Assembly (NCBI GenBank): GCA_002753495.1 | Contig: PEAJ01000005.1 | Coordinates: 1-37,615 of the forward strand | Reading direction: 5' to 3' | Length of the DNA: 37,615 nucleotides | Origin: Magnetococcales bacterium HA3dbin3 | GTDB lineage: Bacteria; Pseudomonadota; Magnetococcia; Magnetococcales; DC0425bin3 | Shown here: positions 1 to 37,615 of the stretch, in pieces | Numbering within the stretch: the stretch's first letter is position 1 | How the letters are laid out: each line of letters begins with the position of its first letter | Translations under genes and position numbers: made by a program | The notes under the pieces: generated by a model | The model's database searches: none | Told to the model about the DNA's origin: nothing | Seen by the model: only the letters and a program-made list of their open reading frames with translations

Positions 1-942
1 GGGTTGGATGGTCTCGTCTTTGTAGTACTGGTTGGCGCTGCGGACGGTGATGGACTTGTTCCGGTTCCATTGCAGCCGCTTGATGCGTAGCAGGCCGCCG
101 ACGCGGATGGCATAAATCGCATCAAAATCAACGCGCCCATGCGTGCGCAGGTCGATCAAGACCATATCTCCAGGCCGCAGGTCGGGTTCCATAGAGTCCC
201 CCTCGACCATGAAAAGGGCGAGCTTGTGCAGCTCAAACCCCTGGCCACGCAGCCAGTCCTCGCGAAAGGCCATCCGGTCGACGATGTTGGCCCCTTCTGT
301 CACGCTGCCGCCACCGCCGCTTAAGCGCACGTCGTAGCGGGGCACTTCAAAGTAGGGCGCCACGATCGCCGCTGGCGGCTGTGGCGTGCCGTGGCTGGGG
401 TAAACTCCAGTTGTTGAGTTCCAAGTTCCAACGCTGAACTTGGAACTGCGAACTTGGAACTGTTTTTCAGTTCCAAGTTCGGCATAACGTGATGATTCTG
501 TTGGATTGTCAAAATCCGTGCCAAAAAAATCATCATCGCGAACTTGGAACTGCTTATCTCTCGAATTTTTAACCTCTGGCTCTGCCTGGGGTGGGGGCTG
601 TTTTGCCTCCAGTGCAGCCATTCGTTTGATGGACGCCTGGCCGTTTTCGTCACAATGGCGGAAGTGACCCACCAAGACAGACTCCTCGGGTGTCAAATTA
701 GCTTCGGACAGTGGCAATTCCCTGACACCTGCCAGAATGAAGCTGATATCAACCCCGGCAGCGGCGGCTTTTGTCAGGAACTCGGTGGTTGGTTGGCGTT
801 CCCCTCCCTCGTATTTCCCTATCGACTTCCTGGAAACGCCAACAATATCAGCAAATTCCTGTTGCGTCAGTCTCAACCTCTCCCGCTCTATTTTCCACCT
901 GTCGCCAAATGCGACCTTATGGTTGCTTTTTTCTGTTGACAT
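1..942 (-). CDS. Phage repressor, N-terminal XRE HTH plus C-terminal S24/LexA-like domain (3' end truncated by window edge; not in the ORF track)
   Basis: Open minus frame from ATG at 942 to position 1: MSTEKSNHKVAFGDRWKIERERLRLTQQEFADIVGVSRKSIGKYEGGERQPTTEFL...ALFMVEGDSMEPDLRPGDMVLIDLRTHGRVDFDAIYAIRVGGLLRIKRLQWN. Confidence 0.9.
   Translation of the reverse strand, partial: MSTEKSNHKVAFGDRWKIERERLRLTQQEFADIVGVSRKSIGKYEGGERQPTTEFLTKAAAAGVDISFILAGVRELPLSEANLTPEESVLVGHFRHCDENGQASIKRMAALEAKQPPPQAEPEVKNSRDKQFQVRDDDFFGTDFDNPTESSRYAELGTEKQFQVRSSKFSVGTWNSTTGVYPSHGTPQPPAAIVAPYFEVPRYDVRLSGGGGSVTEGANIVDRMAFREDWLRGQGFELHKLALFMVEGDSMEPDLRPGDMVLIDLRTHGRVDFDAIYAIRVGGLLRIKRLQWNRNKSITVRSANQYYKDETIQP
417..551. 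repeat. Five copies of 12-bp AGTTCCAAGTTC in mixed orientation, including a perfect 13-bp inverted repeat (450-462 / 468-480)
   Basis: Copies at 417-428(+), 436-447(-), 450-461(-), 469-480(+), 540-551(-). Confidence 0.9.
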
Positions 943-964
943 GTCCCCGATTGGTTCCTTATCC
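936..964 (+). promoter_or_regulatory. Putative early promoter TTGACA-17-TTATCC in the repressor/ner divergent region
   Basis: TTGACA 936-941, TTATCC 959-964; ATTGGT (950-955) and ACCAAT (987-992) form a flanking inverted repeat. Confidence 0.45.
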
Positions 965-1007
965 TGCCCTCGTCAGTCCATTTTTGACCAATAGCAAAGA
1001 GAATGCC

Positions 1008-1229
1008 ATGTCGATCAGACTCAAGGTCAGGGCGCGGTTGATGGAGAAGGGCGAGAGCCTCTACTCCTGGGCGCGGATCAAAGGGTACAACCCCCGCGTC
1101 GTCAACAGGAGCCTACAAGTCTATGCCGATGGCACCAAGCGGCCACGCGGCAAGGTGATCACCCGCATCCTGACCGACCTGAGCCGGGACACGGGCGTGC
1201 GGATCATTAAAGAGGAGGGGGAAGAATGA
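1008..1229 (+). CDS. Small Ner/Cro-like DNA-binding regulator
   Basis: 73 aa MSIRLKVRARLMEKGESLYSWARIKGYNPRVVNRSLQVYADG...; position directly downstream of divergent promoter. Confidence 0.65.
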   Translation: MSIRLKVRARLMEKGESLYSWARIKGYNPRVVNRSLQVYADGTKRPRGKVITRILTDLSRDTGVRIIKEEGEE

Positions 1230-2005
1230 GCGACCAAGCGTTTGATATCGACGTTTCCGGCGTCGACGTGGAGGGCGGCAGCTTTCTGCCTACAGGTCAG
1301 CTCTCCGACCGGGCAGCGGTGTTTAAGCGGCACATCATCATCGCGCACGCCCGGAGCATCGACGCGATTTTGGAGACATGTGCCTTGTTGGCGGCGGCGA
1401 TGGATGAGCTGCCAACCGAGGAGTTTCACGCCCTGGTGTTCACACTTCCGTTTACGCTGCCGACCGCGCGCAAGATGGCGCAAATCGGACGCGCCGCCTG
1501 GCTGCGCGAAAGCGGCGTGGTCGAAAAATTGCCGCCCGCCTGGGGAACGATCTACCAGATTATCCAGATGCCGGAGGAGGAGGCGCGGCGCGCGATTGCC
1601 GACGGCCTTATTGACAAGGACGTGCGCCGCGCGGATGTGCGCGCCCTGCGCGGCGTCGCGGAGCACTGGGCCAATCCCCAGCCGACACCGGAACCGACGC
1701 CGGAAGCCGCTGACGGCCTAGTGGAGGTGGTCGTCGAGGACAGCGGCGAGGCGGCAGAAAAAAAGGGGGAGCCGACCCTGGAAAGGGGCAAATCAGCCCC
1801 GCCCCAGTACGTCAGTTCTCCGTATGTGGAACATATCCTGAAACTGTATGCGGGCGAAAGTATTGTCTTGCGCAGCGCCCTTGAGCATGCCTTGGAGGTG
1901 CGCGAGGCGCACAGGGACGAAATCGCCCCAGATAATCACTTTGCATGCAGCAATGTCAAAAGGCATTGCGCCATCTTATCGGACCTGCTGAGGCGTCTGG
2001 GGTGA
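1226..2005 (+). CDS. Hypothetical early protein (DUF3102-like impression)
   Basis: 259 aa ORF overlapping upstream gene by ATGA. Confidence 0.7.
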   Translation: MSDQAFDIDVSGVDVEGGSFLPTGQLSDRAAVFKRHIIIAHARSIDAILETCALLAAAMDELPTEEFHALVFTLPFTLPTARKMAQIGRAAWLRESGVVEKLPPAWGTIYQIIQMPEEEARRAIADGLIDKDVRRADVRALRGVAEHWANPQPTPEPTPEAADGLVEVVVEDSGEAAEKKGEPTLERGKSAPPQYVSSPYVEHILKLYAGESIVLRSALEHALEVREAHRDEIAPDNHFACSNVKRHCAILSDLLRRLG

Positions 2006-2007
2006 CC

Positions 2008-2412
2008 ATGGCTGGCCACTGCTGCCATATGGACGGAGATTCTCCGTCCGTTTACCGGTCGGATGTGGTGCAAGCACGGAAAGACCATATCTGCGGGGAG
2101 TGTGGGCACCCGATCAAGCAGGGAGAATTTTACCTTGCGACCTTCGGGGTGTGGGATGGAGAGGCAAATTCGTATAAGGAATGCGGATTCTGCGCCTCCG
2201 CCATGGAGTTATGCGGATACTGCACCCATGGTGGCGAGTTTTCCGAGCATTTCAATGTCGACATTGAGGCTGATTTTATTGGGAAAATATTGGCGGTCGA
2301 AATCCATAACCGCCTTTTTGGAGATGATAAGAGAAAAATTTGTGCGGCGTGCGGGGAAATTTTTGACCCGCGTTGGGGGTGCGAGGATTGCGCGGAGAGG
2401 TTAGATGCCTGA
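2008..2412 (+). CDS. Cys-rich zinc-binding-like hypothetical protein
   Basis: CGECGHP...CGFC...CGYC...CAACGEIFDPRWGCEDC. Confidence 0.7.
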   Translation: MAGHCCHMDGDSPSVYRSDVVQARKDHICGECGHPIKQGEFYLATFGVWDGEANSYKECGFCASAMELCGYCTHGGEFSEHFNVDIEADFIGKILAVEIHNRLFGDDKRKICAACGEIFDPRWGCEDCAERLDA

Positions 2413-4576
2413 CCCCTGGCACACCCCCCGCGAACTCGCCGGCCTGCCTGGGCTGCCGGGGACTATTCGCGGACTGAGTAAGCTGGCGGCGCGCGAAGGC
2501 TGGCCGCGTCGCCCACACGCGGGCCGTGGCGGTGGCTGGGAATACCCGCTCTCCGCCCTGCCGGAAGAGACGCGCGCGGCCTTGCTCGTGCGCACCCTGC
2601 CGCCGGCGGCGCTGCGCGAAGCCGCCCCGGCGGCAGGCTCGGACCATTTTGCTGACGCCGGCAATATGGTCGCGCCGGTGGCAAAAAACGCGCCCATGGG
2701 CGCGTCGTCCGGGGCGCTCATGCCAGCGGCGACAAAACCGGTGCCCGCGCTTGCGCAATTGAAGGATCGGCAGAGGCAAAAAATGGATGCCAGGGTGTTG
2801 ATTTTGCGATATGTAGAGAGTCTGGCTCCGCCGCAAGGGTCGCTGAGCAAGGCTGTCGCCGAGGCGGTGGAGCAGTCGCGCGCCGGGCTGCTGCCGGAAG
2901 TTGTTGCCCGTGCCCTGCCGCTCGCGCTGGGCGAGACGTGGGGCGCGGGCAAACCGCTGTCGGCGCGGACGCTTTTGCGCTGGCATGGCCGGATGCAAAA
3001 GCATGGGGTGGTGGCACTGGCGCCACAATCCCGGGAAAGAACGGCAGAGCCGGAGTGGGCGGCGCGCCTGCTGAGGCTCTATCGCGGCCGGTCGATGCCG
3101 ACCCTGGCGGAGGCGGTGAAAGAGCTTGAGAAGCAAGGCGTTGGCGAGGTCCCTTCGTATAGCCAGGCGCGGCGTTACCTGGCAACGCGCGTCGGCGCGA
3201 TCGAGGCGGTGCGCGGCCGGGTATCCGCGAAGGATTTGCGCGGGATGCTGCCGTTTGTGCGCCGCAATACCGCGATGCTCGCGCCGATGGCGATCCTTAA
3301 CGGCGACGGCCACACCTTCAACTCTTTGGTCGCCCACCCGGATACCGGCAAGCCCTTCGTGCCGGAGGTGACAGATATTTTTGATGTGCGCACACGGCGT
3401 TGGGTTGGCTTTTCTGTTGGGTTTTCCGAGTCTTCCGAGGTGGTGATCGATGCTTTGGGGATGGCGGTGCGCATCGGCGGTGTGCCGGCGGTGTTGCAGT
3501 GGGACCGTGGCCGTGGCGCGAAAAATCTCATGATGGAGGCCCCTATTACCGGGCTTGCCGCGCGCATCGGCTTTGAGATCTACCACCCGGCGCCGCGCAA
3601 CTCGCAGGCCGGCGGCATCGTCGAGCGATCACACCAGACTACCTTGATCGCGGCGGCGAAAAAGTTGCCGACTTTCATCGGCAAGCGCATCCGCGACCCG
3701 GATTTGCGGCGCGAGATGCTGCAAAAGATCAAGGAGGGAAGCGTCCTTCTGCCGACGTGGCAAGAGCTGATTACGCTGATTCAAGAGGCGATGCTCGCCT
3801 ACAACAGCGGCCACGAACATCGCGCGCTGCCACGCATCGCCGACCCGGTGACCGGCCGCAAGCGGCATATGACCCCGAACGAGATGTGGGAGCGGGAGAT
3901 TGCCGAAGGGTGGCGGCCGCTGCTGCTCGATGACGAACAACTTATTCATGAATTCCACCCGGAACGCATTTGTCGCGTGCGACGCGGTGAGGTGACTTTC
4001 TGGAAGATGACCTATTTTTCCAAGGATTTAACCGAGTTTCACCAGAGGGATGTACGGGTGCGCTACGACATCCGCGACGGATCCAAGGTCTGGATTTATT
4101 CCATGGATGGCCGCTTTATCGTCACAGCGGAACGGGATGCCAACAAGCGCCCCTACCTCCACGACAATGCCTTGGAGGCGGGTCAGGAGCGGCGACGCAA
4201 GGCACAAATTGTTCGACTAGATCAAAAACGGGAGGAGATCGAGGCTCGGAGCCGTAAGACCATCGAAGTGCGGCCGCTCACGCCCGAGGAACAGGCTGGG
4301 GTCACCCAGCAGTTGGAGCGCATGGGGGTGATCGAGGGGGAACCGGTTGTGATCGAATCGGAAACCCTCGTGCGCCCGGTATTTTCCGGGCCGCTTGCCG
4401 ACGCCGAATGGGGGAAATGGGTGCTGAAAAACTGGAAAGAGGCGCCAGAGCGCGATCGGGAAGAGTTTTTGACCCGGACGCGGCAGATCAATTTTCGGCT
4501 GTTGATTGGGATCGAAGAAGCGGAGTTGGCCGCGATTCGCGAGGAGTGGGAGCGGCTGAAAGAGCGGGCCGGCTGA
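2405..4576 (+). CDS. A: MuA-like DDE transposase
   Basis: 723 aa with rve-like core (LNGDGHTFNSLV..., VLQWDRGRGAKN..., NSQAGGIVERSHQT) and Mu-type C-terminal region. Confidence 0.95.
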   Translation: MPDPWHTPRELAGLPGLPGTIRGLSKLAAREGWPRRPHAGRGGGWEYPLSALPEETRAALLVRTLPPAALREAAPAAGSDHFADAGNMVAPVAKNAPMGASSGALMPAATKPVPALAQLKDRQRQKMDARVLILRYVESLAPPQGSLSKAVAEAVEQSRAGLLPEVVARALPLALGETWGAGKPLSARTLLRWHGRMQKHGVVALAPQSRERTAEPEWAARLLRLYRGRSMPTLAEAVKELEKQGVGEVPSYSQARRYLATRVGAIEAVRGRVSAKDLRGMLPFVRRNTAMLAPMAILNGDGHTFNSLVAHPDTGKPFVPEVTDIFDVRTRRWVGFSVGFSESSEVVIDALGMAVRIGGVPAVLQWDRGRGAKNLMMEAPITGLAARIGFEIYHPAPRNSQAGGIVERSHQTTLIAAAKKLPTFIGKRIRDPDLRREMLQKIKEGSVLLPTWQELITLIQEAMLAYNSGHEHRALPRIADPVTGRKRHMTPNEMWEREIAEGWRPLLLDDEQLIHEFHPERICRVRRGEVTFWKMTYFSKDLTEFHQRDVRVRYDIRDGSKVWIYSMDGRFIVTAERDANKRPYLHDNALEAGQERRRKAQIVRLDQKREEIEARSRKTIEVRPLTPEEQAGVTQQLERMGVIEGEPVVIESETLVRPVFSGPLADAEWGKWVLKNWKEAPERDREEFLTRTRQINFRLLIGIEEAELAAIREEWERLKERAG

Positions 4577-4598
4577 CGCCTGAGCGACGCCAGCCGGC
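4568..4598. repeat. GC-rich palindrome GCCGGCTG...CAGCCGGC at the end of the transposase gene
   Basis: 8-bp perfect arms 4568-4575 / 4591-4598. Confidence 0.6.
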
Positions 4599-4665
4599 GG
4601 CACGGGTGATCGCTTTTTCGCGAGAAAGGCGATCGAAGAAAAACAATCCAAGGGGAGTATAACCG

Positions 4666-5436
4666 ATGCGGGGAAAATTTTCAATCATCTCGAACGTCCA
4701 GCGCTTTCTTGCCGGGGTCATCGACGTAGAGGCGCGCGGCGCGGCCGAGTCTTGCTTGATGGTAGTGGATGGCAAGCCGGGCCTGGGAAAGACACGGACG
4801 ATGGAGTGGTGGGCGGCGCAGAACGGCGCGGTCTATCTCACCGCCTCGCCGGGCTGGAAAGATCGTGTCTGCTACATGCTGCGGGAGCTGCTGCAAGCGG
4901 CCGACCCGACGATCAAACCCAGCCGCACCGAGGAAAAACTTGTGCAGCAACTGCGCGAGACACTGCTGTTTCGCAACAAAGCGCAGCGGGCACAAGGATC
5001 CGTGTTCGGTGTGGTGATCGATGAAGCCGAGGTGGTGGTGCGCGAGAAGCGCTTGGTTGAAACGCTGCGCATCAAGCTTTCGGATGAGCTTGAAATACCG
5101 TTCGTGCTCGTTGGCATGGATGGTTTACGCAGCGATATGGCGCATACGACGCCACAAGGGGTGAGTCGGGTGAGCCGTTTTATAGAGTTTACGCCGTTGA
5201 CGCTTGAGGATGCGCAACAGCTTGTGCGCGACCTGTGCGAAGTGGCGGTGAAAGATGAGCTTGTCGCCTATCTGCATAAGGCAACCAAGGGCTACATCCG
5301 GGAGATTTACAACAGTCTCTCCCGTATCGAAGGGTACGGCAAGAAAAACCCAGGCCCTGTTGGCCTGAAGGAAATGCGCGGGCAGGTGTTGTTCAGCGAC
5401 CGCGCCGGCAAGGAAGTGGTGGTTTACGGCAATTAA
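4666..5436 (+). CDS. B: MuB-like AAA ATPase / target DNA activator
   Basis: Walker A GKPGLGKT, Walker B-like VFGVVIDEAE; adjacent to MuA. Confidence 0.93.
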   Translation: MRGKFSIISNVQRFLAGVIDVEARGAAESCLMVVDGKPGLGKTRTMEWWAAQNGAVYLTASPGWKDRVCYMLRELLQAADPTIKPSRTEEKLVQQLRETLLFRNKAQRAQGSVFGVVIDEAEVVVREKRLVETLRIKLSDELEIPFVLVGMDGLRSDMAHTTPQGVSRVSRFIEFTPLTLEDAQQLVRDLCEVAVKDELVAYLHKATKGYIREIYNSLSRIEGYGKKNPGPVGLKEMRGQVLFSDRAGKEVVVYGN

Positions 5437-5451
5437 ACAGGGAGAGTTTTT

Positions 5452-6135
5452 ATGGCCGGAAGAGCAACAACCCAGGAAGGGATTTTAACGGCCATGGATG
5501 GCGAGACGGTAAAAACGACACGGGAATTGGCAGCGGCTATGGGCAAAAGCGCGAACGAGATTGCCAGCACCACGAGCTTACTGGTGCGGCGTGGTCTTTT
5601 GGAACGTATTGAAAATGGTCGGTTTCGCTTGACGCCCACCGGGGAGGACCTGAAGCGGCGCGGCGGCAAGATCTTTTCCGGCCCCATGGCCCCTTTTAGC
5701 GCGGCAAAAAGTCCGACGACGCGGCGGTTTCGGCAACGATTATGGACCGCTCTCTACAACAGGAACAAAGCGGCCACGATTGACGACCTTTTGCAACTGG
5801 CCGTCGACGGCACCGAGAAAAACCCGAGGAACAACGCCCATAAGTATCTGCGATATCTGGAGAAAACAGGGTTTGTGATCAGAATGGAGCGCAAAGGGGA
5901 GGGTCGTGCGCCAACGAGCAACGGGCTTGATCGTTGGCTGCTCACACGCAAGAGCGGCTGGCGCGCCCCAGTGCCGCGAGAAAACGGCGAAGTCTACGAC
6001 CCCAACACCGGCAAGACTTATCCGCTGGCGGCCAAGAGCGTCGCCATGGATACCCCTTTGACCGGCAGCGATATCAACCGGCTAGCCGATGCCATATCCG
6101 GCTATCGGGAGGAGGTTGGCCGTGCAACTCCATGA
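5452..6135 (+). CDS. Hypothetical protein with winged-helix-like N-terminus
   Basis: TTRELAAAMGKSANEIASTTSLLVRRGLLERIENGRFRLT. Confidence 0.75.
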   Translation: MAGRATTQEGILTAMDGETVKTTRELAAAMGKSANEIASTTSLLVRRGLLERIENGRFRLTPTGEDLKRRGGKIFSGPMAPFSAAKSPTTRRFRQRLWTALYNRNKAATIDDLLQLAVDGTEKNPRNNAHKYLRYLEKTGFVIRMERKGEGRAPTSNGLDRWLLTRKSGWRAPVPRENGEVYDPNTGKTYPLAAKSVAMDTPLTGSDINRLADAISGYREEVGRATP

Positions 6136-6421
6136 GATCAAAGAAAGACTTCAGGAGATTGGCGATAGCGTACAGATCACGACCGCACTTGGCGAGGCGT
6201 TGATCGAGCTGGATCGTATCCATGACGGCTGGTCGGCGCGGCAGGGGTTTCGCAACCCACGGCGTGGCTATCGGCTCTGGTGGGACCACTCCCGTGCGCA
6301 TGAGGCGCGCACGTTCGAGTCGATCGATGAGCTGATGGAGGCTTTGCGCTGGTTTGCCCCACCACGGCTGGGGGTGACGACGGAAGAGGGAGGCGACCAT
6401 CATGTCCGACATGTGGCGTGA
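6122..6421 (+). CDS. Hypothetical early phage protein (GTG start)
   Basis: In-frame GTG at 6122 overlapping the upstream stop; ORF to 6421. Confidence 0.6.
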   Translation: MQLHEIKERLQEIGDSVQITTALGEALIELDRIHDGWSARQGFRNPRRGYRLWWDHSRAHEARTFESIDELMEALRWFAPPRLGVTTEEGGDHHVRHVA

Positions 6422-6722
6422 GGTGTTGGCAAACAAAGTCAAGGAGATCGGCGTGCGACGCACGGCGGCATTCTTGGAGACTTCTCCATCAGTGGTGTCG
6501 CAGCTCAACAACGGCCGCTACAAAAGCCCGGCTGGCCGGTGGGTCATCCTGATCATGAGCATGTGGGGTGAGGTGAGCTGTCCGGCCCTGCTGCGCACGA
6601 TCAGTCTGGACGCCTGCCGCGCCTACCAGGAGCGGCCTCCGACCAACGGCTTAGACCTTAAGGTGGAAAAAATGGTCGGAATCTGCCGTCGCTGTCTCTA
6701 TTTCAAGGGAGAGAAGACATGA
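6402..6722 (+). CDS. Small HTH protein
   Basis: VKEIGVRRTAAFLETSPSVVSQLNNGRYKS is HTH-like. Confidence 0.7.
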   Translation: MSDMWREVLANKVKEIGVRRTAAFLETSPSVVSQLNNGRYKSPAGRWVILIMSMWGEVSCPALLRTISLDACRAYQERPPTNGLDLKVEKMVGICRRCLYFKGEKT

Positions 6723-7093
6723 AAGGCACTATTTTGCGGGATATTTTTCTGTCTGGCCCGGCAGGCCTGCGTGAAAAGCGCTGGCGCGCCCGGCCGCGCA
6801 CCCAGAAAGAATCGATGAGCCTGCTGAAGCGGCTCAACGTCTGGTGGACCGACTGGACGGATATGGGGCGGGTGTTGGCGGCGGTCGAATGGCATCCAAT
6901 GGCGACCGTCGGCGAGATTTCAAACGCTCTTTCATGTTGTTATGAAGGCATGGCAGTGGAACGCGTGCGTCTGCTGCTGGACCGGCTGGTTGTTGCCGGC
7001 CAGGTGATGAAGGGATGGAATGTGGGCGGCGAGATCCGCTACTGGAAAAAAGGCTTTCGGTTGGATGATTGGAACGAGGAGAAACGGGGATGA
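6719..7093 (+). CDS. Hypothetical protein, possible winged helix
   Basis: 124 aa ORF, overlapping operon arrangement. Confidence 0.65.
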   Translation: MKGTILRDIFLSGPAGLREKRWRARPRTQKESMSLLKRLNVWWTDWTDMGRVLAAVEWHPMATVGEISNALSCCYEGMAVERVRLLLDRLVVAGQVMKGWNVGGEIRYWKKGFRLDDWNEEKRG

Positions 7094-7350
7094 ATGAAGA
7101 GAGCTTGTTGTTGTGGAACATGGCCCAGAATCTGTGGGCCCTGGAAGACAAAAAACAGGGAATTGAACAGGAGATCAAGCAGATCTTCGAGAAAGCAAAA
7201 GGGGACGGCTTCAACCTCCGCGCGTTGCGTTTTATCGTACTCATGGGACGGATGAGCAAGAAGAAGCGCGATAAATTTTTCCGAATGGTGTGTCTTTACG
7301 AGGAGACTCTGACTGCGGCTGCTAGAGAGGTGAAATCAGGAAATGGGTAA
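7090..7350 (+). CDS. GapR/DUF2312-like DNA-binding protein
   Basis: GIEQEIKQIFEKAKGDGFNLRALRFIVLMGRMSKKKRDKFFRMVCLYEETL resembles the GapR family core. Confidence 0.65.
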   Translation: MNEESLLLWNMAQNLWALEDKKQGIEQEIKQIFEKAKGDGFNLRALRFIVLMGRMSKKKRDKFFRMVCLYEETLTAAAREVKSGNG

Positions 7351-7870
7351 GTCGGTGAAAGTGAAGGGAGAGGCGGAAAAGGTGCCGGTCCCGCAAACAC
7401 GGGAGGCGGTCGTTGAAGCGATTTCGCTGATTGGTCACTTGCAGCGCGAGCGCACAGTGATTGAGGCGGAGATGAACGAGCGGCTGGCGGCGATCAAGGA
7501 GGAGTATGAGAAAAAAGCCGGACCGATGGCCGAGGAGATTCGCGAGCTTCATCGCGGCGTGCAGGTGTGGTGCGAAGCCAATCGCGCCGCGCTGACCGAA
7601 GGCGGGCGCATCAAGACCTGCGCTCTGGCATCCGGGGAAATCTCCTGGCGGCTGCGGCCGCCGCGCGTGGCGGTAAAAGCAGTTGATTTTGTAATCGATC
7701 TGCTTGAAAGCAAAGGGCTTGCGCGCCTGGTGCGCCTCAAAAAGGAGATCAACAAGGAGGCGATCCTGGCCGACCCGGACGCGATCGCCGGGGTGAAAGG
7801 GCTTTCGATCACCCAAGGCGAGGATTTTGTGATCAAACCGTTCGAGAGCGAACTGGAATCGGTGATGTGA
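7343..7870 (+). CDS. gam: Mu Gam-like host-nuclease inhibitor
   Basis: 175 aa coiled-coil protein with SGEISWRLRPPRVAV and ITQGEDFVIKPFESELE; conserved locus position. Confidence 0.85.
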   Translation: MGKSVKVKGEAEKVPVPQTREAVVEAISLIGHLQRERTVIEAEMNERLAAIKEEYEKKAGPMAEEIRELHRGVQVWCEANRAALTEGGRIKTCALASGEISWRLRPPRVAVKAVDFVIDLLESKGLARLVRLKKEINKEAILADPDAIAGVKGLSITQGEDFVIKPFESELESVM

Positions 7871-7946
7871 TGCGAAACCGGGGCTTTTGTGCCCTGGTCG
7901 CCAGGCGGTGGTGCGCCTGGCCTGATGAGCAGCCAAAGGAGGTTTT

Positions 7947-8609
7947 ATGCACCTGACCTGCCCGTTTTGTGGAAGTGATGCGCCGTGGGAGATTTGGCAA
8001 GCAAGCGCCGACCTGAAAGAGATCGGCGAGCTGTTTGCGAGGCTTCCAGCCAACGTAAGAGACAAAGTTCTGTTCTACATGCGGTTTTTTCATCCCGAGA
8101 AAAACGCGCCGTCGCACGGGCGGCGCAAGCGGCTGCTTAAGTCCATTGTGGATCTGGTCACGAGTGGCCAGGTGCGGCAGGGCCACCAGCCGCCACGACC
8201 GACGACGCCGGAAATTTGGGCTCGGGCGATGGCGCAAATGATTGCCCAGGGTGAACAAGGCAAGCTTAAACTGCCTTTGGCATCCCATAATTATTTAATC
8301 GCCATCGCCTACGCCGCCGCCGACCGCGCGCACGCGGACGCGGAGCAGGCGCGCGAGGAGAGGCGGCGGCGCCCGCTGCGCGAAGAGCCGCCGGCGGTGA
8401 CGGAAGAGTCACGCGGGCCACTACTGGAGCTCAGTTACCTGTACCACCGCGCCCTGAGTGCGACGATTGGCTTGATGCGGCCAGACCCGGCGCTTGATCT
8501 GCGCCTTGCCAGGGTGGATAACATCTACACTCGCGCGCAAGAGGCACACGGGCAAGATCTGGAAAGGCTTCTGATCGAGGCCCGGGAGGTGATGCATGCC
8601 GACAACTAA
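7947..8609 (+). CDS. Hypothetical protein with N-terminal CxxC
   Basis: 220 aa ORF in early operon. Confidence 0.7.
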   Translation: MHLTCPFCGSDAPWEIWQASADLKEIGELFARLPANVRDKVLFYMRFFHPEKNAPSHGRRKRLLKSIVDLVTSGQVRQGHQPPRPTTPEIWARAMAQMIAQGEQGKLKLPLASHNYLIAIAYAAADRAHADAEQAREERRRRPLREEPPAVTEESRGPLLELSYLYHRALSATIGLMRPDPALDLRLARVDNIYTRAQEAHGQDLERLLIEAREVMHADN

Positions 8610-9087
8610 ACCGAAACGCACTGGCCGTAACGCGCGGCTGGCTGCTGTGCATTGCGAACGCAAGCAGCGTGGCATCCCCGAGGAGGCCTACCGCGACCTG
8701 CTGCGCGCGGAGTTTGGCGTCGCATCCTCCAAAGAGCTGACCGACGCACAGCTCTGGCGGCTGGCGGCGATCCTGCGCGGCGAGGCGGCGCCGTTGCCCG
8801 GCTCACCCGATCCGACCAAGAACAGGCCGACGCCACGGCCGGAGGTGCGCGGGCTGTGTGCCAAGATCTACAAGCAATGCGAAAGCTTGGCCGAGGCCGG
8901 TTTTTTGCCGCTGGATCCTGGTAAGACCTGGCAGGATTACGTCGATGCCGTGGCCTACAACGTCCTGTTTCGCGGGCAGAAGGTCATCGTCAAGCATGAG
9001 CTGCTCAGCGGCCGGCAGCTGGTCAAGGTGGTGCAAGCCCTTGCCGTGCATCAAAAGCGGCACGGGGTGGCGACCGGGGAGAAATAG
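8596..9087 (+). CDS. Mu gp16-like protein (DUF1018)
   Basis: RNARLAAVHCERKQRGIPEEAYRDLLRAEFGVASSKELTDAQ motif. Confidence 0.85.
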   Translation: MPTTKPKRTGRNARLAAVHCERKQRGIPEEAYRDLLRAEFGVASSKELTDAQLWRLAAILRGEAAPLPGSPDPTKNRPTPRPEVRGLCAKIYKQCESLAEAGFLPLDPGKTWQDYVDAVAYNVLFRGQKVIVKHELLSGRQLVKVVQALAVHQKRHGVATGEK

Positions 9088-9089
9088 AT

Positions 9090-9485
9090 ATGGGAGAGCT
9101 TGGTCTGGAAGATTTCCCCAGAACCCTGCAAGAGATTGCCGAGCTGATTGGCGTGCCGGCGACACGGGAGTTGGTGCGCGTCTGGGGCGGTTCTTTTTTG
9201 CCAGTGATGGCCGGGCTGCCGGAACATCACCCGATTGTGCGCGCCATCGGCCGGCCGGCGTGCGTGGCGCTGGCGGAGCACTTTGGTGCCGAGCGCCCGT
9301 ATCTGCCGCGCGCCTGGCGCGGGCTTTTGCGCCAGCGCAACAACCGCTTGCGCGCGCTCTACGACCAGGGCGGCGTGACGGTGGATGCCCTGGCGCGGCA
9401 GGAAGGGCTTTCGTGCCGGATGGTGACGATCATCCTCGGGCAGCCCGACGCGCCATCCTACCCGACGCTGGATTTTGGTGAGTGA
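9090..9485 (+). CDS. mor: Mor-family middle transcription activator
   Basis: Mor-like protein with C-terminal HTH (GVTVDALARQEGLSCRMVTIILG). Confidence 0.85.
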   Translation: MGELGLEDFPRTLQEIAELIGVPATRELVRVWGGSFLPVMAGLPEHHPIVRAIGRPACVALAEHFGAERPYLPRAWRGLLRQRNNRLRALYDQGGVTVDALARQEGLSCRMVTIILGQPDAPSYPTLDFGE

Positions 9486-9675
9486 GGCTGCACAAAAGGG
9501 GTTGACAAGCCCCCAGCAAACCCTGATCCCTATCCACAACGACCACCTCATTGACGGCGCCCCGACCGTCAGCGCCCGGGAGCTGCACCAATTCCTTACT
9601 GATGGCGGTGCTGGTGTTGGCGCTGATCAAAGAGTGTCGCGCCGGCCTGTCCAACGTTGGATTTCGTGGGGGTAG
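9475..9675 (+). pseudogene. Probable remnant of an AntA-type antirepressor N-terminus
   Basis: LIPIHNDHLIDGAPTVSARELHQFL resembles AntA N-terminus, then degenerates. Confidence 0.5.
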
Positions 9676-9677
9676 CA

Positions 9678-9983
9678 ATGAATTGGATTCGTAGAGGTAA
9701 AAACCCACCAGACGCCGCCGACGTGCTGGTTTACACCAGAAAGGGGCGGGTGACGCTCGGGGTTTTTTGCAAAGAAGAAGAATGGAAGCCGGTGTGGGGG
9801 CATCTCCCGGAGCGTAATCTGTTAACCGGCTGGTATTACTACGATGATGAAGATCGTGGATTTGTTCCGGAGTATTTGATTGACGTTACGAAGGACGACA
9901 GAGATCTTGTTACGCATTGGATGCCGCTACCACCACCGCCAGCGCAAGACGCGGAGGGGGGGTCGGAGCGGGTAAATAATTAA
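9678..9983 (+). CDS. DUF551-like protein
   Basis: NWIRRGKNPPDAADVLVYTRKGRVTLG...HWMPLPPPP. Confidence 0.7.
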   Translation: MNWIRRGKNPPDAADVLVYTRKGRVTLGVFCKEEEWKPVWGHLPERNLLTGWYYYDDEDRGFVPEYLIDVTKDDRDLVTHWMPLPPPPAQDAEGGSERVNN

Positions 9984-10048
9984 AACTGAAACCTTTCATA
10001 TTCATTTACTTTCCCCTGCCGGGTAGGATTGCCGACAGGGATCAACCA

Positions 10049-10090
10049 AGGCCGGTTGGATCCCCCTGGATCCGACCGGCCTTTTTGTTT
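10049..10090 (+). terminator. Rho-independent terminator between early and lysis modules
   Basis: AGGCCGGTTGGATCC-CCCT-GGATCCGACCGGCCT followed by TTTTGTTT. Confidence 0.85.
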
Positions 10091-10104
10091 GTGAGGGATG
10101 AAAG

Positions 10105-10584
10105 ATGGCTCTTGAGCCCGTTTGCACGCACGACCTGGCGCCGATCGAGTTGCAATTGGTCCGGCACGAAGGGCTGCGACTCTACCCGTACAACGACACC
10201 ACTGGGCATCAAACGATCGGCGTCGGCCGTAACTTGACCGATGTTGGCATCTCCGAAGCCGAGGCCTACGTCCTGCTGCGCAACGACATCGCCAAGGTCC
10301 GCGCCGGGCTCATGGCTGACTACCGCTTCTTTGCCACGCTTGATGAAGTGCGACAGAGGGTATTGATCGACATGGCATTCAATCTCGGGCGTAAAGGTTT
10401 GGGAACGTTCCAAAACTTTCTGCGTGCCGTCGCGCGTGGGGATTACGCCGACGCCGCTCAGGAGATGCTCAAATCGCGCTGGGCCGACCAGGTTGGCAAG
10501 CGCGCGCACACGCTCTCGGCGATGATGGAGAGCGGCGAGGTGCCGGCCGATGCCTTCCCGGTCATTGCCTGGCCGGGCTGCTGA
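10105..10584 (+). CDS. Phage lysozyme (muramidase)
   Basis: RHEGLRLYPYNDTTGHQTIGVGRNLTDVGIS...LIDMAFNLGRKGLGTFQ. Confidence 0.92.
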   Translation: MALEPVCTHDLAPIELQLVRHEGLRLYPYNDTTGHQTIGVGRNLTDVGISEAEAYVLLRNDIAKVRAGLMADYRFFATLDEVRQRVLIDMAFNLGRKGLGTFQNFLRAVARGDYADAAQEMLKSRWADQVGKRAHTLSAMMESGEVPADAFPVIAWPGC

Positions 10585-10601
10585 AAAAGGAGACAAACCC
10601 C

Positions 10602-10772
10602 ATGATTTCTGAACCGATTCCGTTTTCCGATACCGCCGCCGCCTCGCCGTTTCCTTGGTGGGCCAAAGCCGCAACTGTGCTTGCCCTGGCGTTTGGCCTG
10701 GGGATTTTGCTGCCGCTCGTGTTCGCGGGCCTTGTCAGTATTATCACCCTTATCTCCGGAGGTGTGGCATGA
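10602..10772 (+). CDS. Small single-TM protein of lysis cassette (below track length cut-off)
   Basis: MISEPIPFSDTAAASPFPWWAKAATVLALAFGLGILLPLVFAGLVSIITLISGGVA. Confidence 0.65.
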   Translation: MISEPIPFSDTAAASPFPWWAKAATVLALAFGLGILLPLVFAGLVSIITLISGGVA

Positions 10773-11128
10773 GCGAACCTGAAATTTCCACGTTCAAGCC
10801 CGGCTATCCTGATAGCTCGCTGGGGGTCGCCGCCACGCCGCGCACGTTTTCCGGCGAGGAGATGGAAGCCCTGGTTGCCAAACAGGTCGCGCTCATGCTG
10901 CAAACGCGCGGGCTGCCCTCCGTGCGCGCGCCGAGCGCGCTTGATCGTCTTGGCGTGCATTTAAGGGCGCTGGCAAAAGAGCCGTCCACCTGGTCCGGCA
11001 TCGCCTTGATCGGTGGCGCCGTTGGCATGCATATCGACCCGGCACATCTGCAAGAGATCGCCACCGTCGGTATGGGTGTCGCCGGGGCGGTGTTCAGCCT
11101 GTTCCGCACCTCGGAGGATGGAGTGTGA
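10769..11128 (+). CDS. Putative holin
   Basis: ATG overlaps previous stop; hydrophobic segments WSGIALIGGAVGM and IATVGMGVAGAVFSLF. Confidence 0.6.
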   Translation: MSEPEISTFKPGYPDSSLGVAATPRTFSGEEMEALVAKQVALMLQTRGLPSVRAPSALDRLGVHLRALAKEPSTWSGIALIGGAVGMHIDPAHLQEIATVGMGVAGAVFSLFRTSEDGV

Positions 11129-11349
11129 CCAACGAAACCCTACACGAATCCATCGGCCTTCTTACCGGCCGCGTTGAGGCGATGGGGGAGTGCCAAAACC
11201 AGTCGTTTGAGCTGCTGCAAGGGATTGACGAGCGGTTGCGCAAGGTTGAGCAAAAATCCGCCGTGCATGGGGCGTTGGCGGGGGGCGCGGCGTCGTTGAT
11301 TGTCGCCATCTGTGGCGACTATTTCCGTAAGGCAACCGGCGGCGGCTGA
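11125..11349 (+). CDS. XhlA-like/lysis-associated small membrane protein (GTG start)
   Basis: GTG at 11125 overlapping stop; coiled-coil then TM GALAGGAASLIVAI. Confidence 0.6.
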   Translation: MTNETLHESIGLLTGRVEAMGECQNQSFELLQGIDERLRKVEQKSAVHGALAGGAASLIVAICGDYFRKATGGG

Positions 11350-11996
11350 TGGCCAAGACCTCCCTCTTGCACAAGGTGCGCGCCCTCTATGTTTTCCAAG
11401 GGGAAAGCATGGAGAGCATTGCACGTCAGCTTGGCCTTGGGCCCAACACCGTGCGGCGCTGGCACAAAAAAGCCAAAGCGGCGGGTGATGACTGGGAAAT
11501 TGCGCGCGAAGGCGCGGTGATGGCCGCTGGGGGGACGGATAATTTAAGCCGGGCGATGCTTGGGATGCTCTCGCGCTACATCGTCTTGTTCGAGAAGGCA
11601 TTGATACAGGCGGAAGCGAGCGAGGAGAGCAAGACGGTAATCGAGCTTTCCGATCGACTCGGTAAGCTCTCTGACGCCTTCCTGAAGACCATCAACACCG
11701 TCAAGAAAGATGCGCCGGAGATCGACCGCGTGGCGCTCGTGCAAACCTTCATGCTCACCCTGAACGCCTACCTGCTGCGCGAACACCCGGAGCTGGCGAA
11801 GGCGTTTCAGGCTGTCTTTGGTGGATTCACTAAGGATCTTGTGCGCGTGTTTGGCAAGCGGGTGGTGTCGCAGGCGGAGATCCAGGAGCTGCTTGCCCGC
11901 GCGGCGCCGACAAAAGAGATTGACGCGATCGATCCCGGCGCTCTTTCGCGCATCCGTGAAGAGGTGTTCGGCGTGCCGGGGGGCGGCGATGCCTAA
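11349..11996 (+). CDS. DUF1804-like small terminase/HTH protein
   Basis: VRALYVFQGESMESIARQLGLGPNTVRRWHKKAKAAGDDWE. Confidence 0.85.
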   Translation: MAKTSLLHKVRALYVFQGESMESIARQLGLGPNTVRRWHKKAKAAGDDWEIAREGAVMAAGGTDNLSRAMLGMLSRYIVLFEKALIQAEASEESKTVIELSDRLGKLSDAFLKTINTVKKDAPEIDRVALVQTFMLTLNAYLLREHPELAKAFQAVFGGFTKDLVRVFGKRVVSQAEIQELLARAAPTKEIDAIDPGALSRIREEVFGVPGGGDA

Positions 11997-13323
11997 GTCA
12001 GACCCCGCGCGCGGCGTACTGCTGCCTTACCAAAAACGCTGGGTGGAGGATGGGGCGCGCTTCAAAATCGGCATGTGGTCGCGCCAGACCGGCAAGACTT
12101 TCGCCACCACCCTGGAGGCGGTGCTCGATGTGCTTGCCGCCGAAAGTACACGCAAGAAAACACGTTGGACCATCCTTTCCATCTCGCATGACCGCGCCAA
12201 GGACGCCATCGAGGATGGCGTCAAGCGGCATTTGAGCGCCGCGCGCATCGCCTTTGAGGCGATGGAGCTGCCCTTTACGGCCGAAGAAACCGTGTTCGAG
12301 GTGCGCCTGGCGCACGGCTCGCGCATCCGCGCCATCTCCGCGAACCCGGTCACCGCGCGCGGCATGAGCGAAAATTTGATCCTGGACGAGTTCGCGCACC
12401 ACAAGGACAGCCGCAAGATCTGGGCGGCGCTCTTTCCGGTCATCTCCCGACCGGAATTGAAAATCCGCGTCATTTCAACGCCGAACGGCAAGGGAAACCG
12501 GTTCTATGAGCTGATGACATCGGATGATCCGCTGTGGACGCGCCACGTCGTCGATATCCACCAGGCGGTCAAGGAGGGGTTGCCGCGCGACATCGAGGAA
12601 CTGAAATGTGGCATCGGTGACCCGGACGCCTGGGCACAAGAGTTTGAGCTGCAATGGCTCGACGAGGCCAGCGCCTGGCTGTCGTTTGACTTGATCGATG
12701 CCGTCGAAGAAAACCGCGCCGGCGTGCCTGAGAACTACACCGGCGGCCCCTGCTTTGTCGGGGTCGACATTGCCGCGCGCAACGACCTGTTCGTGATTTG
12801 GGTTTTGGAAGCGGTGGGTGATGTGCTCTGGACGCGCGAGATTATCGCCCGCCGGCGCATTTCGTTCCAGGAACAAGACGCTCTGCTTGATGAAGTCTTC
12901 CGCCGCTACCGCGTCACGCGCTGCGCGATGGACCAGACCGGCATGGGCGAAAAACCGGTGGAAGATGCCAAGCGCCGGCACGGGTCGGTGCGCGTCGAGG
13001 GGGTTTTGTTCACCTCCGCCAACAAACTCACCTTGGCGACCGAAGGGAAAGAGGCGTTCGAGGATCGTAAGATCCGGATTCCGCAGGGGGATATCACCTT
13101 GCGCGAGGATTTGCACCGCATCAAAAAAACCGTTGGCCCCACCGGCGTGCCACGTTTTCTCGCCGAGAGCGACAGTCAGGGCCATGCCGATCGCGCCTGG
13201 GCCTGCTTTTTGGCAGTGCATGCGGCAGCAATGAAACAGACTGATTGGTCTTGCCTTATGACCGCCGGCCGCCGAGCGACGGCCGGCCGGTGGACCCGGG
13301 GCATCTTTGGGAGGGTATTCTGA
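11989..13323 (+). CDS. Large terminase subunit
   Basis: WSRQTGKTFATT Walker A, NLILDEFAHH Walker B, FVGVDIAARNDLFVI nuclease motif. Confidence 0.93.
   Translation: MPKSDPARGVLLPYQKRWVEDGARFKIGMWSRQTGKTFATTLEAVLDVLAAESTRKKTRWTILSISHDRAKDAIEDGVKRHLSAARIAFEAMELPFTAEETVFEVRLAHGSRIRAISANPVTARGMSENLILDEFAHHKDSRKIWAALFPVISRPELKIRVISTPNGKGNRFYELMTSDDPLWTRHVVDIHQAVKEGLPRDIEELKCGIGDPDAWAQEFELQWLDEASAWLSFDLIDAVEENRAGVPENYTGGPCFVGVDIAARNDLFVIWVLEAVGDVLWTREIIARRRISFQEQDALLDEVFRRYRVTRCAMDQTGMGEKPVEDAKRRHGSVRVEGVLFTSANKLTLATEGKEAFEDRKIRIPQGDITLREDLHRIKKTVGPTGVPRFLAESDSQGHADRAWACFLAVHAAAMKQTDWSCLMTAGRRATAGRWTRGIFGRVF
13261..13291. repeat. GC-rich palindrome at 3' end of terminase gene
   Basis: ACCG-CCGGCCG-CCGAGCGA-CGGCCGG-c-CGGT. 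Confidence 0.6.
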
Positions 13324-14861
13324 TGCGCGCGGCGATGCGACAGGAACTTGCACAGCTCGGACAAAATCCGTTCTGGCCCGCCACTAATGGGGTGCTGCGC
13401 TCGCATGATACGACGCTGCTGCGCTATGGCGGCGCGCAAGGGATTTGGGCCTATGACCTGCTGGAAATGGACGATGCCGTCCATGCCAACCTGCAAAAAC
13501 GCAAACTGGCGGTGGTGGGCCGGCCGTGGAACGTCGAAGCCGCATCGGAAGAGACCAAAGACCAGGCAGCGGCCGAAGCTATCGAAAAGATCCTGCATGC
13601 GCTGCCGTTCGATCGCATCTGCGGCAACCTGCTCGACGCTATCCTGAAAGGGTTCGCGGTAGCGGAAGTGGTGTGGGAGGCGCGCGACAGGCTGATCATC
13701 CCGCAAAAGATCCTTTCCCGCGACCAACGCCGCTTCCATTTTGACCTGGAGAGCCAGCCGCTGCTCGCGACCTGGGAGAACATCTACCCCGGTATCGCCG
13801 TGCCGGAACGCAAGTTCATCGTCCACCGCTACGGCGCCAAGGATGAAAACCCCTACGGCCTCGGGCTCGGGGCACAGCTTTATTGGCCGGTGTGGTTCAA
13901 GGAGCACGTGAACGAGTTTTGGTCGACGTTCCTGGATCGCTTCGGCAACCCGGGGCTGGTCGCCAAATACCCCGCCGGCACCGACCCGGCGCAGCAGCGC
14001 GAGTTGCTGGAGGCCCTGAAGAACTGGGGCCAGGAAACCGCGATCTCTGTCCCCGATTCGATGTTGATCGAGCTGATCGAGGCCGGAAAAGGGGGCGGCG
14101 CGGACAGTTATTTCCAATTCTGCACGTACCAAGATAACCGAATCTCCCGCATCGTCCTGGGCGAAACCGACGTGTCCGGCAAGCAGAGCGGCGGCGCCAT
14201 CGCCGCCGCTGCCATTATTCGCAACGAGGTGCGCCTGGAGCTGGTACAGGCCGACGCCAGCCTGCTCGCCGATACCCTCAATAATACCCTGATTGCCTGG
14301 CTGTGCGACTTTAATTTTCCGAACGTCACCCCGCCGCGTATCAAGTGGGACGTGACGCTACCGGAGGACCTGAAGACCAAGGCGCAGCGCGATTTGATCC
14401 TGACGCAGATGGGGTACGAACCGGATCTGGAATACATCAACCGGACTTATGACGGGGCCTGGCGCAAACGCGCGGCCCCGACCCCTCAAATGGCGGTGGG
14501 AGAGCCACCGAAGCCGGGGATGGAGACCGGAGGCAATCCACAAATCGAGGGGCTCCCGAACGACACAGGGGTATCGGTCGCGGAGATGCTGCCGTCGCTT
14601 TACGCCGAAGCCGGTACCGAGGCTGTCATACGCGACGCCGCCCGGCTGGAAGCTTTGATTCCAGACGCGGCCGCCCTGCAAGCGGCAAGCGAAGCGATGT
14701 TTGAGCCGATCCTTGCGCGCCTGCAAACGGGCGCAACGCCTGCGGAAATCCTGGGCTGGCTGGCTGAAACCTGGCCACAAATGGATTTTGGCGTCCTGGA
14801 AGGGATGTTGGACCAGGCCGCCCTTTCCGCCTTGCGCCTCGGGGGGAGAAATCATGGCTGA
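13323..14861 (+). CDS. Portal protein (Mu gp29-like, DUF935)
   Basis: Length, position and sequence (IDQ-rich portal core, GAKDENPYGLGLGAQLYWPVWFK). Confidence 0.93.
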   Translation: MRAAMRQELAQLGQNPFWPATNGVLRSHDTTLLRYGGAQGIWAYDLLEMDDAVHANLQKRKLAVVGRPWNVEAASEETKDQAAAEAIEKILHALPFDRICGNLLDAILKGFAVAEVVWEARDRLIIPQKILSRDQRRFHFDLESQPLLATWENIYPGIAVPERKFIVHRYGAKDENPYGLGLGAQLYWPVWFKEHVNEFWSTFLDRFGNPGLVAKYPAGTDPAQQRELLEALKNWGQETAISVPDSMLIELIEAGKGGGADSYFQFCTYQDNRISRIVLGETDVSGKQSGGAIAAAAIIRNEVRLELVQADASLLADTLNNTLIAWLCDFNFPNVTPPRIKWDVTLPEDLKTKAQRDLILTQMGYEPDLEYINRTYDGAWRKRAAPTPQMAVGEPPKPGMETGGNPQIEGLPNDTGVSVAEMLPSLYAEAGTEAVIRDAARLEALIPDAAALQAASEAMFEPILARLQTGATPAEILGWLAETWPQMDFGVLEGMLDQAALSALRLGGRNHG

Positions 14862-16167
14862 TCCCCAGTCTCCCCTCCTGCTCTCTCCCCAGCTGCGCCC
14901 GGAACGGGCCGTCGACTACTTGCGGCAAAAAAAACCGCGCCTGAGCTGGCGCGGCGGGGAGTTGAGCGCGGCAGAGCATGCACACAACTTTACCGTCGCC
15001 AAGGCCGGCAGCCTGGATATCCTTGAAACCATCCGCAACGGCCTGATTCAGGCGTTGGAATTGGGGCAGACGGAAAAGTGGTTTGTCGACCGGATGACGC
15101 CGATCCTGCAAGCCAAGGGGTGGTGGGGGTCTAAGACCGTCATCAACCCGCAAGGGGTGGAAGAGGAGGTGCAGCTTGGGAGCCTTCCCCGTCTGCACAC
15201 CATTTTCCAGACCAACATTTGGGCCGCCTACAACGCCGGACGCTATGCGGCGCAGAGAGAGACCGCCGACTTTGCCCCCTGGTTGAAGTATGTCGCGGTG
15301 ATGGATGCACGCACGCGCCCGGCGCACGCGGCGATGAACGGGCTGGTCTTTCACATCAATGACCCGATTTGGGAAACCTGCTACCCGCCGTGCGACTACA
15401 ACTGTCGCTGCACGACCGTTGCCTACAGCGACGCGATGCTGCGGCAGTATGGCCACCGCCCATTTTCCAGCGAGGGGCGTGCGCTGTCGGTGGCGCGCGT
15501 GGTCGGGCATGACCCGGCCACGCAGGCACCGATCTTTCGTACCGTCACCGGCTATCGCATCCCCAAACCCGGCGGCGGCGAGATCATTTTTGCCCCGCGC
15601 CCGGGTTTCGACAGCAACCCGGCCGGCGCCTGGCCGCGCTACGACTTCGGCAACACCTTTACCGACCAGACCTTTGCCCCCGGGCAAAAAACCTGGCGGG
15701 ATTACGGTCGCCCGGATGCACGGGAGCTTAAGGCGGTCGCCTGGCCAAAGGCGGCAGAACTCCCCGTCGACCCGCTCACCGCCCTGCGCGCGGTGTTCCA
15801 GGTGAGCGCGACGCAGCCGTTGCGCGAGATTGCCACCCCAGTCAAGCCGGCCGTGGTGCATGACTCCCTGCTGGCGAAGATGGCGGCGGAGATGCCGCCA
15901 CACCTGGCGGCCGCGATCCCGACCCTGCCGGACACCCTCGCCACCCCTTTGGAGGTGTGGCTGGCAGCGGACGCGGCCAGCGTCTTCCGTCGCCACTTCC
16001 TTGCCTTCTACCGCCAGCCGGACGCGTCGTCGCCGTTTGCCGTGCTGGTGAAAGAGGGGCAGGACGGATTTCTCGCCTGGGAGGTGCGCACCGACCCGGA
16101 AGAGATCAACAGCTTGCGCGTCGGGGGATTGATTCATCCGTCGTCGCCTACGCGGGAGAACGACTAA
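14854..16167 (+). CDS. F: Mu F-like head morphogenesis protein
   Basis: WLKYVAVMDARTRPAHAAMNGLVFHINDPIWETCYPPCDYNCRC. Confidence 0.92.
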   Translation: MADPQSPLLLSPQLRPERAVDYLRQKKPRLSWRGGELSAAEHAHNFTVAKAGSLDILETIRNGLIQALELGQTEKWFVDRMTPILQAKGWWGSKTVINPQGVEEEVQLGSLPRLHTIFQTNIWAAYNAGRYAAQRETADFAPWLKYVAVMDARTRPAHAAMNGLVFHINDPIWETCYPPCDYNCRCTTVAYSDAMLRQYGHRPFSSEGRALSVARVVGHDPATQAPIFRTVTGYRIPKPGGGEIIFAPRPGFDSNPAGAWPRYDFGNTFTDQTFAPGQKTWRDYGRPDARELKAVAWPKAAELPVDPLTALRAVFQVSATQPLREIATPVKPAVVHDSLLAKMAAEMPPHLAAAIPTLPDTLATPLEVWLAADAASVFRRHFLAFYRQPDASSPFAVLVKEGQDGFLAWEVRTDPEEINSLRVGGLIHPSSPTREND

Positions 16168-16685
16168 TGCCAGCGCCTGTGATCGAGGTGACCCTGCAAG
16201 ACGCGGCTTTGCGGCAGGTGCTTAACCGCCTGGCTTTGGCCGGCGAGGATATGACTCCAGCCATGGGACGCGCCGCCGCCATCATGGCCATGGCGGTCGA
16301 TGAAAACTTTGCCGCGCAGGGGCGTCCCGGCTGGCCGCCGCTCAATCCGGACTATGCCGCCGCCAAGAGCGCGGCCGGCTTCGGTGAGGCCATCCTGACG
16401 CGCGGCGGCCGGTTGCGCGCCTCAATCGCCCAATCTCCGACCTGGGGGCGCAACTTTGCCACCGTCGGCACCAACATGGTTTACGGGCCAATCCACCAGT
16501 TCGGTGGCACCATCACGCCGAAGAGCGCGAAAAGCTTACGCTTTCCGATCGGCGAGCGCATCGCCCACGCCCAGCGCGTCACGATCCCCGCTCGCCCTTA
16601 CCTGATGCTGACAGCCGAAGATGAGATCGCCCTGCAAGAGGCGGTGGGGGAGGCGTTGCTACAAATCGCTCAAAAAGGCCCTTAG
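16167..16685 (+). CDS. Mu gpG-like virion morphogenesis protein
   Basis: GWPPLNPDYAAAK...GGRLRASI...YGPIHQFGG. Confidence 0.88.
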   Translation: MPAPVIEVTLQDAALRQVLNRLALAGEDMTPAMGRAAAIMAMAVDENFAAQGRPGWPPLNPDYAAAKSAAGFGEAILTRGGRLRASIAQSPTWGRNFATVGTNMVYGPIHQFGGTITPKSAKSLRFPIGERIAHAQRVTIPARPYLMLTAEDEIALQEAVGEALLQIAQKGP

Positions 16686-16779
16686 AACGCATTTTGTCCG
16701 CAAAACCATATCAACCTACCAGGATGAAATAAAAATGGATCCTGGAGCCCAGTAAACACCCAGAAAACACGGTTGCGCC

Positions 16780-17745
16780 ATGCTGAAACCTTTAACGATC
16801 TTCCGCTCTGGCACCCACACCGATGCCAGCGGCCAGACCACCCGCTTTTCACTCCCCGACCTGGAAGCCACCGCCAAAGCCTACAACCCGGCCCGCTTCG
16901 AGGCGCCGATCACCATCGGCCACCCGGCGCATGACGCGCCGGCCTGGGGGTGGGTCGAAAGCCTGGCGGTAAAGAACGGCCACCTGGTGGCCGTTCCGAA
17001 ACAGGTGGAACCAGCCTTTGCCGACCTGGTGGAGCGCGGGCGCTTCAAAAAGCTTTCCGCCGCCTTCTACCACCCCAACTCTCCCAGCAACCCAACCCCG
17101 GGCGTCTACGCCCTGCGCCATGTCGCCTTTCTTGGCGCGCAACCTCCCGCCATCAAAGGTTTGCCAGACGCCACCCGACACGAGGCGTCCTTTGCCGATG
17201 ACGGTAACTACTTCACATTTCAGGAGATGGAGATGACTGTACCCCAAGAGAGTGCCGTGCCGGAGACGGCTGCGCTGAAAGATCCGGACGCCCTCGCGGC
17301 GCAAAAAGAGGCCCTGCGCAAGCGCGAACTGGCCTTTGCCGAAAAAGAGGCCGCGCTGCAAAGACGTGAGCGCGATCTGCGCCGCGCGCAACTCCAGGCC
17401 AATGCCGATGAACTAATCAAGGCCGGCAGGCTGCTGCCGCGCGATCGCGATGGCGTGGTCGCTTTTATGGAAGCGCTGCCGGAAACCACGCTGACCTTTG
17501 GCGAGGGGCCGCAAACAACGCCGGCGCAATGGTTTCAAAACTTTCTCAAACAGCAGCCGGTACAAGTGACCTTTGGTGAAATGCCGGGCGGGCCGGTGCT
17601 CCCTTCTCTTCCGGAAGGGGCGACCCTGAATCGCCAGGGTAACCTGGTCGATGCCAGCCGCCAGGCCTTGCACCAGCAAATCCAGGCTTACGCCGAACAG
17701 AACAAAATCCCCTACATCGAAGCCGCGCAGCGGCTTGGCGCCTGA
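16780..17745 (+). CDS. Mu I-like prohead protease with C-terminal scaffold
   Basis: ITIGHPAHDAPAWGWVESL...KKLSAAFYHP...LRHVAFLGAQPPAIKGL; coiled-coil C-terminus. Confidence 0.9.
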   Translation: MLKPLTIFRSGTHTDASGQTTRFSLPDLEATAKAYNPARFEAPITIGHPAHDAPAWGWVESLAVKNGHLVAVPKQVEPAFADLVERGRFKKLSAAFYHPNSPSNPTPGVYALRHVAFLGAQPPAIKGLPDATRHEASFADDGNYFTFQEMEMTVPQESAVPETAALKDPDALAAQKEALRKRELAFAEKEAALQRRERDLRRAQLQANADELIKAGRLLPRDRDGVVAFMEALPETTLTFGEGPQTTPAQWFQNFLKQQPVQVTFGEMPGGPVLPSLPEGATLNRQGNLVDASRQALHQQIQAYAEQNKIPYIEAAQRLGA

Positions 17746-17759
17746 CCAGGAGCCTGATC

Positions 17760-18107
17760 ATGTCCATCGGATATCCCGCTTCCCACTACACCCTGACCGC
17801 CGGCAGCGGTGGCGTCACGATCAACCGTTTTGCCTTGGCTAATGGCACCTTGGCCGGCGTCGGCTCGCACCCGGTCGGCATCGCGGCGGCGACCGCCGCT
17901 TCTGGCGCGACGTTCACCCTTGCCGCGCTTGGTTGCGCTCTGATGGAGGCCGGCGGGGCCATCGCTGTCGGCGGTGCTATCGAAGTCGACGCCAGCGGCC
18001 GCGGCATCGCCCCGGCCGGCAACTCCACTAACCCAGTGGTGGCACGCGCCCTGACCGCCGCCACGAATCAGGGTGACCTGATTCTTGTCAACCTGATCCC
18101 GAACTGA
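17760..18107 (+). CDS. DUF2190-like head decoration protein (copy 1)
   Basis: Small Gly/Ala-rich beta protein before capsid; paralogous pattern to next gene. Confidence 0.65.
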   Translation: MSIGYPASHYTLTAGSGGVTINRFALANGTLAGVGSHPVGIAAATAASGATFTLAALGCALMEAGGAIAVGGAIEVDASGRGIAPAGNSTNPVVARALTAATNQGDLILVNLIPN

Positions 18108-18124
18108 CAAGGAAGGTTAAGACC

Positions 18125-18463
18125 ATGTCACAACAGAGTTTCCAGCTCCTGAGTCTTACCGTGGTTGCGACCACCGCGATCGTCGGCAACCGCTTCGTGA
18201 CCATCGGCGGTGCACAGGCCGGCCAGGGCGGCGATGCGTTTGGCGCCGCGCTGACTGCTGCCAGCATCGGGGACGCGATGGCTGTGGCCACCATCGGCAC
18301 CGCCATCCTTGAGGCCGGCGCCGCCATCAACATCGGCGACCCCCTACAAAGCGATGCCTTGGGGCGCGCTGTCCCGCAAACCAACGGCCTGCGCCTCGCC
18401 ATCGCCTTGCAAGCCGCCACCGCCACCGGCCAGACGGTGGAAGTGCTATTGAAACGGTCTTAA
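18125..18463 (+). CDS. DUF2190-like head decoration protein (copy 2)
   Basis: ...AGAAINIGDPLQSDALGRAVPQTNGLRLAIALQAATATGQTVEVLL. Confidence 0.7.
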   Translation: MSQQSFQLLSLTVVATTAIVGNRFVTIGGAQAGQGGDAFGAALTAASIGDAMAVATIGTAILEAGAAINIGDPLQSDALGRAVPQTNGLRLAIALQAATATGQTVEVLLKRS

Positions 18464-18511
18464 CCAGACGCGCCCATGTGCGCGCCCTATCCTTCTTGAA
18501 GGAAATTTCCC

Positions 18512-19441
18512 ATGCCGATGATGAACCCGGCGCAAACGCGCCTGATCGATCCGATTCTTACCAATCTCGCCCTCGGCTACCGCAACGCGGAACTGGTTGG
18601 CGCTCAAATCTTCCCTGCCGTGCCGGTCGCCCTTTCCGGCGGCCAGGTGCTGACCTTTGGCCTGGAGGCATTCAAGGCCTATAACACCCTGCGCGCGCTC
18701 ACCGGCACGATCCGTGAGGTTACTTTTTCCTACACCGGGCAGCATTACGCCCTGGAGATCCACTCCCTGGCTGGCAAGGTGGCTTTCGAGACGGTGCGGG
18801 ACGCGCGCGTGATGCCGGGTATCGACTATGCTGCACGCGCCATCAACAACGTCATGCGCATCCTTATGCTGGAGCTGGAGCTGCAACAGGCGGCGCTCGC
18901 GACCAATGCCGCCAACTACGACAGCAACCACAAATCCGCCCCTTCCGGCGCGGACAAATGGTCCGCTTCCACGTCGAACCCCTCACAGCAAATTTTCGTG
19001 GCGAGGGAGGCGATCCGTTCCAGCGTCGGCGTCTACCCGAACGTGGCCCTGCTGAGCGCCCAGGCCTTTTCCGCCCTGCAAAGCCATCCGGCGATCCTTG
19101 ATCGCGTGAAGTACACCAGCCGCGACTCCATCACCACCGAGATCCTTGCGCAGCTGTGGGAGATCGACCGCGTGGTGGTTGGTAAGGCGATCAGCGCCGA
19201 CGACGCCGGCAACCGATCTGACGTGTGGGGCAACAATGCCCTTCTTGCCTACTCCGCCATCGGGTCGATGAGCGCGGAGGAACCCTCCTACGGCTATACT
19301 TACACCATGGAGGGTAACCCGACCGTCGATCGCCCGCACTACGACGATGACACCCGCTCGTGGAAATACCCCGTGCATTATGAACGCGTGCCGCTGATGA
19401 CCGGGATGACCAGCGGCTTCCTAATCGCCAGCCCCTGCTGA
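18512..19441 (+). CDS. Major capsid protein
   Basis: 309 aa, MPMMNPAQTRLIDPILTNLALGYRNAELVGAQIFPAVPV; position after protease/decoration. Confidence 0.88.
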   Translation: MPMMNPAQTRLIDPILTNLALGYRNAELVGAQIFPAVPVALSGGQVLTFGLEAFKAYNTLRALTGTIREVTFSYTGQHYALEIHSLAGKVAFETVRDARVMPGIDYAARAINNVMRILMLELELQQAALATNAANYDSNHKSAPSGADKWSASTSNPSQQIFVAREAIRSSVGVYPNVALLSAQAFSALQSHPAILDRVKYTSRDSITTEILAQLWEIDRVVVGKAISADDAGNRSDVWGNNALLAYSAIGSMSAEEPSYGYTYTMEGNPTVDRPHYDDDTRSWKYPVHYERVPLMTGMTSGFLIASPC

Positions 19442-19451
19442 AGAGGCCGCC

Positions 19452-19874
19452 GTGTACGCCAATGTCAACGACATGGTTTCCCGCTTCGGCGAGGCGGAGA
19501 TGGCGCAACGCAGCGACCTGGTGGCCGGAACCACCCTTGATGCCGCCGTGATCGGCCAGGCCCTGGCCGACGCGACGGCGGAGATGGATGGCTATCTTGC
19601 CACCCGCTACACGCTGCCGCTGTCGCCACAACCGACGGTGCTGAACCGCACCTGTTGCGATATCGCCCGTTATCTCTTGTGGGGAGATAACCCTCTGGAG
19701 ATGGTGAGGGAACGCTACCAAAACGCTATCCGCATGCTGGAGGCGGTGGCAAAAGGGCATATCTCCCTCGGTATGCCCACCGATGACACCCCGGAACCGG
19801 TGACGGGCGGCGTGACCTATCACGCCGCCCCGCGGGTCTTCGTCGCCGGGGCGTTCCCGAGCATCTTCCGGTAA
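19452..19874 (+). CDS. gp36-like head-tail connector (DUF1320)
   Basis: MYANVNDMVSRFGEAEMAQRSD...EMDGYLATRYTLPL. Confidence 0.9.
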   Translation: MYANVNDMVSRFGEAEMAQRSDLVAGTTLDAAVIGQALADATAEMDGYLATRYTLPLSPQPTVLNRTCCDIARYLLWGDNPLEMVRERYQNAIRMLEAVAKGHISLGMPTDDTPEPVTGGVTYHAAPRVFVAGAFPSIFR

Positions 19875-19885
19875 AGGAGGCGGCG

Positions 19886-20341
19886 ATGCAGCTGCCGATT
19901 ACTGATTACCTTTTTCTGGAAAAAGAGATCATTGCGCGGCTGGCAGCGACGGTGCCCGGACTGCCGGTGCTGGCCATCGATAACGAGGCGCAGCTGCGCA
20001 TGAACTTGCTCCCCGTCACCAGCGCCTTTGTCTGGATGATCGACGACCGTCCGGGCGAAGTCATGTCGCAAGGGCGTGGGCAAAAGATCCACCAAAGCTG
20101 GCTTGTCGAGCTGGTGACAAAAAATGCCGCACAGCCCCTCACCGGCACGGCGGCACGCCAAGAAGCCGGGCCGATCATGATGCAAATCCGTGAAGCTCTC
20201 GTCGGCTGGACGCCAAACGAATACGTCGTTTCCAGGTTCCGACAAGAAACATCTGCCGTGAAAAAAATGGCCATGGAAGGGGGAATCATTATCCGCCCCC
20301 TGCAATTCGGCGCGGAATTCACACTGAAGACAAACAATTAG
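19886..20341 (+). CDS. gp37-like (DUF1834) minor tail/terminator protein
   Basis: Sequence character and position after DUF1320. Confidence 0.75.
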   Translation: MQLPITDYLFLEKEIIARLAATVPGLPVLAIDNEAQLRMNLLPVTSAFVWMIDDRPGEVMSQGRGQKIHQSWLVELVTKNAAQPLTGTAARQEAGPIMMQIREALVGWTPNEYVVSRFRQETSAVKKMAMEGGIIIRPLQFGAEFTLKTNN

Positions 20342-20353
20342 AAAGGATCACCC

Positions 20354-21289
20354 GTGGACGGACTCCTTGCCTCCGGACAACTCTTCATCAGCCGATTCAA
20401 CCCCGACGGCACGCCGCAAGATTGGGGTGATGTCGGGAATACCAAATCGTTCAGCCTGCACGAACAGGCGGACGCGAAAGTACGCTTGTCCAATAACCCG
20501 GACACCTTTGCGACGCCGTTGAATTCTGTCCCGATTCCGAAGCCGCTCGAACTCGCGATCAAGACCGACGAGCTTAACCCGGCAACGCTGGCTATCATCT
20601 TTCGGGGGGAGACCGCTCCCCTCTCCGAAGGGGCAGGCACGGCAACGGTTGAAACCTTCGCCGCCACCCCCGGCAAATACCGCAAGCTGGGCAACCGCAA
20701 CATCCAGACCGCAAACTTCTCTTTGAAGAAGACGGCAGGGGCAAGCGCCACCGCCTGGGCTGCCACCACCGCCGTAACTCTTGGCACCTGCGTGCATCCG
20801 GTCACAGCCAACGGCCACTACTACAAATGCACCGTGGCCGGCACCACCGGGGCTTCCGCCCCGACCTGGCCGACAGACGGCTCTACCGTCACCGACGGCA
20901 CGGCCACCTGGATCGATGCCGGGGTGATCACGCTGACGCCGACCATTGATTACGTCGTCGAATACCAGAGCGGCATGGTGATGCCGACCATCGGCGGCGC
21001 CGCCACTCTCGGGGACAACTTGACCGTCACCTACGACCATCATGCCGTTTCCGGCAATCGCGTATCCGGGGGTCTCAAACGGTCCATTTACTGCCGGGTA
21101 CGCTTGCGCGGCGTCAACCTGGCCAATCAGGAACCAATCGAAGTTTACATCCCTTACACCTCCCTCTACCCCAACGGGGCAGTGGAGTTCATGTCCGAAA
21201 ATTATGCCACCTTCGACCTGAAAGGGAGCCCGACACTGGCCACCGGCGAGAGCGCACCCTACTACGTCGACATTCTCAACCCGTTTTAA
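20354..21289 (+). CDS. Major tail tube protein with inserted ancillary module
   Basis: LASGQLFISRFNPDGTPQDWGDVGNTKSFSL...; insert WAATTAVTLGTCVHPVTANGHYYKCTVAGTTGASAPTWPTDGSTVTDGTATWIDAG. Confidence 0.75.
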   Translation: MDGLLASGQLFISRFNPDGTPQDWGDVGNTKSFSLHEQADAKVRLSNNPDTFATPLNSVPIPKPLELAIKTDELNPATLAIIFRGETAPLSEGAGTATVETFAATPGKYRKLGNRNIQTANFSLKKTAGASATAWAATTAVTLGTCVHPVTANGHYYKCTVAGTTGASAPTWPTDGSTVTDGTATWIDAGVITLTPTIDYVVEYQSGMVMPTIGGAATLGDNLTVTYDHHAVSGNRVSGGLKRSIYCRVRLRGVNLANQEPIEVYIPYTSLYPNGAVEFMSENYATFDLKGSPTLATGESAPYYVDILNPF

Positions 21290-21305
21290 TGACAGGAGTC
21301 TCCCT

Positions 21306-21845
21306 ATGCCGCGCACCTGTGCCATGACCGTCGCCGGTCATACCGTTACCGTCCATGAACTCACCCTTAACGACCAGGCCAGTTGGCTTGCCGCGCAGGC
21401 GGACCGGCCGCTCAGCGTAGGCGAAGCGGACGAAACCTTTCTGCCCGATATCGCCGTGTCCGACCTGCTCGCCATGGTCGACGGGTTGACGCGGGAAGAT
21501 ATCGGCCCGCTGGCCCCTTCCGACCTTGCGCCGGTGGTGGCGAAAGCGCGGGAGTTGAACCCGCATTTTTTCGCCATGCACGACTGGCGCCACCGCCACC
21601 GACGGGAGTTCAAGGAGTACGTGCTGACGGAAAACCTGAAAAGGGCCATGCAGGATCGGCCGTCGGAACCCCTTGCGCCGACAGCGGACTCTGCCGCGCC
21701 GTCGGCTACCTGGCCGCCGCTGAGTCCGATTGCCCCGTCGCCGCCCACGCCTGCGCCGTCTACCACGCCCGCGCCCGCCTCCGGCGACAGCTTGCCACCC
21801 TCGAATCCACCGCCTGCACCCTTGCCCGCAACGGGCACGGCATGA
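21306..21845 (+). CDS. Tail assembly chaperone (upstream-frame product)
   Basis: Sits between tail tube and tape measure; Pro-rich tail in frame 0. Confidence 0.7.
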   Translation: MPRTCAMTVAGHTVTVHELTLNDQASWLAAQADRPLSVGEADETFLPDIAVSDLLAMVDGLTREDIGPLAPSDLAPVVAKARELNPHFFAMHDWRHRHRREFKEYVLTENLKRAMQDRPSEPLAPTADSAAPSATWPPLSPIAPSPPTPAPSTTPAPASGDSLPPSNPPPAPLPATGTA

Positions 21846-21919
21846 TCTGGGATTATCCATGGCGGCGCTTTCTCGCCGCCGTGGATGAGTTCACCCACGC
21901 ACACGGACTTAAGCGATGA
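21639..21919 (+). CDS. Tail assembly chaperone -1-frame extension (probable programmed frameshift product)
   Basis: -1 frame open to TGA at 21917-21919: ...ARLRRQLATLESTACTLARNGHGMIWDYPWRRFLAAVDEFTHAHGLKR; no obvious own start. Confidence 0.6.
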
Positions 21920-24900
21920 GTACACCTGGCAATCTTACCGTTTCCATGTCCCTTACCATGAATGCAACGCCGTTCGTGGAGGTGCTGCAAAAGGTCGAAG
22001 CGGCTTGGAAAAAGGGCATGGGCGACCTTAAGAACGTCGTGCGAATCACGGCGGCGGAGATCGGCGAAAGCTGGGCGGTGCTCGGGGCGCGGCCACAAGC
22101 GGCAATCACCAAGGAGATTGAAAAGGTTGAAAAAGCCCTTGACACCTTGAAACTGTCGGGGCGCGTGGCGATGGGAGATATCGCCCGCGCCACCGAAGCG
22201 GCGGACGCTAAAATCGCCAAACTCGAAAAAGAGCTGTCGGTTGCCAATGAGGAGAGCAAGGACTTTGGCATCATCGGGGTCCGCTCGATCCGGGAAGTTG
22301 AAACGGAAATCTCCAGTCTTGAAAATGCCTACCTTAGACTTTCCGCATCCAAAAAAGTCTCCCAGGTTGATCTGGCTCGATCCTTTGAGGCGATGGCGGC
22401 GCAGGTCAAGACCTTGCGCGCGGAGATGGTGGCGCCGCTGCCGACCACCAAGGCCTTTACCGCCCTCGGGATGCGGCCTGAGGCTGAGATCAAGGCCGAG
22501 ATCCACGCCGTCGAAACCGCCTACCGCACCCTGGCCGCCTCCGGCGTTGCCTCGCAGATGGAACTGACTCGCGCCACCGAGGCGGCGCGGGTCAAAACCG
22601 CCGCCCTGCACCAGGAGTTGACCGGCGTAAAGGACACCACCCTGGGGTGGGGGAAGGCGATCAAGTCCATGGCCGGGATGATGGCGGCCTTCGGGGTGAT
22701 GCGCTTCGGAAAATCCATCGTCCATACCGAACTTGAATTCCAGAAAGCCCAGAACACCATGTCGATGCTGACCGGATCGGCGCGCCAGGGGGCAGAGGAG
22801 TTCGGTTGGGTGGCAAGGATGGCCGACCGCGCCGGCGTTTCGATCGAGGAAGGGGCGAAAGCTTATGGCCGATGGATTGCCGCCTCGCGCGTCGCCGGCC
22901 TCTCTGGGGCCGAGTCACGCAAAATTTTCGAGCAGCTCGCCACCGGCTTTGCCCGTGTCGGCTCCACAACCATCGAAACCACGCGCGCATTCCACGCCCT
23001 CGCCGAGATCCTTGATGAAGGCAAGGTCACGCCAAAACGCATGACCCAGCTCTCCGCCGATTCCTCTCCCGCTCTTTACGCCCTGAAACGGGCGATGGAA
23101 GAGGTAGGGAAAGAGTCGGTCAAACTGATCCCGCGCATGGCCGAACTGTTCGCGCAAGAACCGGCCGGCGGCGTCGAAAAGTCAAAGATCGTCTTCAACC
23201 AGCTGGAGAATGCCTACAAACAGGCACAGGACACTATCGCGCAAGGCGGCCTGATGGCGGCGCTCGAAGAAGCGGCCGCCAAGATGACGGCGTTTCTGAA
23301 CAAGGATGAAACCCACGCCGCCTTGGAGGTTTTTGGCGAATTTGCCGGGGGGGTTGTGCGCCATCTGGCCGGGCTTGATACCCCCATGGATACACTGAAA
23401 GGCAAACTCGACGAGATTGCCAGCAGTAGCGACGGCGCGGCGATGAAGATGATGAACCGCATCGCGGCGCTGATGAAATTCATCTCGTTCGATGTTGTCC
23501 CCAGCCTCGAAAGCGTAGAGCGGGTCATAAAGTCAACCTGGAACATCTTCTTTCCAGACCATGCCGCCATCGACAAGGAAAAAAACGAGAGATACCAAAA
23601 CCATATCAACGACACCATCGAATCCTTGCAAGCCAAAGGCGGCGACATGCACCTGGAGCGCCGGCCGCAGGAGATCCAAAAACTTGCCGAAAGCGGCAAG
23701 ATTTCGTGGAAGGAAGCTTATCAGGCGGTGCGGGAGTACGAAGAGGCAGCCCTGACTGCGCTTGCGCAAATCGGCAAGAAAAAGGAAGAGCTGGAAAAAT
23801 TATCCGAGCAGATGGACGAGGCGGAGACGAAAGAGCACAAGAAGGCGATCGATGAAAAGATCAAGCACGAAAACGAATTCGTCGCCGCATCCGAAAAAGC
23901 CCTGCAAGAGTCGCTGACCGCTTACCAGAAATACACCCAGGCTGTTGACCATTGGCAAAATGAACGGGAACTGCTCCGCGGGACAAAAAACGACAAGATT
24001 CGCGCCATCCGGCAGCGCGGAATGAATCCGATCGAGAAAGATCACAGTGACCGGATGGCCTATCGGGAGAAGTTGGACGAGTCTATGGCGATCCAGCAAA
24101 AAGCCCGCATTCAGAAAACCATGGGGCACGAGGATTTGCCAAAGAGTGAAATAGACCGCGCCATCTCTTTAGCTAAGGAGGCGGAAACTATTGCCGCCGG
24201 GTTGAAGTTTGCACCGGCGGCAATCCAGGGTGTGACCGAGGCGGCCAAGGTGCTCGATTTGATTTACCAGCACCTGGAAGAGAGGGCGCGGGAAAACCAG
24301 GCGGCGCAGAAAGAATCGATTGACGCCCTGCGTGACGGGATCGAAATGGGGCGCAAGAGCCTGGGGAAGTTGCAAGAGGAGTTAAAGGGGCTGTCGGAGG
24401 AAGAGACCTACGTTGAAATCAAAGGCAACTTTGATGAAGTGGAGGCGTCGATCAAGAGGATCAAAGAGGGGCTTTCCGGGCTGCGGCTGCCTTCGGAGCG
24501 CGACCCCTACACCAACCCGTCCCCCACGCCAACCCCCCCTCAAGGCTACGCCAGCGGCGGCAGCGTGCCAGGGTATGGACATGAGGATACCGTTCACGCC
24601 CTGCTGACGCCGGGGGAGTTTGTCCTTACCCCCAAGGCCGTGGAACGGGCCGGACTGCCTTACCTGAACAGGCTCAATAGTGGCGAAGGGCCGGCCCATT
24701 CGCGCTTTGCCCGCGGCGGCGTGGTGGCGGGAATCGAGCTCCCCGCCTTCGCCGGCGGCGGGGTTGTCGGCGCCAGTGACAGCGATGGCTCTTTAAGCAC
24801 CGGCGGCCGCTGGCAAAATACCATCCGCATCGAGATCAACGACCCCATCCACGGCACAATCGGCTTGCATGCCGCCGAGGCCGACGGGCGCCGGTTTGCC

Positions 24901-24939
24901 AACGTGATGCGGCGCCTAAGCAAAGGCACCGCCCAATGA
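21916..24939 (+). CDS. Tail tape measure protein
   Basis: 1007 aa, long coiled-coil, TMP-like LEFQKAQNTMSMLTGSARQGAEEFGWVARMADRAG and C-terminal GYASGGSVPGYGHEDTVHALLTPGEFVL. Confidence 0.93.
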   Translation: MSTPGNLTVSMSLTMNATPFVEVLQKVEAAWKKGMGDLKNVVRITAAEIGESWAVLGARPQAAITKEIEKVEKALDTLKLSGRVAMGDIARATEAADAKIAKLEKELSVANEESKDFGIIGVRSIREVETEISSLENAYLRLSASKKVSQVDLARSFEAMAAQVKTLRAEMVAPLPTTKAFTALGMRPEAEIKAEIHAVETAYRTLAASGVASQMELTRATEAARVKTAALHQELTGVKDTTLGWGKAIKSMAGMMAAFGVMRFGKSIVHTELEFQKAQNTMSMLTGSARQGAEEFGWVARMADRAGVSIEEGAKAYGRWIAASRVAGLSGAESRKIFEQLATGFARVGSTTIETTRAFHALAEILDEGKVTPKRMTQLSADSSPALYALKRAMEEVGKESVKLIPRMAELFAQEPAGGVEKSKIVFNQLENAYKQAQDTIAQGGLMAALEEAAAKMTAFLNKDETHAALEVFGEFAGGVVRHLAGLDTPMDTLKGKLDEIASSSDGAAMKMMNRIAALMKFISFDVVPSLESVERVIKSTWNIFFPDHAAIDKEKNERYQNHINDTIESLQAKGGDMHLERRPQEIQKLAESGKISWKEAYQAVREYEEAALTALAQIGKKKEELEKLSEQMDEAETKEHKKAIDEKIKHENEFVAASEKALQESLTAYQKYTQAVDHWQNERELLRGTKNDKIRAIRQRGMNPIEKDHSDRMAYREKLDESMAIQQKARIQKTMGHEDLPKSEIDRAISLAKEAETIAAGLKFAPAAIQGVTEAAKVLDLIYQHLEERARENQAAQKESIDALRDGIEMGRKSLGKLQEELKGLSEEETYVEIKGNFDEVEASIKRIKEGLSGLRLPSERDPYTNPSPTPTPPQGYASGGSVPGYGHEDTVHALLTPGEFVLTPKAVERAGLPYLNRLNSGEGPAHSRFARGGVVAGIELPAFAGGGVVGASDSDGSLSTGGRWQNTIRIEINDPIHGTIGLHAAEADGRRFANVMRRLSKGTAQ

Positions 24940-25304
24940 GAACCCTGAACGGTGTGGCCCTGCCCGACGGCACCCTTTGGCGCAACCGGCGCGGCTGGAG
25001 CGCAGTGGCGCAAACCTCTCAGCGCACGCTTGACTGCCGCGTGGTGATGTTTTCCCAGGCCAAGATCGCCGGGCAACCGATTGATCTGGTGATGGATGAG
25101 CCTTCCTGTTGGCCAACGCTTGCCGAAGTGCAGGTCTTGACCGCCCTGGCCGACCAGGCCGGCTCTAGCTTCCCGTTCGTCTGGGATGATTTTACCGCCA
25201 ACGTGATGTTTCGCCACGAAGAACCGCCGGCTGCTGAGTTTCACCAGCTGCTGCCGGGGATCGATGATTACTTCGTCGGCATCGTGCGCCTGGTCACTAT
25301 TTGA
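24936..25304 (+). CDS. Minor tail protein
   Basis: 122 aa directly after tape measure. Confidence 0.65.
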   Translation: MRTLNGVALPDGTLWRNRRGWSAVAQTSQRTLDCRVVMFSQAKIAGQPIDLVMDEPSCWPTLAEVQVLTALADQAGSSFPFVWDDFTANVMFRHEEPPAAEFHQLLPGIDDYFVGIVRLVTI

Positions 25305-25318
25305 TGGAGTAAGCCAAC

Positions 25319-26329
25319 ATGCCGGTCCAGCCCTCGGATATCCTTTTTTACAAGTCCGCCGTCGTCTCCAGTGATGGCAGCAACGGCGGCCGCAAGTCGG
25401 CCAACCTCGCCGCCACTGCCGTCAAAAACAACGTCTTGCCAGACCTGCAACAGACCGATTTGGATGCCGGCGCTACCACCTTGCGCAAGATCTTCCCGAG
25501 CAACGGCAACGCCACCGGGATCCCGCTCACCAGCTGCCGCGCGGCGATCACCTTTCAGCCGGATGTGGGGTGCTATTCGATCTTTGCCGGCACGCAGACC
25601 GACACCCAGGCCGACATCTCCAACCCGGCGCGGCGCGGCATCGGCACGCTCTACGTCAACGCAAGCGCCGGAGCGACATCGATCCAGGTGCTGTGCCGCG
25701 ATGCGGCGCGCATCCCGTTTCACAACGGCGATACCATCCGCATCTCAGATATTCCGCCACTCACCGGCGGCAGCGGCAATGCCGAGGATATCGTGCTGGC
25801 GAGCACGGGCGCGGTGAGCGCCAACGGCTCGCTCGTGACACTCACTTTCGCGAGTGGCCAGAGCCTCACCCACACCTACACCGCCGCGACGCCGACGCTG
25901 GTATCGAGCTACCTGGCGCTTGCCGACTTAACGCCAACCATTTCCAGTTTCAGCAAGACCTCTGCCGCCGGCACTTATGACAACACCACCTATCCGGTGG
26001 CAGGCAGCAATGTCGGCACGGTCGAGGATGTCTTTACCCTCACCTTCACCTCCGCCACCGCCTTTACTTGCGTTGGCTCCGTCAGCGGCACCGTCGGCGC
26101 CGGCACCATCGGCTCGGACTTCGCGCCGAATAACACCGCCTTTTCTGCCCCTTATTTCGTCCTCGTGCATGCCGGCTTCGGCGGCACCTGGGCGAGCGGC
26201 GACAGCATCACTTTTGCCACCCACCCGGCCTGTGCTGGCGTGTGGGAGGAGCGCATCATCTCTTCGGGGGCGAGCAGCGGTGGCAACAACACTTTACTGC
26301 TGGAAATTTTCGGCTCGTCAGCGTCTTAA
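25319..26329 (+). CDS. Structural tail protein, unknown
   Basis: 336 aa Thr/Ser/Gly-rich beta-type protein in tail module. Confidence 0.7.
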   Translation: MPVQPSDILFYKSAVVSSDGSNGGRKSANLAATAVKNNVLPDLQQTDLDAGATTLRKIFPSNGNATGIPLTSCRAAITFQPDVGCYSIFAGTQTDTQADISNPARRGIGTLYVNASAGATSIQVLCRDAARIPFHNGDTIRISDIPPLTGGSGNAEDIVLASTGAVSANGSLVTLTFASGQSLTHTYTAATPTLVSSYLALADLTPTISSFSKTSAAGTYDNTTYPVAGSNVGTVEDVFTLTFTSATAFTCVGSVSGTVGAGTIGSDFAPNNTAFSAPYFVLVHAGFGGTWASGDSITFATHPACAGVWEERIISSGASSGGNNTLLLEIFGSSAS

Positions 26330-26390
26330 AAGCCAAAATACCCCCGTCATCACCCCATTTTTTCGCATCCTGGCCGCTCTGGAGGCCAAA

Positions 26391-27386
26391 ATGACGATCG
26401 GAACACCAGCCGCCAGCGGCATCACCAGCGGCCCGCGCCACGTTCGCAAGGTTTTGACGCTGCGCATCACCGCGCGCGAGTTCACGCAGGAGGAGCTTGC
26501 CGCCCATCACTACGGCGTCAAGCCGGCCCCGGTCAGCCCGCCCTTTTTCAAGACCAAGGATAAACTGGCGATGAAAAAGGCGCTCGCGAGCGACAAGTTT
26601 TCCATCGAAGCCGCCGGCTACGAACCCTCCTTCCCGGCCAGCTTCGCGCCGGCGCCGATGTTTGACACCAGCGGCAAGCTGGTGTCGATCAACCCCGGCG
26701 ACATCATCCCCGGCTGCCAAGCCTTTGCCGTTTACGCCCCTGGCGACCCGCTTGCCGTGACCGTGGACGGTGCCGGCGCCTTTGCCGTGAGCGAGGCCGG
26801 CACCCGCCAGGCACCAGTGAGCGATACCCTTACCTTCAGCCAGTCCGCGCAACAGTCGCTTTCCAAGCCCTACGGCGTCGACAGCCTCGCTTTCGCGCTT
26901 CTGACCCGGTTCTACAACAGCAACGGGGTGGAGGTGGACGCGCCGATCTATGACGCCGATGCCGGGGCTTTTGTCGCCTCCAGCCCGGTCTCCGGTGCCC
27001 TGCGCGCGGTCTACACCGTGCCGGTGACGATTTTCCGCATCTACTACACGCCGCAACTGGGCAACGAGCAGCTGGCGGCCTGGCTTGACAACAAGCAACC
27101 GCGTTTCGATCCGGTGCGGGTGATCGCCACCTGCAACGGCATCTTGCGCGAAACGAGCTTTACGCCCGAGCTTTCACCTACCGTTTCCGGCACCTACCTT
27201 GCCGGGCTGCCGCCACAGCCCTACACCCAGGACAAGGGGGCCACGCAGTACGGCTCACCCGTCACCGTGCATGCCTCGGACGGCTCGTCCACGACGATGC
27301 AAGTCAAGTACGAAACCAGCGTGCCGTTTATCAACGACCGCGGCCAGCGTATCACCCTGAAGCCAAGCGACCAGGGGGCATCATGA
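26391..27386 (+). CDS. Structural tail protein, unknown
   Basis: In-frame ATG at 26391; 331 aa. Confidence 0.7.
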   Translation: MTIGTPAASGITSGPRHVRKVLTLRITAREFTQEELAAHHYGVKPAPVSPPFFKTKDKLAMKKALASDKFSIEAAGYEPSFPASFAPAPMFDTSGKLVSINPGDIIPGCQAFAVYAPGDPLAVTVDGAGAFAVSEAGTRQAPVSDTLTFSQSAQQSLSKPYGVDSLAFALLTRFYNSNGVEVDAPIYDADAGAFVASSPVSGALRAVYTVPVTIFRIYYTPQLGNEQLAAWLDNKQPRFDPVRVIATCNGILRETSFTPELSPTVSGTYLAGLPPQPYTQDKGATQYGSPVTVHASDGSSTTMQVKYETSVPFINDRGQRITLKPSDQGAS

Positions 27387-27913
27387 CGACGGTGACGCCG
27401 ATGCCCCTGTTTATGCAGGTTACCGGCTGGCAGGGCGGCGCTACGACGGTGTTGACTTATTCCGGGGATGGTATTTGCGAATTTTTGAGCCATAGCGGCG
27501 GGGGGGTCTGGATGGGCTGGCGCGTCGATGACCCGCGCACGGTAGTGGCGGTGTCGGACTCCCCGCAGGTGCAGATCGAGGAGGCAACATGCTCTTTCAC
27601 CGTCATGCCGACGACCGGTGACCCCAGGGTGCGGCAGTTCTTTTTCTCGGGCAAGATCAAAGACATGGGGGCATCGGTCGGGGCTGTTGTTCACATTGCA
27701 TTCCATTTCGACTTCGAGGGATGGAGCCGCTACAACGGCAACGTCGGCTGGTTGGCCGACCCGACGACGACGCTTGTGACCGGCCTGACCCGGACGGTTA
27801 AAAAATCAGACGGGTCCACCATCAAAACACACCATGACGATACGTTCGACTACGGCGCAGATGAGACGTTTCTGACGATGACGAAGACCGATGCGGGCTG
27901 GACTTACGCCTGA
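27383..27913 (+). CDS. Hypothetical tail-module protein
   Basis: 176 aa ORF overlapping upstream stop. Confidence 0.65.
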   Translation: MTTVTPMPLFMQVTGWQGGATTVLTYSGDGICEFLSHSGGGVWMGWRVDDPRTVVAVSDSPQVQIEEATCSFTVMPTTGDPRVRQFFFSGKIKDMGASVGAVVHIAFHFDFEGWSRYNGNVGWLADPTTTLVTGLTRTVKKSDGSTIKTHHDDTFDYGADETFLTMTKTDAGWTYA

Positions 27914-27939
27914 ACCGTACAGGGAACAAAGGAAATCTC

Positions 27940-28932
27940 ATGTATTGCAAATACATCTACGACGCCTCCGCAACGCCTGCCGATTTGATGGCCGATATCG
28001 TCGGGCTGCTCACTGGCACTATTACAGCAACCTCCGGTCTTTCAAGCAGCGCCGACAAGACCAACTCACAGATCATCACGACGGTGGCCGCCGGCTGGAC
28101 GGTGCATGATGCGAGCGCCGCGACCAACAAGAAGGTCTTGAAAGCCGCGCTCGCCGACAGCGGCTATAAGTATCTTGGGATTGATCTAAACACCACCGGC
28201 AAGCTGATCCTGGGGGTGTACGAGACCTGGGATGCGACCGGCCACAGCGCCGGCAACACCTCTTGGCAGAGCGATGATGGCTCGGTCTATCAGCCAGTCA
28301 ACCTTGCCAATGGCGGCACGATCTATATCCACGCGACGGCGCGCGGCGCGGTTTTTGTCGGCGTAACCGGTGGTTTGAAAGGGTTGCAGGGCACCTACAA
28401 TCCTGGCAGCTCGACCAGTGCGGCCGGGCTCTCCGGCATCACCGAGCGCACGCGCGGCCTCGCCTATGACACGACCGCCGCCGGCTACCCGCCTTTCGTG
28501 GCCTTTCTCCCTGGCATCGGCGGCGGCTTTGCCACGCACCCGCGCGCAAAGACCTACAACGGCGGCGACGTGACGAGTTTTTCCTTTGCCCCCAAGGATA
28601 TCTGTTCGATTGGCCTGCAAAACCTCTCCGGACTCCCTTCCGGCGTCGACAAGCGCATCCCCGATGGCAGCGGCGGCGGTGTGGTACCGGCCTACCCGCT
28701 GCTGGTGAGCGGCCGCAACTCCGCCAACAACATCGTCCCGGTCCACATGCCGGCCCCCTATGGCGACATCAGTGCTCTCACCGGCATCTATGCCATCCCG
28801 CTGCTAAGTGCCGGGGATTTTGACGAAAACCCGGAGCCGTCGGTGGTGATCGATGGCACGACGCATACCAATGTCACCTACTCCTGCTGGCCTGCCGCCG
28901 CCGGCAACCAGCTGGCGGTGCCGAAGCTGTGA
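27940..28932 (+). CDS. Structural tail protein, unknown
   Basis: 330 aa beta-rich ORF. Confidence 0.7.
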   Translation: MYCKYIYDASATPADLMADIVGLLTGTITATSGLSSSADKTNSQIITTVAAGWTVHDASAATNKKVLKAALADSGYKYLGIDLNTTGKLILGVYETWDATGHSAGNTSWQSDDGSVYQPVNLANGGTIYIHATARGAVFVGVTGGLKGLQGTYNPGSSTSAAGLSGITERTRGLAYDTTAAGYPPFVAFLPGIGGGFATHPRAKTYNGGDVTSFSFAPKDICSIGLQNLSGLPSGVDKRIPDGSGGGVVPAYPLLVSGRNSANNIVPVHMPAPYGDISALTGIYAIPLLSAGDFDENPEPSVVIDGTTHTNVTYSCWPAAAGNQLAVPKL

Positions 28933-28946
28933 GTGGACTTTAAACC

Positions 28947-29597
28947 GTGAGCGACGCGCTTTTTATCCTTGCCACTCCCGCCCCTGCCGCCATGCCGCGC
29001 GGGGCGGGGCCGGCGTTGGCGGAGGTTTCGGCCACGCCGGTAGTGTCGATGCCGCGCGGGCCGGGTCCGGCGTTGGCGCCGCTCGCCTGGCCGCCGACCC
29101 TTGGCCTGCAAAAAGGCATGGGCCGGCCGCTTGCCGCCGTGGCGGCAAGCGGTACGCGCACGATGCCGCGCGGGCTCGGGCCGGTGCTCTTTCGGCTGCC
29201 GGTGCCAGTGATGCCCGGGCAGCCGGTGGCGGTGAGTGGCAACGCACATGTGCGCGCGACGCTCGCGCAGCCCTTTGCCGTCATGTTGGCCGCGCGCCTG
29301 GCGCAGCCCTTCGCGATACACAGCAAAGTGGCCGTGACATTTGTGCAGCCGTTCGGCATCACGATTTCCGTTCGGATCGTCCAAACCTTCGGCTACGGCA
29401 TCAACGCAAAAATTGAACAGCCTTTTGAGATCTACAGCGATGTTTCAACGACGTTTTCCCAGCCCTTTGGCCTGCTGCTGCCGGTCACCGCCCTGTTCGT
29501 CCAGACCTGGGAGCGGCTCCCCTACAACCGCGTGCAGGCCCGGCTGGTCCAGCGCTTTGGCGTGCGGACCAGTGCGCCGCTGCTGGTGAGATCATGA
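28947..29597 (+). CDS. Internal-repeat tail-module protein (MPRGxGPxL and xxQPFxI repeats)
   Basis: Visible protein-level repeats. Confidence 0.7.
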   Translation: MSDALFILATPAPAAMPRGAGPALAEVSATPVVSMPRGPGPALAPLAWPPTLGLQKGMGRPLAAVAASGTRTMPRGLGPVLFRLPVPVMPGQPVAVSGNAHVRATLAQPFAVMLAARLAQPFAIHSKVAVTFVQPFGITISVRIVQTFGYGINAKIEQPFEIYSDVSTTFSQPFGLLLPVTALFVQTWERLPYNRVQARLVQRFGVRTSAPLLVRS

Positions 29598-31084
29598 GCA
29601 GCGTCACCGTCAACGACAAAACCTTGCCCTGCTCCGCCCTCTCCATCTCCATGGAGGAGGGGCAGCAGTTTTGGACCTGCAGCCTCACCATCCCGGATAT
29701 CCATGCCTACCTGCTGCTGGCAATGGATAGGCCATTCAGCATCACTTTCAACGGCGAAGTGTTTCAATTCATTGTCGAATCCTTGCACCGCGAGCGGCGC
29801 TTTGGCCAGCAAGCCTTGATGGTTACCGGTATCAGCCCGACCGCTGCCCTTGCCGCCCCGCGCGCCGCGCCGGTGAGCGGACAACTGCTTGACAATACAA
29901 ATATTTACACCTTTGTTTCCGGTCTGGTCGGCCAGGCGGTGAGCTGGGAGATGGTCTCCCCCATGATCCCCGGCGGTACTGTCAATGTTTCGCTCGCAAC
30001 CCCGCTGGCGCTGGCCAAAGGCGTGGTCGAAACCTTTGGTGGCGTGCTCGAAACCCGTAAAAACGGAAGCCTGCACGCGCGCAAAAAGTGGCCGGTCTCG
30101 CCGCCGGACTGGGATACCGCAACACCTGCGCACATCCTCTCCGACAACAACCATATCCTTGCCATGACAGAGACTTTGCAAGAGTCGACATTCGGCAACG
30201 CCGTCAACGTCGCCGACGCGCCACCCTCCGAAGAGGATCAGTTCTTTAAGGCGGAAATGCGCCAGCAGAAACAGGTGATCTATGACTCGCTTTCCAGGTT
30301 ATGGAAGGCTAAGCCGTTAGATTTGTTCGATGTTTATGTGTTCTGCGGTCAAAACGTCAAAGTCACGGACTTCATCGTCTCCATTGGCCGCGCCTGGGAG
30401 CAGCCGGGGCGCAGCATCTATATCGTCGAAGATGTTGTTTTCACAGACTCCTATGAGGCGACGACGCAATACCCTGTCGCCGGCATATCAAAAATGCAGT
30501 GGATCGGGCCTAACCTCGGCAATCCGAAGGTCAACACCAACGGAACGCGGCTGGTCGTGCCGACCAGGGGTACGAGCGTGCTGCAAATCGGCTACACCAG
30601 CAACGCACGCGTATGGGGCGTGGCGCGCCAAGTGGCGCTTTCGGACTCCGAGCGCACAGGGTTGCCGGACGGGACGTTTCCGCCGCCGTCGGATTTTGTC
30701 GCCCCAGCCCTTGAGGAGGCGACGGCGATCGTGACGATCGTCGCTGACATATCCCTCGACACCCCGGATGGCCAAAGCGAAATCAGATGCATACGTGGCA
30801 GCGGCCGCTACGAGCTGCCGGATATCGTCGAGCCGATGCTGCGCGAGCATGAGGCAAAACTGGCGCGCGGCACGACGGCAATCGATGACGCCGGGCTCTA
30901 TCAGGAAATCATCGTCACCTGTTTGCCGGTCGCGGGCCTTGAGCTCGGGCAGTTGATTGAGTTCGACGATGCCCTGCAAATGCCTTGGCGCGCCAAGGTC
31001 GTCGGGCTCTCGTATATGCAAGAGGGGCCGACGCAAACCATGACCATCAAACTGAAAAAAAAGGCCCCAAATGTCTACGCTTGA
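29594..31084 (+). CDS. Baseplate/tail hub-like protein
   Basis: 496 aa with late-control/hub-like architecture. Confidence 0.65.
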   Translation: MSSVTVNDKTLPCSALSISMEEGQQFWTCSLTIPDIHAYLLLAMDRPFSITFNGEVFQFIVESLHRERRFGQQALMVTGISPTAALAAPRAAPVSGQLLDNTNIYTFVSGLVGQAVSWEMVSPMIPGGTVNVSLATPLALAKGVVETFGGVLETRKNGSLHARKKWPVSPPDWDTATPAHILSDNNHILAMTETLQESTFGNAVNVADAPPSEEDQFFKAEMRQQKQVIYDSLSRLWKAKPLDLFDVYVFCGQNVKVTDFIVSIGRAWEQPGRSIYIVEDVVFTDSYEATTQYPVAGISKMQWIGPNLGNPKVNTNGTRLVVPTRGTSVLQIGYTSNARVWGVARQVALSDSERTGLPDGTFPPPSDFVAPALEEATAIVTIVADISLDTPDGQSEIRCIRGSGRYELPDIVEPMLREHEAKLARGTTAIDDAGLYQEIIVTCLPVAGLELGQLIEFDDALQMPWRAKVVGLSYMQEGPTQTMTIKLKKKAPNVYA

Positions 31085-31286
31085 CGATATCCAGTCGCTT
31101 GTCGCCGCTACTAGGCCCACACAAGGGGTGGTGACGGCGGTGGGCACCACTTACGCCATCATCAGCACCCCAAGCGGCGGCACGCTGGTGCCGGCCGGCA
31201 CCCTTGCCGTCGGTGACCGCGTGCGGCTTGGCAGCGGCCAGGCAATGCGCACCGCTGCCGGCAACGGAAAAACCTTTTATGTTTAA
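31071..31286 (+). CDS. Small tail-module protein
   Basis: 71 aa, overlaps upstream gene. Confidence 0.65.
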   Translation: MSTLDDIQSLVAATRPTQGVVTAVGTTYAIISTPSGGTLVPAGTLAVGDRVRLGSGQAMRTAAGNGKTFYV

Positions 31287-31298
31287 GGAGTTACGAAC

Positions 31299-31589
31299 AT
31301 GACTTGGACAACTCCCATCCCCGAGCAGGAAGATTTGTCAAAACAGCTTTTCCAGAGCCATTTCAACGCCATCGACGGCATGGACAAGCGTTTTGACTAT
31401 GACAATCAAAACCGGCCGATCTACCTGGGCAGCGCCGCCGCCGGCAGCCTCACCACCGCCGCCGCCTGGCGCATCCAAAAGATCACCTACGACAGCAACG
31501 GCAACGGCAACGTCACCGCCATCACTGCCGCCGGCGGCAAGGCGACGTTTGACCGCGTGTGGGACAGTCGCGCCACCTACAGCTATTAA
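31299..31589 (+). CDS. Small tail fibre-associated protein
   Basis: 96 aa, own Shine-Dalgarno-like AAGGAG upstream. Confidence 0.65.
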   Translation: MTWTTPIPEQEDLSKQLFQSHFNAIDGMDKRFDYDNQNRPIYLGSAAAGSLTTAAAWRIQKITYDSNGNGNVTAITAAGGKATFDRVWDSRATYSY

Positions 31590-31598
31590 GGGATAACA

Positions 31599-32027
31599 AT
31601 GAGTTATACTGTCAATCCGTTGACCGGGCAGCTGATGCCGACCGCCACCGGCCCGCAGGGCCCCCAGGGCCCCCAAGGCCCTGCCGGCGCGACCGGGGCC
31701 GCTGGGGCGAGCTGGAGCGCGATCGCCGATAGCGTCACGATCACCGGCAACGCCACCCTCACCGCGACCAATCTCAATAAAATCCACGATATCAACTCAA
31801 GCTCCGCCATGACCCTCACCCTGCCGCAGGCATCGACCGAGGATATCGCCATCGGCGCGGTGTTTGCCATCTACCGGCGCGGCAGCGGCAGCATCACTTT
31901 TGCCGTGCAGGGCAGTGACACCCTGGAGTCGGCCAGCGGCGCGACGACGATCGCCAGCCAGTACCAGATGGCGACCGTCTGGAAACGTGCGCAGGGGGTA
32001 TGGGTGCTGATGGGGGCGATTCAGTGA
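31599..32027 (+). CDS. Collagen-like tail fibre protein
   Basis: GPQGPQGPQGPAGATGAAGA triplet repeats. Confidence 0.75.
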   Translation: MSYTVNPLTGQLMPTATGPQGPQGPQGPAGATGAAGASWSAIADSVTITGNATLTATNLNKIHDINSSSAMTLTLPQASTEDIAIGAVFAIYRRGSGSITFAVQGSDTLESASGATTIASQYQMATVWKRAQGVWVLMGAIQ

Positions 32028-33355
32028 GCGTCGGCATCACTCCCGCCATTCTCGCCGCCGCGCAGGGGGGCGGCATCGATGTCGCTTTCGCGCCGCTCAT
32101 GACCACCCTGGCTCTGCAAAAAGGCAGTGGCAGCGCGACATTCACCCGTGCAAGCAGCGGCACCGTGCCCGATGCCAGCTGGAACTGGCAGAGCATGGCC
32201 AGCAACATCCACCGCCTCTGGGGTGGTACCTGGTCGGGATCTTCGTGGTCGGCAACCGGGGTGACGAGCACCAGCAAGCTCGGGGTGACCTGGTTCAATC
32301 AGAACGGCTTCGGCCTGCTCCTGGAGCCGTCGCGCACCAATACCATACTGTACGGACGTGCATTGACGACGTGGGGTAAGGCCGCTGATGTTACGTTGAC
32401 CAACAATCAAACCGGCATCGATGGGGCGGCCAACGCGGCGACATTGTATTCGGCTGGTGGCACTGCTGGATGGTCGACGGCGTACAAAATATCGTCGCAA
32501 CCATCCAACACCTTCTCGTCCTCTGCCTTTTGCAAGAAAGATCCAGCCCCTGGCGGGTTTTTGTGCAAGTCCGACGGGGCCACCGGCGGCGTCAGGATGG
32601 GATACAACCCAGTCGATGGCAGTACCCACCTGATCACCAATTGGACCGGCGTAGATTATGGATCCACGCAACATGGCGACTGGTTCCGCCCCTTTGTGGT
32701 GTTCACGGATAGCAACGCTATTTATGTTATGCATGTCGCGCTGGGTAATACGCCCTGGAATCTGACGTATACATTCACCGGGCCCATCAATGTAGTGACG
32801 GATGCCAACCAGCTTGAAGTCGGCTACGCTCCCACTTGCCCGATCTACACCACCTCGGCGGCTGTCACTCGCGCAGCCGAAACGCTGAAATGGCCGGCCA
32901 CCAATAATCTTAACGCCACCTCCGGCGTGCTTATCGTTGATACGGAGCTGCCGTTTCTGAAGGACACGTCTCTGCTCTCGTCCGGCACGATGGGGCTGGT
33001 CAGCCTGACCGCCTCCGCCGCCTCGCTCTGCTACTACGATTTTTCCGCCCAGGCCTTCAAAGCCACCGACGGCACTAACACTGCCTCGGTCGCCGCCGTG
33101 CCGGCGCGCGGCAAGCGCTACCGTATCGCCGTGCGCTGGGATACGACGGCCAACCAGCTGCAAATCGGCTGCAAAAACATCACCGATTCCGGACCCTGGA
33201 GCTGGGGGACGGTCACAGCCTTTGCCGGATCTTTTGCAGGCTCCGATGGCAACATCACGCTCGGGGTGGGGATCCCGGAATCGATCCTGATTCCGAACAT
33301 GATGATTTTGCGTAAAATTCAGTCAACATCTACCATCCAAGGAATCTTTACATGA
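32024..33355 (+). CDS. Tail fibre / receptor-binding-like protein (GTG start)
   Basis: GTGA overlap with upstream stop; FTRASSGTVPD...GFGLLLEPSRTN...TASLCYYDF. Confidence 0.7.
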   Translation: MSVGITPAILAAAQGGGIDVAFAPLMTTLALQKGSGSATFTRASSGTVPDASWNWQSMASNIHRLWGGTWSGSSWSATGVTSTSKLGVTWFNQNGFGLLLEPSRTNTILYGRALTTWGKAADVTLTNNQTGIDGAANAATLYSAGGTAGWSTAYKISSQPSNTFSSSAFCKKDPAPGGFLCKSDGATGGVRMGYNPVDGSTHLITNWTGVDYGSTQHGDWFRPFVVFTDSNAIYVMHVALGNTPWNLTYTFTGPINVVTDANQLEVGYAPTCPIYTTSAAVTRAAETLKWPATNNLNATSGVLIVDTELPFLKDTSLLSSGTMGLVSLTASAASLCYYDFSAQAFKATDGTNTASVAAVPARGKRYRIAVRWDTTANQLQIGCKNITDSGPWSWGTVTAFAGSFAGSDGNITLGVGIPESILIPNMMILRKIQSTSTIQGIFT

Positions 33356-33804
33356 TCTGTGACGTGATTTTGGAGATGCCGGCCGAGGCCTCTTTTGATG
33401 CGCTCACCCCCGCCGTGCAGAGGGCTATCCGCCAGATGGCCGGCGAGTGGCCGGCGGGCATGATGCCCGGTACGCGCACAGTGGGAGGGCGGCGACTGAC
33501 GCATGTACTGGTGGACCTGCCCACCGACGCGCCCCTAGCGACGATCGAGGCGGCGATTGCCGCGCACCAGCTCGACTGGCAGGTGCTCGCCATGCAGGGG
33601 ATCGACGCCGACGGGCAGCTGGCCGTCATGCGGCCGGTGCCGCCATCCATCATCGACTACCTGGAGGATGTCATCACCGTCGCCGCGCCACCGGACCCGC
33701 TGGCGGATCCGCCGACACCGCCCGTGACCAGCACCAGCCGGCCGACGCAGGTGACAGGGCTGCATCTGTACGAGGGGCACCCGGCGTGGGCGGTGAGTGC
33801 ATGA
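33352..33804 (+). CDS. Hypothetical protein
   Basis: 150 aa, ATGA overlap with fibre gene. Confidence 0.65.
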   Translation: MICDVILEMPAEASFDALTPAVQRAIRQMAGEWPAGMMPGTRTVGGRRLTHVLVDLPTDAPLATIEAAIAAHQLDWQVLAMQGIDADGQLAVMRPVPPSIIDYLEDVITVAAPPDPLADPPTPPVTSTSRPTQVTGLHLYEGHPAWAVSA

Positions 33805-33986
33805 GCGGCGGCGAGACGGTGGTGGCTATCCTGATCATCATCGCCTGCTGGCAGGGCTGCAGCTTCTGGCGCGAATATCTCAAGCATAAGTCACGCATGA
33901 AAGAGATTGATTATATGGCGAAAAAGCGGATTCTGACCGCCGAAGAGGCGCATCGTCAGACGACGCAGATGCTCGGAGAGTGGTGA
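33801..33986 (+). CDS. Small membrane-anchored protein
   Basis: MSGGETVVAILIIIACWQGCSFW... N-terminal TM. Confidence 0.65.
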   Translation: MSGGETVVAILIIIACWQGCSFWREYLKHKSRMKEIDYMAKKRILTAEEAHRQTTQMLGEW

Positions 33987-33990
33987 CCAC

Positions 33991-34632
33991 ATGGGCGCCG
34001 CCCACAGGATCGACCAGAAAATCACCGCCTGGGAGGTGGCTAGCGGTGCCGGCGCGGTGCCGGCAGTCCCCCCGGCGCCAGAGCCGCCGCCCGCGCACGC
34101 TGTGCGCGCCATCCGGAGGCCGGAGGTGCTCCAGGGCGAGACCTACAAGATCCGCGACCCGCTCTCGGATCACGCCTACTACATCACGATCAACGACATC
34201 CCCCTGCCCGACGGCCGGAGATGGCCGCGCGAAATCTTCATCAACTCCAAGTGCATGGAAAACTTCGCCTGGATTGTCGCCCTGACGCGCGTCATCTCGG
34301 CCGTCTTCCGCGCGACCGAGGACGTGGCCTTTCTGGCCGAAGAGCTGCGCTCGGTGTTCGACCCGCGCGGCGGCTATTTCAAGCCCGGCGGCAAGTACAT
34401 GCCAAGCCTGGTGGCGGACATCGGCGCGTGCCTGGAGCAGCACCTGGTGAGCATCGGCGTGCTGCAAAAAGAGGCGCTGCCGCCGGAGGTGACAGCCAAG
34501 GCGGCGACAATCGTCGCGTCGCAAGATACGGAAAAGAAAGGCAAACTGTGCTCAAAATGCAACCAGTTTGCCGTCGTGCGACTGGATGGGTGTGAGACGT
34601 GCGTGGAGTGCGGGTGGTCGAAGTGTGGGTGA
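33991..34632 (+). CDS. NrdJb/TSCPD-like protein with C-terminal RNR-type zinc ribbon
   Basis: RRPEVLQGETYKIRDPLSDHAYYITINDIPLPDGRRWPREIFINSKCMENFAWIVALTRVISAVFRATEDVAFLAEELRSVFDPRGG...PSLVADIGACLEQHL; CSKCNQFAVVRLDGCETCVECGWSKCG. Confidence 0.8.
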   Translation: MGAAHRIDQKITAWEVASGAGAVPAVPPAPEPPPAHAVRAIRRPEVLQGETYKIRDPLSDHAYYITINDIPLPDGRRWPREIFINSKCMENFAWIVALTRVISAVFRATEDVAFLAEELRSVFDPRGGYFKPGGKYMPSLVADIGACLEQHLVSIGVLQKEALPPEVTAKAATIVASQDTEKKGKLCSKCNQFAVVRLDGCETCVECGWSKCG

Positions 34633-34675
34633 TGAAGGGTGGGTGATGAAGGGTGAGCGGATGGGCGGTAGATGA

Positions 34676-35197
34676 CTACCTGACCAGCCGGATGCGGCCG
34701 TCCGGCCGCACTGTCGCTACGACCCTGACCCCCGCCGCCGCCAGCTCTTGATCGTACAGTCCGATACAGTCGGTCCGTACGACGGCCCCGCAAAAGAGCC
34801 GAGAGCGATCGAGCACCACCTCAGCATGCGTGATCGTCTCACCCTGGCGGTGCATGTAGCGCCGATAGCCGGCGATCGCCGACCATAGGCCGGTGGCGCT
34901 CTGGTACCGGCGTGGCCGGCGCCAACGCTTTGCCACCTGGCGGCCGGTGGTGGTCGGGTCCACCTCCGACCACGCGTCCGTCACGTAGCCGGAGACGAGA
35001 CACCCGGATACGTCGGGGATGACCAGCCCGATCGGGGCCGGTCCCAGCTGTAGGAGGGTCTTGCAGCCGATGATCGGCTCCGCCGACACGTCGCGGTGCC
35101 GACCGAGCTCCCAGGCCAGCATCTGGCCCAGGTCCGTATGCCGGCCTCTGAAAAGGCCGAGCCACCTGATGGCGGGGTATGAACCCAAAAACTTCAT
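34676..35197 (-). CDS. Hypothetical accessory protein
   Basis: 173 aa minus ORF; AT-rich GGTATAAAATTTTTTGGGGAG upstream. Confidence 0.6.
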   Translation of the reverse strand: MKFLGSYPAIRWLGLFRGRHTDLGQMLAWELGRHRDVSAEPIIGCKTLLQLGPAPIGLVIPDVSGCLVSGYVTDAWSEVDPTTTGRQVAKRWRRPRRYQSATGLWSAIAGYRRYMHRQGETITHAEVVLDRSRLFCGAVVRTDCIGLYDQELAAAGVRVVATVRPDGRIRLVR

Positions 35198-35388
35198 CCC
35201 TATCTCCCCAAAAAATTTTATACCTTAGTGTCCCGCGTAGGTCGCGGATCCCAGGGGCGTCGCACTATCGCTGGCCCCCCCACGCGCCGATGTACGGCGA
35301 TACCGCGCGTCACGCTGCGCGGAGCGTCCTGTGTGGGCTATCTCAATGGGCACCCCTTTTCTTTTTTTGAGGGCCAAGCGAAATCTTA

Positions 35389-35418
35389 TTGACATGCGAG
35401 GGCGAGGCGCGGCATCCT
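35389..35418 (+). promoter_or_regulatory. Putative promoter for the small-RNA locus (TTGACA, weak CATCCT -10)
   Basis: TTGACA 35389-35394; CATCCT 35413-35418 at 18-bp spacing. Confidence 0.3.
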
Positions 35419-35500
35419 GTTGCCCAGGCCGGATGTCGCGCGCCGAATGTCCAAGCTACGGCTAAATAAGCGCGGCCCCCACGGGTTTGGAGCATCCGGC

Positions 35501-35585
35501 CATCCCTCCGCAGGCGCGGAGATAGACCGGATGGTTTTTATTCTGCCAACGGCAACAGTTCCCCCGCAGACGCGGGGAAAGTGAC
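35501..35585 (+). CRISPR. Two degenerate type I-E CRISPR-repeat-like units (35501-35529 and 35557-35585) separated by 27 nt
   Basis: Unit 1 CATCCCTCCGCAGGCGCGGAGATAGACCG; unit 2 AGTTCCCCCGCAGACGCGGGGAAAGTGAC; both 6-bp stem/4-nt loop hairpins. Confidence 0.45.
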
Positions 35586-35587
35586 GG

Positions 35588-35620
35588 GCCCCCACAGGAA
35601 ACTTTGGGGGCTTGTTTTTT
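35588..35620 (+). terminator. Rho-independent terminator downstream of the CRISPR-like hairpins
   Basis: GCCCCCA-(10 nt)-TGGGGGC then TTGTTTTTT. Confidence 0.8.
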
Positions 35621-35665
35621 ATGGGGATGGTGGAGCCGCGCGCCCGTCCTGCTGGGCACGCAACG

Positions 35666-35693
35666 AAAAAGCCCCGGGCTGTGGGCCCGGGGC
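35666..35693 (-). terminator. Rho-independent terminator for minus-strand gene at 35703-35875
   Basis: Minus strand GCCCCGGGC-CCACA-GCCCGGGGC-TTTTT. Confidence 0.8.
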
Positions 35694-35702
35694 GGTTGGA
35701 GG

Positions 35703-35875
35703 TCAGTCGACCTCTTTGATGATGAGGTCCGATGAGTCTGCCACCGAGTCCATCGCCTCGATGGTGTCATACCCAGCATCCCGGGCGTAGGCCAGGAGCG
35801 CGCGATTTCTTTCGTCTCTCCCTCGTACACGCCCATGATCACGCCGGCGGTGCTCTCAATCTGAAACTTTTTCAT
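35703..35875 (-). pseudogene. Small accessory gene broken by an apparent 1-nt deletion
   Basis: MKKFQIESTAGVIMGVYEGETKEIA[R] then, one frame off, LLAYARDAGYDTIEAMDSVADSSDLIIKEVD-stop; 173 nt. Confidence 0.7.
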
Positions 35876-35880
35876 TTTGG

Positions 35881-35990
35881 TTTCCTTTCGGATTGTGCCG
35901 TCCGGGCCATCCCCGGCGGCGATGGTTCTTACTATACGGAAATTCGTTCCGTATAGTAAATAGAAAAAATGAGGAGATGCGATTTTTTTT
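35881..35990 (-). promoter_or_regulatory. Leader copy A: palindromic operator/promoter plus GC-rich stem-loop
   Basis: TTACTATACGGAA-ATTCG-TTCCGTATAGTAA (35929-35959), TTACTA-17-TATAGT on minus strand. Confidence 0.75.
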
Positions 35991-36528
35991 AGACTGCCTT
36001 TCTCGCCTCCCAGCCCCACCCCAAAAGACCAGCGAGCATAGCCCGCCAGACGCTCCACGGGAGCGGATGGCGTTTTTCTTCGTCCTCCGCCATCCAGTAG
36101 CGGAGGGCACGCGAGGTCGTGCCGACCTCTGTAGCCATCACTCCTAGCCTCCCCCCACGCGCCATCGCCAGGCCAAGCATTTGCTCCCGGGTCGGGCGCC
36201 GCCACTCCTCGCCGACTGGCGCCCAGATCTGGTGCCAGCGGTCGGGGTCCTGCTCCCTCCGGCCAGGCCACTGGGGGCCAGTCCGGAAGGCCGCGGCTGC
36301 CAGCGGCTGGCCAGGGCCGGGGTCGATTTTGACGATACCATCGGTCTCAAGCTGTTCAAATATAAGGCGAAAATACATCATTTCCGCTTCTTCCACGGTA
36401 GGGGCGTGGAAATACCCCGGGGTGACCCCGCGAAAAACGAAGCTGCGGCCAACCCCTTTTATCTCTACCTCTTCAAAATCAATATGATGCGGATCGCCCC
36501 CTAGGGGGCGCCATGAGACGCGGATCAT
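35989..36528 (-). CDS. Hypothetical accessory protein with C-terminal HTH-like region
   Basis: MIRVSWRPLGGDPHHIDFEEVEIKG...MARGGRLGVMATEVGTTSRALRYWM; ATGA overlap with upstream gene. Confidence 0.7.
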   Translation of the reverse strand: MIRVSWRPLGGDPHHIDFEEVEIKGVGRSFVFRGVTPGYFHAPTVEEAEMMYFRLIFEQLETDGIVKIDPGPGQPLAAAAFRTGPQWPGRREQDPDRWHQIWAPVGEEWRRPTREQMLGLAMARGGRLGVMATEVGTTSRALRYWMAEDEEKRHPLPWSVWRAMLAGLLGWGWEARKAV

Positions 36529-36809
36529 GCTCTTTTCCCCCTGTACGCATAGTGACGCCGGCATGCCCCTACCCACGCTTTATCGGCGGGAGAGTTGGCG
36601 AAGCGCATACCGATCCACCATGAAAGCTCATCGATCCCACTGTCCAAGCATCCATCCACAAAAGCGGAGGGCACGCCCTCCGCGATCAAGTGCCGATCGA
36701 TTGCCCGGTCATCCTCAGCGCAGCCCTCATGAGAGCGGCCGAGGATCCCCTTGATCTCATCCCATGATAGACTCAAATACATGCCGTGCGATTGCTCGAA
36801 AATTTTCAT
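36525..36809 (-). CDS. Hypothetical accessory protein
   Basis: MKIFEQSHGMYLSLSWDEIKGILGRSHEGCAEDDRAIDRHLIAEGVPSAFVDGCLD... Confidence 0.7.
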   Translation of the reverse strand: MKIFEQSHGMYLSLSWDEIKGILGRSHEGCAEDDRAIDRHLIAEGVPSAFVDGCLDSGIDELSWWIGMRFANSPADKAWVGACRRHYAYRGKRA

Positions 36810-36859
36810 GATATTCCCCTTTTTTATCAGTCGTTTTCTTTGATTTCGTTGCCGTTCTG

Positions 36860-37246
36860 TTAGCCAATGACGGCCTGGATTTTCGCAAGGGTGTCGTTGT
36901 TTTCGTGCCACTTGTACGTAGCCGCACCGGCCCACTCGCCACGGCCGAGGCAGACCTGGCCGCTCTCGATGATGGCGGTATGGCCCCGGCCGCCGTTCCA
37001 ATTTCTGCCTCCGTTGAACTTCTCCAAATCAACATAAATTCTAGAGAAGCCGTGCTTTTCCCACAGCTTCGCTGACTGCACGCCATGAATGCGGTTGATT
37101 TTTTCGACCAGGATGGGCATGCGATTTTCGCTGTAGACGCCGCGCAGGGCGGCGGCGAAAGTAACTGCATACGAAGCGCCCGGGAAACGGGCGACGGTCT
37201 CGCGGGTGATCTGGTGGGCGGCGCGGAAAATCTTGCGGGTGATCAT
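36860..37246 (-). CDS. Hypothetical accessory protein
   Basis: MITRKIFRAAHQITRETVARFPGASYAVTFAAALRGVYSENR...KWHENNDTLAKIQAVIG. Confidence 0.75.
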   Translation of the reverse strand: MITRKIFRAAHQITRETVARFPGASYAVTFAAALRGVYSENRMPILVEKINRIHGVQSAKLWEKHGFSRIYVDLEKFNGGRNWNGGRGHTAIIESGQVCLGRGEWAGAATYKWHENNDTLAKIQAVIG

Positions 37247-37251
37247 GGACT

Positions 37252-37361
37252 TTTCCTTTCGGACTGTGCCGTCCGGGCCATCCCCGGCGGCGATGATTCT
37301 TACTATACGGAAATCTGTGCCGGATAGCAAATGGAAAAAAATGAGAGGATGCGATTTTTTT
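37252..37361 (-). promoter_or_regulatory. Leader copy B (near-duplicate of 35881-35990)
   Basis: Long near-identical stretch including CCGTCCGGGCCATCCCCGGCGGCGATG and TTCTTACTATACGGAAAT. Confidence 0.75.
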
Positions 37362-37373
37362 GCAGGAGAGAAC

Positions 37374-37397
37374 AAAAAAAAGGCGCCTGGTGGCGCC
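37374..37397 (-). terminator. Rho-independent terminator at right end, oriented against transcription entering from the flank
   Basis: Minus strand GGCGCC-ACCA-GGCGCC-TTTTTTTT. Confidence 0.7.
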
Positions 37398-37448
37398 CTG
37401 TGTTCCCCCCTGCAACATATGTGCCTATGATTTTTTATAACTCAAATC

Positions 37449-37496
37449 AGTGCCAACGAGAGTGAAAATTTATGCCAACGAAAGCGGCGCGGTACA
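37449..37496. promoter_or_regulatory. Right-end transposase binding-site-like repeats and prophage terminus (attR)
   Basis: TGCCAACGAGAGTGAAAATTTA / TGCCAACGAAAGCGGCGCGG in 22-bp register, then TACA; minus strand begins TGTACCGCG. Confidence 0.65.
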
Positions 37497-37615
37497 CTTG
37501 CCGCAATTCGGTCACCGTCTTGGCCTTGGTCAGGTATTCCCTGGCCTGATTCAGCACTCCCAATCCACTCGGTTTCCTTGCCATCTGCGCATCTTCAAAT
37601 CATTGATGGAAGATG
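37497..37615 (-). pseudogene. Host gene fragment interrupted by the prophage, possibly transposase N-terminal region
   Basis: Minus-strand reading frame MARKPSGLGVLNQAREYLTKAKTVTELRQ then phage end. Confidence 0.5.

Follow-up and report, generated by a model that had tools for sequence, protein, structure and literature searches.

A Mu-like phage in a Magnetococcales genome carries a degenerate two-repeat type I-E element which, judging from its sequence, probably makes one crRNA-like RNA that would act as a decoy capturing Cas6e or Cascade; we put the probability of this reading at roughly 55%. The window, by which we mean the whole stretch of DNA analysed, is the complete contig G000:C238 (37,615 bases) within a 2.9-Mb MAG that is 77% complete. 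It encodes a Mu-like phage, with transposase, DNA transposition protein and portal, in agreement with the phage context that a first-pass annotation had proposed for the locus.

The locus and its predicted RNA

The features of the locus are given below, with the units scored against the CRISPR repeat of G002, a genome that shares its genus with the window's MAG.

35389..35394, + strand: TTGACA element, with no matching -10
35407..35446, + strand: very stable 11-bp inverted repeat (-24.4 kcal/mol), within the presumed leader or transcript of the locus
35493..35540, + strand: outer stem CATCCGG/CCGGATG around unit 1, then GTTTTTATT (fold -24.1 kcal/mol, z -2.6)
35501..35528(9), + strand: unit 1 (psiR1-like), degenerate I-E repeat, 23/28; stem 35506-35511/35516-35521, loop AGGC, intact handle ATAGACC at 35522-35528
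35522..35577, + strand: predicted Cas6e product, a 56-nt crRNA-like RNA (handle, guide and 3' hairpin), as expected if I-E processing cuts both stems at their 3' base
35529..35556, + strand: guide or spacer, 28 nt, against 33 in host arrays
35557..35584(5), + strand: unit 2 (psiR2-like), degenerate I-E repeat, 22/28; stem 35562-35567/35572-35577 and 5' half intact, handle lost (AAAGTGA)
35588..35620, + strand: strong hairpin resembling a terminator, with a T-run, downstream of unit 2, by fold and sequence

Two units with a 6-bp stem and a 4-nt loop had already been placed here, and both stems prove to be perfect; unit 1 folded alone reaches -11 kcal/mol. Unit 2 is identical to the G002 repeat at positions 2-13 and 15-22, and its loop, AGAC, is present too in one G002 array repeat. 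The units follow one another with a period of 56 nt, compared with 61 in host arrays. Where an 8-nt handle, ATAGACCG, had been read, we retain the 7-nt host handle ATAGACC, whereas the eighth base belongs to the spacer side; base 29 varies in host arrays. The 7-bp outer stem around unit 1 is absent from the earlier annotation. The extended unit-1 hairpin is possibly a weak terminator, as modelled by folding, and transcripts stopping at this outer stem might give a solitary-unit RNA, with longer ones giving the crRNA mimic.

In type I-E systems, Cas6e cleaves after each repeat stem. A short transcript of the locus would thus be cut by the host Cas6e after each stem, releasing the handle, the 28-nt guide and a hairpin, and the layout of these three parts supports the crRNA-mimic anatomy first proposed for it. 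Such an RNA would bind Cas5e, Cas7e and Cas6e, and a shortened or target-less Cascade would perhaps be built on it. The handle-bearing decoy would then compete with the host's own crRNAs, as a putative RNA anti-CRISPR.

On one side of the locus a diverging neighbour gene (34676-35197, - strand) starts at 35197, and on the other a converging small reading frame runs from about 35877 on the - strand; lying alone between them, the locus therefore needs a promoter of its own. The proposal that it forms its own transcription unit holds as far as this gene layout goes. The TTGACA element is present and a strong terminator follows, but no sigma-70 promoter pair was recognised at the locus. The small frame (about 35700-35877, - strand) starts MKKFQIESTAGVIMGVYEGETKE... 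and has an apparent 1-nt frameshift around 35810; the other frame would end ...LIIKEVD at about 35704.

Several further elements of the window were recorded alongside. An 89-nt direct repeat (91%) at 35881-35969 and 37252-37340 lies upstream of two reading frames on the minus strand; both copies contain an inverted repeat, that of the first copy being TTACTATACGGAA-N5-TTCCGTATAGTAA, and the pair looks like a shared promoter/operator for a phage regulator. The 213-aa product of 33991-34632 (+ strand) combines a TSCPD domain with zinc-ribbon-like cysteines at its C-terminus, a ribonucleotide-reductase-like tail. Between two early genes of the phage, at 7870-7938 (+ strand), sits a Type II hammerhead ribozyme, which scores 58.9 bits with Rfam model RF02276, whose gathering score is 37.

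The parent repeat and the CRISPR that this kind of phage meets

In genome G002, GGTTCCCCCGCAGGCGCGGGGATAGACC is present in more than 450 copies separated by 33-nt spacers, and this repeat is identical to the parent repeat that had been rebuilt from the two units alone. A host-clade I-E repeat near the implied consensus, named beforehand as the thing to seek, was thus found as an exact match, bearing out the earlier view that the units stem from a type I-E repeat. The I-E cas genes adjoining one of the G002 arrays comprise Cas3, Cse1, Cse2, Cas7, Cas5 and a Cas6e-type match. Another genome of the order (contig G035:C39, = L108) has the same repeat in use; in G001, the other genome of the genus, the repeat differs from that of G002 in two loop bases. 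G002 itself holds two separate I-E-type cas loci (L012 and L013), and in L013 the array begins immediately where a reading frame with a weak Cas6e-type match ends.

The two units are the two best matches to the G002 repeat in the whole window (23/28 and 22/28), while in 200 dinucleotide-preserving shuffles no score exceeded 21, a value that three of them attained; over the full length, their identity to the repeat is 79-82%. When the locus was compared by blastn with 48 Magnetococcales genomes, with no repeat supplied, it recovered host CRISPR arrays, the best being those of G002 (E 5e-8). Among 13 compared repeats, that of G002 is the nearest to both units, tied with one other for unit 2. Both units are genuine descendants of a type I-E CRISPR repeat. 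The possibility that a host leader had been carried along into the phage was rejected, the blastn match covering the repeat part only.

A G002 I-E spacer matches the transposase gene of the phage over its full length, with an intact seed:

3500..3532, + strand: protospacer within the transposase gene of the phage; match 29/33, perfect over the first 8 nt, with CAG on its 5' flank

This kind of phage therefore meets this CRISPR, and related Mu-like prophages are matched by other Magnetococcales spacers. From the host spacer matches, an AR PAM was deduced. One spacer of the G002:C101 array (L227) is 100% identical to L092 2260-2292 (G002:C7), just upstream of G002's own Mu-like transposase gene; the 5' flank there is TC, unlike the AR PAM at the other matches. 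Because no Cas1, Cas6e or CRISPR array was found in the window's own MAG, which at 77% completeness gives weak negative evidence, the active target system is deduced from the genus.

No second phage with exactly this locus was found, so that conservation is judged from one copy. The search yielded no relatives of the portal protein in genome contigs, none of the 173-aa neighbour in IMG/VR, no exact unit-2 core in IMG/VR and no locus DNA in GenBank phages, and the unit-1 stem with its handle is in no other Magnetococcales genome. Within the order, relatives of the transposase (at most 48% identity) and of a tail-region protein (about 30%) are too distant, or lie on contigs that end before the matching region; the stretches retrieved from relatives hold no unit above 19/28.

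Wear of the repeats and competing explanations

The substitutions are unevenly placed. Unit 1 has changed at repeat positions 1, 2, 4, 7 and 20; the last two are pairing partners and represent a compensatory C-G to U-A exchange. Unit 2 has changed at position 1, at position 14 in the loop and at four of the handle's seven positions. The 28 repeat positions kept by the mature crRNA contain two of the 11 substitutions (P = 0.02). When the same number of changes was placed at random, both stems remained fully paired in 0.9% of trials, and both stems were paired with the unit 1 handle also intact in 0.08%. The wear is thus non-random, sparing the parts needed to excise one mature crRNA, and it points to selection on a crRNA-like product, as modest evidence from tests on one locus.

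One rival view is that the locus is a captured piece of host CRISPR array decaying without function, which we regard as unlikely. Terminal repeats of host arrays decay too, as at the end of the L227 array, and the GCGGAG of unit 1 is already carried by one G002 repeat, but the compensatory pair and the intact stems and handle would seldom arise by random wear (0.08% of trials, as above), the period is shortened and no leader-like sequence lies alongside. It is more improbable still, to the point of being hardly credible, that two ordinary terminator hairpins resemble repeats by chance: a T-run does follow the outer stem of unit 1, and a terminator comes immediately after unit 2, but adjacent 22-23/28 matches to a same-genus repeat were unreached in 200 shuffles, and the handle, which lies outside the stem, matches as well.

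The main rival to the decoy is a working guide, since a 28-nt guide might retain some targeting. Host Cascade would here be given a crRNA against a rival mobile element, as in a viral mini-array, or against a host or phage promoter, as in CreA/CreR-like repression; we consider this possible, if rather doubtful. The retention of the psiR1 handle and the loss of the psiR2 handle are as in CreA guide RNAs (PMC9458426), and CreR autorepression has been reported for type I-E (PMC13131331). In type I-B, shortening the guide abolishes interference first and priming next, while binding and repression persist, and 24-nt guides still repress transcription (PMC10989794). Against this stands the lack of a target: no site at three or fewer mismatches besides the guide itself in the 48 Magnetococcales genomes, no exact 22-nt guide match in IMG/VR and, within the window, neither a second guide match (self-targeting) nor a guide seed with an AR PAM. 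Seed matches in the cas loci L011-L013 yielded nothing convincing, the best ones looking like chance, and the 3' part of the guide is able to pair with itself in the fold. A 12-nt guide match in the MAG was discarded; it is the sole seed match that the genus offers beyond the phage itself, and it lies inside an acetyl-CoA synthetase-like ORF without an AR PAM. A target in an unsampled phage is possible. The short guide and the lack of a detected target support the earlier preference for a decoy over a working array.

Known repeat mimics and short-guide chains in other phages

The closest described families are Racr, CreA/CreR and the viral mini-arrays. Racr RNAs are repeat mimics that titrate Cas6 or Cas7; in the case of RacrIF1, Cas6f and Cas7f bind a product that lacks a handle, and Cascade assembly is thereby blocked (PMC10651486). 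Like RacrIF1 and RacrIE1/2 (PMC10651486), the window locus is an intergenic phage mimic of a host repeat that keeps the Cas6 stem and likely titrates Cas proteins. The published Racr kind, which the first-pass annotation had brought up alongside viral mini-arrays, is a solitary unit with at least 90% identity, whereas the window has two adjacent units, 56 nt apart and with a guide between them, at 79-82% identity (23/28 and 22/28 over the full length), and its RNA would carry the 5' handle that the active RacrIF1 product lacks. Its repeat matches in subtype the CRISPR of same-genus G002, the window's own MAG showing none.

Cheng et al. described CreA RNAs in which psiR1 keeps the Cas5-binding nucleotides and psiR2 loses them (PMC9458426). 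The window units follow the CreA/CreR (CreTA; PMC9458426) pattern, with two degenerate repeats, the psiR1 handle kept, the psiR2 handle lost and one guide. CreA and CreR were reported, however, as host CRISPR-Cas-linked modules with a partial promoter match, whereas the window locus is borne by a Mu-like phage contig with no linked cas genes, in a MAG without a Cas1 or Cas6e match, and no promoter match was found, either as a seed with an AR PAM in the window or as anything convincing in L011-L013. A CreTA with its target on the phage was accordingly dropped, there being no seed with an AR PAM. The mini-arrays of the archaeal viruses SPV1 and SPV2 have repeats identical to those of the host and spacers against related viruses (reviewed in PMC11656645). 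They likewise place one guide between two virus-borne repeats with no cas genes, whereas the repeats of the window are worn rather than identical to the host's, and its guide is short (28 versus 33 nt) and matches no virus. The locus is thus a real, unusual, repeat-derived phage element, its function being deduced, and for every named family at least one of the features tested here falls outside the definition.

Pattern scans of IMG/VR for an I-E hairpin plus handle identified at least 11 other phage contigs with short-period chains of 2-5 units, where the background rate in those contigs predicts 0.5 neighbours. Their periods range from 36 to 58, mostly 48-53, and their guides are often about 20 nt, which is about two 6-nt Cas7 steps short.

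L117, L124, L146 and L162: period 49
L253: period 48-49, four times in a row
L141: four consecutive periods of 49-50, the stems co-varying
L153, L156 and L182: period 50-53
L149: period 58
L178: period 36
L244, in addition to these eleven: period about 48, directly after TATAAT, at the contig end

Both guides of L153 begin GTAACGGT. The L182 units immediately precede a terminator and gene junction common to P22-like Salmonella phages, which have no units there, and they are thus a cassette, present in one phage and missing in others. L070/L090 and L077 are one-spacer pairs with the normal period of 61 and the second handle lost. Of 41 chains comprising 2-5 units, 12 have a badly worn last handle and one a badly worn first handle; this count is biased because the search pattern demanded one intact handle, and it should be read knowing that terminal repeats of ordinary arrays wear too. 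The matches L247-L249, L251, L252, L243, L245 and L246 have no paired I-E hairpins and were set aside. Solitary I-E units with an ATAGACC handle also occur in phage contigs (L091 2188, L089 5390 and L073 8995) and are ordinary Racr candidates; that of L091 contains GGTTCCCCCGCAGGCGCGGGGATAGACC, as in G002, and stands before a terminator.

No report of short-guide phage chains was found in the literature covered, which excludes most subscription papers and preprints. Published searches for solitary repeats miss such chains because the SRUFinder rules, at least 90% repeat identity and no partial repeat within 100 bp, discard such pairs by design. We tentatively suggest, while holding the idea to be somewhat less than an even bet, that degenerate I-E repeat chains form a widespread class of phage RNA anti-CRISPRs, so far unreported, to which the window locus would belong. 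Guides in this class would measure roughly 10-30 nt, with a cluster near 20 nt, and the handle-bearing decoy crRNAs would trap Cascade subunits in undersized, target-less complexes. If this is true, phages would go beyond copying single repeats and make complete counterfeit crRNAs whose guides are unusually short, and RNA anti-CRISPRs would be undercounted, their loci hidden by the SRUFinder rules.
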